Both the position numbers and the translations under genes were made by a program. Shown one piece after another: positions 1 through 64,000 of a stretch of DNA of 64,000 nucleotides. The stretch lies in the NCBI GenBank assembly GCA_040743155.1, contig JBFLJU010000001.1, forward strand, positions 1,981,144 through 2,045,143. The letters are read 5' to 3'. Origin of the DNA: Cycloclasticus sp. GTDB taxonomy: Bacteria; Pseudomonadota; Gammaproteobacteria; Methylococcales; Cycloclasticaceae. How positions within the stretch are numbered: the first letter of the stretch is position 1; each line of letters begins with the position of its first letter. The notes under the pieces are model-generated. The model ran no database searches. It was not told the origin of the DNA and worked only from the letters and a program-made list of their open reading frames with translations.

Positions 1-128
1 TAAAGCCGTCAGAAAACTTTATCCGGCTTTTATATTAAAATCTTCTAATATTAGGTTTGAGCAAGCCAAACTATCATCGTACAATGTACCGCTTATACTC
101 GCTAAAAAACGATTTTACGGAGAGCCTT

Positions 129-1202
129 TTGAGTAAAAAAATCATATTCCTAGTCATTTTTATTCTGCTGCTATTTGGTGGCTTATTTGGCTCTAAATTC
201 TTACAAATCAATCAAGCAAAATCATCCCGTAAGCCGCCCCCACCCCCTTTGGTGACCACAACTAATGTCACCGAGGAGCAATGGGAAGATGTTTTACTCT
301 CCGTTGGCACCATTAATCCAGTACTAGGCGTTATTTTAAGTAATGAAATAGCCGGTATTATTACCGTTCTTCACGTTGAATCGGGGCAGTCCGTAAACAA
401 AGGTGACCTAATCCTTGAACTGGACACCTCAACAGACAGGGCCAATCTAGACGGCTTAGTAGCGGCCGAAAAACTAGCGCAAATAAAATTTAATCGACAA
501 ATTAAACTGTTAAAAAACAAAGCCACCTCACGTTCTAGCCATGATGAGGCGCAAGCAGAATTAGATATTGCAAAAGCGGCCGTGATCTCGCAAAAAAGCA
601 TTATCGACAAAAAAAGAATACGCGCCCCATTCAGCGGTAAAGTTGGCATTCGACAAGTCAGCCTTGGCCAATACTTAGATAAAGGCACTCAAATAGCACC
701 CTTAGTTTCCCTATCATCAACCATCGCTGACTTTGCTTTCCCAGAGCGCCACTTCGCACAACTTAGCGTTGGTCAAACGGTAAAAATTAAGGTTCAAGCT
801 TACCCTAACGAAGTGTTCGAGGGAAAAATTCAAGCCATCAACCCAGGCCTACACCAAGAAACCCGAACGATTGCCGTTCGAGCGGTGGTCAAAAACCCTG
901 ACGAAAAACTAAGAGCGGGTATGTTCGCGGAGGTGAGCGTGCTCACTTCAGGCACCAAACCCACGTTAACGCTTCCTGAAACAACCGTTCTGTACAGCAC
1001 CTATGGGGAAAATGTATATGTTGTAATTAACAAGGACGAGAAAAATATTGTAGAGCGCCGCACCATAGAAACGGGCGAACACCGCAATGGTCGCGTCGCC
1101 GTTTTAAAGGGCCTAACCCGCCTTGAAACAGTGGTAAACGAAGGACACGTTAAACTACGAAATGGTTTGACCGTCACTATTGCTAATCTTGACCAACCGT
1201 AG
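129..1202 (+). CDS. RND efflux pump periplasmic adaptor (MFP/HlyD family)
   Basis: This is the membrane-fusion subunit that links an inner-membrane RND pump to an outer-membrane channel. One N-terminal membrane segment is followed by a proline-rich linker, a split biotinyl/lipoyl-like half (VESGQSVNKGDLILELD), a coiled hairpin, and beta-barrel and membrane-proximal regions. That is the normal architecture at about 357 residues. I chose the TTG at 129 because GGAGAG at 119-124 sits at good spacing and the next residues begin a clean signal-anchor (SKKIIFLVIFILLL). A TTG at 57 and an ATG at 84 are in-frame alternatives with no visible ribosome site. It lies 8 bases before the pump gene and is surely co-transcribed with it. 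No outer-membrane channel gene is seen nearby. Substrate unknown. Confidence 0.9.
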   Translation: MSKKIIFLVIFILLLFGGLFGSKFLQINQAKSSRKPPPPPLVTTTNVTEEQWEDVLLSVGTINPVLGVILSNEIAGIITVLHVESGQSVNKGDLILELDTSTDRANLDGLVAAEKLAQIKFNRQIKLLKNKATSRSSHDEAQAELDIAKAAVISQKSIIDKKRIRAPFSGKVGIRQVSLGQYLDKGTQIAPLVSLSSTIADFAFPERHFAQLSVGQTVKIKVQAYPNEVFEGKIQAINPGLHQETRTIAVRAVVKNPDEKLRAGMFAEVSVLTSGTKPTLTLPETTVLYSTYGENVYVVINKDEKNIVERRTIETGEHRNGRVAVLKGLTRLETVVNEGHVKLRNGLTVTIANLDQP

Positions 1203-1210
1203 AGTTTACC

Positions 1211-4200
1211 TTGAAATTTACTGATATTTTTGTCACTCGCCCCGTGCTGGCTAGCGTTGTTAGCTTACTCATTCTAGTACTTGGCCTACGCTCAATCGCC
1301 TCATTAGAAATACGCGAGTACCCAGAAACAAAAGATACTGTTATTTCGGTGAGCACCTCTTATCCCGGTGCGAGTAGCGAACTGGTAAAAGGCTTTATCA
1401 CCACGCCTCTTCAACAAGCCATTGCACAGGCAGAAGGCATTGACTACCTTTCAGCCACGAGCACACAAGGTCGCTCATCCATAGAAGCTCACATGCGCCT
1501 AAACTATGATGCAAATGCCGCTATTGCAGACATACAAGCCAAAGTGGCTAGCCAGCGAAGCGTCTTACCTGATGAAGCAAGGGACCCGGTTATCACCTCT
1601 AAAACCGGCTCCACCACGTCATTAATGTACTTGGCCTTTTTTAGTGACACGATGAAGCCCACGCAAATAGCCGACTACCTTTTGCGCGTTGTTCAGCCAA
1701 GGCTACAATCAATTGAAGGCGTCGGCCAAGCAAAGCTTTTAGGCAATAGCGTCTACGCCATGCGAATCTGGCTACAACCAAAACGAATGGCAGCTCTGGG
1801 GGTTACAGCTGGCGACGTTACGCGAGTGCTTCGGAGCAACAACTACTTATCCAGTGTAGGAAAAACTAAGGGCAACCTAGTCAGCATCGACCTAGGCGCA
1901 ACCACTGATGTTGCCGAAGAAAAGGATTTCTACAACCTCGTTGTCGGCAAACAAAATAACACCCTGATCCGCTTATCCGATGTAGCTGATATTGAATTAG
2001 GCGCCGAAGGTTACGACACTGAAAATTTATTCAGCGGCAAACCGGCTATCTTTATCGCCGTTGACCAATCTCCTGGCTCCAATCCTCTCGAAGTAGCAAA
2101 AAAAGTGCAGACCGCTCTCGTGGAGATCAAACAAAACTTACCCACCGAACTAAACTTTTACCAACCTTATAATGCGAGTAAATTTATTGAGGACTCCATC
2201 AATGAAGTGGGAATTACCTTAGTCGAAGCCCTCAGCATTGTGATTGTCGTCATCTTTCTTTCCTTAGGTTCAATGCGAGCAGCGTTAATCCCTGCCGTTA
2301 CAGTCCCCTTGTCGCTGGTCGGTGCCTCTTTCATTATGTTACTTCTGGGTTTTTCATTAAACTTACTCACACTGCTGGCAATGATTCTGGCCATCGGTCT
2401 AGTGGTTGATGACGCCATTGTGATGGTTGAAAACATTCACCGGCACATAGAGATGGGAAAACCTCGCATTCAAGCGGCCCTTGATGGTGCTAAAGAGCTC
2501 AGCTTACCCATTATTGCAATGACAACAACCCTGATTGCCGTTTATTTCCCTATTGGTTTTATGGGCGGTCTAGTGGGCACCTTATTTACGGAATTTGCAT
2601 TTTCATTAGCCGCAGCAGTCTTCATCTCCGGCATTGTGGCGCTGACGCTGGCGCCCATGCTCAGTGCTCGCGTTTTAAAACCAGCTGGCTCAATTGGCCC
2701 TTTTGAAAAATCTGTTGAAGCTTTCTTTGAGCGTCTAACTCAACAATACAAAAAGACCTTACACCCTCTGCTATCTACCCCGTCTATCCCCATCGCTTTT
2801 TCCTTGGTTGTCTTGCTCAGCTTGTACCCCATGTATTTATTATCTAAAAAAGAATTAGCGCCTACAGAAGATAGGGGGCTCTTAATTGCCTTTGGTACCG
2901 CACCGCAAACAGCGACCTTAGATTTTTTAAAAGAGCAGACAAAAAAGTTAGTCGACATCTTCGAGAGTATTCCAGAATTTGACCACAGCTTTATTTTGCT
3001 TGGCTTTGGTGGTGACACCAACAAGATGCTCGGGGGCTTCAAAATGGGCCACCAATCCGAACGCGAACGCACGCAAATGGAAATAAAACCCGAGCTACAA
3101 CAAAAAGTTGCCAGCATTACCGGCTTGAGGACAGCGGTCGTACAACGCCCCGGTTTACCGGGTGCTGGCGGTGGCTTGCCAGTACAGTTTGTTGTTATTT
3201 CTGATGTGTCTTATTCCCAACTCAGCACACAAGCTGGCGAATTAATCGGCAAAGCGATGCAGAGTGGTAATTTTATTTTTCTGCAAAAAAGCATCGAATT
3301 TGATCGCCCAAAATTAAACTTAGTCATCAACAAAGACCGAGCCGCCGACTTAGGCATCAGCATGGAAGAGATTGGTCGCAACCTCTCCGGCTATTTTGGT
3401 GAGGGCTACGTTAATCGATTCAGCATGCAAGGCCGCAGCTATAAAGTCATTCCGCAGGTATCTAATGAAAATCGCGCCGACATAGAGAAGTTAGATAATA
3501 TCTACCTTAAAACCGCCTCTGGTCAGCAAGTTCCGCTGAGTTCCATCATGACGATCTCTAAGCAAATTGAGCCGAGCAAACGCACCCAGTTCCAACAGCT
3601 CAACAGTCTAACCATTGAAGGTATTCTTCGCCCCGGCGTCACATTAGGTGATGGTCTGAGCTACCTTGAAGAAGAAGCCAGAAACACCTTCCCAAAGGGT
3701 TTTAAATGGGATTACACCGGCAGCTCTAGGCAATACAAGCAGCAAGGTAGCGCGCTTGTTTTAACTTTCTTTATGTCTTTACTGGTTATTTATTTAGTGC
3801 TCGCCGCACAATTTGAAAGTTGGCGAGACCCATTGATCATACTCATTTCAGTGCCATTATCGCTGGCCAGTGCACTCGCCTTTTTAATGCTAGGTGCCGC
3901 AACAATGAATATCTATACCCAAGTGGGGCTGATCACCTTGATTGGCTTAATTACTAAAAATGGTATTTTGATCGTCGAGTTTGCTAATCAATTACAAATA
4001 ACAGAAAAACTATCGCTACGTGATGCTGTGGAAAAAGCGGCTTCCGTTCGCCTAAGGCCTATTTTAATGACCACCGTATCTATGATCGTTGCGATGCTAC
4101 CGCTATTGCTTGCCTCAGGCCCCGGTGCAGTTAGTCGATTTGATATCGGTCTAGTGATAGCAACCGGCTTAGGTATAGGCACTCTATTTACTCTGTTTGT

Positions 4201-4255
4201 TGTCCCTGCGTTCTACTTAATACTGGCGAGAGATCATTCCATTACTAATAATTAA
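1211..4255 (+). CDS. RND efflux pump inner-membrane permease
   Basis: This is a proton-driven AcrB/MexF-type resistance-nodulation-division transporter of 1014 residues, the usual family length. The N-terminus (FTDIFVTRPVLASVVSLLILVLG) starts TM1. A large periplasmic domain, the TM2-TM6 block with the central proton-relay Asp pair (GLVVDDAIVMVENIHRH, around residue 400), a second periplasmic domain and TM8-TM12 follow. The start is TTG at 1211. The 3' end overlaps the convergent anti-sigma gene by 4 bases, with both stop codons inside 4252-4255. It pairs with the adaptor upstream and likely acts as an HAE1-type multidrug or lipid exporter. The exact substrate cannot be read from the sequence. 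Confidence 0.93.
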   Translation: MKFTDIFVTRPVLASVVSLLILVLGLRSIASLEIREYPETKDTVISVSTSYPGASSELVKGFITTPLQQAIAQAEGIDYLSATSTQGRSSIEAHMRLNYDANAAIADIQAKVASQRSVLPDEARDPVITSKTGSTTSLMYLAFFSDTMKPTQIADYLLRVVQPRLQSIEGVGQAKLLGNSVYAMRIWLQPKRMAALGVTAGDVTRVLRSNNYLSSVGKTKGNLVSIDLGATTDVAEEKDFYNLVVGKQNNTLIRLSDVADIELGAEGYDTENLFSGKPAIFIAVDQSPGSNPLEVAKKVQTALVEIKQNLPTELNFYQPYNASKFIEDSINEVGITLVEALSIVIVVIFLSLGSMRAALIPAVTVPLSLVGASFIMLLLGFSLNLLTLLAMILAIGLVVDDAIVMVENIHRHIEMGKPRIQAALDGAKELSLPIIAMTTTLIAVYFPIGFMGGLVGTLFTEFAFSLAAAVFISGIVALTLAPMLSARVLKPAGSIGPFEKSVEAFFERLTQQYKKTLHPLLSTPSIPIAFSLVVLLSLYPMYLLSKKELAPTEDRGLLIAFGTAPQTATLDFLKEQTKKLVDIFESIPEFDHSFILLGFGGDTNKMLGGFKMGHQSERERTQMEIKPELQQKVASITGLRTAVVQRPGLPGAGGGLPVQFVVISDVSYSQLSTQAGELIGKAMQSGNFIFLQKSIEFDRPKLNLVINKDRAADLGISMEEIGRNLSGYFGEGYVNRFSMQGRSYKVIPQVSNENRADIEKLDNIYLKTASGQQVPLSSIMTISKQIEPSKRTQFQQLNSLTIEGILRPGVTLGDGLSYLEEEARNTFPKGFKWDYTGSSRQYKQQGSALVLTFFMSLLVIYLVLAAQFESWRDPLIILISVPLSLASALAFLMLGAATMNIYTQVGLITLIGLITKNGILIVEFANQLQITEKLSLRDAVEKAASVRLRPILMTTVSMIVAMLPLLLASGPGAVSRFDIGLVIATGLGIGTLFTLFVVPAFYLILARDHSITNN

Positions 4256-4953
4256 AGCCACTCAATCGCATCGTCAGTAAATTTTTCATTTGGCAGCTCA
4301 ATCGTTGAGCCGCCTAACACTGCTATTGAGCCATTCTTTAGCGGCTTAACCCAACCATGCAGACCCGCATAATGAAAAGGCAAGGTGCTGTCTAAACTGA
4401 TCTCTGGCATATAAATAATCGTCACAGGTTGATCATGGTATTGATACACCATATGTAAGCCATAGCTGTCGCCAATCGGGCACTTCTCTGCAAAGCTAAT
4501 ATGTTCAGCCAAGCTGACTTTTACACCAAATTGCTGACCCACTCGTGCTAGTTGTTGCGGGTTGATTGGTCTCGATGTTGCCATCGATTCAGCACCATCA
4601 TGAGCCATATGTTCAACCACTAATTGATCTAAGAATAAGTCAGAATCCTGATTTGAATTAAGGTTAATGCTCACAACGCCGACCGCCATCAACAATGAAG
4701 CCACTAATGCGATAGATGCTTTTGGGAAGCCCCAATATGCCGTCTTATGTGTTTTCACATAATCACGCAGTGAGTGCCGCAAGCCAGCTGGAACCTCGCC
4801 ATTGATAACACCCGCCAACTGCTCATCAAACACTTGTTGCTGCGTCACAAAAGACTGACAATCAGCGCACGACTGCAAATGCTCAGAAGCAGCACCCGCT
4901 ATTTCTTTTGGCGCAACCGTGTATTCAAATTTAAAGTCATCACATTTCATCAT
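4252..4953 (-). CDS. Zinc-finger anti-sigma factor (DUF3379-like)
   Basis: This 233-residue protein is a probable membrane-bound regulator that sequesters the ECF sigma factor encoded just upstream. The N-terminus carries an anti-sigma zinc motif, H25-x3-C29-x2-C32. A single membrane segment lies at about residues 78-99, and the remaining ~130 residues would be periplasmic. The start codon is embedded in the sigma stop (4-base overlap at 4950-4953; two adjacent ATGs are possible), a typical translational coupling for sigma/anti-sigma pairs. The DUF3379 assignment rests on overall layout and is moderately sure. The signal it senses is unknown. Confidence 0.8.
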   Translation of the reverse strand: MMKCDDFKFEYTVAPKEIAGAASEHLQSCADCQSFVTQQQVFDEQLAGVINGEVPAGLRHSLRDYVKTHKTAYWGFPKASIALVASLLMAVGVVSINLNSNQDSDLFLDQLVVEHMAHDGAESMATSRPINPQQLARVGQQFGVKVSLAEHISFAEKCPIGDSYGLHMVYQYHDQPVTIIYMPEISLDSTLPFHYAGLHGWVKPLKNGSIAVLGGSTIELPNEKFTDDAIEWL

Positions 4954-5459
4954 TCAGCCACTTTTCCTTCATCAGGTCTCAATACATTTCTTAATTTTTG
5001 CTTTGCTCTAAACAAACGAGTCATCGTCGCACTTTTTGTGATATTGCAAACCGATGCAATTTCCTCACAACTCAAACCGCCAATAACTTGTAATAGGAGC
5101 GGCTCTTTATATTCATCGGCTAACTCATTTAGCGCCTGCTTTAAGGCGAATGCGTCAGCGCTAGTATCATTATCGGTGTCTCTCAAACTCAGCATATCCA
5201 AATCCAAATCGACCATATCAGGCCGGTAACGGACATATTGGCGGGCATGTTCATTTCGCAAGATCGTCATCAACCATGCTTTACTGGACGAGGTGTCACG
5301 TAACTTCTCCAGTGACTTCCACGCACGCATACAGGTCTCCTGCACCAAATCCTCAGCCATGCTCTTATCACGGCACAACCACAACGCATAACGAAAAAGC
5401 TCATCGCTATACGCCAGCACCAACCTCTCATATTCCAGTTGTTTACTTTTCTCTCGCAT
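4950..5459 (-). CDS. ECF-family RNA polymerase sigma factor
   Basis: This is a 169-residue extracytoplasmic-function sigma-70 family protein. Region 2 is visible at residues 10-80 (DELFRYALWLCRDKSMAEDLVQETCMRAW, then SSKAWLMTILRNEHAR). Region 4 is at residues 105-160, with a helix-turn-helix of the form LSCEEIASVCNITKSATMTRLFRAKQKL. There is no region 1 or 3. It is the first gene of a two-gene unit with the overlapping anti-sigma gene. The upstream 600 bases are shared with divergent priA. I could not identify a convincing ECF-type autoregulatory promoter there. The regulon is not evident, and the neighbouring RND pump points the other way. Confidence 0.9.
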   Translation of the reverse strand: MREKSKQLEYERLVLAYSDELFRYALWLCRDKSMAEDLVQETCMRAWKSLEKLRDTSSSKAWLMTILRNEHARQYVRYRPDMVDLDLDMLSLRDTDNDTSADAFALKQALNELADEYKEPLLLQVIGGLSCEEIASVCNITKSATMTRLFRAKQKLRNVLRPDEGKVAE

Positions 5460-6090
5460 TATTAGACCTTGGCAACATTCCTTATCTTACAAAACAAAAA
5501 TCTTAATAAATACCAAGCAATATGCCCTTAACGACTCAGTATCTAGAGGCTCAAAAACCATTATTTTGGTTCACCTCAAAGAAGAATACAAGAGCAAACA
5601 CGGACCATTCTGCTGACAAACAAACAGTTCAAATTACACTCATTAAATCCCACCATTGATAGCTTCAAAATTTCAGTAAATAATTAGTGTAAAACAGCAC
5701 TTGCATCAATGCGTATAACTTGATCTAAATAAGCCCTCTTTTGCTCAACAAACAGCTGAAACCCTTAATACATAAAGCCTCCTTATACACAAGCTAAAAA
5801 TGATTCAATGTGCCGACAAAAACTTACTGCGGCGCAACAAAAAAATAACTCTTGAATTATTTAACTACTTGTTTTTTAAGACTTATTTGAAAATGGTTTG
5901 TTTTGTTACAATTTGACGACAGGCCTTTTTAAACGGGCACTCACAGCCCTTATGAATAGTTAATCCACATAGTTATCCACAGAAAATGTGGATAAAACAA
6001 AAACCATAACTAACTCATTAAGTTAGCGATTTATTGTAGATTTTTTCAATGTTTTCAGGCTAACTGAACTTAAATAAATACCACTCCGAT
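5460..6090. other. 630-base AT-rich intergenic region with DnaA-box pair and a dyad
   Basis: No protein gene is supported here. The right third holds one perfect DnaA box, TTATCCACA, at 5973-5981, and a second in inverted orientation, TGTGGATAA, at 5987-5995, five bases apart. A degenerate box (TAATCCACA) lies at 5961-5969. A separate inverted repeat, CTAACT-5-AGTTAG, is at 6010-6026, closer to priA. The rest is low-complexity AT-rich sequence between two divergent transcription units. A promoter for priA must be here, but its -35/-10 cannot be fixed by eye. Confidence 0.55.
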
Positions 6091-6093
6091 TTG

Positions 6094-8295
6094 ATGCCCG
6101 AATTCTATCTAAATATTGCCGTTGATACGCCGCTTAATCGTCTCTTCGATTATCGACCTGTTAAGCAATCGGCTCGTTCAGATTATCGCTTAGGTCAACG
6201 TGTCCTCGTTTCTTTTGGGCGCTCGCAAAAAATGGGCGTTATTTTAGGGGTATCATCAACCACCTTACTCAATAGCAAGCAGCTGAAATCCATTACAAAA
6301 TTACTGGATGCCGTTCCAGTATTATCAGCTCAAGATATAAAGCTCGCCAAGTGGGCTGCAGATTACTACCACCACCCGATCGGGGAAGTGCTTGCGCAGA
6401 CCTTACCGAAACAGCTTCGTTCAGGGCAGTCACCTAGCATTAAGCGAGTACCGCTATATTCACTGTCTGAAGTTGGCCTTGCCATTGAAGAGCGACAGTT
6501 AAAACGCTCACCCAGACAATCGACGCTATGGCATCAGCTAAAGCAATCCAGTAAGCCCGTTGCAAGCGACGCTTTTTCTTCGCTAGAGTGGGATTGGCGA
6601 TCACCGCTAAACAGCATGATCGAAAAAGGCTGGGTTACTATTTCCCAAGAAGACGCTCAAGCGATTAGCCAACCAACGACACCGAGCTTTGCGCCTAACC
6701 TTGCACAGCAAGCCGCCATTGACTCGGTCAGTAATACGCCGCAAGGCTTTCAAGTTTTCCTATTGGATGGTGTAACCGGCAGTGGAAAAACTGAAGTCTA
6801 CCTACAACTGATTCAACAAGTGCTTGAAGCGGGCAAACAAGTACTTATTTTATTGCCTGAAATTACCTTAACCCCACAATTAGCTCAACGCTTTAGGCAA
6901 CGCCTTGCGGCGCAAATGGTCATTTCTCATTCTGGGCTCAACGACACGCAACGCACTCAAGCTTGGCTACGCCTAAAAGAAGGGCTAGCGAATATACTAC
7001 TTGGCACCCGTTCGGCTGTTTTCACACCGATGAGCAGACCGGGAATGATTATTTTGGATGAAGAGCACGACACCTCCTTCAAACAACAAGAAGGCTTCCG
7101 CTACTCCGCTCGAGACGTCGCTATTATGCGCGCAAGAGACTACCACATCCCCATTATTCTAGGCACCGCAACGCCCTCATTCGAGAGCCTGTATAACGTA
7201 CAACAAAACCGTTTTACGCACCTAGTTCTACCTGAACGCACTGCCGGTGCCACACACCCTGATATTCGATTGCTTGACTGCAGGAACCAAAAGCTAGATA
7301 ACCACCTAAGCAAGTCGCTGCTAAAGGCGATTACAAAAACACTGCAACGCAACGAACAAGTGATTCTATTTGTTAACCGCCGCGGCTTCGCGCCAGTACT
7401 GATGTGCCATAGCTGTGGCTGGCTTGGGCAATGCCGACGTTGCGACTCGCGCCTAGTCATTCATAAAAAATCTAACCTGCTTAAATGCCACCATTGTGGT
7501 GTGGAACACACCGTACCAAACAGATGTCCGTCTTGCCAACAAGCCGAACTGTTCCCTCTAGGCCTAGGGACTGAGCGGGTTGAGGAAACCTTAGGCTCAC
7601 ATTTTCCAACAATACCCATCACTCGAATTGATCGCGATAGCACGCGACGCAAAGGCTCAATGCAAGCGGTCATCGACAAGGTTCACGAAGGGGGCGCACA
7701 GATCCTAGTCGGCACACAAATGCTCGCCAAAGGGCATCATTTCCCAAACGTCACGTTGGTGGGCATCGTTGATATTGATTCTGGACTGTTTAGTTGCGAC
7801 TTTAGGGCTAGCGAGCGTATGTCGCAACTGATCACACAAGTCGCTGGTCGCGCAGGCCGAGAAGAGAAACCCGGTCGCGTACTTATTCAAACTCATCACC
7901 CCGAACACCCCTTATTAAACACACTGATCCAACATGGCTATGCTCGCTTTGCAAAAGACGCGTTAGATGAACGGCAACAAGCGCAACTACCGCCCTACCA
8001 TTATCAAGCACTGCTGCGCGTTAACGCTCTAGACGAACAAGCTGTCTTAGCATTTCTAAACGATGCACAACAATTAATATCTAACAGCGATACGCAGCAC
8101 ATCAATATTCTAGGCCCCGTTCCCGCACCGATGCTTAAAAGAGCCGGCCGCTTTCGTTATCAGCTACTCATCGAATCAGCGCAACGCAAACCTCGCCATG
8201 TCTTTTTAAAACAACTGTTACCTGAACTGGAAAAACTTAAGTCGTCTCGAAAGGTCCGCTGGTCGATCGACATCGACCCCGTCGACCTCTTTTAG
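6094..8295 (+). CDS. priA: Primosomal replication restart helicase PriA
   Basis: PriA is the 3'-5' DNA helicase that recognises stalled forks and reloads the replisome. At about 733 residues it matches the E. coli length (732). An N-terminal 3'-DNA-binding domain is followed by Walker A GVTGSGKT (about 226-233), the DEEH box (about 322-325), a zinc-binding insertion rich in CxxC pairs (about 435-490) and the helicase C-lobe (GTQMLAKGHHFPNVTLVGI; QVAGRAGR). The ATG at 6094 is preferred to the TTG immediately before it. No strong ribosome site is visible. The DnaA-box pair 100 bases upstream makes DnaA control of this gene an attractive inference. Confidence 0.97.
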   Translation: MPEFYLNIAVDTPLNRLFDYRPVKQSARSDYRLGQRVLVSFGRSQKMGVILGVSSTTLLNSKQLKSITKLLDAVPVLSAQDIKLAKWAADYYHHPIGEVLAQTLPKQLRSGQSPSIKRVPLYSLSEVGLAIEERQLKRSPRQSTLWHQLKQSSKPVASDAFSSLEWDWRSPLNSMIEKGWVTISQEDAQAISQPTTPSFAPNLAQQAAIDSVSNTPQGFQVFLLDGVTGSGKTEVYLQLIQQVLEAGKQVLILLPEITLTPQLAQRFRQRLAAQMVISHSGLNDTQRTQAWLRLKEGLANILLGTRSAVFTPMSRPGMIILDEEHDTSFKQQEGFRYSARDVAIMRARDYHIPIILGTATPSFESLYNVQQNRFTHLVLPERTAGATHPDIRLLDCRNQKLDNHLSKSLLKAITKTLQRNEQVILFVNRRGFAPVLMCHSCGWLGQCRRCDSRLVIHKKSNLLKCHHCGVEHTVPNRCPSCQQAELFPLGLGTERVEETLGSHFPTIPITRIDRDSTRRKGSMQAVIDKVHEGGAQILVGTQMLAKGHHFPNVTLVGIVDIDSGLFSCDFRASERMSQLITQVAGRAGREEKPGRVLIQTHHPEHPLLNTLIQHGYARFAKDALDERQQAQLPPYHYQALLRVNALDEQAVLAFLNDAQQLISNSDTQHINILGPVPAPMLKRAGRFRYQLLIESAQRKPRHVFLKQLLPELEKLKSSRKVRWSIDIDPVDLF

Positions 8296-8339
8296 CCACC
8301 GGTTAGGCTTGCAAGTTTTACCCTACAAGCGATAATACG

Positions 8340-8354
8340 CACTTACTATAAGTG
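8340..8354. repeat. Short inverted repeat between priA and argS
   Basis: The repeat is CACTTA-3-TAAGTG. It lies in the 109-base gap before argS. It is too short and too T-poor to call a terminator, and could be an operator or chance. Confidence 0.3.
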
Positions 8355-8404
8355 TCCAGCATTTAACACTCCTTCAGCGCAATAACACGACCATTTAATT
8401 TACT

Positions 8405-10162
8405 ATGAAAACACGTTTGGCCTCTTTGCTTCAGCAAGCCATTTCATCGCTACAAACCCAAGGCGAGTTGCCTGAAGATTTAGCTCTTGATATTCAAATT
8501 GAGCACACACGTGATCCGTCACACGGCGATTACGCGAGCAACGTTGCCATGATGTTGGCCAAACCGGCCAAAAAGAACCCACGCCAAATAGCGCAAACCA
8601 TTATTGACCACTTGCCTGCAGATAATGACGTGTCAACCGTAGACATTGCTGGCCCCGGTTTCATTAACTTTTTTATTAACCCGCTGAGCCAGCACGCTGT
8701 CGTCAAAACCATTCTGGAGCAAGGTGCTAACTTTGGCATATCGGATATTGCAAAGGGTAAAAAAGTTCAGGTTGAGTTCGTTTCTGCTAATCCGACTGGC
8801 CCCCTTCACGTTGGGCACGGTCGTGGCGCAGCATACGGCGCAACCGTCGCCAATTTACTTAGCGCCATCGGCTATGACGTTCACCGCGAATATTACGTCA
8901 ATGATGCCGGTCGCCAAATGAATATCCTCGCAACCAGTGTTTGGCTGCGTTATCTCGAGGTATGCGGCAAAACCATCAACTTTCCAAGTAACGGCTACAA
9001 AGGCGCTTACATTGCCGACATTGCCACGACAATAAAAGACTCGCGTGGTGATGCCTTTCTGGTGGAAAGCAGTGATGTTTTCGATAATATAGCCGCTGAT
9101 GAACCGGCCGGTGGTGACAAAGAAGAGCATATCGACGCACTTATTTCTCGCGCCAAAACACTCCTCGGCAATGAGAATTACCGAATTATTTTTGATGTTG
9201 CGCTTAAATCAATTTTAGGCGATATTCGCCTAGACCTTGAAGGCTTTGGCGTACATTACGATGACTGGTTCTCAGAACGTTCACTGATGGATAGCGGCGC
9301 TATTGATACCGCCATCGACAAACTCAAGTCGTCCGGCCATATGTACCAAAAAGAAGGCGCATGGTGGTTTAAATCAACCGATTTTGGCGATGAAAAAGAT
9401 CGTGTCGTCATTCGCGATAACGGCCAAACGACCTATTTCGCCTCTGACATTGCTTATCATTTACACACCATCGAACGTGGTTACGACATTATCGATATAT
9501 GGGGCTCTGATCATCACGGCTATGTGCCACGTGTAAAAGCCGCTTTGCAGGCCATGGGCGTAGACCCAGAACGTATGAAAGTACTTCTCGTGCAATTTGC
9601 GGTGCTCTATAAAAATGGCGAAAAAATGCAAATGTCCACCCGCTCCGGTCAGTTTGTTACGCTCAGAGAATTGCGAGAAGAAATTGGTTCTGATGCCGCA
9701 CGTTATTTCTACGTCATGCGTAAAGCCGAACAGCACATGGATTTCGACCTCGACCTAGCTACCTCACAGTCCAATGAAAACCCCTTGTTTTACGTGCAAT
9801 ACGCGCACGCCCGTGTTTGTAGTGTTATGCGCTTACTCGCTGAAAAAGGTTTAAGCTACGTATCAGCTGAAGGCTTAAACAACCTAGAAAAGCTAACGCA
9901 AACGCATGAAACAAACCTAATTGACACGTTAAACCGATACCCAGAAAAACTTACTCAAGCTGCTCAACAGTACGAGCCGCACCAACTAAACCATTATTTG
10001 CGCGAGCTTTCTACCCAGTTCCACAGTTATTACAATTCGCATAAATTCATTGTTGATGACGAACAACTGATGCAAGCACGGCTCGCTCTCATCAATGCGA
10101 CAAAACAAGTTTTATCTAATGGCTTGCACTTACTCGGCGTTAACGCACCGGAGTCGATGTAG
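8405..10162 (+). CDS. argS: Arginyl-tRNA synthetase
   Basis: This class I aminoacyl-tRNA synthetase charges tRNA-Arg in the cytoplasm. At 585 residues it is close to the usual 577-590. It has the N-terminal Add1 tRNA-elbow domain (residues 1-110), the HIGH signature as HVGH (135-138) after SANPTGPL, the degenerate KMSKS-equivalent region KMQMSTRSG, and a C-terminal anticodon-binding DALR domain ending [11 protein letters not shown]. The stop TAG shares its last base with the GTG start of the following SPOR gene, so the two are co-transcribed. Confidence 0.97.
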
Positions 10163-10740
10163 TGCCTAGGGATTATAAAAATCGCGTCAACGGCAATAAC
10201 ACACGCAAAAAAAAGAAACCCATCCCCGGTTACTGGTGGCTCCTAACTGGCTTACTGATTGGTGGCTTTATCATGTTTTTGTCTGATCTAGAGGACACCG
10301 AAAACACGTCAATCGCTCATACCAAAAAGCCAAGCATGCAACACGATGTACGTGATGTTAAGAAGCCCACACAGAACGTGGCAAAACCAATTGAAAGCAA
10401 CAAACCACGTTTTGACTTTTACCAAATATTGCCCGACATGGAAATTGTTATTCCAGAACATGAAATTGAAGAAAGGCGTCGCCTAGAAGGCACGGGGAAA
10501 AGCCGGCCTGGGACCTTCATTATTCAAATAGGTTCGTTTAGAAAAGCCCGTCAAGCCGACACATTAAAAGCTCGCATCGCCCTGCTTGGTATTGAATCTG
10601 TTGTTCAAACCGTCAACCAAAGCGGCAGCATTTGGCACCGCGTAAAATCGGGCCCATACACATCATTTAGGCAAGTTGATAAAATCCAAAATCGCCTGCA
10701 TCACAATAATATAGACAGCATCGCTATCAAGCTAAAATAG
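10162..10740 (+). CDS. SPOR-domain cell-division protein (FtsN-like)
   Basis: This 192-residue membrane protein is probably a septal peptidoglycan-binding division factor. A basic cytoplasmic tail (NNTRKKKKPIPG) precedes one membrane helix at about residues 24-41, then a low-complexity linker and a C-terminal SPOR domain (about 112-190; FIIQIGSFRKARQADTLKARI and WHRVKSGPYTS). SPOR domains bind denuded glycan strands at the division site. The GTG start overlaps the argS stop by one base. The argS-SPOR pairing is common in gammaproteobacteria, where the second gene is often annotated ftsN. Sequence identity to FtsN proper is not shown. Confidence 0.85.
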   Translation: MPRDYKNRVNGNNTRKKKKPIPGYWWLLTGLLIGGFIMFLSDLEDTENTSIAHTKKPSMQHDVRDVKKPTQNVAKPIESNKPRFDFYQILPDMEIVIPEHEIEERRRLEGTGKSRPGTFIIQIGSFRKARQADTLKARIALLGIESVVQTVNQSGSIWHRVKSGPYTSFRQVDKIQNRLHHNNIDSIAIKLK

Positions 10741-10781
10741 CTGCGTGTTCTGGCCGGTGATCTATATAAAAACTCATCGCC

Positions 10782-11864
10782 ATGATCATTAAAACCATCT
10801 TTTATCGACTCTTAATCTCTCTAAGCCTGTTGCTGGCAGGCGTATTCGCCGCTGTTTGGTTTAGCGCCTTTCACCCGGCCCCCATCCAGCAAGAAAAGAT
10901 ACATTGCGCCCAGAACGCACCGATCTTATCCGCCGGACAATCCATCAAACTGTACAATCAAAATGTACAATTTATGGCTGGAAAAAACTACGTTTTCTTC
11001 TACGACCTGCCTAATAGCGCAGGACCTGATGAACGGCCATCAAGCACTGATATAACAAAAACCCTCCACGGTTTAGCTAGGCTAATCAAGCAACAAGACC
11101 CAGACATTATTTTATTACAAGAAGTTGATGACGGCGCTAAACGCACTGATCACACAGACCAACTAGCACAGTTGCTGTCACTGCTGCCAAACGACTACGC
11201 ATGCCACGCCAGCAGCTTTTATTGGCAGGGCGCTTATGTGCCTCACCCGCGCATTATGGGAGCCGTGGGCACAAAGCTGAGCATCATTTCAAAATACAAA
11301 ATAACAGCGGCCACCCGTGTTCAACTCAGCTTGATACCGCAAGACCCCATCAGCCAATTATTTAATTTCAAACGCGCATTACTCGACGTTCGCCTGCCAA
11401 TTAAAGGCGCACATGAACTGGCCATTTTAACCACCCACCTATCGGCCTTTTCTCAAGGTACCGACACACTTAAACAACAAATCAAACAAATTGACCAGCG
11501 CTTAAGCTCTCTCAACGCCTCCCAAACACCTTGGATTATCGGTGGCGATTTCAATTTATTACCGCCCGACACGTACTCGCTACTAGCAACAGAACAACGC
11601 CGTGGTTACGAAACAACCTCAGCCATTAACGCGCTGTATAAAAAATACCCTGCTATACCCAGCTATAAACAGATCCAGTCGCTACAGCGCCCTTCATGGT
11701 TTAGCTATATCCCAAATGATCCTCGCGTTGCCAATGCTGACCGCACCATTGATTATTATTTTCATAGTCCGCGCTTGAATTTACGACACGCCTTTGTTGA
11801 AAATCAACTATCTACAAAATTAAGCGACCATTTACCGCTCATTGCCACTTTCTCATTACCGTAG
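10782..11864 (+). CDS. Membrane-anchored endonuclease/exonuclease/phosphatase-family hydrolase (paralogue 1)
   Basis: This 360-residue protein has an N-terminal signal-anchor (residues 8-28) and an EEP (DNase I/sphingomyelinase-like) metal-dependent phosphodiesterase domain. Catalytic features are present: E114 in ILLQEVDD, H219 in TTHL, GDFN at 255-258 and the terminal SDH at 348-350. The fold hydrolyses phosphodiesters of nucleic acids, phospholipids or phosphoinositides. An extracytoplasmic, membrane-facing substrate is inferred from the anchor. A close paralogue lies at 20532-21587, sharing blocks such as NVQFMAGK and IGGDFNLLPP. The gene stands alone behind the SPOR gene. The exact substrate is unknown. 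Confidence 0.85.
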   Translation: MIIKTIFYRLLISLSLLLAGVFAAVWFSAFHPAPIQQEKIHCAQNAPILSAGQSIKLYNQNVQFMAGKNYVFFYDLPNSAGPDERPSSTDITKTLHGLARLIKQQDPDIILLQEVDDGAKRTDHTDQLAQLLSLLPNDYACHASSFYWQGAYVPHPRIMGAVGTKLSIISKYKITAATRVQLSLIPQDPISQLFNFKRALLDVRLPIKGAHELAILTTHLSAFSQGTDTLKQQIKQIDQRLSSLNASQTPWIIGGDFNLLPPDTYSLLATEQRRGYETTSAINALYKKYPAIPSYKQIQSLQRPSWFSYIPNDPRVANADRTIDYYFHSPRLNLRHAFVENQLSTKLSDHLPLIATFSLP

Positions 11865-12164
11865 GACACGAGCCACAACTTTTTATAATACCTTGACGGT
11901 CTGACATCACGTCGCTGGAGTGTTATTCACACAAAACTCAAGCACTGCGTTCTGGCGTTGATACCAAGCCGTCTTGTTATTAGTTATAACTATTTCTTTT
12001 TCTGCAGTGACGGCGCCTTTATGAGCAAGGAGCTAGCCATACTTATCAAATTGGCTAGCTTATTAGTTTCCCTAAAGTTTCATCCACTCCTGCCGTTAAT
12101 ACACAATGAAGAAGCTATAATAATTTCTGTGCACCAAATGGGTAGCCTCCCTTGAATTGATTAA
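11865..12164. other. 300-base intergenic region with hairpin and sigma-28-like promoter
   Basis: This gap holds a 9-bp perfect inverted repeat, AGCTAGCCA (12031-12039) and TGGCTAGCT (12052-12060), with a 12-base loop and no T run. A FliA-type promoter for the chemoreceptor follows at 12073-12099. A 65-codon open frame at 11958-12155 has no ribosome site or family resemblance and is not called. Confidence 0.5.
12073..12099 (+). promoter_or_regulatory. Sigma-28 (FliA)-type promoter of the chemoreceptor gene
   Basis: TAAAGTTT (12073-12080), an 11-base spacer and GCCGTTAA (12092-12099) match the enterobacterial flagellar class III consensus TAAAGTTT-N11-GCCGATAA at 15 of 16 positions. The element lies 65 bases before the chemoreceptor start. 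This places the receptor in the flagellar/chemotaxis regulon. Confidence 0.75.
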
Positions 12165-14171
12165 ATGGATTTAATTTTCATGACGTTAAATAATTTCAGC
12201 ATTAAACAAAAACTCTCGTTCTTACAACTATTGCCTCTGATAGGGCTGCTATTATTCGCAGCAAACGGGATATTTGAAAAAGCCAACGTCTACCTTGAGA
12301 TGACCAAGGTTGAAGAATTATCAGTATTCGCCACCAAAGCAAGCTCCTTTGTTCACGAAGCACAAAAGGAAAGAGGTGCAACCGCTGTTTACCTTGGGAG
12401 TGTTGGCGAAAAGTATGGCTCGGAAGTCATCTCACAAAGAGCAAACACAGACGTTCCTCTCCTAGCACTCAATACTTTCTTGCAAGGTTTTAATGCATCT
12501 GAATATGGCGCCTCCTTTGAGAAAAGGCTAAATGACGTTATCGGTGATATTGCTAAACTCGACAATATTCGACGTCAAGTGATAAACCTGAAGGTTTCTA
12601 GTAGCGATGCAATCGGTTATTACACATCAACCAATGGAAAACTATTAAACCTAATCGGGGAAGTCTCCGCTTTGAGCACTAACAGCACTGTAAGCAATAT
12701 CAATACAGCCTATGTCAATTTACTCAAGGGTAAGGAACGTGCAGGTATCGAACGAGCCGTGTTGAGTAAAACTTTTTCAAGCGATGAAATGTCATCAAAA
12801 GACTATGAGAAATTCAGCCAACTAAACACCGAGCAGAATGTTTTCTTCGAAAGTTTTAAATCTATAGCGCCGCAATCTCAAATTGACCTTTTCCAGGAAA
12901 AGTTGACTTTTCCTGTGGTAGCTGAATTACAGCGAATGAGGGAGATTGTTTATAACAAAAAAACAGATGGGGGCTTTCAGACAGACGTTGACCACTGGTT
13001 TAGCACCGCTACGGCAAGAATCAATGACCTCAAAGAAATAGAAGATTCCACCGCATCAGGCTTACTTCAAGTTGCCCAAGATAGTGCCGATGAAGCAAAA
13101 AACACCCTGATTCTGTTTGCCTCGATCACGATTTTAATTGTAGTCGCATCTTTCTATTTCAGCTTTATTATTGGTCAAAATGTTACGGGGCCCATTAATC
13201 AATTGAAATCTGTTATGACTAATGTAGAAAAAGATTCTGACCTTTCCCTACGCGCAGATGTCGATGGCAATGATGAAATCGCGTATATGGGAGAAGCTTT
13301 CAATAAAATGCTCCAAACTTTTAGCACGCTGATCCAAAATATTACCCGTTCCAGTCAACAGTTAAGTACCTCTGCAAAAGAATTGTCTATCGTCAGCGAA
13401 GTGTCTATGCAAGCCATCATGCAACAATTGGCAGAAACAGAGGCAATGACAACTGCTTCAACACAGATGAGCTCTTCAAGCCAAGAAATTGCACTTAATG
13501 CAAATGAAGCATCCAGCGCAACGCATAACGCAAATGAGCAAGCTAATGCTGGCAACAGCCTAGTTCTTGATGCGACAAGCTCTATTAATAATCTAGTAGG
13601 TGAAATTGAACGAACAACCGCTATCATCCATGAGCTGGAAGAGGGATCAATTAATATTGGTAGTGTACTGGATGTCATTCGCAGTATTGCCGAACAAACG
13701 AACCTGCTAGCCCTAAATGCAGCCATTGAAGCCGCTCGCGCAGGTGAGCATGGTCGCGGGTTCGCCGTCGTTGCTGATGAAGTACGAAACCTTGCTAGCA
13801 GAACTCAGGAGTCCACAGAAGAAATACAAAGCATGATTGAAAAGCTACAGCAAGGTACATCTTCTGCTGTAAAAGCGATGGAGCAAGGCAGTCAGCAGGC
13901 GCAATCAAGCTCCGACCTTTCTAATCAAGCCACCAGTTCCATCAGCGACATCACTGTTGCCGTTTCACGAATTTCAAAAATGAATACTCAAGTTGCCAAT
14001 GCCGCAGAAGAACAACGCACGGTTACGGAGGAGATTAGCCGTAAAATCGCATCTGTTTCTACAATCTCACACCAAGCATCAGAAGCCGCTCAACAAAGCG
14101 CCTCAGGAAATTCTCAGCTAGCAAACTTAGCGGGTGAACTGAAAAACGCGGTAAGTATTTTTAAGACATAA
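12165..14171 (+). CDS. Methyl-accepting chemotaxis protein with NIT-type sensor domain
   Basis: This 668-residue transmembrane chemoreceptor has TM1 at about residues 20-36 and a periplasmic helical domain with the NIT signature ([18 protein letters not shown], residues 52-69). TM2 is at about 308-330, followed by a HAMP linker (331-385). The cytoplasmic signalling hairpin carries the invariant tip [19 protein letters not shown] and [19 protein letters not shown] domains are associated with nitrate/nitrite sensing in characterised members; here the ligand is inferred only from family. There is no C-terminal CheR-binding pentapeptide. A second in-frame ATG at 12180 is a possible start. It is expressed from the sigma-28-like promoter just upstream. 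Confidence 0.92.
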
Positions 14172-14247
14172 ACTCGGCTCAACAAAATCAAGCGACCTGC
14201 CGTTTCCTTTGCCATTGGGCATCGGCTCCAGCTTTTTTATAATACAT

Positions 14248-15873
14248 TCACCGCTGATATAACTTTGCTGCCCCTTGACTTACTAGTAGGTCAGCAAACT
14301 CATCTATAGGCAGGGGTTTGCCGTAAAGATAGCCTTGACCCCAATCGCAGCCAACTGATTTTAAGAATTCCGCTTGCGCCTCTGTTTCCACGCACTCAGC
14401 TATTACTAACAAACCCAGCGCATGCCCCATCTCAATAATTGCTCTAATAATGGCTACATCATTTGCATCGGTAGTAACATCCCGAACAAAAGAACCATCA
14501 ATCTTTAACCAATCAACTTGGAAACGCTTTAAGTAAGCCAGTGATGAGTAGCCTGTTCCAAAATCATCAATTGCAAGCGCAATACCCTCTGATTTAAATG
14601 CATCAACCGTTCTTGCAACTTCATCGGGCTGGCCAATTAAGACACTTTCGGTTATCTCAATTTCTAGATGATATGGGCTACAGCCTGTTTCACTAAGAAT
14701 GTGTTTAACTGTAGCAACAATATCTGGTTGAGAGAACTGTATTGGGGAGAGGTTAACCGATACTCTTCCAGCAAGTAAGCCCATTTCAACCCATTTCTGT
14801 GTTTGTCGACAAGCCGTTCGTAAAACCCATTCACCCAATTCTAAAATAAAGCCAGTTTCCTCGGCTAGCCAAATAAACTCACTGGGCGGCACCAGGCCTC
14901 TTTCTCGGTGTTGCCAACGGATCAATGCTTCAGCACCTGAGATTTTATTATTTTTAAAATCAATCTGCGGCTGGTAATAGAGCTGAAACTCATTATTTTC
15001 CAATGCCTGACGCATTTGCGTTTCAAGGGAAAAGCGCGAGTGTGCCGATGTGGTTAAGTCGCGAGTGTAGAACTGATATTGGTTTTTCCCTTGTGATTTT
15101 GCAAGGTACATGGCGGCATCTGAGTTTTTTAGTAGCTCTACAGCATCACCCGCATCATTAGGGTAAATGCTAATGCCGACGCTAACGGTCAGGTAAATAG
15201 TTTCACCGTTTACGCTAAAGGGTTTTGACATCGCCCGCTGGATTTTTTCAGCTACAGCAGCGGTCAGCTCATCTATATCAATCGCTTCAAGTACGACGGC
15301 AAATTCATCCCCTCCTAACCTTGATAATGTGTCATCAGCGCGAACCGTTCCTTCGAGGCGTTGTGCCATTTTAACGAGTAGCTTATCCCCTGCTGGATGG
15401 CCAGCCGAATCGTTAATGTATTTAAAGCGATCTATATCTATAATTAATAAAGAAACCTTATGTTCTTCACGATCAGCCCTAGCGAGCGCATGTTTTAAGC
15501 GGTCATTAAATAAAAAGCGATTTGGCAGGTTTGTCAACGTATCAAAGTGAGCTAATTTTTCATAAGCTTTGACTCGTTCTTCAACCTTTAACTCAAGTAA
15601 GTCACGGTCTGTTGTTAATGTCTGATTTGATTTGCGGAGAATTTCGTTCTGTTGAGAGATAATATGTTTTTGCTTTTTAATTTCAGCAGTCATCGAGGCC
15701 AGCTGTTTTTTACTGCTGGTCATGTCGACAATAGTTTCAATCAACAGTTTTGATTTAACTTGGTGCTGATACGCTAGGCAGCGCATACGTAACGTTTTTT
15801 CCGTCAGGTTTTTATTAATATTCTGAACGTCAGAAACATGCTGGGCACCCGCCTTGACGATATCCTCGGTCAT
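14248..15873 (-). CDS. Bifunctional-type GGDEF-EAL c-di-GMP protein
   Basis: This 541-residue cytoplasmic protein has an N-terminal helical/coiled-coil segment (about 15-105), a GGDEF domain and an EAL domain. The diguanylate cyclase motif is intact (GGDEF at 187-191) and is preceded at the proper distance by an inhibitory I-site (RADD, 178-181). The phosphodiesterase has EAL at 315-317 and the loop DDFGTGYSSLAYLK. Both activities are therefore possible. It has no recognisable sensor domain of its own, only the coiled coil. The start overlaps the stop of the diiron MBL-fold gene by 4 bases, so that protein is the obvious input partner. Confidence 0.92.
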   Translation of the reverse strand: MTEDIVKAGAQHVSDVQNINKNLTEKTLRMRCLAYQHQVKSKLLIETIVDMTSSKKQLASMTAEIKKQKHIISQQNEILRKSNQTLTTDRDLLELKVEERVKAYEKLAHFDTLTNLPNRFLFNDRLKHALARADREEHKVSLLIIDIDRFKYINDSAGHPAGDKLLVKMAQRLEGTVRADDTLSRLGGDEFAVVLEAIDIDELTAAVAEKIQRAMSKPFSVNGETIYLTVSVGISIYPNDAGDAVELLKNSDAAMYLAKSQGKNQYQFYTRDLTTSAHSRFSLETQMRQALENNEFQLYYQPQIDFKNNKISGAEALIRWQHRERGLVPPSEFIWLAEETGFILELGEWVLRTACRQTQKWVEMGLLAGRVSVNLSPIQFSQPDIVATVKHILSETGCSPYHLEIEITESVLIGQPDEVARTVDAFKSEGIALAIDDFGTGYSSLAYLKRFQVDWLKIDGSFVRDVTTDANDVAIIRAIIEMGHALGLLVIAECVETEAQAEFLKSVGCDWGQGYLYGKPLPIDEFADLLVSQGAAKLYQR

Positions 15874-16616
15874 AAACTAGGTCCGTCATCCATCAGATCG
15901 ATGCCGCAAGGTAAGCGCTTCAAGTGATTGATTGCCTTCCCAACTTGCCCACCTTCAAGAACAGAACCATGTTGCGGAAGAATACGTTGAATATCCATCT
16001 TCTCAAAACCTTCCATGCAATGTTTTAAAATGCGGTTGCTTGGCATGTAGTGTTGATGAAATGGGTCCATAGGCGACAAATAATCACCTTCGGCGAATAA
16101 AGACCAATCTTGAGACAACGCCGCAAAAATATCGCTGGTAAAAAGACTTTTTGTAATCACGTCGTAAGTAACAATCGCACCTGGCGAGTGTAGATACGGT
16201 GTGGGAATAAACTGTAATTCACGACCACTGTTGAGTACCAACCGGTTGTCATGTTCATCGGTAATATACATTTCTGAGCGAAATCCTAAATGCCGAATTA
16301 ACCGCGCGGTGGATGAGTGCGCAACAATTTTTAGGTCGTTATGACCGATAACATCCTCAACTACCGCAAGGTTACCGCACACATCGGGGTCTTGGTGCTG
16401 CACTACGATGTAACTGATATCCTCAGGATTGACGATATCCATGACTTTGCGCATTACTACGGGAAAATGAGGCACCGATCCTGGGTCTATAAAAACAACC
16501 TCATCCCTATCTATTATTAAATAAGGGTTACAGTGTAAGTGCGCCTCTTCATCATAAAAACCTACCCAGTATATTTCACGGGTAACTGCAATCGCGTTGC
16601 TGTAAGTCACTTTCAT
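15870..16616 (-). CDS. Diiron metallo-beta-lactamase-fold protein, ODP/flavodiiron-like, lacking flavodoxin domain
   Basis: This 248-residue MBL-fold protein has the metal pattern of flavodiiron enzymes rather than zinc hydrolases: H74-x-D76-x-D78, H143, D162 and H216 (PQHG). The residue after D78 is Val where many members have His. Flavodiiron proteins reduce O2 or NO using an FMN domain, which is absent here. Stand-alone diiron members of this group (the ODP type) bind O2 and act as sensors. It is translationally coupled (4-base overlap) to the GGDEF-EAL gene, which suggests an oxygen or redox input to c-di-GMP turnover. The ribosome site AAGGA lies just before the ATG. The sensor role is inference; hydrolase activity cannot be excluded. 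Confidence 0.8.
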   Translation of the reverse strand: MKVTYSNAIAVTREIYWVGFYDEEAHLHCNPYLIIDRDEVVFIDPGSVPHFPVVMRKVMDIVNPEDISYIVVQHQDPDVCGNLAVVEDVIGHNDLKIVAHSSTARLIRHLGFRSEMYITDEHDNRLVLNSGRELQFIPTPYLHSPGAIVTYDVITKSLFTSDIFAALSQDWSLFAEGDYLSPMDPFHQHYMPSNRILKHCMEGFEKMDIQRILPQHGSVLEGGQVGKAINHLKRLPCGIDLMDDGPSL

Positions 16617-17023
16617 TTATTCATTCCTTAAACAAACTGTCGGTGAAAATATATTCCTTTGAGGTTAAATTAGCAGATTTATACCAGTTGAGCCAGTTAA
16701 AACAATTATGGTTGCCATAATTGTATTAGCCCATACCCAATAGTGCTGCCAAATTAGTTCATTTACTATTATTCGGACAAAAAGATACGGCGCTGCCTCC
16801 AAAGAACAGCGAGCACATGGTTGAAAAAACGATTAAAATAGGCAGTAAGACTAAACTGCTGTTTATAAATAGTAGTTGCTACGCAAACACATTGCTGGTC
16901 TTAGCTGATGCACCTTTATACCGTTCTTATCTTTAACGGTATCGAGCATCGGATTCAGCACATACGAAACAAGGCAGTCTTAGTTACTAGCTGTTTTGTC
17001 AACAAAACCAACAGGAACCGTAA
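16617..17023. other. 407-base divergent intergenic region with several dyads
   Basis: This is the region between the divergent diiron-sensor and rlmKL genes. A perfect 10-bp palindrome lies at 16702-16724. A 7-bp inverted repeat, TACCGTT (16919-16925) and AACGGTA (16935-16941), follows. A compact dyad, GTTTTGT-CA-ACAAAAC (16994-17009), sits just upstream of the rlmKL ribosome site. No gene is supported; the 61-codon open frame starting at 16908 is not protein-like. Confidence 0.45.
16702..16724. promoter_or_regulatory. Perfect 23-bp palindrome, probable operator
   Basis: ACAATTATGG, a 3-base centre (TTG) and CCATAATTGT form exact 10-bp arms. The site lies 86-108 bases before the start of the diiron-sensor/GGDEF-EAL operon. 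The short centre fits a dimeric repressor or activator site better than a terminator. The cognate regulator is unknown. Confidence 0.5.
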
Positions 17024-19231
17024 ATGTCACAAACCACCCGCTATTTCGCGACAACCGCTAAAGGCATGGAGCTTATCCTTGCTGATGAGCTAACGCACAT
17101 CGGCGCTCAACAAGTCAAACACGCTGCCGGTGGTGCTTACTTTGAAGGCGATATGGAAATGGCGTTGCGCGTGTGCCTGTGGTCAAGACTGGCTAACCGG
17201 GTGCTTATGCCGCTTGCAAAATATGCCGCTCAAACACCTGATCAACTATACGCGGGTAGCCTAAAAATAGACTGGTCAAAACACTTCGATGTGTCCAAAA
17301 CGTTTGCCATTGATGCCTCCATACGTCGGTCAAAAATAAACCACTCACGTTATGCCGAGCAAGTGGTAAAAGACGCTATCGTTGATCAATTTAAAGAAAA
17401 GACTGACGAGCGCCCTAACGTTCAACGCGAACAGCCTGACATACGCATTAATGCTTATATCAACGAAGATAAAGTAACACTGAGCTTAGATTTATCCGGT
17501 GATAGCTTGCATCGCCGACATTACCGCGCCGAATCGGTTGAAGCGCCACTGAAAGAAAACCTTGCTGCTGCGATTTTAATACGCGCTGGTTGGCCAAAAA
17601 TAGCCGCTGAAGGTGGCGCCTTATATGACCCAATGTGTGGCTCAGGCACCTTATTAACTGAAGCCGCGATGATGGCGGGTGATATCGCCCCCGGCCTGCT
17701 CCGCGACTATTACGGCTTTACCGCCTGGAAACAATTCAGCCCCGCTATTTGGCAACGGCTGATTAAGGAAGCCGAATACCGTCGCGAAAAAGGCTTGGAA
17801 AAAATCCCGCCCATTATGGGCTCCGATATCAGCATCAAACACGCCGGTATCGCTAAAGCAAATATCAAGGCCGCCAACCTCATCTGGCAAATAAAAGCCG
17901 TCAGCTTACCGCTGTCAAAAGTGGCGCCTGACGAATCATGGAAGCCCGGGTTATTTGTCGTCAATCCACCATACGGTGAACGACTCGGCGAAATTAAACA
18001 GCTGGAACCGTTGTATCAGGAAATAGGCAGCATCTTAAAAGCCCGCTTTAATGGCTGGCAAGCGTCTGTTTTTACCGGCAATACCGAGCTTGCGTTCAAC
18101 GTTTCTCTGAAATCGCACAAGTCATACCAACTATTTAACGGTGCTATCCCCTGTAAAGTATTTAACTTTTCAGTCACCCCAGAACGACATTTTGAAGGCC
18201 AGCACGCTAGCCAACAACAACACATCGGCGACAACTTAAAAAAAGCCTTACTGCCCAGTTCCGGCGAGTGGAGTGACGGCGCTACGATGCTAGCAAACCG
18301 GCTACGAAAAAATATTAAAAAGCTTAAATCTTGGGTTAAGAAAAATAACCTTCAGTGTTACCGCTTATACGATGCCGATTTACCTGAGTACGCCATCGCT
18401 ATCGATATTTACAATGGCGAAAAAAAGTGGATTCATGTACAGGAATATGAAGCTCCAAAAACCATCGATGAAAATAAGGCTATACAACGCTTACGTGACG
18501 CTTTAGCCGTTATGCCTGAGGTTCTCGACGTCCCTTCAAAACAAATATCGCTTAAAATTCGTCGCCGACAAAAAGGCAGCACGCAATACGAGAAACAAGG
18601 CACCGATGGCGGCTTCCATAAAATTCAAGAAGGCGAGGCGTTCTTTTTAGTTAATTTCAAAGACTATCTCGACACCGGTTTATTTTTAGACCACCGTCCC
18701 ATACGCCAATGGATCGGCGAAAACGCGAACGGTAAACAGTTCTTAAATCTTTTCGCTTACACCGGCGCGGCCACTGTGCACGCCGCTCTTGGTGGTGCCA
18801 CTACATCAACAACGGTGGACATGTCAAAAACCTATTTAGATTGGGCCAAAAATAATTTTGAACTCAATCAATTGAACTTAGACAAACACCAACTCATTCG
18901 AGCAAATTGCATGGAGTGGCTTGATAAAGCCATACTAGAACAACAAAAATATGAGTTGATTTTTATCGATCCACCCACTTTTTCAAATTCAAAACGAATG
19001 GAAAAGGTGTTTGATATTCAACGCGACCACGTTGAACTACTGAACAAAGCTGCCACCCTGTTGACGAAAAAAGGCACCTTGATATTCTCCACCAACTTTC
19101 GCAAATTTAAGTTAGATAAAAGCGCACTAACAACATTAGACATTCAAGACATTAGCAAACATACCATATCGAAAGACTTTGAACGTAACCCTAAAATACA
19201 TTACTGTTGGAAGCTGTCGATCAATACATAA
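17024..19231 (+). CDS. rlmL: Bifunctional 23S rRNA methyltransferase RlmKL (m2G2445/m7G2069)
   Basis: This 735-residue fusion enzyme modifies two guanines of helix 74 in 23S rRNA. The N-terminal THUMP RNA-binding domain (about 45-155) and the RlmL methyltransferase half carry the N2-guanine motif NPPYGERL (314-321). The C-terminal RlmK half has its SAM-binding region (FAYTGAATVHAAL) and DPPTFSNSKRM (649-659). The E. coli protein is 702 residues, so the length fits. AGGA precedes the ATG. The following TAXI gene starts 17 bases after the stop. Confidence 0.95.
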   Translation: MSQTTRYFATTAKGMELILADELTHIGAQQVKHAAGGAYFEGDMEMALRVCLWSRLANRVLMPLAKYAAQTPDQLYAGSLKIDWSKHFDVSKTFAIDASIRRSKINHSRYAEQVVKDAIVDQFKEKTDERPNVQREQPDIRINAYINEDKVTLSLDLSGDSLHRRHYRAESVEAPLKENLAAAILIRAGWPKIAAEGGALYDPMCGSGTLLTEAAMMAGDIAPGLLRDYYGFTAWKQFSPAIWQRLIKEAEYRREKGLEKIPPIMGSDISIKHAGIAKANIKAANLIWQIKAVSLPLSKVAPDESWKPGLFVVNPPYGERLGEIKQLEPLYQEIGSILKARFNGWQASVFTGNTELAFNVSLKSHKSYQLFNGAIPCKVFNFSVTPERHFEGQHASQQQHIGDNLKKALLPSSGEWSDGATMLANRLRKNIKKLKSWVKKNNLQCYRLYDADLPEYAIAIDIYNGEKKWIHVQEYEAPKTIDENKAIQRLRDALAVMPEVLDVPSKQISLKIRRRQKGSTQYEKQGTDGGFHKIQEGEAFFLVNFKDYLDTGLFLDHRPIRQWIGENANGKQFLNLFAYTGAATVHAALGGATTSTTVDMSKTYLDWAKNNFELNQLNLDKHQLIRANCMEWLDKAILEQQKYELIFIDPPTFSNSKRMEKVFDIQRDHVELLNKAATLLTKKGTLIFSTNFRKFKLDKSALTTLDIQDISKHTISKDFERNPKIHYCWKLSINT

Positions 19232-19248
19232 ACTCAAGGACGTGTTAA

Positions 19249-20532
19249 ATGGCTTCCTCTGAAAGGACTTCTCAAAAGGACTCCATCGCCACTATTGGCA
19301 TAGGCATTATTTTATTGCTCGCTGGTTTCTGGCTGGCTTATCAATTTGTAGAGCCTGCACCAGCCACCACCATCAGCATCAGCACTGGCAGTAAAGAAGG
19401 CGCTTATTACGCCTATGCACTGCAATACAAAGAACACTTAGCTCAGCAAGGCATCACCTTAAACATTGAAACGTCTGCCGGTTCCGCAGAAAATATTGAC
19501 CGTTTATTGGCGAATAAAACAGACCTCGCCTTGGTACAGGGCGGGCTGACCAAACCCAACACGCCGCTATTATCACTCGGCAGCTTATATTATGAGCCCG
19601 CTTGGCTCTTTCACCGTCAAGAGCAAAACTTACAAAAACTAACCGACCTTGCCGGACAAAAAGTCGCTATTGGCGTTGAAGGTAGCGGCACACGTAGCCT
19701 TGCGCTACTGCTAATGAGCGACAACCAACTCGACAGTTCAAACGTAACCTTGACCGATGACTCCGGCTCTTTTGCGGCTAACAAATTATTATCTGGCGAT
19801 ATTGATGCCGCGTTCTTTATTGGCGCAGTTAAATCGCCCGTTATTCGCAAGTTACTACAAACGCCATCCATTGAGTTAGCATCACTCACTCGCGCTGAAG
19901 CATACAAACGCTTGCACCCATTCTTGTCAAAAATAACCTTGCCCGAAGGCGTGATTGACTTGCAAAGCAACGTACCATCACTTGATAAAACATTACTCGC
20001 ACCCACTGTAAACTTGTTAATGAATGCCGGTTTTCACCCTGCATTATCAATACTCGTGCTACAAGCTATTCAGGATACCCATAAAACATCAGGGATTTTC
20101 TCAGCCGCTCATCAGTTTCCAAACAATAACAACCTGACTGCACCTATCAGCGATGTAGCCGAACGCTTCTATAAGAATGGTCCACCTTTTCTAATGCGCT
20201 ATTTGCCTTTCTGGACCGCTATTATGATTGACAGGTTTATTGTTATGATCATCCCATTGCTAGCCATCTTACTGCCGCTAGCTAAGGTGATGCCACCGCT
20301 GTATCAATGGCGCATCAGCTCGCGCATTTATCGTTGGTACGAGGAACTACACAGCGTTGACGATAAAATTCATGGGCATGAACTCACACAGCAACAGCGC
20401 CAACACTTGGGGCAACAACTTAGTCATATTGAAAACGAGGTAAACAAGGTAAAGACACCGTTGTCTTACGCCGAAAAAGTCTATCAATTACTGGTTCACA
20501 TCGACCTAGTTAGGCAGAAATTACATAAGTAA
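19249..20532 (+). CDS. Membrane-anchored TAXI-family solute-binding protein
   Basis: This 427-residue protein resembles the TAXI subclass of TRAP-type periplasmic binding proteins (ISISTGSKEGAYYAYALQYKEHL, residues 43-65; later DLALVQGG). Instead of a cleavable signal peptide it has an N-terminal anchor (about 13-33). A second hydrophobic stretch at about 318-350 is followed by a ~75-residue basic/helical cytoplasmic tail. No TRAP permease genes (DctQ/DctM type) lie near, so it is an orphan and may be a sensor or accessory factor rather than a transporter component. Its stop overlaps the ATG of an EEP hydrolase by one base, implying joint function. Ligand unknown. Confidence 0.82.
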   Translation: MASSERTSQKDSIATIGIGIILLLAGFWLAYQFVEPAPATTISISTGSKEGAYYAYALQYKEHLAQQGITLNIETSAGSAENIDRLLANKTDLALVQGGLTKPNTPLLSLGSLYYEPAWLFHRQEQNLQKLTDLAGQKVAIGVEGSGTRSLALLLMSDNQLDSSNVTLTDDSGSFAANKLLSGDIDAAFFIGAVKSPVIRKLLQTPSIELASLTRAEAYKRLHPFLSKITLPEGVIDLQSNVPSLDKTLLAPTVNLLMNAGFHPALSILVLQAIQDTHKTSGIFSAAHQFPNNNNLTAPISDVAERFYKNGPPFLMRYLPFWTAIMIDRFIVMIIPLLAILLPLAKVMPPLYQWRISSRIYRWYEELHSVDDKIHGHELTQQQRQHLGQQLSHIENEVNKVKTPLSYAEKVYQLLVHIDLVRQKLHK

Positions 20533-21587
20533 TGACCGCCATTGCCGTCATATTTATTTTTTTTATATGCCTTCTTTTTGCCATACTCGCGACCGGCTTT
20601 TACCCAAAAAATGAACAAGCAGAAAGCATTGTAAAAGTCGCCGACGCTCCCTTACTCAGTAAGGGGAAAGACATTAAAGTTCTTTCCTATAACGTTCAAT
20701 TTATGGCGGGAAAAGACTACGTTTTTTGGTTTGACGTTCCAGAAGTTAATGGCCCAGATAGCAGACCGTCTACCAGCGCCATTGTAAAAACGCTGCATGA
20801 TGTCGCCAATATCATTATTGACGAAAACCCTGACTTCATCCTTTTACAAGAAGTGGATGATGGGGCGAAACGTACCGGCAAGCAGGATCAGCTGCAAGCC
20901 TTACTCGACTTGCTACCGACTCACTACTCTTACCACACCTCTGCTTTTTATTGGAAATCTGGCTTTGTACCCCACCCCAAAATATTAGGCCGCGCGGGGA
21001 TGAAGCTCAGCACAATATCAAAACACCCTATAGCGCTCGCTAAGCGGCACCAACTCGCGTTAACACCGGGCAATATAATTGCCAAGCATTTAGGCATTAA
21101 ACGAGCCGTACTTGAAGCACACATTCCATATGATGAAGGAGGTGAACTAATACTCTTCAACACACACCTCGAAGCATTCTCCAAACAATCTGATACGCTA
21201 CAAAAACAAGTCGACCATATTGTTTCATTACTAACGCAGTATACTGACCGCGGCATTCCGTGGATCATTGGCGGTGATTTCAACCTACTACCGCCCAATC
21301 AATACAGGACGCTTCCCGCAAGGCAACGCACCCACTATCGAGCTGCGTCCGAAATTTTCGGCTTAACCAATCAATTCCCTTGCATCCCCTCGATGAAGGA
21401 CATCGGCACCAATCCATCTGATTGGTACAGTTTTTATTCAAACGACCCCGAGGTTGCAATACCCGATAGAACATTAGATTATTTATTTTATTCACCCTTG
21501 CTGACGTGCCATTGCAAAAATATTCGTCAACACGACACGCTCAGTATTTCCGATCACTTCCCGCTTATTGCAAGCTTTAATTTATAG
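20532..21587 (+). CDS. Membrane-anchored endonuclease/exonuclease/phosphatase-family hydrolase (paralogue 2)
   Basis: This 351-residue protein is a paralogue of the one at 10782-11864. It has the same plan: an N-terminal membrane anchor (residues 4-23), the conserved block NVQFMAGKDYVF, catalytic E107 (LLQEVDDGAK), NTHLEAF, IGGDFNLLPP and the C-terminal SDHFPLI. Catalytic residues of the EEP fold are therefore intact. It starts on the last base of the TAXI gene stop codon and is translationally coupled to it. An extracytoplasmic phosphodiesterase acting at the membrane is inferred; the substrate is unknown. Confidence 0.85.
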   Translation: MTAIAVIFIFFICLLFAILATGFYPKNEQAESIVKVADAPLLSKGKDIKVLSYNVQFMAGKDYVFWFDVPEVNGPDSRPSTSAIVKTLHDVANIIIDENPDFILLQEVDDGAKRTGKQDQLQALLDLLPTHYSYHTSAFYWKSGFVPHPKILGRAGMKLSTISKHPIALAKRHQLALTPGNIIAKHLGIKRAVLEAHIPYDEGGELILFNTHLEAFSKQSDTLQKQVDHIVSLLTQYTDRGIPWIIGGDFNLLPPNQYRTLPARQRTHYRAASEIFGLTNQFPCIPSMKDIGTNPSDWYSFYSNDPEVAIPDRTLDYLFYSPLLTCHCKNIRQHDTLSISDHFPLIASFNL

Positions 21588-21641
21588 GCATATACTCAGC
21601 TGCTCATTTAAATAAAAATTGCTTATAAAAAGGAGAACACA

Positions 21642-21935
21642 ATGGCTGTAGACGTTATTTTAGATCTAAAAGTAAGTGCTGAGAATCGAGAAGAATTATT
21701 GGGCGTTTTCACTGCGATCCTACCGGACACCCGTGCATACAAAGGCTGCATAGAGATCACTGTTACGACTAATGAAGATGATCCACACAACATTGTTTTA
21801 CTCGAAAAGTGGGAACAACGTAGTGATCACGAAAGTTATATGGCATGGCGTACAGAGCGTGGTGACATTGAGAAGCTTGCCAGCCTATTATCAGCGCCAC
21901 CCGCTGTTAGCTACCTAACCGCTGTTTCAATTTAA
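21642..21935 (+). CDS. ABM-domain putative quinol-type monooxygenase
   Basis: This 97-residue protein has a single ferredoxin-like antibiotic-biosynthesis-monooxygenase domain. It has the typical order of an N-terminal strand (VDVILDLKV), the AYKGCIEITV turn, the IVLLEKWEQRSDHESYMAWR core and a short C-terminal strand. Family members oxidise quinols without cofactors or act as small stress proteins; the activity here is not certain. A strong ribosome site (AAAAGGAGA) precedes the ATG. It is a single gene, with a stem-loop about 65 bases downstream. Confidence 0.85.
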   Translation: MAVDVILDLKVSAENREELLGVFTAILPDTRAYKGCIEITVTTNEDDPHNIVLLEKWEQRSDHESYMAWRTERGDIEKLASLLSAPPAVSYLTAVSI

Positions 21936-21999
21936 CGGCGTTGATCTGTCGGCGACTATACTGTCGGCATAGCCTCAACTAAATTTCAGTTGCCGATTA

Positions 22000-22038
22000 A
22001 TACATATAGGGCATGACTCATTCGTGCCCTATATGTAT
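22000..22038. repeat. 14-bp perfect stem-loop
   Basis: ATACATATAGGGCA (22000-22013) and TGCCCTATATGTAT (22025-22038) form exact arms around an 11-base loop. It sits between the ABM and ion-channel genes. No run of T follows, so it may be an RNA-stabilising hairpin or a weak terminator of the ABM transcript, or a protein-binding site. Confidence 0.55.
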
Positions 22039-22084
22039 GTAATCAGCTCATACCTATGACGTTTGGAACTCATTTTTCAACATC

Positions 22085-22510
22085 ATGATATCTGTATTTG
22101 CTTTAAATTCGTTTGTCGTCGCCGTTGCCGTGGTGATTCACTACGAGTTTTTGTATCGCATATCCAGATACATTCCACACATGACCGTAAAACACCGGCT
22201 TAGGATTCTATTCGGTGTGTTTGCTGCTTTAGTTGCACACGCGGTAGAGGTCTGGATTTTTGCCTTAGCCTTCTACTATATGCACCATGCCGACGGCTGG
22301 GGTCACTTAGAAGGAAACTTCGACGGCAGTTTGCTCGATTGCACATACCTGTCCTTCACAACGTTTACAACCTTAGGTTTTGGCGACATCCAACCAATCG
22401 GGGATTTACGACATTTAACCGGCCTCGAATCCCTCACTGGGCTTGTTTTAATCACTTGGACCGCTTCATTCTTATATTACGAAATGCAACGCTATTGGGA
22501 CAACCACTAA
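22085..22510 (+). CDS. Two-TM potassium-channel-like protein (ion channel family)
   Basis: This 141-residue membrane protein has an N-terminal helix (3-20), TM1 (about 40-66), a pore loop and TM2 (about 113-132). The pore helix and filter read FTTFTTLGFGDIQP, with TLGFGD at 96-101. The filter is GFGD rather than the common GYGD; this substitution also occurs in functional K+ channels. There is no cytoplasmic RCK/TrkA domain. It is a single gene, and no clear regulatory partner is seen. Confidence 0.85.
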   Translation: MISVFALNSFVVAVAVVIHYEFLYRISRYIPHMTVKHRLRILFGVFAALVAHAVEVWIFALAFYYMHHADGWGHLEGNFDGSLLDCTYLSFTTFTTLGFGDIQPIGDLRHLTGLESLTGLVLITWTASFLYYEMQRYWDNH

Positions 22511-22650
22511 CGAACGTTTAACTTTCCTTGATGAATAAGGCAACGCCTAGATACGATAGAACTGGCAATATATTTCGTTAGACTCTTTTACTCATCTCTT
22601 TACGCCGTGACCTGTATAATCCTCCTCACCCCGCACATTAGGAACACACC

Positions 22651-23487
22651 ATGGTTAAGCTTGGACAAACACATCAATTAGAAGTTATTAAAGCACTCGA
22701 TTTCGGCTTCTTTCTTGATGCCAAAGAATTAGGCGAGGTACTGTTACCGGGCAAGTATGCCCCAAAAGATTTGGCAGTAGGTTCATCGCTTTATGTTTTT
22801 CTGTATCTTGATTCAGAAGATCGCCCTATTGCCACCACTAAAACTCCCAAAGCCAAAGTTGGTGAATTTGCTTACCTAAAAGCAGTTGCTCGAACACACG
22901 TAGGCGCCTTCTTAGACTGGGGCTTAGAAAAAGACGTTCTAGTACCCTTTGCCGAACAACATGTCCCGATGGAGGTTGATAAGTCTTACCTCGTTTATTT
23001 ATACCTCGATAAGAACGACGGCCGCATTGTTGCCTCATCTAAAATAGACAAGTTTATTGATGATGAAGAACCTCACGATTTTACTCCCCAACAACAAGTA
23101 GACTTAATCGTTGCCAATAGCACGCCACTTGGCTTTAAAGCCATCATTAATCATTCTCATTGGGGTATTTTGTATAAAAACGACGTATTCCAACAATTAA
23201 GTTTCGGTCAATCCAAAAAAGGCTTTATTAAGCGTATACGGCCTGACGGGAAAATTGATTTGAGCCTACAAGGCGGCAAAGAAACTCGAGACAAATACAG
23301 CAAAATCATTATTAACTATTTAGAAAAACACGAAGGTTTCTCACCTTTGCACGACAAGTCCAACCCAGAAATTATTTCCGACACCTTTGGCATGAGCAAA
23401 GGTGCCTTCAAAAAAGCCATCGGCGGTTTATACAAACAACGCATTCTTAGCATCTCTAAAGACGGCATTCGTCTACTAGAGAAATAA
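22651..23487 (+). CDS. CvfB-like S1-domain RNA-binding protein
   Basis: This 278-residue cytoplasmic protein has tandem S1-type beta-barrels (about 1-60, 65-130 and 145-215; GAFLDWGLEKDVLVPFAEQ is typical) and a C-terminal winged-helix segment (about 220-278; MSKGAFKKAIGGLYKQRIL). This is the layout of the CvfB/YitL family, known from Staphylococcus as a virulence-gene regulator acting on RNA. The normal family length is about 280. The gene starts its own unit, with DUF3622 and arfB genes close behind on the same strand, which may form an operon. Confidence 0.9.
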   Translation: MVKLGQTHQLEVIKALDFGFFLDAKELGEVLLPGKYAPKDLAVGSSLYVFLYLDSEDRPIATTKTPKAKVGEFAYLKAVARTHVGAFLDWGLEKDVLVPFAEQHVPMEVDKSYLVYLYLDKNDGRIVASSKIDKFIDDEEPHDFTPQQQVDLIVANSTPLGFKAIINHSHWGILYKNDVFQQLSFGQSKKGFIKRIRPDGKIDLSLQGGKETRDKYSKIIINYLEKHEGFSPLHDKSNPEIISDTFGMSKGAFKKAIGGLYKQRILSISKDGIRLLEK

Positions 23488-23514
23488 CCTTTATTACCTA
23501 TTTATCAAAATATT

Positions 23515-23736
23515 ATGAAACAAAGCAAAAAATACAGCATCCAAACATCTCAAGAAAATGACAACTGGAAAGCTGAAGTAATTCGTCGCGCCAGCGCCAA
23601 AAAAACCATCGTCTCAAAAACTCAAAGCGGCTTTAACAATGAAGCAGAAGCCATTGCTTGGGCAGAAAAAGAACTGGTTCAATTCACCGCTAAGCAAAGC
23701 GAACAAAATAAACGCCGCGCAGAAAAACGCAAATAA
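23515..23736 (+). CDS. Small DUF3622-family protein
   Basis: This 73-residue, lysine-rich protein (KYSIQTSQENDNWKAEVIRRASAKKTIVSK and a basic C-terminus RRAEKRK) resembles the DUF3622 family of small gammaproteobacterial proteins. No function is established. It starts 27 bases after the CvfB-like gene and ends 27 bases before arfB. The charge suggests nucleic-acid or ribosome contact, but that is a guess. Confidence 0.8.
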   Translation: MKQSKKYSIQTSQENDNWKAEVIRRASAKKTIVSKTQSGFNNEAEAIAWAEKELVQFTAKQSEQNKRRAEKRK

Positions 23737-23763
23737 ACTCAGCCTTACAAACAACTTGCTGCC

Positions 23764-24177
23764 GTGCTCCGCATTTCCCAACACCTGGCCATCACTTACG
23801 AGGAAATAGAGCTAACCGCCATTCGCGCTCAAGGCGCAGGCGGCCAAAACGTTAACAAAGTATCATCGGCCATCCACCTGCGTTTTGATATTAGCGCTTC
23901 TTCACTGCCCAACTTTTATAAACAACGCCTACTCGCCCGGCAAGACCAACGTATTAACAAAGATGGCGTGATCATCATCAAAGCTCAGCAATATCGCACG
24001 CAGGAAAAAAACCGAGCCGATGCTTTAGAGCGCCTGCGCGCTATTATAAAAAGCGCGACAATCGTACAAAAACCTCGTCGTACGACTAAACCCAGCAAAA
24101 ATGCCAAACGAAAACGCGTAGACAATAAAACTCAGCGTGGCAAACTAAAACAACTGCGAAAAAACATCATTGATTAA
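23764..24177 (+). CDS. arfB: Alternative ribosome-rescue factor / peptidyl-tRNA hydrolase ArfB
   Basis: This 137-residue member of the class I release-factor family (YaeJ) rescues ribosomes stalled on non-stop mRNAs. The catalytic GGQ motif is at 26-28 within AQGAGGQNVNKVSSAIHLRFD. A basic C-terminal tail (TTKPSKNAKRKRVDNKTQRGKLKQLRK) inserts into the empty mRNA channel in characterised homologues. It uses a GTG start. It lacks the codon-recognition domain, as expected for the family. A terminator-like hairpin follows at 24294. Confidence 0.93.
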   Translation: MLRISQHLAITYEEIELTAIRAQGAGGQNVNKVSSAIHLRFDISASSLPNFYKQRLLARQDQRINKDGVIIIKAQQYRTQEKNRADALERLRAIIKSATIVQKPRRTTKPSKNAKRKRVDNKTQRGKLKQLRKNIID

Positions 24178-24256
24178 GCTTGCCATTACCTCCGTAAACA
24201 AAAGCGCAGGGTTTACGCTTGAATAACCCATGACAGGGATCTATAGTCCACCGTAC

Positions 24257-24314
24257 TGCCCACTATTCTTTTGGGCATATGAATAGGAATTATAGGGAAA
24301 CCATTTCCCTTTTT
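24257..24314 (+). terminator. Probable Rho-independent terminator after arfB, with preceding hairpin
   Basis: AGGGAAA (24294-24300), CCA, then TTTCCCT (24304-24310) is followed by a run of T to 24314. An additional TGCCCA/TGGGCA hairpin lies at 24257-24277. The stem of the terminator is short (7 bp), so termination may be partial. Confidence 0.5.
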
Positions 24315-24379
24315 ATGCATTAATAACGCAGCTAAACTCTCAGCGTTGGACATGAAATTTAAAGTAAAGGAGAAAAAAA

Positions 24380-24685
24380 TTGGTTACTTGCTACATACGT
24401 TACGTCATTGAACCCAAGAAAATAAATGAATTTGAGCACTATTCAAAGCTTTGGATTCCACTAATAGAAAAACATGGGGGAACACATCATGGATATTTTC
24501 TCCCATCAGAGGGTGCCAATAATATTGCCCTAGCCTTATTCTCATTCCCAAGTTTGGCTGAGTACGAGCAGTACCGTTCAAACTCGTTCAAAGACAAAGA
24601 CTGCCTTGCGGCATTTGCATACGCAGATGAAACAAGTTGTATCGTTAGCTATGAACGCAGTTTCTTTCGCCCCGTTTTTAAGTAA
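24380..24685 (+). CDS. NIPSNAP-family protein
   Basis: This 101-residue protein has a single dimeric alpha-beta-barrel domain of the NIPSNAP type (CYIRYVIEPKKINEFEHYSKLWIPLIEKHGG; LFSFPSLAEYEQYR). The start is TTG at 24380, supported by an excellent ribosome site AAAGGAG (24366-24372). The biochemical role of bacterial NIPSNAP proteins is not known. It is a single gene bounded by a terminator upstream. Confidence 0.85.
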   Translation: MVTCYIRYVIEPKKINEFEHYSKLWIPLIEKHGGTHHGYFLPSEGANNIALALFSFPSLAEYEQYRSNSFKDKDCLAAFAYADETSCIVSYERSFFRPVFK

Positions 24686-24823
24686 ACAACTTAGCTGGGC
24701 ATTTACAGCCTTATATTTTGCTAGATTACCCGCCGCTGATAGGCGACATAGGCTCAGCCTAGGCATGTAACTGATACACTTTAAGTGTAAAATTCGCCCA
24801 CTGTTTATTAATTAGGATTCATC

Positions 24824-25159
24824 ATGAGCGCTTTACCTAACTGCCCTAAATGCAACTCTGAATATACTTACGAGGATAGCAATTTATACATTTGTCCAGA
24901 GTGCGCGCACGAATGGTCTATGGAGGCGCTCGACGATGAAGACACCCTTATCGTAAAGGACTCAAACGGAAATTTATTACACGATGGCGACACCATCACG
25001 GTGATTAAAGACCTTAAAGTAAAGGGCTCGTCAGCCGTCGTAAAAGTAGGCACCAAGGTGAAAAATATTCGCTTGGTTGAAGGCGATCACGATATTGACT
25101 GTAAAGTTAGCGGTATTGGACCCATGAAACTCAAATCAGAGTTTGTGAAAAAGGCTTAA
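24824..25159 (+). CDS. PhnA/YjdM-family zinc-ribbon protein
   Basis: This 111-residue protein has an N-terminal zinc ribbon, C7-x2-C10 and C24-x2-C27, followed by an SH3-like PhnA domain ([31 protein letters not shown]). Homologues are called alkylphosphonate utilisation protein PhnA, but that role is not established for the family and no phn genes lie nearby. A bidirectional terminator follows. Confidence 0.9.
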
Positions 25160-25170
25160 TTCATCATACA

Positions 25171-25202
25171 AATAACAGCACCGGCAAACCAGTGCTGTTA
25201 TT
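25171..25202. terminator. Bidirectional terminator between phnA-like gene and glycine-cleavage operon
   Basis: AATAACAGCAC (25171-25181) and GTGCTGTTATT (25192-25202) form an 11-bp perfect stem with a 10-base loop between two convergent genes. T-rich flanks on both sides allow termination in both directions. Confidence 0.75.
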
Positions 25203-25210
25203 GCTTTGTT

Positions 25211-26143
25211 CTAGAATGATTCGCCAAACTGCTCTAGATATTGTGCTTTTACATCATCTAACGTAACCACATGATTTTGCGTACCTGCGTGAGCAATTTT
25301 AATCGCACCCATTAGACCTGCGATTCGTCCGGTTACTTCCCAACCTAGGTCATTCATTAGGCCATACAATAAACCACCACGATAAGCATCCCCGCAACCT
25401 GTTGGATCAACTAACGCTGCCGCTTTTGCCGCTGGAATATCAATTCGTTTATCTTTGGTATAAATCAACGAGCCTTCAGCACCTTTGGTAATAATTAATG
25501 CCTCTACTTGTTCTGCAACTTCATGAGGTGATAAGCCGGTTCTTTCTTGTAGTAGCGCTGCTTCATAGTCATTTAAAGTAACCCATGTCGCCTGCCCAAT
25601 AAACGTTTTCAGTTCCTCGCCATCGAACATCGGCAGGCCTTGACCCGGATCAAATATAAAAGGAATACCGGCTTCTAAAAACTGTTCTGCGTGCTCAATC
25701 ATGCCAGCCTTCCCATCGGGCGACACAATACCGATCTTTACCCCTGCGTCACTCGGCACCCGAACCAGTTCCGAACGCCCCATAGCACCGGGGTGAAACG
25801 CGGTTATTTGGTTATCGTCTTCATCGGTGGTGATGTACGCCTGACCGGTAAAATCATCCGCCAATATTTTTAAATACTCTTGGCTAACGCCGGCTTTAGT
25901 CATCCAGTCAGCATAGGGGCCGAAGTCTTTACCCACTGTTGCCATCGGCAGCGCGGTTTCCCCCAGTAGGTGCAAGTTGTAGGCGATATTACCCGCACAC
26001 CCCCCGAACTCACGGCGCAAATCTGGCACAAAAAAGGACACATTCAACATATGCACTTTATCCGGCAAAATGTGATTTTTAAATTTATCTTGGAACACCA
26101 TGATGGTGTCATACGCCATTGAACCGCAAATTAAAGCACTCAT
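25211..26143 (-). CDS. PfkB-family carbohydrate/nucleoside kinase
   Basis: This 310-residue ribokinase-fold enzyme resembles proteins often labelled adenosine kinase. The substrate-binding N-terminus has the glycine pair REFGGCAGNIAYNL (residues 40-53). The ATP-site signature DPTGCGDAYRGG lies at 246-257, with the catalytic base D252. It is the last gene of the glycine-cleavage operon; its ATG begins on the final base of the gcvPB stop. A role tied to one-carbon or nucleoside metabolism is suggested by position only. The true substrate needs assay. Confidence 0.85.
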   Translation of the reverse strand: MSALICGSMAYDTIMVFQDKFKNHILPDKVHMLNVSFFVPDLRREFGGCAGNIAYNLHLLGETALPMATVGKDFGPYADWMTKAGVSQEYLKILADDFTGQAYITTDEDDNQITAFHPGAMGRSELVRVPSDAGVKIGIVSPDGKAGMIEHAEQFLEAGIPFIFDPGQGLPMFDGEELKTFIGQATWVTLNDYEAALLQERTGLSPHEVAEQVEALIITKGAEGSLIYTKDKRIDIPAAKAAALVDPTGCGDAYRGGLLYGLMNDLGWEVTGRIAGLMGAIKIAHAGTQNHVVTLDDVKAQYLEQFGESF

Positions 26144-27600
26144 TATTTAACCTCTTCCTTTTTCCAAACCACATCGAGCTGCTTAACAGCTTTCACATCA
26201 TCTAAACGCCTAACAGGCAATGTATAGGGCGCTTGCTTTAATAGTTGCGCGTCTTCTTCCGCTTCCACTAAAATTTTTGCCATCGTGTCGATAAAATCAT
26301 CTAACGTTTCTTTTGCTTCAGTTTCTGTCGGCTCAACCAGCAAACATTCTGGAATTAACAACGGAAAATACGTGGTCGGCGCGTGGAAGTCGTAATCCAA
26401 CAAGCGTTTCGCAACATCCATTGCCGTGACACCCAACTCTTTCGCTTGTTTTTTAAGCGTTAAAATAAATTCATGCGTAGCGCGTCTGTCTGGATACGCC
26501 GCGTCATAACCGACTTCCATTAAACGTTTTAATAGGTAATTGGCGTTTAACGTAGCGAAATCCGCCACCCTTGGCATTCCTTCACGGCCTAACATTCTTG
26601 CGTAGATATACGCACGCAGCAACACCCCAGCATTACCCGCAAAAGCGGACATTCTGCCAATTGTTTGCGGACAATCGTTTTCATCCAACAATACATACTG
26701 CTCGTCTTTTTTACCAACAATCGGCACCGGCAAATAGGGTTTTAAGCGCTTACTAACACCCACAGGTCCGGCACCAGGGCCGCCACCGCCGTGCGGTGTT
26801 GAGAAGGTTTTGTGTAAATTCATATGAATCACATCAAAGCCCATGTCACCTGGACGCACTTTGCCCAAGATGGCATTTAAGTTAGCACCATCGTAATACA
26901 ACAAACCACCTGCCTCATGCACAATGCCGGCAATTTCTTTTATCTTGCGGTCAAAAACACCTAACGTGCTTGGATTTGTCAGCATAATGCCTGCTGTTTT
27001 TGGGCCGACCGCTTCTTTTAGCGCGTCAATATCGACGTCACCATTCCCGCCTGTAGGAATTTCACGCACCTTGTAACCGCACATCACTGCTGACGCAGGG
27101 TTAGTTCCATGCGCCGCATCGGGTACTAAAATTTCACAACGCGCCGTGTCATTACGGTCATCGTGATAGGCTTTAATCATGGCCACACCCGCAAACTCAC
27201 CTTGCGCACCGGCCGCAGGCGACAGGGACACCGCTTGCATACCAGTGACTTCTTTCAACATGCCTTGTAGCTCATACATGCATTGTAAAAAACCTTGCCC
27301 ATGCAAACTTGGGCCTAATGGGTGCCGACCTGAGAATTCTGGCAAACTCGCCAAGGTGTTACACGCACGCGGGTTGTATTTCATCGTGCATGAGCCGAGC
27401 GGATAGAAGTGCGTATCGATGGAAAAGTTTTTTTGTGACAAGCGCGTAAAATGCCTAACAACTTGCATTTCAGACGCTTCAGGCAAATTGGGCTTTGATG
27501 TTCTTAAAGCATCTGCCGGCAACGATGACAGTGCATCGTTGTCGGCAGGTAGTTGAGCATTCGATGCTCTACCCGTATGTGATTGCTCAAATATCAGCAT
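26143..27600 (-). CDS. gcvPB: Glycine dehydrogenase (decarboxylating) subunit 2, P-protein beta
   Basis: This 485-residue subunit carries the pyridoxal-phosphate lysine (K264 in [16 protein letters not shown]) and works with GcvPA to decarboxylate glycine and load the aminomethyl group on GcvH. The two-subunit P-protein differs from the fused ~950-residue form of E. coli. It is separated from gcvPA by the tpx gene, an interruption of the usual adjacent pair. It starts 14 bases after tpx. Confidence 0.96.
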
Positions 27601-27614
27601 AGAAATAAGTTCTC

Positions 27615-28118
27615 TTAACTTAGTTTAGCGAATGCGGCGTCATAATTTGGTTCGTCAGCTACTTCTTTAACAAGTTCTGAGCTGATAACCACATCATTTT
27701 CATCTAACACCAATAACGCTCTTGTTGTAATACCCTTAAAAGGGCCATCTTCAATAAAAACACCGTAATCTTTTGCGAATTTACGACCGCGCATCAGCGA
27801 TAAAGGCACTACATTTTCTAGCCCCTCACCACCACAAAAACGCGCCATTGCAAAAGGTAGATCTGCCGCTACAACTAGAAATACTGCATCTGAGTGCTTG
27901 CTTGCGTATTCGTTAATTTTCTTGGTCGATAACTGGCAGGTAGGTGTATCCAAACTTGGTACAATACTGATCAGTTTTTTCTTACCTGCGTAATCCGCCA
28001 AAGACACGTCGGCGAGCTCTTTCGTGGTTAAAACAAAATCCGGTGCTTTATCGCCTACTGCGGGTAATTGGCCGTTCGTATGAAACTCTGCACCTTTTAT
28101 CGTAATTATTGCCATCAT
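27615..28118 (-). CDS. tpx: Thiol peroxidase Tpx (2-Cys peroxiredoxin)
   Basis: This 167-residue peroxiredoxin reduces hydroperoxides using thioredoxin. The peroxidatic C61 sits in [14 protein letters not shown] and the resolving C95 in ARFCGGEGL, the standard Tpx arrangement. A longer in-frame reading back to 28169 exists, but AAGGAG just before the paired ATGs at 28118/28115 fixes the start and gives the normal length. It lies between gcvPA and gcvPB with gaps of 7 and 14 bases, so it is translated from the glycine-cleavage mRNA unless it has its own promoter within gcvPA. Confidence 0.95.
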
Positions 28119-28125
28119 TTTCTCC

Positions 28126-29490
28126 TTAGTTATTAAGTACTGCATCCAACGTTGTCGCGAAGCGCTCAATGTCTTCGCCTGTGCGCGTTTCTGTCGCGCA
28201 AATCAATAGTGCGTTGCCTAGTTCGGTATAATCCACCGATAAACTAAAGCCGCCTAAAATATGGTGTTCTTTTGCTAACTTGTCAATCAGTTGCTTTGCA
28301 TCCGTCTCAACTTTAATCACACATTCATGAAAGGTTGGCGCTTGAAAGACTGCCGATACGCCTTTGATTTCAGTTAAGCGATTAACTAATAATTGAGTGT
28401 TCTTATGTGAATTTAACGCCACCTTTTTAAGCCCTTGCGGCCCCAATAACGACATATAAATAGTCGCCGCTGTTACCAATAAGCCTTGGTTCGTACAGAT
28501 ATTTGAGGTCGCTTTAGAGCGCCGAATATGCTGCTCACGTGCTTGCAGTGTTAACGTAAAGCCTTCTTTTCCATCCAAGTCGGTGGTACGGCCAATAATA
28601 CGCCCTGGCATTTGACGCACGTGTTTTTGTTTACAACACATAAAGCCAAAATAAGGCCCGCCGGACGCCAAAGGTACGCCCAAAGGCTGGCCTTCGCCAC
28701 AGACAATATCAACGCCTTCACCCGCCCATTCGCCGGGTGGTTTCAATAACGCCATGGCCATTGGGTTAACCACTGCAATAGACAGCATTTTGTTGTCGGC
28801 GGCCCATGCCGTTAACGCGTCGACATTTTCCAGCACACCAAAAAAGTTAGGCTGCGGGATGACTAACGCAGCAAAATCATCAGCTGCGAACTGTTCCAAT
28901 GCGGTTAAGTCCGTTTGCCCTGTGGCTGAATCGTACGGCACCTCAATTAAGTCAATATCCTGATTCTTAACAATCGCCTCGGTCACCGAGCGGTACACAG
29001 GGTTGATCGTACACGGCATTAAAATTTTGCGTGATTTGGACTTTTTATTCGCCCGAACCGCCATTAACACCGCTTCGGCCAACGCTGAAGCACCATCGTA
29101 AAGTGAGGCATTCGACACATCCATCGCCATCAAACTTGCCATCATCGACTGATATTCATACAACAATTGCAGGGTGCCTTGCGAGGCTTCTGCTTGATAC
29201 GGCGTGTACGCACTATAAAATTCACCACGCGTGGTAATTTCCCATACCGCGGCTGGAATGTGATGTTCATATGCACCAGCGCCCAAGAAACACAGCGGCA
29301 AACCATCTTGCGCAGCCCGCTCACGCAATAAACGCGTCACTTCCATTTCATTCATCCCCGCAGGGATTTTTTCTAACTCGCCGCAGCGTAAATTATCTGG
29401 AATTTCATCAAACAAATCATCAATACTATCCACCCCAATAGTGGCCAGCATTTTTGAAATATCATGTTCGGAATGGGGAATAAAAGGCAT
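28126..29490 (-). CDS. gcvPA: Glycine dehydrogenase (decarboxylating) subunit 1, P-protein alpha
   Basis: This 454-residue subunit of the two-part P-protein has the GcvPA opening ([19 protein letters not shown]) and conserved substrate-site blocks such as [15 protein letters not shown] and [20 protein letters not shown]. It forms a heterodimer or heterotetramer with GcvPB and does not bear the cofactor lysine. It follows gcvH by 6 bases. Confidence 0.96.
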
Positions 29491-29496
29491 AAATGA

Positions 29497-29886
29497 TTAC
29501 TCGTCTTCTGTCAGGCTTTGATAACCTTCGGCAGCTAATAAATCATCCAACTCACTGACCTCGGTTGGTTTAATAACAAAAATCCAACCATCTGCGTAAG
29601 GCGAGCTATTAATTGCTTCTGGGCTATCTTCCAAGTCTTCGTTCACCGCAATAATTTCACCTGTTACAGGGCTGTAAATATCCGATGCCGCTTTAACTGA
29701 TTCAACAACGCTGCACTCGTCGCCTTTATCAACATTTGCGCCGACCTCAGGTAACTCAACAAAAACCAAATCGCCCAACAGCTCTTGCGCATGGTGGGTA
29801 ATGCCGACTCGAACATTACCGTCAGCTTCTAATAAAGCCCACTCGTGTGAGTCAGCGTATTTCCTATCATCAGGTGTATTTGACAT
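29497..29886 (-). CDS. gcvH: Glycine cleavage system H protein (lipoyl carrier)
   Basis: This 129-residue lipoyl-domain protein shuttles the aminomethyl intermediate between the P, T and L components. The lipoylated lysine is K65 in [32 protein letters not shown] is the family N-terminal signature. It is the second gene of the operon, 12 bases after gcvT. Confidence 0.97.
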
Positions 29887-29898
29887 GGTATTTCCTCT

Positions 29899-30990
29899 TT
29901 AAATTTTAATTTGTACAGCACCCTGGCGTACAAAACAGGGCTTAACAACTGTTGCGTTTTTTAATTTTCCGCGAATATCAATTTTACATGTTTCGCCAAT
30001 ACTTGCAGGCACACGTGCCAATGCGATTGAGCGTTCCATGCTGGGCGAGTAGCCGCCACTGGTAATTTCACCGCGCGAACCATCATCCAAAACAACTTCT
30101 TGATGCCCGCGTAACACGCCTTTTTCCTCTAACAATAAACCAACAAATTTATCGCTGCTTGCGTTTTCTTTTATTTTTTCTAATGCTGCTCTACCAACAA
30201 AGTCACGCTCTGCTGGCTGCCAAGCCACTGTCCAAGCAAGGCCAGACTCTAAGGGGTTTTTTGTTTCATCCATATCTTGGCCGTATAAGTTCATGCCCGC
30301 TTCAAGCCGTAATGTATCACGCGCACCTAAACCGCACGGCTTAACACCGACCTCAAGCAGCTGCTTCCAGAAGCCTTCCGCCCTGTCTTCCGGCAACATG
30401 ATTTCAAAGCCATCCTCACCGGTGTAACCCGTTCTGCCCACAAACCATTCACCGTGCCAACACGCGCTAAACGGGTTTATTTCTGCTGCCGCAAGTCCCA
30501 AGCGCTCCGGCAGTAAAGGACATACCTTTTGACGCGCCTTTGGCCCTTGCACGGCAATCATCGCTAACGTAGGGCGCTCATTAATTTCTACATCAAAATT
30601 TTCTGCTTGCTTCTCTAACCACGCTATATCTTTATCGCGGGTTGATGCATTGACCACTAAACGGTAGTTTTTCTCATCTAGGAAGTAGACAATTAAGTCA
30701 TCAATAATGCCTGCCTCGCCATTCAGCATACAGCTGTACAAGGCTTTTCCTTGACGGGTTAATTTAGCCACATCATTCGCCAACAAATGCTGCAAATAAG
30801 CTTTCGCTTTTGCGCCACCCACGTCAACCACTGTCATGTGTGATACGTCAAACATACCCACTGATTTTCTCACATCATGGTGCTCATCAATTTGCGAACC
30901 ATAATTCACCGGCATATCCCAGCCACCAAAATCCACCATACGGGCGCCTAACTCACGATGCGCATTATTTAAAACTGTTTTTTTAGTCAT
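29899..30990 (-). CDS. gcvT: Glycine cleavage system aminomethyltransferase (T protein)
   Basis: This 363-residue folate-dependent enzyme releases ammonia from the H-protein-bound intermediate and makes 5,10-methylene-THF. Family blocks are evident: [50 protein letters not shown] and the C-terminal [11 protein letters not shown]. It is the first gene of the operon, directly behind the glycine riboswitch and its terminator. Operon order is gcvT-gcvH-gcvPA-tpx-gcvPB-pfkB. Confidence 0.97.
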
Positions 30991-31008
30991 TATCTATTTT
31001 CTCAGCAC

Positions 31009-31044
31009 AAAAAAAGGGCGGCACGCGAAAACCACATGCCGCCC
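31009..31044 (-). terminator. Riboswitch expression-platform terminator
   Basis: On the minus strand GGGCGGCA (rc of 31037-31044) pairs with TGCCGCCC (rc of 31016-31023), an 8-bp GC stem followed by seven T. It lies between the second glycine aptamer and gcvT, so it is the switchable element of the riboswitch. Glycine binding is expected to prevent its formation. Confidence 0.85.
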
Positions 31045-31232
31045 CTCTGTCCAAAACCTGAAAGTTTAAGAGCAATAATGCTCTCTTTCCTCTTCGGTGG
31101 GTTATTTCAACCGCTCTCCAGAGCTAATTAAGCACCTTAATACGCGCTCCCTCTTATGGTCCATTTGCCTGAGCGATTCCGGACGGATTGCGCCTTCGGC
31201 GTCGGCATAACGCCGATCTCTCCCAAAAGAGT
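31045..31232 (-). ncRNA. Tandem glycine riboswitch
   Basis: Read on the minus strand, the region shows two glycine aptamers in series. The first starts GGGAGAGAT (rc of 31216-31224), with CGCCGAAGG and then TCAGGCAAATGGACC closing it. The second starts at CTCTGGAGAG and continues with CACCGAAGAGG and TTTCAGGTTTTGGACAGAGGG. Two aptamers sharing one terminator platform give cooperative glycine sensing in characterised cases, turning on gcv genes when glycine is abundant. Position directly upstream of gcvT confirms the identity. Confidence 0.95.
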
Positions 31233-31246
31233 TAAATTAGACGAGC

Positions 31247-31277
31247 ATTATACGTAGAAAAGTCAGTTTTTTCTACG
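31247..31277 (-). promoter_or_regulatory. Promoter of the gcv operon overlapped by a 9-bp dyad
   Basis: On the minus strand TAGAAA (rc of 31270-31275), a 17-base spacer and TATAAT (rc of 31247-31252) form a sigma-70 promoter. Transcription would begin a few bases before the first aptamer. A perfect inverted repeat, CGTAGAAAA (31253-31261) and TTTTCTACG (31269-31277), fills the spacer and -35, suggesting an operator in addition to riboswitch control. Confidence 0.65.
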
Positions 31278-31410
31278 TTTTGACTATAACAGACTCGAGC
31301 ATTATTTTAATTCGAGCTCTATATTGAAGAGGCCCTTTAGCCAACTGCCTTGGCTATGCTTATCAAACCCGTCTAAAGTGGGCAAAGCATAAAGCCTTTG
31401 CAGATCTTTT

Positions 31411-32949
31411 TTACAGCGCAAACCCTCCTACGACTTGCCTCAAGCGCTGAGACAACACCACGAGTTGCTTATTCGATTGCACGGCCTGCTTCCCACCAAC
31501 CTCTGTCTGCTCAGCAACGTTTTTAATCATTTGCGTATTACTATTAATTTCATCTGTAACCGCCGCTTGCTCTTGTGCTGCCTGGGCTATTTGTGTATTC
31601 AACACCTCGATAGATGACACAGAGCTGGCTATTTCTTCAATCACGCAGCCGGCCTGGTTCGCCTTTTCAACGCTAGCTTGAGCTCGCTCTCGACTGCGGT
31701 CCATAATTTCCACCGCCTCACGTGTCCCACTACGCAGCTCTTCAATCATTTCCTGTATTTCTTGCGTAGAGCTTTGAGTTCTCTGCGCTAAAGTTCTCAC
31801 CTCATCTGCAACAACAGCAAAACCTCGCCCATGCTCCCCAGCTCTAGCCGCTTCGATGGCAGCGTTCAATGCAAGCAAATTGGTTTGCTCCGTAATACCC
31901 TGAATCATTTCTATAACTGAACCAATTTTTACGCTATCTGACTCAATACGACGGATTGCTTGAGCAGAACTTTCAACGTCAGTGGCTAACGCATTAATCG
32001 ACGCTACGACCTCTACAACAACTGCCTTACCTCTATTCGCGGCATCATTGCCTTCTCCTGCGGAATCAACTGCTCTCAATGATGAACTGGCAACATCTGC
32101 AACCGCAGCTCCCATCTGCCCAAGAGCCACAACAAGGCTATCCGTTTCGGCCTTTTGGTCGGTAACACCCCGAAGCGTTTGGTCGGTAACATCTGAAGCA
32201 CTGGACGCCTCTCTAGATAACTCAGCTGATGCCTGATCAATTTCATTAACCGCTTTGCGCAAGCCTTCAACCATCTTAATCGCTGCTTGGTTTATATGTT
32301 CAACCGCACCACCTGCTCCACTATCAATTGCAACCGTAAGGTTACCCTCTGCAATTTCATCAATAATAGATCCGATCTTCTTCAATGGATTCACCGTCGC
32401 CCGCATGAGATCGACAATCAGAAAAATAACACCGCCAAGCATCAACACAACCAATAAAATCACGACTGTTTTAACAAACGCTCCTGCGCTACGTAAGCCA
32501 GCGCCAAAAGCTGCGGTGAGCTCCTTTGGTGCCTCCATCATCGCACCAAGGGTAGTCACTTCTTCAATCGTTAAGCGATGACTAGGAACCTCTTCTAAGT
32601 AAATCAAAACCTCTCTAAGCAGCTCTGCATCGTCGATAACTAAATCAAGCAAGTAACCTTGCCCCAGCAACCTAAAAAGCAGCTTCTCAACACCAAAAAC
32701 CGCCTCATTGACATTGGCTGTCTGCTGAAGCGCCTTCTGCGCATGCTCAACTACCCAGTCTCTTTTTACAGGAGACTTCAGGAGAGACTCATTGATTTTA
32801 GTTATTGCAACAATATGTTCTCGCTCATAGTATGCGAAATCTATGACCTTACCCATTAAGCGAACACCAAACATAACAACTAACAAAGCCAACACAGCCG
32901 CTACAATTTGCAGCTTGAACTTTGCTTCCAGATTTAATCCCTTCACCAT
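31411..32949 (-). CDS. Methyl-accepting chemotaxis protein
   Basis: This 512-residue chemoreceptor has TM1 (about 12-30), a short ~130-residue periplasmic helical region with no recognised ligand domain, TM2 (about 160-184), HAMP (185-240) and a signalling hairpin containing [19 protein letters not shown] and [20 protein letters not shown]. No CheR-docking pentapeptide is present. A ribosome site (GAGG) precedes the ATG. A possible sigma-28 promoter lies at 32980-33007. The ligand is unknown. Confidence 0.93.
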
Positions 32950-33254
32950 ATCCCTCTTCTTATTTCCATGTAAACGGTATTATCGACCAACCCCACCTAT
33001 AGCTTTAACAACAAGCAGTCTAGTCAACCTCTCCTTTCTTCCACTCATACCTTAGCAGCTAATGAGCATTCAATCGATAGACTTTTATACCTCAGTCTCT
33101 TTATGTTTTTTGATCATGTTAATGACAGCAACTCAGCCAAAATCATTGCGTAACAGTGCTACACTTGAAACATCATTATCGAAACAAACCACGCAAGTTG
33201 CATTCGCATAAAACAAAGCGTTATGCTAATTCCAATAAAACACGAGGTAGAAAA
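32950..33254. other. 305-base divergent intergenic region
   Basis: The left edge carries the ribosome site and a candidate sigma-28 promoter for the minus-strand chemoreceptor. The right edge carries the ribosome site for the TIGR02647 gene. I see no further gene or repeat between them. Confidence 0.5.
32980..33007 (-). promoter_or_regulatory. Possible sigma-28-type promoter of the second chemoreceptor
   Basis: On the minus strand TAAAGCTA (rc of 33000-33007), a 12-base spacer and GTCGATAA (rc of 32980-32987) resemble TAAAGTTT-N11-GCCGATAA. The spacer is one base long and two -35 positions differ, so this is less certain than the element before the NIT-domain receptor. Confidence 0.45.
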
Positions 33255-33491
33255 ATGAAACTGAATCAAAACACACTTGATGAACTAAATATTCTTTTAC
33301 AATTCGACTTATCTAACACGCAGCAAGGCATCAAAATCCATCACGACGCAGATTCAAATGTTTCCAACGCAGCGCAGCGCTTGTTTGAAAAAGGCTTAAT
33401 CGATCAAGTGGACGGCGGTTATTTAACGACTATCGGCAGAACAACGGCGGAACATGCCCAGGCTATTTCTGGCTTACTGACCGCTAATTAA
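33255..33491 (+). CDS. TIGR02647-family small protein
   Basis: This 78-residue protein (LDELNILLQFDLSNTQQGIKIH; DQVDGGYLTTIGRTTAEHAQA) matches the pattern of the small gammaproteobacterial TIGR02647 family, whose function is unknown. The last part looks like a winged-helix element. ATG at 33255 follows GAGG at 33244-33247; the upstream extension of the frame lacks a ribosome site. Its stop is 3 bases from the convergent ubiquinone hydroxylase gene, with no terminator between. Confidence 0.85.
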   Translation: MKLNQNTLDELNILLQFDLSNTQQGIKIHHDADSNVSNAAQRLFEKGLIDQVDGGYLTTIGRTTAEHAQAISGLLTAN

Positions 33492-33494
33492 CGC

Positions 33495-34676
33495 TCAAAT
33501 TCCCATCGCGTACTTGCAGATTTGGTTCTTCAACAAAGTCGATTGATTTACCATACCCATGCCTGAACTTCTAGCGAACTGAACTAATTGTTCATCGGCG
33601 CTAAATAGTCGCTTAAAACCATCCATGATGGCCATCATCATCAAGTTATCGCCTTTGCGTTGACGTTCATACCGACGCAAAACCTGTTGACTAGCTATGC
33701 TACGCCCTGACTCCTGCGCTGTTAACACAACGCCCGCCAAGGCCACCGCATCTTTCAACCCCAAGTTCACTCCCTGTCCAGCCAACGGGTGAATGGTATG
33801 AATAGCATCTCCGATTAACACCACCCGCTGTTGACAGTATTCTGATGAAAATTGTAGCTTTAGGGGAAATCCGCCACGCTCGCCTATTAACTCAAAGTTA
33901 CCCAACTGATGCTCAGATGCGTCGGCTAAGGCATCACAAAACGCTGATTCTGATAGTTTTAAATTGGCCTCTGTGGTTTCTGTTTTTGAGGTCCACACAA
34001 TAGAAATCAAACCATCACGTAAAGGCAAAAGCGCTAGCGGCCCTTCTGGTAAGAATCGCTGCCACGCGGTATTTTGATGTGGTTTTTCAGACTTAACTGT
34101 CGCCACTAATGCTTTTTGTTGGTAGCTCCAACCGTAATCATCTATCCCTGCTAATTGCCGTATTTTTGAATTTGAGCCGTCGGCACCGACTATTAACTGA
34201 GCCGTTATCTGCCGATCATTCGATAATTGAATATCAACGCCTTCATCATTTATATCAAAACCATTTAATTGCGTCGTTTTGTATATATCGCAAGCAGCTA
34301 AATCCTGTAACCTCTTCCAAAGTGCCGACACCGTTATGCGATTCTCCACCACCGAGCCCATTTGCCGCTCACCGGCATCGGCTGAATCAATATCCAATTC
34401 GCCAGCACCAAAATGATCCCATACAAACATTTTTTGCACCGCCTGCTCGCCTAAGCGAACAATCTCATCCCACACGCCCAGTGACTTAAACACATTAATA
34501 GACGCCAAAGTGAGCGCCGACACACGGAAATCATAGCTATCTTTCGGCCAAGCGACTAATGGATCTCCCGCATCAATCAACGCAACCGAGATATCTCTTT
34601 TAGCCAACAAACACGCCACCGTAGCACCCACCATGCCGCCGCCTATAATCGCGACTTGATATGCTTTTACATCCAT
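33495..34676 (-). CDS. Ubiquinone-biosynthesis FAD hydroxylase (UbiI/VisC-like)
   Basis: This 393-residue flavin monooxygenase of the UbiH/UbiF/UbiI/COQ6 family hydroxylates the aromatic ring of ubiquinone precursors. FAD-binding motifs are the N-terminal GGGMVGA (about 12-18), GADGSNSKIR and GDAIHTIHPLAGQGVNLGLKDA. It is the second of two adjacent paralogues and starts on the last base of the preceding stop. By operon position after ubiH it is most likely the C5-hydroxylase UbiI, but the paralogues are hard to separate by eye. Confidence 0.88.
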   Translation of the reverse strand: MDVKAYQVAIIGGGMVGATVACLLAKRDISVALIDAGDPLVAWPKDSYDFRVSALTLASINVFKSLGVWDEIVRLGEQAVQKMFVWDHFGAGELDIDSADAGERQMGSVVENRITVSALWKRLQDLAACDIYKTTQLNGFDINDEGVDIQLSNDRQITAQLIVGADGSNSKIRQLAGIDDYGWSYQQKALVATVKSEKPHQNTAWQRFLPEGPLALLPLRDGLISIVWTSKTETTEANLKLSESAFCDALADASEHQLGNFELIGERGGFPLKLQFSSEYCQQRVVLIGDAIHTIHPLAGQGVNLGLKDAVALAGVVLTAQESGRSIASQQVLRRYERQRKGDNLMMMAIMDGFKRLFSADEQLVQFARSSGMGMVNQSTLLKNQICKYAMGI

Positions 34677-35875
34677 TAGTTCGCCTCTAACCTAGTAAAG
34701 CGAGAGCCTAAGCCCATCGTTTGTCGTGCAAACTGGTTTTTCAACACCGGCACCTTATCTAACATCAACAAGCCACTATTACGCACAACGCTAAAGAGCG
34801 CGCTGTCTGTTGAAAACAGCTTTATCACCGTGTCTGTAAATCCAATGACTAGCGCCTGATCGGTTTTTCGTTGCCGCGCATACGCTTCAAGCATCTCGTC
34901 AGTGCCAATATCTTGCTTCGCCGACATGAGTACATCCGCCAACATGGCAGCATCTCGTAGACCTAAATTAAACCCTTGCCCCGCCACCGGGTGAAGCTGA
35001 TGCGCGGCATTCCCAATGAGCACTGTGCGAGCGCACGTACTATGCGGCGTATAGGACAAACTTAATGGAAATGTTTGACGCTCACCCGACACTGATAGCT
35101 CACCCAGCCAGTGGCCAAATTGTGATTGCAACCTTTCCAAAAAGGCCTCTTCCGATAAGCATTTAATTTTCTCGACTAGCGCTGACGGCATGGTCCAAAC
35201 CAATGAATATAAGCCATCAAAGTGCGGCAACATCGCAATCGGGCCTTCTGCAGTAAATCGCTCATAAGCGACGTCTTTCACATCCGACTCAACCTTAATC
35301 AAACCAGTAATAGCATACTGGTCATATGAGTACTCTTTAAGCTCAAAACCACCGAGCTGACGAACGTTCGACAAGCCACCATCGGCACCGACTAATAACT
35401 GACAAGATAAGGTTTGCTCTTTACCATCTAAACTAATTGTTACCGCTGAGCTAGCGCCCCGGTCCGCATAATCAACGAGTGTCGCTGGACATAAAATATC
35501 AACATTCGTCGCCGCTAAGCTTTCCGCTACAACGGCCTCTATTTGCGCCGCTTCTACCACATAACCTAGGGCATCAACTTGTTGCATTTTTGCCGACAAC
35601 CGCGTTTTACCAAAGTGGCCTTTATCGGACACATGGATTTGACGTATTGGCATAGCCGACTCATAGATTTGCTGCCAAATGTCTAATTGCTCAAGAATGC
35701 ACCGGCTTCCCCAAGATAATGCAATGGCGCGTTTGCCTGCGGTATCGGCTTGCTTATCCGCGAAGGGACGCGCCTCTACAATCGCAACACGAAGTGATGA
35801 CTTGCTTAATGCCAAGCCTAAGCAGCCGCCTACCATGCCACTGCCGATAATGATTACATCATAATCAAGCGACAC
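34676..35875 (-). CDS. ubiH: Ubiquinone-biosynthesis FAD hydroxylase UbiH
   Basis: This 399-residue flavin monooxygenase is of the same family as the following gene. It has GSGMVGGCLGLALSKS for FAD, GADGGLSNVRQ and GNAAHQLHPVAGQGFNLGLRDAAML. Placement right after pepP in a ygfB-pepP-ubiH-ubiI order supports UbiH (C6 hydroxylation of the octaprenyl-phenol ring). It overlaps the pepP stop by 11 bases. Confidence 0.9.
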   Translation of the reverse strand: MSLDYDVIIIGSGMVGGCLGLALSKSSLRVAIVEARPFADKQADTAGKRAIALSWGSRCILEQLDIWQQIYESAMPIRQIHVSDKGHFGKTRLSAKMQQVDALGYVVEAAQIEAVVAESLAATNVDILCPATLVDYADRGASSAVTISLDGKEQTLSCQLLVGADGGLSNVRQLGGFELKEYSYDQYAITGLIKVESDVKDVAYERFTAEGPIAMLPHFDGLYSLVWTMPSALVEKIKCLSEEAFLERLQSQFGHWLGELSVSGERQTFPLSLSYTPHSTCARTVLIGNAAHQLHPVAGQGFNLGLRDAAMLADVLMSAKQDIGTDEMLEAYARQRKTDQALVIGFTDTVIKLFSTDSALFSVVRNSGLLMLDKVPVLKNQFARQTMGLGSRFTRLEAN

Positions 35876-37190
35876 GTGACTTCGCCATTAACGCCTCAAT
35901 CTCTTTGGCTTCCTTGGGCACACCGGCCGTTAACACATCGTGTCCTTTTTTAGTGACCAGCACATCGTCTTCGATACGAATACCGATACCGCGCCACTTT
36001 TTATCTACTTCTTTTGCATCCGGTTGAATGTACAAGCCAGGCTCTATAGTGAACACCATGCCAGGCTCCAGCAAACGCCATTGACTATCCACTTTATAAT
36101 CACCCACATCATGCACATCCATGCCTAACCAATGCCCTGTTCGATGCATATAATACGGCTTATACGCTTCATTTTTAATCAGCGTCGATACCCGGCCTTC
36201 CAGTATGCCTAGCTTCACCAAGCCCTTGGTGAGCACGCTAACCGCCGCCTCGTGCGGGTCATTCCAGTGGTTGCCTGCCTTGACTTGCTCAATTGCAGCG
36301 TACTGCGAATCTAACACCAACTGATACAACGCCTTTTGCTCTTCACTGAACACACCATTCACTGGAAATGTTCGCGTAATATCAGACGCGTACTTTTGCC
36401 ATTCACAGCCAGCATCAATCAATAAAAGATCACCGTCATTCAACTTCGCGTTATTCTCAGTGTAATGAAGAACGCAGCCATTCTTACCACCGCCCACAAT
36501 AGCGGGGTACGCCTCAAACTGCGCGCCATTGGTCATAAAGTGGTGCTTCATCTCTGCTTCAACCTGATATTCGAATACATCAGGCCGCGTGTATTGCATG
36601 GCTTTTTTATGCGCTGCGGCGGATATTTTAGCCGCCTTTTTCATTTGCTTGATTTCTTGCGCAGACTTAATTAAGCGCATCTCATGCAATAAGTGGTCAG
36701 ATGAAATAAACTCTGCCGGTGCCGAAACACCTGCCCTAGAACGCCCTCGAACTAGCTGTGACCATTCCATTAACTGTTGATCAAAGTCGGGCTGCGCGCC
36801 CATCGGGAAGTACAAGCGGTTTTTGTTTTCCAACAAACCGGGCAAAATGTCATCAATATCATCAATGGGAAACGCATCATCAACAGCATAATCTTTGAGC
36901 GCGCCCTCTAAGCCGGCGCTGGCACCCACCCATAACGCGGTCTTTTCATCGAACTCCCGACAAAACAGCACGTATTCGCCTTGTTCACGACCCGGTACAA
37001 ATACAATCACCGATTCCGGCTCATCAAAACCACTTAAATAAAAGAAATCGCTATTTTGACGAAACGGGAATTCGACATCGCTATTACGCTGCATAATTGA
37101 CGCGCTAGCGATAACCGCTATATTGCCATTGCCTATCATGCGTAAGAACTGCTTTCTACGTCGGGAAAATTCTTTTTGCTCTTCTACCAC
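35865..37190 (-). CDS. pepP: Xaa-Pro aminopeptidase PepP
   Basis: This 441-residue manganese-dependent metallopeptidase of the M24B family removes N-terminal residues preceding proline. It has an N-terminal creatinase-like domain (1-175) and a pita-bread catalytic domain. Metal ligands are visible in DAGCEWQKYASDITRTFPV, HRTGHWLGMDVHDVG, TIEPGLYI and GIRIEDDVLV. The length is the same as in E. coli (441). It sits 20 bases after the ygfB-like gene. Confidence 0.95.
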   Translation of the reverse strand: MVEEQKEFSRRRKQFLRMIGNGNIAVIASASIMQRNSDVEFPFRQNSDFFYLSGFDEPESVIVFVPGREQGEYVLFCREFDEKTALWVGASAGLEGALKDYAVDDAFPIDDIDDILPGLLENKNRLYFPMGAQPDFDQQLMEWSQLVRGRSRAGVSAPAEFISSDHLLHEMRLIKSAQEIKQMKKAAKISAAAHKKAMQYTRPDVFEYQVEAEMKHHFMTNGAQFEAYPAIVGGGKNGCVLHYTENNAKLNDGDLLLIDAGCEWQKYASDITRTFPVNGVFSEEQKALYQLVLDSQYAAIEQVKAGNHWNDPHEAAVSVLTKGLVKLGILEGRVSTLIKNEAYKPYYMHRTGHWLGMDVHDVGDYKVDSQWRLLEPGMVFTIEPGLYIQPDAKEVDKKWRGIGIRIEDDVLVTKKGHDVLTAGVPKEAKEIEALMAKSRVA

Positions 37191-37210
37191 GTCTTAACCT
37201 CTATCGCGCT

Positions 37211-37774
37211 TTAATGAACCGTTGGCTCTTCATCCGTTGGTTCGTCGCCTGATTGCAATTGTTGCATCAACATTTGAACACCCATTCGCACATATTCGTG
37301 CAACTCCATAAAAGCTTGCTCATCAGAATTATCAGAATTATCAGAGTCAAGCCTTGAAATTTCCATAAAGTCGCGAAGCACCCCTCTACAGTCATCACTC
37401 CAATCTTTATCGTCACCCACGCCCATATAAGCTACGCCGTACAAAAAACCTTGGCACCATTCACTTAACGCTGTTGCACGCTCAGCAATCCGCGCATCAT
37501 CATCAGGCAATAATAAATCAAAAATAAAATCGTCTTCTTTCAACAGTTCCAAAGTACCTTGGAACAAACCGGACAAGCTTTGTTTATCATCTTCCGTTAA
37601 CCCATTAAGCTGCTCTTCCGTATCAAATATCGCCGTTATCCAACGATAAAAATCCGCATCAAACTGCACGCAAAGCATCCCTGACGCCAAACCATGTACC
37701 TCAGACACATTCATTTGCGCGTCATGTTCATCCAACATCACCTGCAAATCTTCATAATCACCCAAACGTTTCAC
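37211..37774 (-). CDS. ygfB: YgfB/YecA-family (UPF0149) protein
   Basis: This is a cytoplasmic protein of about 187 residues in the UPF0149 family. The family block is VSEVHGLASGMLCV, and the tail DEEPTVH resembles that of E. coli YgfB. Function is poorly known. I chose the GTG at 37774 because GGAG sits 6 bases upstream and the length then matches the family; an in-frame extension to 37834 has no ribosome site. It is the first gene of the ygfB-pepP-ubiH-ubiI operon, divergent from the zapB-like/zapA unit. Confidence 0.88.
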   Translation of the reverse strand: MKRLGDYEDLQVMLDEHDAQMNVSEVHGLASGMLCVQFDADFYRWITAIFDTEEQLNGLTEDDKQSLSGLFQGTLELLKEDDFIFDLLLPDDDARIAERATALSEWCQGFLYGVAYMGVGDDKDWSDDCRGVLRDFMEISRLDSDNSDNSDEQAFMELHEYVRMGVQMLMQQLQSGDEPTDEEPTVH

Positions 37775-37897
37775 TTTATACTCCAAACAATGACTTAATT
37801 TGGCTATGCTATCACTCCGTGACCTTGTCACCAAAATTTACCGACTATATTAGTCATGGTATTGACCTCGCGAGCAATCGCACCTACTATTTACCCC

Positions 37898-38116
37898 GTG
37901 AACAAAGAACAGAACCCAGAAATCGCCTTGCAGCAACTAGAGCAAAAAATTGATGCGCTTGTACAAGTGTGTCAAAACCTGCATGAAGAGAACCATGAGC
38001 TAAAAAGACAGCAAGCCGACCTTATTCAGCAACGCAGTGCCTTAATGGATAAAACTGAAAAAGCAAAATCGCGCGTTGAGTCAATGATTTCTAGACTTAA
38101 ACTAATGGAGGTTTAG
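37898..38116 (+). CDS. TIGR02449/ZapB-like coiled-coil protein
   Basis: This is a small protein of about 72 residues, almost entirely coiled coil (ALQQLEQKIDALVQVCQNLHEENHELKRQQADL), of the TIGR02449 type commonly placed before zapA. It probably supports the division ring, as ZapB does in E. coli. The GTG at 37898 gives the family length; an ATG at 37856 in the same frame is possible. No clear ribosome site is seen for either. It is 2 bases from zapA. Confidence 0.8.
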   Translation: MNKEQNPEIALQQLEQKIDALVQVCQNLHEENHELKRQQADLIQQRSALMDKTEKAKSRVESMISRLKLMEV

Positions 38117-38118
38117 GC

Positions 38119-38421
38119 ATGCCGACACCGGTGACCGTTGCATTAAATATTTTGGATAAAGAGTATCGCGTCAGTTGTTCTGAAGATGAACGCGAAGAAC
38201 TCGAGTTTTCCGCTCGCTTTTTAGATGAAAAAATGCAAACTATCAAACAGTCTGGCCGCATTGTTGGCTTAGACCGCATTGCTGTTATGGCCGGCCTAAA
38301 TATCACCCACGATTTTCTTGCCGAAGATAAGAAAAGGGGTGGCACCTCCCTAGACATTAGCGATAAGATCAACGCACTTCAAAATAAATTAGATTTTGCC
38401 ATCAACGCATTCAGCACATAG
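38119..38421 (+). CDS. zapA: Cell division protein ZapA
   Basis: This 100-residue FtsZ-ring-associated protein has an N-terminal small globular domain (VTVALNILDKEYRVSCSEDEREEL), then DRIAVMAGLNITHDFL and a C-terminal coiled coil. It bundles FtsZ protofilaments. A strong GGAGG precedes the ATG. The zapA-6S RNA-fau order that follows is conserved across gammaproteobacteria. Confidence 0.93.
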   Translation: MPTPVTVALNILDKEYRVSCSEDEREELEFSARFLDEKMQTIKQSGRIVGLDRIAVMAGLNITHDFLAEDKKRGGTSLDISDKINALQNKLDFAINAFST

Positions 38422-38565
38422 CCTTTCTTTCGACCTTAACTTAACGCTTCAGGCAGACAATAAAGCCATCTAGTTCAACTTTATAATAATAAAAACACGT
38501 TCCTTTATTCCTTTAAGTCGTATAAATCTGCTGTTAAATTTACAAGTTAGGCGTACACTGTAAGT

Positions 38566-38748
38566 GCGTTCCCTGCGGTGTTCGAAATAAGGTGAAATGC
38601 CCTTGGACCTAATTACCTATTCGGGAAGACAGATCACTTTGCTGGTGTGCATGCTCTTACAATAGAGAAGCCTAATGCAAATGTCCGACCCCCACTTGAA
38701 CTTTACGGTTCAAGGTAGAAACCTGAATGCGGCGCTAGCGGGGAACGT
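38566..38748 (+). ncRNA. ssrS: 6S RNA
   Basis: This RNA of about 183 bases lies between zapA and fau, the conserved gammaproteobacterial location. The ends pair (GCGTTCCC at 38566-38573 with GGGAACGT at 38741-38748), followed by further closing-stem pairing (TGCGGTG with the CGGCGCTAGC side) around a large central region, as in 6S RNA. It mimics an open promoter and sequesters sigma-70 RNA polymerase in stationary phase. A weak promoter is plausible just upstream (TACACT at 38554-38559). Exact ends are estimates. Confidence 0.9.
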
Positions 38749-38756
38749 CCTATTTT

Positions 38757-39365
38757 ATGCCACAATCTATCACTTCATTAAGGCGAGCATTACGACATGG
38801 GCGCAATAATATTGCGCCAGAAGATAGAGCCCAGTTTGACTATTCAATTAACCAAACCTTTATAAAATCAGGCGCCCTTCTTCGCTCATCGAGTATCGCT
38901 AGTTATCTAGCTAACGACGGTGAACCCTCGGTCGACTTGATTATTAAATCCTGCTCATCCATACATCGACCGCACTACCTCCCGGTTTTAGATAAACGAC
39001 GGCTTAAATTTTCACCTTATTGCTGGGGTGACCGGCTGAAAAACAATATTTTCAATATTCCCGAACCCGATACTACACAGTCTTTTCCAGCCAGCTTTTT
39101 AACAACTATCTTGATGCCTCTAGTTGGATTTGACCGCCAAGGCCATCGGCTCGGCATGGGCGGCGGCTACTACGACCGGACACTTGGCTTTATGCTCAAT
39201 TCGAACTGCAAAAAAAAACCACTATTAATTGGCATTGCTTATAGCTCACAAATGTGCCAAAAAATTGAACATCAACCTTGGGATATCCCTTTAGATGCCG
39301 CCATCACAGAGCATGGGCTACTCTATTTTTCAACAAGGGCCAAGCAGCTTTTACGCACGCTATAA
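38757..39365 (+). CDS. fau: 5-formyltetrahydrofolate cyclo-ligase
   Basis: This 202-residue enzyme (YgfA) converts 5-formyl-THF to 5,10-methenyl-THF using ATP. The signature GMGGGYYDRTL is near residue 135, and the N-terminal SLRRALRHGRNNI helix is typical. It starts only about 9 bases after the 3' end of 6S RNA and lacks a ribosome site, so it is likely made from a 6S read-through transcript. It links functionally to the glycine-cleavage folate pool elsewhere in the window. Confidence 0.93.
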   Translation: MPQSITSLRRALRHGRNNIAPEDRAQFDYSINQTFIKSGALLRSSSIASYLANDGEPSVDLIIKSCSSIHRPHYLPVLDKRRLKFSPYCWGDRLKNNIFNIPEPDTTQSFPASFLTTILMPLVGFDRQGHRLGMGGGYYDRTLGFMLNSNCKKKPLLIGIAYSSQMCQKIEHQPWDIPLDAAITEHGLLYFSTRAKQLLRTL

Positions 39366-39466
39366 AGACCTAATGGCCCCAAAGCTCGCTAAATAGTTTT
39401 TGCCAAACAGCCGTTGCGATATATCATATCGACTACTTTACAATAATAGACACTGACAGATAAATT

Positions 39467-40132
39467 ATGCAAGATGCCCTAAAAAGACAAGCTGCCGAAG
39501 CGGCTATTCCCTATGTCAACAACTGCCGTATTTTAGGCGTTGGCACCGGCTCTACCGTCAATCACTTTATCGACCTCCTAGAACCCATCAAACATCAATT
39601 CGAGGGTGCCGTTTCTAGTTCTGAGGCTAGCACAGAAAGGTTGCTTGCTTTGGGTATTCCTGTTTTTGATTTAAATGCCGTTGGCACATTGGATGTTTAT
39701 GTCGATGGTGCTGATGAGGTTAATGCTAACCTACAACTCATTAAGGGCGGTGGTGGCGCATTGACACGTGAGAAAATCATTGCCGCGGCGAGCAAAAAGT
39801 TTGTATGCATTGCTGACCAGAGCAAGTTAGTTTCTCGCTTGGGCGATTTCCCCTTACCCATTGAAGTCATACCAATGGCCAGGAGCTACGTTGCCCGCGA
39901 AGTGACAGCACTCGGCGGCCATCCCATTTGGCGAGAAAATTTCATCACCGATAATGGCAACATCATTTTAGATATTCAACGAATGGATATACTAGAACCG
40001 TTAAAACTTGAAGACATACTGAACAATATCACCGGCGTTGTTACCACGGGGCTATTTGCGAAGCGCTCTGCCGACACCGTATTACTGGCCAGCGCACAAG
40101 GCACCCAGACCTTAACGTTAGCTCTCGCATAA
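39467..40132 (+). CDS. rpiA: Ribose-5-phosphate isomerase A
   Basis: This 221-residue enzyme of the pentose-phosphate pathway has the family loops [44 protein letters not shown] and [11 protein letters not shown]. The length is normal. It is a single gene with a Rho-independent terminator 38 bases after its stop. Its product supplies ribose-5-phosphate, the source of PRPP used by the arabinofuranose pathway in the polysaccharide region. Confidence 0.96.
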
Positions 40133-40170
40133 ACCGGTCAAAATCTACATTTCTAACAGGCAAAAAAGAA

Positions 40171-40196
40171 GGGGCTAAAAGCCCCCTAGTTTTTTA
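40171..40196 (+). terminator. Rho-independent terminator of rpiA
   Basis: GGGGC (40171-40175), TAAAA, GCCCC (40181-40185) is followed by CTAG and six or more T. Confidence 0.85.
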
Positions 40197-40558
40197 TTCT
40201 TATTATTATTTTTTGGTGGTGCTGATTCTTTATTTGTAAAAGAACCGGCCTTCCCCTCTCCTTGTTCTTAACTCCATAATACTGAATTTTTGCATAAAAG
40301 CAACAAAAGAATAGCATTAACTACTTGATTTTATTCTTTTTTGTTGCGTCGCAACAGAAAATCCGCTTAATGCACACAATAGCAACCATCTATGTATTTC
40401 TTTGTTTTTATTAAAATCTCGTTATAAGCTTATATTCTTTTTGATATATTAGACAGCATCTAGTAGCCTCTATTATTAAGACCAGTCAACGCTTATAACG
40501 CTGACCACTAAATACCCATCAACCAACACGGAAGTAGAGATGAATAAGGTTTCATATA
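40197..40558. other. AT-rich region before the SulP gene with nested inverted repeats
   Basis: GCAACAAAAGAATA (40300-40313) is repeated in inverted form at 40332-40347, with two extra T in the right arm. The right arm is itself the left half of GTTGC-GTC-GCAAC (40343-40355). The two pairings are mutually exclusive. A ten-codon mini-ORF at 40540-40572 overlaps the SulP start. No larger gene is supported. Confidence 0.5.
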
Positions 40559-40572
40559 ATGTTTTCACCTAA
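40540..40572 (+). promoter_or_regulatory. Possible leader peptide overlapping the SulP start
   Basis: An ATG at 40540, in a different frame from SulP, encodes MNKVSYNVFT and stops at 40572, 11 bases inside the SulP gene. A purine-rich GGAAGTAGAG lies just before it. If translated it could couple or modulate SulP initiation at 40559, which itself has only a weak ribosome site. Confidence 0.25.
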
Positions 40573-42262
40573 CTGGTTAAAGCACTACAAAAAAGCACAG
40601 CTAAATGGCGACTTGATTGCCGGCATTATTGTTGCCGTTGTTCTCGTACCACAATCTATGGCTTACGGCATGCTAGCAGGACTACCACCTGAGGTCGCCT
40701 TATATTCATCCGTACTACCACTTATTTTATATGCCGCCTTCGGTAGCAGCAGGACACTAGCCGTTGGCCCCGTTGGACTAATGTCTCTGATGACTGGGGC
40801 AACCATCATAGAGTTAGGTATCACAAGTATTGACGAAATGGTCTCCACAGCGCACACACTAGCCTTATTAGTTGGCGTTATTTTACTGCTCATGAGAACA
40901 GTCCGTTTAGGAGCTATTATAAATTTCCTAAGCCACCCTGTTATTTCTGGCTTTGTTAGTGCTGCAGCCATCATTATTGCGCTAAGCCAAATAAAACATA
41001 TGTTTGGCTTAGACCTACCCCGCGGACTTCCAACTTATGAAACCTTTTACCGCATCATTACACAAATACCCCATCTGAACCCCGTAACCACTCTCATTGG
41101 CGTCAGCAGCTTGCTGCTGCTATCGTGGTTTAAAACCCCTCTCGTTAGCCTGCTAAAGAGAAAAGGTATCGGTGAAGGAAGGATTCAATTTATTTCAAAA
41201 TCTGGTCCTCTTGCCGCCGTCGCCCTCAGCACTTTTAGCGTTTATTATTTCAGCTTGGATACTCAACACGATGTTTCAATCATTGGCGCTATACCCGCTG
41301 GATTACCCAATATAATTTTGCCTCGTATAGACATTGAGTTGATTGAGCGATTACTTCCAAACGCCTTGCTCATTGCATTAATTGGCTACCTTGAAAGCGT
41401 CTCCATTGCTAGATCAATGGCGAGTCAAAAAAGACAAAAAATTGATTCCAACAAAGAACTCATTGGCTTAGGCGCGGCCAATATCGCATCAGCCATTAGC
41501 GGCGGTTACCCCGTAGCCGGTGGCTTTGGACGCTCAATGGTTAATTTCTCAGCCGGTGCCAATTCACCCTTAGCGTCGATCATTACCGCTTGTATAGTCG
41601 CTCTAACATTAGCCGTTCTAACCCCCTTATTCTTCTTCTTGCCTAAGGCGGCCCTTGGCGCCATCATCGTTTTGGCAGTTTTACCGCTCATCGACACCCA
41701 TACGCTGAAGCATGCATGGCGTTACGATAAAGCAGATGCTTTTTCAATGCTCATTACATTTTTCACGGTCTTAGCAACGGATGTTGAAAGCGGCATTATT
41801 GCTGGAACCATAATATCTATAGCACTATACCTACACCGCAGCAGCCAGCCACATATCGCTATCGTTGGACAAGTTGGAGATACTGAGCATTATAGAAATA
41901 TCAACCGGCACAAGGTTAAAACCGATAAAGAGATTCTTGCTTTACGCGTTGACGAAAACTTATATTTTGCCAACACAAACTACCTAGAAGATACCATCAT
42001 GCAGCTTGTGGCCGACAATAAATCGATAAACCACATTGTCATTATTTGTAGCTCCATAAGCTTCATAGACACGAGCGCTTTAGAGTCTCTAGACAGCATT
42101 CTCTATCGGCTTGAAAAAGCAGACATTCAGCTACATTTAGCAGAAATTAAAGGCCCCGTTATGGACAAGCTGAGAACGACCGCTTTCCTCAAAAAGATAG
42201 GCGAAGACAATGTTTTTTTAAGCACTCACCAAGCGATGACCATCTTAAAGAACAACGCATGA
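40559..42262 (+). CDS. SulP-family inorganic anion transporter with STAS domain
   Basis: This 567-residue SLC26/SulP transporter has about 12-14 membrane segments in the first 430 residues. The family signature VLVPQSMAYGMLAGLPPEVALYSS lies near residues 28-51. The cytoplasmic STAS domain covers about 445-560 (EILALRVDENLYFANTNYLED; CSSISFIDTSALESLDSILYRL). Substrates of relatives are sulfate, bicarbonate or dicarboxylates; no sulfur-assimilation gene or carbonic anhydrase is adjacent to decide. It converges on the GGDEF gene. Confidence 0.92.
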   Translation: MFSPNWLKHYKKAQLNGDLIAGIIVAVVLVPQSMAYGMLAGLPPEVALYSSVLPLILYAAFGSSRTLAVGPVGLMSLMTGATIIELGITSIDEMVSTAHTLALLVGVILLLMRTVRLGAIINFLSHPVISGFVSAAAIIIALSQIKHMFGLDLPRGLPTYETFYRIITQIPHLNPVTTLIGVSSLLLLSWFKTPLVSLLKRKGIGEGRIQFISKSGPLAAVALSTFSVYYFSLDTQHDVSIIGAIPAGLPNIILPRIDIELIERLLPNALLIALIGYLESVSIARSMASQKRQKIDSNKELIGLGAANIASAISGGYPVAGGFGRSMVNFSAGANSPLASIITACIVALTLAVLTPLFFFLPKAALGAIIVLAVLPLIDTHTLKHAWRYDKADAFSMLITFFTVLATDVESGIIAGTIISIALYLHRSSQPHIAIVGQVGDTEHYRNINRHKVKTDKEILALRVDENLYFANTNYLEDTIMQLVADNKSINHIVIICSSISFIDTSALESLDSILYRLEKADIQLHLAEIKGPVMDKLRTTAFLKKIGEDNVFLSTHQAMTILKNNA

Positions 42263-42286
42263 TTATAGTCAGATACGCTTAAACTA

Positions 42287-43801
42287 TTATAAATCAAGCT
42301 CGCTGAGGCACTTATTGCGCCCTGTTTGCTTCGCTTTATACAGCGCTTGGTCGGCACGCTCAAACACACTATCAGGCCTGTCACCCTCGGCAAATAAGGC
42401 ACAACCTACCGACATCGTAATAACAATACGTTTACCTTTATAGCCGAACTTGCAGCCCGCAACGCTTTCTCTAAACTGATTTAGCCTCTTAACCGCATTA
42501 TCCAGATCACTGCCGGTAAAAATAATCGCAAATTCTTCACCACCTACTCGACCAAAAAAATCACTGTCGCGAACTTTCTTATCAACCAGCTGACTGATAG
42601 TACGTAGCACTTTATCGCCTACCGCATGACCATACTCATCATTAATTCCCTTAAAACGGTCGATATCCAGTACAGCCAACACCAGCGGCTCTCTATTTCT
42701 CTTCCAGCGTTCAAACTCTAACTTTATCCGCCCATCATAAGCGCGCCTGTTGGCCACACCTGTCAACGGGTCGACAAACGCTTGCTCGTGAGCTTGATGG
42801 AGTGAATGCTTAAGGTCCGATGCCTCAGATTCTACGCGCTTAAGCCTGTTCGTAACGGACAGGGCACGTTCTTCAGCTTGCTTAGCACGGCCTTCTTCCA
42901 TTTCAGCGAACTCTGACACCCTCTGGTTAAGTTCTCCCAAGCCCTCGGCCAACATTGTTTTTAGCGTACTTAAACTGTCCGTTTGCAGCACTGAATCTTG
43001 CAGTGTATTAATTTGACCGCCCATTAACTCCGTTAACCGCCAACGATCTTGTGTTATTTCAGCGTTCTCCACTCCTTCCTTTTTTAAGTCTGCTGAAAGC
43101 TCAGACAACTGATGAACGACCGTTTCGATGAGGCCCGATAACTCCACGATAAACTCATCTTTCTTAGAAATTCTTTGACCCAAGCCTTCAAATACTTGTT
43201 TATAAAAAACTTCTAAATCTCTTAAACTATTGACCTTATTTAAGCTGTTCACCAAACTAGGAATATCAATCGACCTCGCCAACTCGGCATCAGACTTTCC
43301 TAGCTTCTCTAACTGAAACAATAAGCCCTGTTTAATATCCGCAATAGATCCTCCCGACAAAGAAGGGCTACTCACAGGTGTATTTTTAAGCACTAAGCTC
43401 GCTACTTCGCGCGCGATTGTTACAAAATCTTTGGAGCTGCGAGCCTGCGCCAAACTCTGCCGCAACGCCTCGGCACCTTCTTGAAAACTATCAGATACCT
43501 TTAAATTCGACAGTAACGTCTCTAAAACATTGGGCGCTGCGCCAATGTCGTCACCCGTATTAACATAACTAACAATCAGATCTTTTACCCGAGCCAACTC
43601 ATCGATAGGAACAGCTCCATTCTTTGATAGCTTTCTTGGGAGTGCTGAAATCGCCTTATCGACTGCTTTATGCTGACCTTTCAGCTCCGCCAAAATAGAC
43701 ATCAAAACGAGATACAAGCTTTCGACATTTTCAGCACCTTCTTTCTCTGCCTCACCCAATGCTTTAATCGCACGCATGTATTGCTCTTTATAATCTGACA
43801 T
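42287..43801 (-). CDS. Diguanylate cyclase with long helical N-terminal region
   Basis: This 504-residue cytoplasmic protein has about 330 residues of helical, coiled-coil-rich sequence (including EFAEMEEGRAKQAEERALSV) followed by a GGDEF domain (DPLTGVANRRAYD onwards). The active-site motif is GGEEF, preceded at 5 residues by an intact inhibitory I-site RDSD. It therefore should make c-di-GMP with feedback control. There is no EAL domain and no membrane segment. It sits downstream of rpsI but beyond a strong terminator, so it is probably expressed separately. Confidence 0.92.
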   Translation of the reverse strand: MSDYKEQYMRAIKALGEAEKEGAENVESLYLVLMSILAELKGQHKAVDKAISALPRKLSKNGAVPIDELARVKDLIVSYVNTGDDIGAAPNVLETLLSNLKVSDSFQEGAEALRQSLAQARSSKDFVTIAREVASLVLKNTPVSSPSLSGGSIADIKQGLLFQLEKLGKSDAELARSIDIPSLVNSLNKVNSLRDLEVFYKQVFEGLGQRISKKDEFIVELSGLIETVVHQLSELSADLKKEGVENAEITQDRWRLTELMGGQINTLQDSVLQTDSLSTLKTMLAEGLGELNQRVSEFAEMEEGRAKQAEERALSVTNRLKRVESEASDLKHSLHQAHEQAFVDPLTGVANRRAYDGRIKLEFERWKRNREPLVLAVLDIDRFKGINDEYGHAVGDKVLRTISQLVDKKVRDSDFFGRVGGEEFAIIFTGSDLDNAVKRLNQFRESVAGCKFGYKGKRIVITMSVGCALFAEGDRPDSVFERADQALYKAKQTGRNKCLSELDL

Positions 43802-43897
43802 TCTCTTGCACCTAAATGATTACTACTGATTATAGACTAGACCTTGGGAGATACATTGCAATACGTATGCGTGCAAGCAACATTTTCAGACACGCAT

Positions 43898-43927
43898 AAA
43901 AAAGCCCATGCAATGATGGGCTTTTTT
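43898..43927. terminator. Rho-independent terminator after rpsI
   Basis: AAAAAAGCCCAT (43898-43909) and ATGGGCTTTTTT (43916-43927) form a 12-bp perfect stem with a 6-base loop. It is symmetrical, with T runs in both directions, and ends the minus-strand rplM-rpsI transcript. Confidence 0.9.
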
Positions 43928-43959
43928 CGTAAATAATAAAAGGCTGCTGCCTCTTTCTA

Positions 43960-44352
43960 TTAACGTTTTGAATATTGCGGACGTTTTCTCGCTTTGTGAA
44001 GACCAACTTTCTTACGTTCCACTTCACGTGAATCACGGGTAACAAAACCAGCCTTACGAAGTGCTGGACGCAATTCGCCGTCAAACTCCATTAAAGCACG
44101 AGTAATACCTAATCTAATAGCACCCGCTTGTCCTGATGTGCCGCCGCCTTTGACTGTAATTAGAAAGTCAAACTTTTCCATCGCATCAGCTGTCTCTAAT
44201 GGCTGACGAACGATCATACGATCTGTTTCGCGGCCAAAATACGCATCTAATGTTGCATTGTTAATTTTTATTTCGCCTTTACCAGGACGTGCAAAAACAC
44301 GTGCTACTGAACTTTTACGACGACCGGTTCCATAATATTGGGTTTGTGCCAT
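43960..44352 (-). CDS. rpsI: 30S ribosomal protein S9
   Basis: This 130-residue small-subunit protein ends in the conserved basic tail [11 protein letters not shown] that reaches the P-site. [15 protein letters not shown] is the N-terminal signature. It follows rplM by 15 bases in the universal rplM-rpsI operon. Confidence 0.98.
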
Positions 44353-44367
44353 GATAATAAACTCTTG

Positions 44368-44796
44368 TTAAATATCTAAGGTTTTAGGTTGTTGTGCTTG
44401 ATGCGTATGCTCAGGGCCAACAAATACTTTCATTTTCTTGAACATGTTTCTGCCTAGCGTGTTTCTAGGCAACATGCCTTTAACCGCTGACTGGATAATA
44501 CGTTCTGGGTATGTTTCACGAAGCTTACCCAATGAAACAGACTTCAATTTACCGATTTGACCTGAATGGCGGTAATACATCTTGTCTTTTTCTTTATTGC
44601 CAGTCACGCCAATTTTTTCCGCATTAATCACGACGATGTAGTCGCCCGTGTCAACGTGCGGCGTGTACTCCGGCTTATGCTTACCACGTAAGCGATGCGC
44701 TATTTCTGTCGCCAGTCTGCCTAACGCTTTACCTTCTGCGTCAACAACAAACCAATCGTGTTCTACTTCTTCTGCTTTTGCACTAAATGTTTTCAT
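44368..44796 (-). CDS. rplM: 50S ribosomal protein L13
   Basis: This 142-residue large-subunit protein has the family blocks [36 protein letters not shown] and [22 protein letters not shown]. It is the first gene of the operon, 48 bases downstream of a well-formed sigma-70 promoter. Confidence 0.98.
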
Positions 44797-44843
44797 TTCG
44801 TAATTCCACTCACTCGTGATGCGGGTCTATCAAAGAGCCGCGT

Positions 44844-44872
44844 ATTCTATCTATTTTTTCACTTAATCACAA
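44844..44872 (-). promoter_or_regulatory. Sigma-70 promoter of rplM-rpsI
   Basis: On the minus strand TTGTGA (rc of 44867-44872), a 17-base spacer and TAGAAT (rc of 44844-44849) are followed by a GC-rich discriminator (ACGCGGC), typical of stringently controlled ribosomal promoters. Confidence 0.65.
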
Positions 44873-44935
44873 TGCTAAGTTAACAATCTTTAACGTTCCA
44901 AGCCTAAATCGCCTCAAATACACGACTTCAATCCG

Positions 44936-46198
44936 TTAACGCCCTATACCCACGTAATCAAACCCGTGCGACACCATCATTTCTTTATCAAAAACATTAC
45001 GGCCATCAATGACCAATGGCTGACGCATTCTGGCAACCAAATCTTCATACTCCGGCGACCAATATAACGGCCATTCCGTCACGAGCAGCAAGGCATCGAC
45101 ACCATCAACCACCTCCATATGATCTTCGTAATAACTCACTAAATCTTCATCCGCATAATAAGCTTTAAGATTAGCTAGCGCCTCTGGATCGTGCACCCGT
45201 ACTTTAACACCTTGAGAAATGAGCGCATCGATGATTTTTAAACTAGGCGCATTATCAATACTGGCCGTCCCCGGTTTAAACGATGCTCCCCACAATGCCA
45301 CTACCTTACCCGTAACATCCCCTTTGTAGAACTGCCACAGCTTCCTAAACAACAATTCTTTTTGAACTTCATTTTCTTCAACCACCGTTTTAAGCAGTGA
45401 TTGTTGGCGTTCTTTTTGAAATATTCCTGAAAACTTTGACACATAGGCGTGGAAATTTTGACCTCCAAAGCCACAACCCGGTGACAAATAATGTTGGCCA
45501 ATTCTAGGGTCCGCGCCCATACCATCCTTAACAACGCTAATATCCACGCCCAGCTGATCTGCCAAATTAGCTAACTCATTGATATAACCCAATCGAATAG
45601 CCAGCATTCCAGTGATAGCAAATTTAGTAAACTCCGCTTCACGCGAACTCATCACTTGCAGCCCATCCAGCTCCGCACTAAAAGGCCTCAGCACCGCTCT
45701 CACTTTCATCAAAACCTTATCGCTATCCATGCCTAAAATAACCCTTTTCGGTCGACTGAAGCCTTGTAGCGCCATACCTTCCTGTAAATTATCGGGTATA
45801 TAAACAACGTCACCCACTTTACCCAATCTAGACTGCAGACCTTCCGTCGCCCCCACCGAAAAATTACATTGGTTAACGACTAAGGGAGCCCCTAGCTGAC
45901 TTTTCCTTAGATTATCAACCACCTCTGACGCCATCGTTTGCTCATTCGATTGCAAAGCCAACCAGTGAACACCTGCCTCGGCCGCTGATAGTTGTCGGCG
46001 CCGTATCAACCTGCCGGCTCCCACCTGTAGCTGCAACTCATTCAACAAGCCCGGCTCATCTCTTATAATCGACATATCCTTTAGGTCTTTTAAAGCACCC
46101 TCGCCCATATCATCTATAGCAACATCATTACCCACCTTTGCTAAGCTAGCTGCCGCTACCCATGCAGAAAGATTCGAGCCATAGACATTAATTTTCAT
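44936..46198 (-). CDS. UDP-glucose/GDP-mannose dehydrogenase-like protein lacking catalytic residues
   Basis: This 420-residue protein has the three-part layout of UDP-glucose 6-dehydrogenase: an N-terminal nucleotide domain, a central helix region and a C-terminal UDP-binding domain (ALWGASFKPGTASIDNAPSLKII; VHDPEALAN). Key positions are changed. The signature GFGGSC-x3-D reads GFGGQN248-x3-Y252, so the catalytic Cys and Asp are gone. The usual Asn of the NTYLA/NAFLA helix is T196, although K192 remains. The first glycine motif is GSNLSAW rather than GxGYVGL. It is the last gene behind galU and pgi and overlaps pgi by 11 bases. It may be a pseudoenzyme, a regulator or an enzyme of different chemistry. 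Confidence 0.85.
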   Translation of the reverse strand: MKINVYGSNLSAWVAAASLAKVGNDVAIDDMGEGALKDLKDMSIIRDEPGLLNELQLQVGAGRLIRRRQLSAAEAGVHWLALQSNEQTMASEVVDNLRKSQLGAPLVVNQCNFSVGATEGLQSRLGKVGDVVYIPDNLQEGMALQGFSRPKRVILGMDSDKVLMKVRAVLRPFSAELDGLQVMSSREAEFTKFAITGMLAIRLGYINELANLADQLGVDISVVKDGMGADPRIGQHYLSPGCGFGGQNFHAYVSKFSGIFQKERQQSLLKTVVEENEVQKELLFRKLWQFYKGDVTGKVVALWGASFKPGTASIDNAPSLKIIDALISQGVKVRVHDPEALANLKAYYADEDLVSYYEDHMEVVDGVDALLLVTEWPLYWSPEYEDLVARMRQPLVIDGRNVFDKEMMVSHGFDYVGIGR

Positions 46199-47831
46199 CG
46201 CTATTTTCCTTGCCTAGCTGTTGCGTATAGCGCAACAGCCCTTTTGTGGATGAATCTAAATCACCGTTGCTGATTTGATCTAGCTCGGCCAAAAGTGATG
46301 TCGCTACTTGCTTGCCTTTTTCAACCCCCCATTGATCAAACGGATTGATCTCCCAAATCACAGATTGCACGAACACCTTGTGTTCATATAAAGCAATCAG
46401 CCCACCAAATGTTTCTGGCGTTAATTCATCCAGCATAATACTGGTACTGGGTTGATTACCATCGTAATGTTGATAGCCGTTAGTACTACTATTACCCCCT
46501 TGTTCGCCATCACCCAAGGCCAACAAACTCGATTGTGCGAAACAGTTTGTTAGTGATAGGCGGTGCTGCTGCTGTAGTTCTTTACCGCCATTTTCATATC
46601 GTATTGCAGGCGCAATAAAGTCACACATCACCGGCTCCGTTCCTTGGTGGAGCAACTGATAGAAGGCGTGTTGCGCATTTGAACCCACCTCACCCCACAG
46701 TACAGGGCAAGTTCGATAATGAATTCGCTCACCCTCACGATTGATACTTTTACCATTACTTTCCATTTCTAATTGCTCAAGGTAGGCCGGTAATTTAGCA
46801 AGCCGCCCATCGTATGGCAAAATGGCGTGCGCGTGAATATCGAGAAAATTAATATTCCAAACACCCAGAAGTCCTAACAATACCGGTAAGTTTCTTTCAA
46901 ATGGCATTTCTCTAAAGTGCACATCCATATCGTGCGCACCTTTCAGCATTGCTCGGAAATTATCCATGCCAATTGTCAAAGCAATCGGCATGCCGATCAC
47001 CGACCAAAATGAATATCTACCGCCCACCCAATCCCAAAACAGCAACTGGTTCTTCTCTGGCACGCCCCAGGCGAGGGCAGCCGATGTATTACCCGTTGCA
47101 ATAATAAAGTGATGCTGATTAATAATCTCGGCACTTATTTGGCTTGCTTGTAGCAACCACTCGCGCGCCGTATTGGCATTTGCCAAGGTATCAATCGTAG
47201 AAAATGTTTTTGAGGATATAATAAATAGCGTTGTTGCCGGATCAAGGGTTGGCAGCAATTTCTCTAGCTCACTGCCATCCATTGATGACACAAAGTGCAC
47301 ATCAAGCCCTCCCATTTCAGGTGACGCATACTGCTCTAAGGCATCACAAGCCATTAGCGGCCCAAGGTTTGAACCACCCACACCGATATTAACAATATTC
47401 GTTATAGGACTACCGTCGTAACCACGCCACTGGGCGTTCTGAAGCTGCTTAACCAATAATTCCATTTTAGCCAACGATGCATGTACGTCAGCCACCACGT
47501 CCTTCCCGTCTACGCACAATGTTTCATGCTCGGGCAACCTCAGCGCAGTGTGCAAGGCAGGTCGGTTTTCTGATACGTTAACCTTTGCACCCATGAATAG
47601 CTTTTCTATCCACGATTGAAGCTCATGTTCTTGAGCTAAAGCAAACAATTTATCTAACGTTTTCGTTGTAACTCGTTGCTTGGAAAAGTCCAATAAAAAG
47701 TGCTCGGTAGACACGCTCAGCGCATCAAACCTAGCCGAGTCCGACTGAAACAAGTCCTTAAGGTGCACACCCTTCATCTCTTCGGCATGCAGCACCAAAT
47801 CAATCCACGCCTTCCCCTCTCGGTTACTCAT
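46188..47831 (-). CDS. pgi: Glucose-6-phosphate isomerase
   Basis: This 547-residue enzyme interconverts glucose-6-P and fructose-6-P. Family blocks include NIVNIGVGGSNLGPLMACDAL, FIISSKTFSTIDTLANA, WDWVGGRYSFWSVIGMPIAL and INPFDQWGVEKGKQVA. It lies 3 bases after galU. Between galU and the dehydrogenase-like gene it forms a nucleotide-sugar supply set. Confidence 0.97.
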   Translation of the reverse strand: MSNREGKAWIDLVLHAEEMKGVHLKDLFQSDSARFDALSVSTEHFLLDFSKQRVTTKTLDKLFALAQEHELQSWIEKLFMGAKVNVSENRPALHTALRLPEHETLCVDGKDVVADVHASLAKMELLVKQLQNAQWRGYDGSPITNIVNIGVGGSNLGPLMACDALEQYASPEMGGLDVHFVSSMDGSELEKLLPTLDPATTLFIISSKTFSTIDTLANANTAREWLLQASQISAEIINQHHFIIATGNTSAALAWGVPEKNQLLFWDWVGGRYSFWSVIGMPIALTIGMDNFRAMLKGAHDMDVHFREMPFERNLPVLLGLLGVWNINFLDIHAHAILPYDGRLAKLPAYLEQLEMESNGKSINREGERIHYRTCPVLWGEVGSNAQHAFYQLLHQGTEPVMCDFIAPAIRYENGGKELQQQHRLSLTNCFAQSSLLALGDGEQGGNSSTNGYQHYDGNQPSTSIMLDELTPETFGGLIALYEHKVFVQSVIWEINPFDQWGVEKGKQVATSLLAELDQISNGDLDSSTKGLLRYTQQLGKENSDEN

Positions 47832-47834
47832 CGC

Positions 47835-48731
47835 TCAACTCAAACTTTTAATATAGGCCTTCAAACCCTCAGACGTTTCCGCGTGCTGTAACCCATAGGC
47901 AATATTGGCCTTTAGATAACCAAGCTTCTCACCACAGTCGTAGGTTTTGCCTGTCATTTTATATGCCTCAACCGATTGCTCAGTCAGCAGCGCATCGATC
48001 GCATCTGTCAGTTGAATTTCACCACCCGCACCAGGCTTACCCTCAGCCAATAAGTCCATCACCCGCGCAGGTAATATATAGCGTCCTATTACCGCAAGGT
48101 TTGAAGGCGCTTCGGCCTGGTTCGGCTTTTCAACCAACCCTCTAATAGCGGTCGATTCGCCTGTCTTCGGCATAACGTTACTACAATCAGCAATACCGTA
48201 TAAATGCACTTTATCAGTCGGCACTTCACCCACCATAATCTGAGCTGAATGATCTCTTTCAAATTCGCCAATCATTTTAGCTAAATCATTACTTTCCTCT
48301 GCCGCGTTATGGACCAAGACATCTGGCAAAATAACTGCAAACGGTTCTTGATTTACCAAACTCGCTGCGCAATAAACCGCATGCCCTAAGCCTCTAGCCT
48401 CTGGTTGGCGAATAGAAACAATAGACACATCTGGTGGCACGATGTTCTGAATAGCACTCAACAACGCCGTTTTGCCCTTCTTCGCTAACTCAGCCTCTAA
48501 CTCATAATGCGCATCAAAGTGATCTTCTATTGAAGACTTACCGCTGCGCGTCACTAGAATAATTTCTTTAATACCAGCCGCTACCGCCTCCTCAACAACG
48601 TGTTGAATAACGGGCTTATCCACTACCGGCATCATCTCTTTAGGAATCGCCTTGCTAGCAGGTAACACACGCGTCCCTAAACCAGCAACGGGTATTACTG
48701 CCATCCTAACTTGACTATTCGTACTATCCAT
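47835..48731 (-). CDS. galU: UTP-glucose-1-phosphate uridylyltransferase
   Basis: This 298-residue enzyme makes UDP-glucose. The nucleotidyltransferase signature AVIPVAGLGTRVLPASKAIPKEMMPV starts at residue 11, as in E. coli GalU, and VVEEAVAAGIKEIILVT follows. The ATG at 48731 lies in the last unit of a 13-bp tandem repeat and has only a weak GGA upstream, supplied by the preceding unit. Three earlier ATGs in the repeat open hexapeptide frames (MDSRNG) that stop before or across this start. Translation therefore probably depends on coupling to the upstream dehydratase gene. Confidence 0.96.
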   Translation of the reverse strand: MDSTNSQVRMAVIPVAGLGTRVLPASKAIPKEMMPVVDKPVIQHVVEEAVAAGIKEIILVTRSGKSSIEDHFDAHYELEAELAKKGKTALLSAIQNIVPPDVSIVSIRQPEARGLGHAVYCAASLVNQEPFAVILPDVLVHNAAEESNDLAKMIGEFERDHSAQIMVGEVPTDKVHLYGIADCSNVMPKTGESTAIRGLVEKPNQAEAPSNLAVIGRYILPARVMDLLAEGKPGAGGEIQLTDAIDALLTEQSVEAYKMTGKTYDCGEKLGYLKANIAYGLQHAETSEGLKAYIKSLS

Positions 48732-48774
48732 TTCGACTATCCATTTCGACTATCCATTTCGACTATCCATTTCA
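48723..48774. repeat. Four tandem copies of a 13-bp unit at the dehydratase/galU junction
   Basis: The unit ACTATCCATTTCG begins at 48723, 48736, 48749 and 48762; the last copy differs only in its final base. On the coding (minus) strand each unit contains ATGGATAGT. The array covers the last codons and stop of the dehydratase gene and the start codon of galU. Confidence 0.95.
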
Positions 48775-50735
48775 ATTACATTATCTACGGGTATCCGCTT
48801 TTCATTTTGTTGCTGCTTACTTGACACAATCCCTAGAATTCCGGATTGCGGTTTAAAACCGCTGACAACTTCTACTAAAACTGCTCTAATCGCACCAACG
48901 TCATATTGTTCCGCTGCATTACCTAGCCTTATTAATATTTTCTCCAGCGCCATCCAAGGCACCTCATCCTCTTCGGCGCACATAATTTTAGGGTGCTCGG
49001 TGGAAGATACGTTATTACCAATCAGTAATTCTTCGTACAGTTTTTCACCCGGCCTAAGCCCGGTGTACTTAATATCTAGGTCACCGTCGGGCTGATTTTC
49101 ATCACGCACTTCCAAACCACTCAAATGAATCATCTTTCGTGCCAGATCAAGGATATTGACTGGCTCTCCCATATCCAACACAAACACATCACCACCCTTC
49201 ATCATGGCCCCCGCCTGAATCACTAACTGCGCTGCTTCCGGTATGGTCATAAAGTAACGGATTACTTTGGGGTCTGTCACCGTTACTGGGCCACCCTGTT
49301 GGATTTGCTTTTTAAATAAAGGAATAACCGACCCCGATGAACCCAGCACATTGCCAAATCGCACCATGCTAAATCGCGTGCCGTCAGTTTCCTTATCCAA
49401 CGCTTGCAAAACAAGCTCAGCCACACGCTTGGATGCACCCATTATGTTTGTTGGGCGAACTGCCTTATCCGTTGAAATAAGAATGAACGAGGCCACACCT
49501 GCCGCGATTGCCGCTTGCGCTGTATATAGCGTACCCAATACATTATTTTGAATCGCTTCACTTGGGTTTTGTTCCACCAACGGCACGTGCTTATAAGCCG
49601 CCGCATGGTAAATGGTCTCCACTTTGCATTCTGAGCAAACCTTCTCAATCCTGTTTTTATTAAAGACCGACCCTAGCACTGGCAAAACATTAACCGGCTC
49701 ACCGTAACCTAAAGTTTCATGCAATTGAGCTAGCTCTTTCTCCAAGGCATAAAGCGCATATTCACTATTTTCAAACAGAATTAACTCTCGCGGTTGCAAA
49801 CGTAAAATTTGTCGGCAAAGTTCTGAACCGATTGAACCACCAGCACCCGTTACCATGACAATTTTACTGCTTATATTTCTCCCCATTAACGATTCATTCG
49901 GCGCAACCGGATCACGGCCTAGCAAGTCTTCAATATCAATATCGCGAATATCGTCAACCGTCACCTCTCCCTTTGCTATTTCGGCAAATGTTGGCAATGT
50001 CTTCACCTTTACAGGGTAGGGTTCCAGTAAGGCGATGATTTGCTGACGACGATGACGAGAGATAGACGGCATCGCCAACAAGACATCTGTCACACCGTGT
50101 CTCCCAACTAAGCGGCTTAAATCAGTAAAAGGGAATACTCGAAGGCTATGAATTTGACGTTTATGTAACGAAATATCATCATCAATAAAGCCAGCAACTA
50201 ATATATCACTCCTTAAAGCCAGCTGATCTGCCAACTGTACGCCAGAAGAACCAGCACCATAAATCAGCATTCTATGACCGCTGGCAGGGTTCTCCTTGCC
50301 GCCCAAAAGACCAGCAAACCACCAACGAGCAATCATTCGGCTGCCGCCAATTGTCAGAAGCACCAAAACCCAATTAATAATATGTACTGAACGCGGAACG
50401 TGATCTATTCCTACCAGCAAAACCAAGGCAGCCAATAGTAAAGCGTAAAGTGATACCGCCTTTACAACCACCCACAAGGAATAAAAGCCCAAATAACGAA
50501 CAATTGCTCGATATAAACCCAACCTAATGAAAATTGGCACAGCAACAAAAGGAGCAAATAGAAACAAAATACCCACGTCCGATTTGGGCCAATATAGCTC
50601 CCCCAAACGTAAAGAAAATGAGAGCCAAAGCGTAGCTATTATTACTAAGGTATCAAAAAATAATGTAATACCTCGTTTTACCTGGCGATTTTGAGAGAGT
50701 AGCCATTTTGGCAGTGAAAACACAAGCTTATCCAT
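48750..50735 (-). CDS. WbpM/CapD-like nucleotide-sugar 4,6-dehydratase (polysaccharide biosynthesis)
   Basis: This 661-residue inner-membrane protein has about four N-terminal membrane segments (25-135), a degenerate Rossmann domain (158-240) and a catalytic SDR domain with GAGGSIG (297-303), STDKAVRPTN (421-430) and the M432-x3-K436 pair. The Met in place of the usual Tyr is characteristic of the WbpM/FlaA1 UDP-GlcNAc 4,6-dehydratases that start UDP-QuiNAc/FucNAc-type sugar synthesis. WbpM of Pseudomonas is 665 residues. Its last residues (MDSRNG) are encoded by the 13-bp repeat. Confidence 0.93.
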   Translation of the reverse strand: MDKLVFSLPKWLLSQNRQVKRGITLFFDTLVIIATLWLSFSLRLGELYWPKSDVGILFLFAPFVAVPIFIRLGLYRAIVRYLGFYSLWVVVKAVSLYALLLAALVLLVGIDHVPRSVHIINWVLVLLTIGGSRMIARWWFAGLLGGKENPASGHRMLIYGAGSSGVQLADQLALRSDILVAGFIDDDISLHKRQIHSLRVFPFTDLSRLVGRHGVTDVLLAMPSISRHRRQQIIALLEPYPVKVKTLPTFAEIAKGEVTVDDIRDIDIEDLLGRDPVAPNESLMGRNISSKIVMVTGAGGSIGSELCRQILRLQPRELILFENSEYALYALEKELAQLHETLGYGEPVNVLPVLGSVFNKNRIEKVCSECKVETIYHAAAYKHVPLVEQNPSEAIQNNVLGTLYTAQAAIAAGVASFILISTDKAVRPTNIMGASKRVAELVLQALDKETDGTRFSMVRFGNVLGSSGSVIPLFKKQIQQGGPVTVTDPKVIRYFMTIPEAAQLVIQAGAMMKGGDVFVLDMGEPVNILDLARKMIHLSGLEVRDENQPDGDLDIKYTGLRPGEKLYEELLIGNNVSSTEHPKIMCAEEDEVPWMALEKILIRLGNAAEQYDVGAIRAVLVEVVSGFKPQSGILGIVSSKQQQNEKRIPVDNVIEMDSRNG

Positions 50736-50822
50736 GCTGAAATTTGTATACTGAGTTTATCTTCATATAGACCAACAATTACGATGTGAAATACCAAAAC
50801 CCCATTTGTTTTGGATAATATA

Positions 50823-50844
50823 TTTTATAATTTTTATTATAAAA
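50823..50844. repeat. AT-only perfect hairpin
   Basis: TTTTATAAT (50823-50831), TTTT, ATTATAAAA (50836-50844). It lies between the hipBA-like relic and the dehydratase gene. It may overlap the promoter of the dehydratase-galU-pgi unit. Confidence 0.5.
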
Positions 50845-50867
50845 TCCAAGCTACTCCATTAAGCTCG

Positions 50868-51246
50868 CTAAATGCTCGAGTACTTTTCGCTTATCCATTG
50901 CCCCGCCTTTACGATGTAATCATCCAGTTTAAGTGTAGCTTGGTTTCAACCTGAAACAGCACTTTTGGCCGCACACCACTTAAAAGTGGGAATTGCCACG
51001 AAGCATAACAGGAGCCTACCACGTAACCCCTCAAGTGTTTGAAGTACCGTTTCCCTTTTAACTGTAGTTCATATCCTAAGTAGGCAACGATTTTGTGCCC
51101 CTTCCGCATACCATTGACACTCGCCCGCCAATTTTCTAGCGCGTTAATCGTTACACGCGAAAGGCCTGTATGTTCCGCCAGCACATGTTAAAAATTTTAT
51201 TCTCGACTGACGCAAGTAATACGCAACCTAACTCTTTAAAATCCAT
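50868..51246 (-). pseudogene. Decayed hipBA-like module (XRE regulator plus HipA-kinase fragment)
   Basis: The remnant opens with a good ribosome site (AGGTGG) and ATG at 51246 encoding MDFKELGCVLLASVENK, an XRE-type N-terminus. The frame then breaks near 51186, and the recognition helix continues in another frame (LAEHTGLSRVTINALENWRAS, then YLGYELQL). Further on the same frame reads FPLLSGVRPKVLFQ, resembling the SGVQPKVL block of HipA kinases. After a second shift near 50936, TLKLDDYIVKAG (50901-50936) resembles the next HipA core strand, ending at a stop at 50868. The N-terminal HipA subdomain and all C-terminal catalytic parts are missing. The HTH part is clear; the HipA part is a motif-based inference. 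Confidence 0.6.
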
Positions 51247-51288
51247 ATTTACCACCTAAATTTAAAGTATTTAATGCGAGCTGAACAC

Positions 51289-51849
51289 TTAGTGCGAGAC
51301 ACCATCCCGCCTTATCACTTTTACAAACGTTAACCAAAGAATATAGATATCGAAGAAAAATGATCGCCGCCGTAAATACTCAGCATCTAAATCAACTTTT
51401 TGAAAAACGGGAAGCTCGTCTCGACCATTCACCTGCGCCCAACCGGTTAAACCCGGCAATAATTCATGCACACTTTTTTCTGTCCGGAACACAATCAGAT
51501 CCTCCTGATTAAACAGTGCAGGACGGGGCCCAACAAAGCTCATATCACCTTTTAAAATGCACCATAACTGAGGTAGTTCATCTAAACTAGATTTGCGCAG
51601 AAAGTCACCTATTGGCGTCAGAACACTTTTAGGGTCTTGCAATAAATGAGTCGCAACAGCAGGCGTATCAATCTTCATACTCCGAAACTTGGGCATTTTA
51701 AAAATCACATTATCAATACCTACCCGATCCGACCAATACAGCGCAGGGCCTTTTGAGGTTAATCGCACCACAATAGCTACAAGGCAAATTGGAACAACCA
51801 ACATAAAAACGGCAAGCAACGCCAATAACAGATCAAACAGTCTTTTCAT
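51289..51849 (-). CDS. Monotopic phosphoglycosyl transferase (initiating sugar transferase)
   Basis: This 186-residue PglC/WecP-type enzyme transfers a sugar-1-phosphate from a UDP-sugar to undecaprenyl phosphate, the first step of repeat-unit assembly. A re-entrant N-terminal hydrophobic helix (about 5-30), FRSMK, the catalytic D90-E91 (SSLDELPQL), GDMSFVGPRP and PGLTGWAQVNGRDEL are all present. It is the minimal (non-WbaP) size class. It overlaps the preceding epimerase gene by 17 bases, suggesting that the epimerase makes its substrate. Confidence 0.93.
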   Translation of the reverse strand: MKRLFDLLLALLAVFMLVVPICLVAIVVRLTSKGPALYWSDRVGIDNVIFKMPKFRSMKIDTPAVATHLLQDPKSVLTPIGDFLRKSSLDELPQLWCILKGDMSFVGPRPALFNQEDLIVFRTEKSVHELLPGLTGWAQVNGRDELPVFQKVDLDAEYLRRRSFFFDIYILWLTFVKVIRRDGVSH

Positions 51850-52816
51850 TTATCTCAGCATCCGCTATTTTCTTTAGTTGCTCATCCATTGTGCTAACGG
51901 GCTTCCAGCCCAATACACCACGTGCTTTCGAATTATCCACCTGTAAAGAAGAAAATAAACGCATCGCAACATCCTCCTTACCCACCAACTTTGCTGCAAG
52001 CTCCATCCAACTTGTTTGCACAGGAATAAGCCACTGTTTTTTACCGAATGCCTTTGCTACTTTACGCAAAAGTTCAGTTGTCGAAACATCTTGATTATCT
52101 GAAATTAAAAATATTTCATTTGCCGCTTTAGGTGATTTCTCCCTATCCGCACACAATGCAATAAAATCCACCAAGTTATCTAATGCTACTAAAGAACGTT
52201 TATTGTGGATAGCGCCTAGAGGTAAAGGAATTCCTTTTCTCACCCACTTCACCATAGAAGAAAAGTTAGCTTTCACACCGGGCCCATAAACCAAAGGAGA
52301 ACGAATAATAACCGCCTCCATATCCGTTTTAAGCGCTAACGCCAACAAGCCTTGCTCAGCTTCATACTTAGACAAACCATAATGATCTACTGGAATATAC
52401 TCATCACACGGTAAAAAAGGGCATTCAAGTCGAGTAAATTCACCATTAACTTTAATCGAACTTAAAAACACAAATCGCTTAACGCCAGCTTCTTCAGCCA
52501 TTCGAGCCAAAATCAAAGCTGCATCACGATTGACCTTTCTATATTCAGTCAAAGAACCCGATGCATCATCATTCATAATATGCACACGAGCTGCCACATG
52601 TATAACAGTATCTACACCATCAAAAAGAGAGGGCTTTGAACCCAGCGAATCTTCGGTCAATACCGATAAATCGCCTATAACGACTTGTTGAACAATGCTT
52701 GATAAACCTGCTGACTTTTTACGCACACCAGCCAAAACCTCGATACTATCTGCCAGTAAACACTCCACCAACGCCTTACCAACAAAACCTGTTGCACCAA
52801 TTAACATTATTTTCAT
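51833..52816 (-). CDS. NAD-dependent epimerase/dehydratase (nucleotide-sugar SDR)
   Basis: This 327-residue extended short-chain dehydrogenase has GATGFVG (7-13) and the catalytic Y146-x3-K150. It resembles UDP-hexose C4 epimerases or reductases that pair with small phosphoglycosyl transferases in O-antigen loci, for example those making QuiNAc or FucNAc. Together with the WbpM-like dehydratase it could yield UDP-QuiNAc or a related sugar for the initiating transferase. The exact reaction is not determined. A good GAGG ribosome site overlaps the end of a mini-ORF upstream. Confidence 0.88.
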   Translation of the reverse strand: MKIMLIGATGFVGKALVECLLADSIEVLAGVRKKSAGLSSIVQQVVIGDLSVLTEDSLGSKPSLFDGVDTVIHVAARVHIMNDDASGSLTEYRKVNRDAALILARMAEEAGVKRFVFLSSIKVNGEFTRLECPFLPCDEYIPVDHYGLSKYEAEQGLLALALKTDMEAVIIRSPLVYGPGVKANFSSMVKWVRKGIPLPLGAIHNKRSLVALDNLVDFIALCADREKSPKAANEIFLISDNQDVSTTELLRKVAKAFGKKQWLIPVQTSWMELAAKLVGKEDVAMRLFSSLQVDNSKARGVLGWKPVSTMDEQLKKIADAEINEKTV

Positions 52817-52820
52817 TTTG

Positions 52821-52892
52821 TTACCTCGGAAAACAGAACGTACACCATGGAAAAAACCTTACATTTATCTTCGTTTTTAATTCAGAATTCAT
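52821..52892 (-). CDS. Possible 23-residue leader/small protein before the epimerase
   Basis: An ATG at 52892 with a strong AAAGGA site encodes 23 residues (N-terminus MNSELKTKINVRFF, two Cys near the C-terminus). It stops at 52821, 4 bases before the epimerase ATG, and its final AGG codon is part of the epimerase ribosome site. It could serve translational coupling; no family is recognised. Confidence 0.3.
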   Translation of the reverse strand: MNSELKTKINVRFFPWCTFCFPR

Positions 52893-53173
52893 ATCCTTTC
52901 CTTTAAAACTTCTAAGGTATTGCCCCGAGCGCATTGCAGGTCACTTATAGATTCATTCGTTTTATTTACTGCCACTGCAAATAGCTTATACTACGGTTGT
53001 AAGCTAGGAAACCGTTCAACGAGTGCTATCAACAACATCTAAATAAAGCTTGTTTTTCAGCCCCCCTCCTTAACTCTCTGAAGAGGAACAGCCCTCGCAT
53101 ACGCTTTCCATTACTGACAGCGTATGCGTTAATGTAAAACCTACCCCTCATTTGTTTTTTCAACTCCTTGAAT
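52893..53173. other. 280-base gap inside the polysaccharide operon, with a perfect hairpin
   Basis: CGCATACGCT (53096-53105) and AGCGTATGCG (53119-53128) make a 10-bp stem with a 13-base loop, without a T run. The gap divides the D-rhamnose glycosyltransferase genes from the epimerase/initiating transferase genes and may hold an internal promoter. A 117-codon frame at 53029-53382 runs mostly over the glycosyltransferase gene in another frame and is not called. Confidence 0.5.
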
Positions 53174-54298
53174 TCACCGGCAATTACTAGCATCAAGTAG
53201 CTTTTTATATAATGCAACATACGAACTAGCCATCTGCTTCGCTGTAAATAACTTCCAATATCTCTCTTCAGCTCGCTTACCCATTTCCCCTGCTTCCTCT
53301 GGATTATTCCACAAATAATCCATCGCCTGCCGTAAAGCAATAGGGTCACTGGGCGGCACAACCACACCTGTTTCTTTGTCAATATTTATATACGTTGTTC
53401 CTGTACCAATCTCGCTAGAAATCAGAGGCTTTCCATACATAGCCCCCTCTAATAAGGAAATACCAAAAGCTTCAGAACGAAGGTGAGAAGGAAAAACAAC
53501 CGCATAACAAAGCTCAAGAAGCGCAACCTTATCCTCATCAGGTAAAAAACCAACAAAGTAGATGTTCTGCAAACCTAGTTTCAAAACCTGCTCTTTCAGC
53601 GCCTGTTCGACAGGCCCCGCACCCATGATGACAATTGGGTAATTGGTTGTACGAGCCGCCTCTATTAAAATATGGAGGCCTTTATAATATCGAAGAACCC
53701 CTAAAAATAGGAAAAACCGGGAACCAACCTTCTCCCTCCAAGTCTGTAACCTTTCCAAAGAGGGCTTAAGGTAAAGGCTCTTATCAAGCCCATAAGGGAT
53801 CACACTGACCTTACCCTTAAACCGAGAAAGTGTCGTGCTACTTTTGAGATAGCTGGGTGATGCTGCCACAATGTGGCTCACACTTCTTAGAAACTGCCTT
53901 TTCAATGGCCGGTAAAGTCTTAATAAAGTCTTCTGCTTAATAATATCTGAGTGATAAGAGACAACACTCGGTTTATTAAGCCCTGATAGCAGATGCAAAA
54001 TATCCGTAAAGGGGTAGGGAAAATGATAATGAATAATGTCTGCTTTTTTTGCTAATTGCCGAAATCGATAAAATGCAGATATTGAAAATGGTGTTGAAGC
54101 TATTTCAAAATTTGATTTACAACGGTAAACTTTATGCCCATCGACCTCAACAACCCTATCTACCTTAGATGGGCTAAGCACTAAAACTTCTGAATCGCAC
54201 CCATGAGGCTCAGTACCTCGTACCAACTGATTAATAACTTGCTCAACACCACCAATGGTATCGGGCAAATAGGTTTTGTAAAAATGAAGAACTTTCAT
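53174..54298 (-). CDS. GT4-family glycosyltransferase (possibly D-rhamnosyltransferase, WbpZ-like)
   Basis: This 374-residue GT-B retaining transferase has N-terminal KTYLPDTIGGVEQVINQLVRG and nucleotide-site VIPYGLDKSLYLKP, FLGVLRYYKGLHILIEA and the E-x7-E motif SEAFGISLLEGAMYGKPLI. Adjacent rmd and gmd genes make GDP-D-rhamnose, and the pairing with another GT4 gene resembles the wbpY-wbpZ pair of the Pseudomonas common polysaccharide. D-rhamnose specificity is inferred from that context only. It starts 2 bases after the neighbouring GT4 gene. Confidence 0.88.
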   Translation of the reverse strand: MKVLHFYKTYLPDTIGGVEQVINQLVRGTEPHGCDSEVLVLSPSKVDRVVEVDGHKVYRCKSNFEIASTPFSISAFYRFRQLAKKADIIHYHFPYPFTDILHLLSGLNKPSVVSYHSDIIKQKTLLRLYRPLKRQFLRSVSHIVAASPSYLKSSTTLSRFKGKVSVIPYGLDKSLYLKPSLERLQTWREKVGSRFFLFLGVLRYYKGLHILIEAARTTNYPIVIMGAGPVEQALKEQVLKLGLQNIYFVGFLPDEDKVALLELCYAVVFPSHLRSEAFGISLLEGAMYGKPLISSEIGTGTTYINIDKETGVVVPPSDPIALRQAMDYLWNNPEEAGEMGKRAEERYWKLFTAKQMASSYVALYKKLLDASNCR

Positions 54299-54300
54299 AA

Positions 54301-55425
54301 CTAAGCCAAACGCCTATAGGTAATAGCCCTTTCAAAAGAAGAAACTAGTTGTCGAGCCGAACTATCCCAACTAAACCTAGCCACGTTTGTTTTGGCGTTT
54401 TCAGCAAGTTTGCCACGCAATTCTCCATTGAGAATAAGCTGCCTCAAGCCTTTTTCTATCGAATGAATATTTTGCGCATCAACTAGCAACCCCGCATCAC
54501 CTGCAACCTCAGGCATAGACGAGTTATCCGCCGTTAAAACAGGTACTCCATGCACCATCGCCTCAAGTAAGGGCAACCCAAATCCCTCATACAAAGAAGG
54601 CATGGCTAAGAATTCAGCATGTGAATATAACGCACTTAACAGCTCCTCATCCACATAGCCCAGCAGTCTGACATACTCACTCAAACTTAAACGAGTAACC
54701 TCATCCGCTACATTTACATCACCCCACCCTTTACCACCCACAATAACTAGATTCGCCTGAGCTTTAACCTCTGTTGGCAAAAGAGCATAGGCTTCTAGTA
54801 GACGAGTAAGATTCTTACGTGGCTCCAGTGTCCCTACAAAAAGAAAGTAAGGAGCATGAATGCCATACTCAGCAAGCATATTGAAAGAGATGTCACTTGG
54901 GGTACAAGTTGCGGCCAAAGGTATAACCAGCAATTGCTTAGAACTCAGATGATATTCAAGTTTAAGCGCCCTCGCTGTTGACTGAGAATCGGCAACAACA
55001 ACATCGGCTGAACGTACTGCATAAGGCATTTGAAGTCTCTCCAGCAGATATGTTGCTGAACGCATCGTCTCACTAACATACTTCCATGCAAGATCATGGA
55101 TAGTAACAACGCTAGGAATACTCCTTGGCAAGAAGCGAGGAAGCCGATGTGACGGCCCCCAAAAAACATCCACCTCATCTTTTTTTGCCCATAAAGGCAA
55201 ATAACTCTCAGACCACAGCTGCCTTAATACACCATGACGCCAGTTTATTTCTCTAAAGTGCGCACCTGTCAAATTTGCTTTCACATCGTCTGAAATGGGC
55301 GACGGACTATAAAGGTACAGAGCAATATTTTCAATCTTAAGTAAAGCACGACACATTTCTAAAGTGTAACGCCCTATACCCGTTAGTGGGCGTGATAACA
55401 GCCTAGCATCAACACCAACCTTCAC
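54301..55425 (-). CDS. GT4-family glycosyltransferase (WbpY-like)
   Basis: This 374-residue transferase opens with VGVDARLLSRPLTGIGRYTLEM, typical of WbpY/mannosyl- or rhamnosyltransferases. It has YFLFVGTLEPRKNLTRLLEAY and the E-x7-E motif YEGFGLPLLEAMVHGVPVL. It starts on the base after the rmd stop and is followed by the second GT4. A GDP-D-rhamnose or GDP-mannose donor is likely from context. Confidence 0.9.
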   Translation of the reverse strand: MKVGVDARLLSRPLTGIGRYTLEMCRALLKIENIALYLYSPSPISDDVKANLTGAHFREINWRHGVLRQLWSESYLPLWAKKDEVDVFWGPSHRLPRFLPRSIPSVVTIHDLAWKYVSETMRSATYLLERLQMPYAVRSADVVVADSQSTARALKLEYHLSSKQLLVIPLAATCTPSDISFNMLAEYGIHAPYFLFVGTLEPRKNLTRLLEAYALLPTEVKAQANLVIVGGKGWGDVNVADEVTRLSLSEYVRLLGYVDEELLSALYSHAEFLAMPSLYEGFGLPLLEAMVHGVPVLTADNSSMPEVAGDAGLLVDAQNIHSIEKGLRQLILNGELRGKLAENAKTNVARFSWDSSARQLVSSFERAITYRRLA

Positions 55426-56285
55426 TCAGCATACCATCCTTTCGTCTTTCAACATCCATCGCAGTGTTGCCTCTAATTCCAATGGCTGCCAGCCATCTAT
55501 TAACTGTCTCAATCGTGAATTATCACCCGCAAGAACCCGCACTTCATTTGCACGAACAAAATCAGGATTCACCTGGACTTCAATCTGCTGCCCAGTAATC
55601 TTTTCACACAAGCCAATAACTTCTCGTAAGGTATAAGCATTCCCAGAACAAACATTAATGGTTTCACCTACCGGGCAAGCCTCCATCAATTTTCTATAAG
55701 CCTCCGATACGGATCGAACATCCCCAAAATCCCTAGAAACATCCAAGTTCCCCAGTTCAATAACTTTTTTATTCTCACGAAAATGCGCCACTATCTTAGG
55801 GATCAAAAACTTATCGTCTTGCCCAATACCCGTGTAGTTAAATGGTCGCGTAATAAACAGTGGTAACCTGTCTGCCCATAACCGCGCCATATTTTCCATC
55901 GCAAGTTTACTAACCGCATAATCATTGGCCGGGTCTGGCAAAGCACTTTCAGCCAAAATACCTTCCGAGCGATTACCATACACATTAGCACTACTTGCCA
56001 ACAACACCGCACGTACATAAGAGGCATGTTCCGCCAAAGAGCTCAGCAAGTTACGGGTTCCTAATAAATTCACTTGATAAAATGCATTCGCATCACCATG
56101 CCCAACAAAGGCAACCCCTGCAAGGTGAACAACCGCTTCCGGCTGTATTCGCTTTACTTCAGCGGCAATTGCGTCATATTCATTTAAATCTGCTTGTAAG
56201 CCAATAACAACGTGTCCATTCGCTTCAAGCTCGGTTTTTAGGTGTTGCCCTGTAAAACCATTAAGCCCCGTCACTAATACTCGCA

Positions 56286-56286
<1 letters not shown>
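55426..56286 (-). CDS. rmd: GDP-6-deoxy-D-mannose reductase (GDP-D-rhamnose synthase)
   Basis: This 286-residue SDR has GLNGFTGQHL at the NAD(P) site and the catalytic Y-x3-K in DYAVSKLAMENM. It reduces the 4-keto intermediate made by Gmd to GDP-D-rhamnose. Length and motifs fit Rmd rather than the larger epimerase-reductase Fcl/WcaG that leads to GDP-L-fucose. It overlaps the gmd stop by one base. Confidence 0.9.
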
Positions 56287-57966
<1,680 letters not shown>

Positions 57967-57970
<4 letters not shown>

Positions 57971-58713
57971 AAAGAAAGCCGCTTAAATATCGCTTCGGGA
58001 ATATGTCGAATAACCAGCATGATCCAACGCCAAACCCCAGGTAAATAAACTGCATTTCGCCGCTGTTCGACAGCTTTCACAATACCTTGGGCAATAGTTT
58101 CTGGCTGCACCCACAATAGCCCCTTTTTATCAAACTGCACAGTCATAGGTGTATCGACAAAACCGGGCTTGATCGACACTACGGCCACACCCTTTTTCGC
58201 CAACCGATTTCGCAAACCCTGCAAAAATATGGTTACCATGCCTTTAGCTGCCCCATAGACATAATTACTCTGCCGGCCACGATCACCCGCCACAGAACTA
58301 ATAGCAGCGATAACACCTGAGCCTTGCGCTTCAAACCGATTCGCGGCCAAAGTAAGCAGTGAAATCACACTCAACGCATTGGTTTGTATCTCGTCCATTG
58401 TCTGACCAACAGATAACTCACAAGCCTTTTGATCTGGCAGGGTACCATGGGCGATGAAAACCACGTCGACTCCACCCAATACCGCTTCGGCACGAGAAAA
58501 TATACTCTCATGCTGCTCAAGATCGTTCAGGTTAGCGGACATGCTGTCTAAATACTGTCCAGGGGAGGCACGTACGCGTAAATCCGCCAACTGATTTTCC
58601 AGTTTGGCCCTGTCACGTCCGACAAGAAAGAGACTATGCCCCTGAGCCACCCAGAGACGAGCGCAAGCACACGCGATAGCCGAGGTAGCCCCAAAAATAA
58701 TAAATCGTTTCAT
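57967..58713 (-). CDS. DprE2-like short-chain reductase
   Basis: This 248-residue SDR has the nucleotide motif GATSAIACACARLW (8-21), ISSVAGDRGRQSNYVYGAAKG with the catalytic Y-x3-K, and KPGFVDTPMT. It is similar in layout to mycobacterial DprE2, which reduces the keto intermediate to decaprenyl-phosphoryl-D-arabinofuranose. It stands directly behind the DprE1-like gene (3-base gap), as in actinobacteria. Confidence 0.88.
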
Positions 58714-58716
58714 AAA

Positions 58717-60012
58717 TTACTCCTTCACTCGCCGCCAAAAACTGGACGAGAATTGTGGATCGATAAAAGTACTAAACTGTTCCCACAAGGGGTACGCCGA
58801 GCGAAACAACTCACTAGGCATACGCGCATCTTTGGCGGGATAAAGTGCGCCACCTGCCTCACGCACCACGGCGTCCAACTCATTTAGTAAGCGCAGAGTG
58901 CGTTTACCTTGATTAGGAAAGTCCAGCGCCAAAGTCGCGCCAGGGCGCGGAAAAGATAGCATACCTTGTGATATTTTACTTCCAAATGTTTTTAGTACGG
59001 CGAGAAAGGACCCGCTTCCACTATTTGCAATGATGTTAAGCAGGTCACGAATACCCTCTTGACTGGCTTCAGGAGGTAATACGCATTGATACTGGAAGAA
59101 TCCCTTTCTGCCATACATCCTGTTCCATTCAAGCATTCCATCTAAAGGATAGAAATAAGGTTTGTAATGCGTTAAAGCCAGCCCTTTTTTTATAGGCTTG
59201 TTATAGTACAACAGATTAAAAGCACGCACACTGAGAGTGTTAACGAGGGAGAAAGGCGGATCCACGGGGAAGCGTCTTGGGCGCTCCTTCCATGTAGGCA
59301 AATCGGCTTGCGCAGGAGCATGCTGACCTAGCATCAAAATTCCTCGACCTTGTCGTTTGCCTGTAGCGGTACAATCAATCCAGGCCACGGTATAAGGCCA
59401 TTGCGATTCAGCCTCAGCACTAAGCTCCCAAAAGTCATCCAAACTATGAAATCGTTTCGACTCAGTGATCATAAATGGATTAATGATAGGTAGCAGCTGC
59501 AATTCCACCCAAGTAATAAGCCCCGTCAAACCGAGGCCACCTATAGTTGCCCGAAACCAGTCGATGTTCTTGTCCGGGCAGCACAGTTTGCGTTCTCCGT
59601 CAGAACGGAGCAGCTCAAATTTGCGAACATGATGGCCGAAATTACCCTGTATGTGATGATTTTTACCATGCACATCATTGGCGATAGCTCCTCCAACGGT
59701 AACAAAGCGCGTACCTGGCGTAACTGGCAAAAACCACCCTTGGGGAACGACAAGATCCAAAATATCAGCTAGGAGTACGCCACTCTCGCAAACAAGCACC
59801 CCCGTAGATTCGTCAAAGGCTATAAATCGATCCATCCGCCGTGTGCGAAGCAGTACCCCTCCTTCGTTCAGGCAAACATCTCCATAGCTACGCCCACTGC
59901 CAAAAGCAAGTAAAGGTCCGCTCGTGATGGGCAAAGACTCATGACGATGAACAGCATCCAGCACATTAGTATGGCTAACTAATGGATAACGGTTCCAAGA
60001 TGTTATCATCAT
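58717..60012 (-). CDS. DprE1-like FAD-dependent oxidase
   Basis: This 431-residue VAO-family flavoenzyme (mycobacterial DprE1 is 461) oxidises the 2'-OH of polyprenyl-phosphoryl-ribose in the first half of epimerisation to arabinose. The FAD-binding region includes AFGSGRSYGDVCLNEGG, VTPGTRFVTVGGAIANDVHGKNHHIQGNFGHHV and GLGLTGLITWVELQL. The C-terminal ALDFPNQG and PAKDARMPSELFRSAYPLWEQF are DprE1-like. It begins 1 base after the stop of the flippase-like gene. Confidence 0.9.
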   Translation of the reverse strand: MMITSWNRYPLVSHTNVLDAVHRHESLPITSGPLLAFGSGRSYGDVCLNEGGVLLRTRRMDRFIAFDESTGVLVCESGVLLADILDLVVPQGWFLPVTPGTRFVTVGGAIANDVHGKNHHIQGNFGHHVRKFELLRSDGERKLCCPDKNIDWFRATIGGLGLTGLITWVELQLLPIINPFMITESKRFHSLDDFWELSAEAESQWPYTVAWIDCTATGKRQGRGILMLGQHAPAQADLPTWKERPRRFPVDPPFSLVNTLSVRAFNLLYYNKPIKKGLALTHYKPYFYPLDGMLEWNRMYGRKGFFQYQCVLPPEASQEGIRDLLNIIANSGSGSFLAVLKTFGSKISQGMLSFPRPGATLALDFPNQGKRTLRLLNELDAVVREAGGALYPAKDARMPSELFRSAYPLWEQFSTFIDPQFSSSFWRRVKE

Positions 60013-60013
60013 G

Positions 60014-60985
60014 TCAGGTATTCACCGAAGCTACATCATTCCGTAATACTCGGCCTCCAGAAAAAAGCGTTATCCCACCTAACCCTACCGCGAACCAGAG
60101 CGTAGTTAGGCGTATGATTACTGTCGCCGCGACAGCTTGCGCCTCGGGTATATCTGCCCATATGAGCAACGCAACCATAACTGCCTCAGCACCGCCCAAG
60201 CCTCCAGGGAGAAAACTAAGCGCACCAGCCAGCATAGAAAGCGCATAAACAGAGAATGCGAATGCAAAGCTAACCTCGAACCCCATCCAATGCAAGATTA
60301 AATAAAAAGCAAAAGCTTCAGCTGACCACGCGATCAAACTTAAGGTCGTCGCCAGCACTAGAAGCCGTGGCGTGTGGCAGCGGCGGGCTTCGATCAACAT
60401 CTTCAGCACATGATGGCCAGCACGTGCTATTTTACTGGTGCGGTTTGCAAACCGCGCCAACAACTTAGTCAACAGGCCAACTCTAGATAAAAGTAGCAGC
60501 CCACCCCCTACAAGTACCACTCCAAAAATTACCACGCCCCCTCCTTGCGGATAAAGTGACACTCCTAATAAAGTCATAAGAACAATTGCAACCAAATCCG
60601 AAAGACGTTCACTCAGAAAAGCCGCTGTACTACTTGTAAACGACATACCACGTGCTTCAAGAAAAACGCCCCGCAACATTTCTCCAGCCTTACCAGGTGT
60701 GGTGGTGAGTGCAAACCCAGCCACGTAAATAACCGCACTTGGTCCATGACCTACCGCATTACCCAGAGCAGAAAGGTACATCTGCCAGCGTACAAAGCGT
60801 AGACCATAATTAACAAGTGATAATGCAAGTGCTATAACCATCCCGGCTAGCCCCACTGAAGCAAAGGCGTCAAGCACATCCTGCCAGCCACCCCAGAGTG
60901 AGAAAGCAAGATAACCAAACGCTGCTAACGCGATGGATGCGATTAGAGCATGTACCTGCCGCCCTTTTAGAAAGGAAGTAATCAT
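60014..60985 (-). CDS. Flippase-like / lysylphosphatidylglycerol-synthase TM-domain protein
   Basis: This 323-residue integral membrane protein of the UPF0104/AglD-like family has about 8 hydrophobic segments and family marks such as AGFALTTTPGKAGEMLRGVFL and LSFLPGGLGGAEAVM. I place the start at ATG 60985, overlapping the UbiA stop by 4 bases (ATGA), rather than 30 bases upstream. It could translocate the lipid-linked arabinofuranose or another lipid-linked sugar; this is inferred from its place between the UbiA and DprE1 genes. Confidence 0.85.
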   Translation of the reverse strand: MITSFLKGRQVHALIASIALAAFGYLAFSLWGGWQDVLDAFASVGLAGMVIALALSLVNYGLRFVRWQMYLSALGNAVGHGPSAVIYVAGFALTTTPGKAGEMLRGVFLEARGMSFTSSTAAFLSERLSDLVAIVLMTLLGVSLYPQGGGVVIFGVVLVGGGLLLLSRVGLLTKLLARFANRTSKIARAGHHVLKMLIEARRCHTPRLLVLATTLSLIAWSAEAFAFYLILHWMGFEVSFAFAFSVYALSMLAGALSFLPGGLGGAEAVMVALLIWADIPEAQAVAATVIIRLTTLWFAVGLGGITLFSGGRVLRNDVASVNT

Positions 60986-61857
60986 ATCAACACAAACAGG
61001 GTTACAGAAACCCATGCAGTAATAGTCAAAAGAAGATGCCGGTCGGAATATAGATCTCGAGCAGTATCATTCCCTTTCCCCTTAAGATGTAAAAGAAAAA
61101 TATATCGGAAAATTCCATACACAACAAACGGCACCGTATAAATCAATGCACTGGTACCATGTAGCGCAACTGTTTCAGTGCTAACGGTATAAAGACTGTA
61201 GGTCAGGATCGTACATGCTGCAGTAATCGCCATAAATTGCTCGATCATCATTGGGCTATAGTCATCCAAAACCCGGCGTGTCAGCGCACGATCATGAACA
61301 CCCGCTTGCTCTAGCGCCAACAACTCGGCTCTTCGTTTGGCAAAACCAAGAAATAGGGTAAGCATCAGCCCGCACAGTAATAACCAAGACGAGGGTGCAA
61401 TGCTAAGCCCCACCGTTCCAACGAGAATCCGCAGCATAAACCCTGTGGAGATAATAAACACATCCAGCACAGCAACATGCTTCCAGCGCCACGAGTAGCC
61501 GATATTCAATAACGCATAAGCAAGAACAAAGACGAACGCCCATAGGCTTACAAAGGAAGCAAGCGCGAAAGCCAACATTGCAAATCCCCCACTCAACCAC
61601 CAACCCATACGCAAGGAAATGGCGCCGCAAGCTAACGGTCGATTTCTCTTGGTAGGGTGCTGACGATCTGCCTCGATATCGAGAATATCATTGAGTACAT
61701 ACACCGCGCTAGCCACCGCACAAAAAGAGAGGAAAGCAATCCCTACAGAATAAAGTACTGACTGCTACCATTGACCCGAAAAAACCACGCCCAGTAAAAC
61801 GAAACTATTCTTAATGTACTGGTGGGGGCGGATTAATTTAATAAACTTATTACTCAT
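60982..61857 (-). pseudogene. UbiA-family polyprenyl-phosphate phosphoribosyltransferase interrupted by an in-frame TAG
   Basis: The full frame runs from ATG 61857, one base after the upstream stop (TGAAATG), to 60982, giving about 291 codons. Codon 31 is TAG (61765-61767), inside VFSGQW-stop-QSVLYSVGIAF; sequence on both sides continues as one UbiA protein. The prenyl-phosphate motif NDILDIEADRQHPTKRNRP starts at codon 56, and the AKRRAELL / DDYSPMMIEQ region matches decaprenyl-phosphate phosphoribosyltransferase (DPPR synthase). A GTG at 61716 could start a shortened protein missing TM1 but has no ribosome site. The change may be a real nonsense mutation (CAG to TAG), a read-through codon or a sequencing error. 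Confidence 0.8.
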
Positions 61858-61858
61858 T

Positions 61859-63649
61859 TCAAAGCCCTGTAATAGTAAATGATTCAACCGCTATACCAAG
61901 ATTGCGAGCATCTTCACTAATTTTTAATGTCTTTGGCGAGGTAGCATCCGGAATTTGTAATGTAATTAGGTTGGCCTCCTTAACAAACGAGCGAGGTATA
62001 ACAAAGCGAATTTCTGACATAGGTTGTTCTCCAAACACGAATTCGGCGACAAACTTATTATTTGCTTCAATACGTAACCGCTGCTTATCATGGCTTGCTG
62101 TAACAAACGGAGCCATGTTTAACGAGATCGCAATAGCCCTCCCAACCGAGGACTTAAAACCAAATCGCGCAGCATTGCTTTCAGTCCACCGAAAATTTGG
62201 CTCAGGCCCACTCCAGCCAGAAATAAGGTAAGGTTCTGCGGCCGAGTCATTCAAAAAAATGGACTCGCCAGATTTAAATACCGGGAAATCTCTACTTATC
62301 TCAGGGGTGATAAAACCAGCAAGAAATTGTGGATGACTCCAGTCCCAAAGTCTCTCACTGTGCTCATCAACATTGTTTGGGCGAACATTCCATATCGAAG
62401 CATCATGACTGTAAGCCCCGCGAACATGCATGAACACACTAATAGCTATCAAAATCACAACGCCAACAGCATGTGGTAGTGTGTTTTTCGAGCCTACTAT
62501 GCTCCATTTGTCATTCACTTCCCCACCAGTACTAGCAGCTTGTAATGAAATAATTGCAACAAGCATAACCCAGGGCACTACATCCGTCATAAACCTAGGA
62601 CCATAGGAATGGCCGCCCCACCAATGTGGGAACCCAGAGACAACGACCCAATGCAGAATTATTGTTGCTACAGAAACAAAGACTAATGATCTTTCCTGAA
62701 CGTATTGGCGAAATACTAACAGTGCTATGACAATAGAAAAGATGAATGGAGAATAAATAAGCAAACCTCTTGCAGGGCTTATCATATTTCCAGCCAAAGC
62801 AACAAAGAAGGTATCTGACCCTATTCTGCCAGCAGCATAGTAAGAGGGAAGAAAAGTACCAAAGTTATATTGAGAGTATAATAAAAACCCTGCAAGCCAT
62901 GCCAACCCAATCAAACAGTAGGTAATAAAAACAGGACGGAAATAAACCAGCACCAGCACACTTACGGCAATAGTGCTGATACTAGATGTTGGCCGTACAA
63001 AGTACATCCATGCAACAAGCGTGGCAAGGAGCATTGGATTGGGTGATTTTTTTTCTTGTACGCCTCGCCAAACAAGAAAAATTACTGATGATAGTAGCAG
63101 CAAAAGCCAAGTGTGCGCCCACATTGCTCTGGATGCGGTGCTCAGTAGTGGCGTTGCTAAAGCAGCAGTTAGCGCGACCGCAAAACTGAAGGGTCTATTC
63201 AGTGAAACCCTACTTGTAAAGTAAAGAATAGTGACCGTAATTGAAATTAAAAATGCTGCTAAAATTCGTTCAATTTTTGCTTCGCCTTTGAGATTGTACG
63301 TGCCGTTTTCATTGACGGCGCTTAAACCAAATTCATTCAATACTGCTACAAATGGAACAGATAGAATTGAAGACCCATGAGGAAAGTAGTAGAAAAGTTT
63401 TTCTCCGCTCACTTCGACCTGATATGGATACCCACTCTTTACAATACCAGGCTTAGAAAAGGGCTCACTTCTCTCTATATTATATCCATCAAGCCTGACT
63501 GTTCCGTAGTCAATTAATGACTGGCTAACCATCATAGAATAGTTTGAATCACTCACTTGAATTACAGGTGCACTTAAATAAAAAATGGCGCAAAAAGAAA
63601 ACAAAAATAATGCCGCTCTCTCTTGTAGAATCAGATTGATTATCCGCAT
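61859..63649 (-). CDS. Polytopic membrane protein, GT-C glycosyltransferase-like
   Basis: This 596-residue protein has about 11 predicted membrane segments in residues 10-400 and a ~170-residue C-terminal periplasmic domain (from about 425) with beta-rich sequence. A first periplasmic loop bearing acidic residues, followed by AMWAHTWLLLLLSSVIFLVW and HWWGGHSYGPRFMTDVVPW, gives it the look of GT-C lipid-phosphate-sugar-dependent transferases. Next to the arabinofuranose genes it is a candidate arabinofuranosyltransferase. Family identity is not certain. It overlaps the upstream GT4 stop by 10 bases and nearly touches the UbiA start. Confidence 0.75.
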   Translation of the reverse strand: MRIINLILQERAALFLFSFCAIFYLSAPVIQVSDSNYSMMVSQSLIDYGTVRLDGYNIERSEPFSKPGIVKSGYPYQVEVSGEKLFYYFPHGSSILSVPFVAVLNEFGLSAVNENGTYNLKGEAKIERILAAFLISITVTILYFTSRVSLNRPFSFAVALTAALATPLLSTASRAMWAHTWLLLLLSSVIFLVWRGVQEKKSPNPMLLATLVAWMYFVRPTSSISTIAVSVLVLVYFRPVFITYCLIGLAWLAGFLLYSQYNFGTFLPSYYAAGRIGSDTFFVALAGNMISPARGLLIYSPFIFSIVIALLVFRQYVQERSLVFVSVATIILHWVVVSGFPHWWGGHSYGPRFMTDVVPWVMLVAIISLQAASTGGEVNDKWSIVGSKNTLPHAVGVVILIAISVFMHVRGAYSHDASIWNVRPNNVDEHSERLWDWSHPQFLAGFITPEISRDFPVFKSGESIFLNDSAAEPYLISGWSGPEPNFRWTESNAARFGFKSSVGRAIAISLNMAPFVTASHDKQRLRIEANNKFVAEFVFGEQPMSEIRFVIPRSFVKEANLITLQIPDATSPKTLKISEDARNLGIAVESFTITGL

Positions 63650-64000
63650 ACTGAAAACCCTTTTCCATGTTTTTTTATACCAAGCGCTCTTAAAAGCGAC
63701 GATGCACTTTCAGACCAAGTAAGCCAAGACATTGATTCTGAGCTTCGGTGTTTGTTTGATTTATAGAGTTTTAACCAATCTTGAATTACTGCAGCTAATC
63801 TATCTGGTTCTGTCCCGTCAAAATAAAAGGCATATTCACCTGCAACTTCTCTAAATACGGGAATGTCACGAGCAATAATTGGCAATTGATGTTGAGCTGC
63901 TTCAATAAGAGGCAGGCCAAAACCTTCTCCTTCAGAGGCTGCGATTAAACAACTAGACGCTTCATAAACTTGTTCTAAATATTCATCACTGATGCTTTCT
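63640..64000 (-). CDS. GT4-family glycosyltransferase, C-terminal part (cut by window edge)
   Basis: The frame continues unbroken to the right edge, giving about 120 C-terminal residues. The retaining-GT E-x7-E motif is visible in EGEGFGLPLIEAAQHQLPIIARD, followed by VFREVAGEYAFYFDG. The N-terminal half lies outside the window. It is the most upstream member seen of the polysaccharide operon. Confidence 0.85.
   Translation of the reverse strand, partial: ESISDEYLEQVYEASSCLIAASEGEGFGLPLIEAAQHQLPIIARDIPVFREVAGEYAFYFDGTEPDRLAAVIQDWLKLYKSNKHRSSESMSWLTWSESASSLLRALGIKKHGKGFSVCG

Follow-up and report, generated by a model that had tools for sequence, protein, structure and literature searches.

The window analyzed here (64,000 nucleotides of Cycloclasticus sp., contig JBFLJU010000001.1) was found to carry a gene for a UbiA-type polyprenyl-phosphate phosphoribosyltransferase whose reading frame is broken by a single TAG at codon 31. 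This TAG is probably a true stop, which would make the gene a recent null allele in the sequenced genome. From this one genome we infer both that the base is real and that the strain has an arabinofuranose-less phenotype.

The interrupted frame

The frame is located on the minus strand and extends from ATG 61857 to TGA 60982-60984 (291 codons plus stop).

60982..61857, minus strand: interrupted UbiA-type polyprenyl-phosphate phosphoribosyltransferase frame (NF008977 match; Rv3806c 8j8j model match)
61765..61767, minus strand: in-frame TAG at codon 31; the short loop that holds it joins helix 12-27 to helix 32-64

The preliminary description had reported one TAG at codon 31 within an open frame coupled to the stop of the preceding gene, and both observations were confirmed. 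A whole-genome search of the source assembly (a single contig of 2,563,313 bases, 99.94% complete with 0.11% contamination) returned the same single internal TAG in a single-copy gene, no second copy being found in the genome. The TGA of the preceding gene (61859-61861) is one base away from the ATG, and close relatives start ~7–11 codons ahead of the RPHQ motif, as does the frame here, so that the start is well placed. The gene is not an uninterrupted coding sequence owing to the TAG. The frame aligns end to end over the TAG with intact proteins at 60–70% identity and conserved residues are found in codons 32-291, which argues that the interrupted frame is more than a chance occurrence.

Enzyme family and substrate-binding residues

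Codons 48-291 alone gave NF008977 (decaprenyl-phosphate phosphoribosyltransferase) as the best curated model (E 2.7e-62), with a score of 211 bits that is below the whole-protein cut-off of 234, 47 codons being missing from the query. With the TAG read as X, the protein matches Rv3806c of M. tuberculosis in the PDB (E 1.6e-31), which places it with the Rv3806c-type phosphoribosyltransferases, and its predicted structure (built with 13 relatives, mean pLDDT 82.7) aligns with 8j8j at Z 28.3 over 283 residues. The substrate-binding residues of this fold (Arg22, Lys28, an NDxxD-type motif and a K/R cluster) were also found, with R10, K16, D57/D60/D64, K70, and R73 all present in the interrupted frame.

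61810..61830, minus strand: codons 10-16, RPHQYIK, in which R10 = Arg22 and K16 = Lys28 of Rv3806c (alignment)

In Rv3806c, the R22A substitution results in the loss of 93% of activity, Lys28 is in contact with the lipid phosphate as well as with the 5'-phosphate of PRPP, and the positively charged contacts to the lipid phosphate are described as essential to catalysis (PMC10994848). Intact UbiA motifs had been described downstream of the TAG; conserved residues are indeed kept there, but the RPHQ-x-x-KN motif with its two substrate-binding residues is upstream of it. The enzyme is predicted to make the first committed intermediate of the pathway, polyprenyl-phospho-5-phosphoribose.

Operon and probable O-antigen locus

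The interrupted gene is part of a tightly packed operon, which also includes, after the epimerase/dehydratase, two GT4-type glycosyltransferases.

61859..63649, minus strand: membrane glycosyltransferase, 596 aa, putative GT-C (NF047440 E 1.5e-10, weak and below cut-off; GT-C from context)
60014..60985, minus strand: LPG-synthase-TM (flippase-like) membrane protein (PF03706 E 1e-48; relatives)
58717..60012, minus strand: DprE1-like FAD oxidase (NF053785 E 5.4e-104, below cut-off; full-length relatives)
57967..58713, minus strand: DprE2-like SDR reductase (PRK07102 above cut-off; DprE2 model E 1.2e-50, below cut-off)
57326..57970, minus strand: HAD-IB phosphatase (TIGR01490 above cut-off)
56286..57323, minus strand: GDP-mannose 4,6-dehydratase, Gmd (TIGR01472 above cut-off)
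55426..56286, minus strand: NAD-dependent sugar epimerase/dehydratase (PF16363/PF01370)

A donor pathway is represented by open homologues of DprE1 and DprE2 within the same operon, both scoring below the curated equivalog cut-offs. On the strength of these homologues, the sugar would be arabinofuranose, and the assignment of the gene family and of an arabinofuranose pathway in the preliminary description was right. The HAD-IB phosphatase likely takes off the 5'-phosphate, and the epimerase/dehydratase is, from its position, probably a GDP-deoxyhexose reductase. The cassette genes downstream of the interrupted frame are open and align over nearly their full length with relatives, in agreement with the earlier statement that the following pathway genes look intact.

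Upstream of the operon are genes for a Wzt with a C-terminal domain, an ABC-2 permease and a methyltransferase with a long downstream region, together with a phosphomannomutase and a mannose-1-phosphate guanylyltransferase. By its gene content, the locus looks like an O-antigen locus of the ABC-transporter-dependent type with an arabinofuranose side-chain cassette. A gap in this surface-sugar locus (window 50735-51289) has a minus-strand open stretch of 92 codons resembling a helix-turn-helix fragment, which is possibly a remnant gene.

Distribution and origin of the cassette

The gene order phosphoribosyltransferase, flippase, DprE1, DprE2 was also found in five other loci (L135, L047, L048, L050, and L051), accompanied in three of them by the HAD gene. 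Seventeen genomes of the same genus lack the phosphoribosyltransferase and have at most weak DprE1 matches (24–28% identity), and the cassette was therefore probably gained by horizontal acquisition. By tree path length, the nearest relative of the interrupted gene (window 60982-61857 with L047-L049) belongs to Desulfosporosinus (Bacillota) rather than to the order of the host. Given this nearest relative and the cassette order in common, the cassette has probably passed from one phylum to another. No relative was found on viral contigs.

Decoding of the TAG codon

Suppression of the stop had been suggested, along with a search of the genome for a tRNA reading UAG. No suppressor tRNA with a CUA anticodon was detected among 40 tRNA-family hits in the genome (family search, ARAGORN, and pattern search), 39 of which have an identified anticodon, the other being a 3' remnant of a tRNA-Asn. 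The sole pattern match with a CTA anticodon loop is a tRNA-Arg(UCU), hence no suppressor, and the weak 40th hit was ruled out as a 54-base near-copy of the tRNA-Asn 3' end. This near-copy (L133 527-580; G000:C1:1631526-1631579; 52/54 identical) lies ~970 kb from its source gene (G000:C1:657816-657888) and extends past the gene end; it has the look of a scar left when an element integrated at a tRNA gene.

RF1 is intact (552 bits), and PylS gave matches solely below the curated cut-off, as was also the case in 12 of 14 control genomes. Among the 47 genes in the window, 8 terminate in TAG, as do ~43 of 215 long ORFs (about a fifth) in 484 kb sampled as 20 stretches, a small overlap between the window and L134 being counted twice. 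With neither a CUA tRNA nor loss of RF1 found in the genome, amber suppression or a recoded TAG is unsupported and, on all evidence available, TAG functions as a true stop here. The bases following it (window 61759-61767) fit the CARYYA consensus, a read-through signal known from plant viruses and not known from bacteria, and the window has this context after a stop no more often than chance would give (6 observed vs. 4.9 expected).

A coding-potential scan for further in-frame stops in the 484 kb sampled gave 49 candidates; its sensitivity is poor, for it failed to pick up the UbiA TAG. Nearly all of these candidates were rejected because, as with neighbouring genes, a start codon follows only a few codons away, and four others that were inspected proved to be three gene pairs (e.g., transketolase-TAG-Pgk) and one low-complexity stretch.

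Conservation of the gene and age of the stop

At 111 clade-conserved columns, the interrupted protein has 2 deviations; the ten intact relatives compared have between 1 and 11, and all but one of them have more than 2. Its end branch in the tree (0.23 changes per column) is about as long as those of most neighbours, or shorter. In simulated neutral decay, the chance that all 44 conserved sites are kept and no further stop appears falls below 5% past ~0.03 substitutions/site, which would place the loss at less than ~0.03–0.05 substitutions/site, a bound that is approximate because the 44 sites were picked where the window agrees. As the remainder of the gene is without decay, the loss would be recent; the stop is recent, or else not real. 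At W125 (window 61483-61485), 47 of 48 relatives have L, and the site adjoins an invariant lysine; this is perhaps an early hint that constraint has relaxed, and no other residue suggests it.

The residues at the TAG column vary among relatives, and the causal base change is for that reason not inferable. Of the three options in the preliminary description, a pathway that has just been switched off is the best supported, but the C-to-T direction given for the change cannot be read from a variable column. No homopolymer or short repeat run was found around the TAG (TGGTAGCAG). The repeat tract of a slippage-type switch is thus missing from the site, which has a point change only, and a "phase-like" loss is not borne out.

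Possible restart downstream of the TAG

A restart of translation at GTG 61716 had also been proposed, and a second candidate was found shortly after it.

61714..61716, minus strand: GTG, codon 48, proposed restart, no Shine-Dalgarno match
61702..61704, minus strand: GTG, codon 52, alternative restart, weak mismatched GGTGG upstream

The ribosome-binding site of GTG 61704, though mismatched, is somewhat better than that of GTG 61716. A product from either codon would be without helix 1, R10, and K16. Since these two residues lie before the TAG, a protein begun at GTG 61716 is unlikely to be active. Close relatives beginning at the equivalent of codon 48 had been named as a finding that would speak against an interruption; all ten of the closest (L002 and L047-L055) carry the N-terminal segment.

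Interpretation of the interrupted gene

If the TAG ends translation, as we think probable, the phosphoribosyltransferase would be null and the first committed step lost. There would then be no lipid-linked pentose donor, and the O-polysaccharide would be made without its arabinofuranose side chain, the backbone genes being intact. Polarity is possible, as the ATG of the LPG-synthase-TM gene overlaps the UbiA TGA by 4 nt and the genes after it are spaced only a few bases apart; it would lower the expression of downstream genes, Gmd included. The main reading has to be weighed against an error in sequencing or assembly, or an allele carried by a minority of cells, with the gene intact in the living strain. 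The full conservation of the remainder of the gene and the branch that is not long speak for an error, as does the failure to recognise a further interrupted gene in the window; the intact downstream frame would be expected from an error as well as from efficient read-through. However, the assembly is one contig with the completeness and contamination given above and the window genes are otherwise open, and assemblies of this quality can, though they seldom do, contain a lone substitution error, so we regard this explanation as rather unlikely.

Read-through by near-cognate tRNAs at a useful level, giving a low level of active enzyme, appears improbable. The stop sits in a loop where residues are variable in relatives, so an inserted residue should be tolerated, and E. 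coli TAG reporters reach about 0.5–0.8% read-through in the cold, but their mean is ~0.02–0.03% at 37°C (PMC11126739), and the lack of a suppressor tRNA among the hits, the intact RF1 and the chance-level CARYYA context all weigh against it. That low-level UAG read-through acts as a dial, with the stop codon and not a promoter setting the amount of arabinofuranose decoration, is scarcely credible. It is also very improbable that a shortened working enzyme arises by restart. Both GTGs are in frame shortly past the TAG and one has a weak Shine-Dalgarno-like stretch, but the product would lack helix 1 as well as the counterparts of Arg22 and Lys28, which Rv3806c is reported to require, and the N-terminal segment is kept in the closest relatives. 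A restart might nonetheless shield downstream genes from polarity, and one at GTG 61704 could soften it, with the enzyme still dead. A true stop in a recent null allele is thus the reading retained here.

Comparison with known systems

One close likeness is to Rv3806c (PDB 8j8j, 8j8k), with which the protein shares the fold over its whole length, the conserved RPxQ-x-x-KN segment, the cytoplasmic loop motifs and DprE1-like and DprE2-like neighbours. In contrast to Rv3806c, the gene here is broken and is located in an O-antigen locus, with a HAD phosphatase and an LPG-synthase-TM flippase where M. tuberculosis has Rv3807c and Rv3789. Close in logic are the three-component pentofuranose addition systems of Citrobacter youngae O1/O2, which likewise have a phosphoribosyltransferase, a HAD phosphatase, a putative flippase and a putative GT-C beside an ABC-transporter O-antigen locus; DprE1/E2 homologues have been predicted for arabinofuranose in such three-component O-antigen systems (PMC11127046). 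The cassette described here differs in that the phosphatase is a separate gene, the flippase is of the LPG-synthase-TM and not the MATE type, and the first enzyme is interrupted.

A further parallel is wbeT of Vibrio cholerae O1, in which a small change truncates one modifying enzyme and the O antigen is altered (PMC9927444). That switch was proven by many strains and serology, whereas the present case is known from the sequence of one genome. Losses of O-antigen modification genes are already well known, as wbeT illustrates, and the finding is in this respect an ordinary one. The TAG in the UbiA-type gene does not show a new decoding and is most likely an ordinary recent loss or a sequencing error. 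If real, it would be a naturally occurring null allele that blocks a bacterial arabinofuranose pathway at its first step, outside mycobacteria, and a further case of O-antigen change via a single base, and the predicted role of the cassette would be readable from the polysaccharide of this strain.
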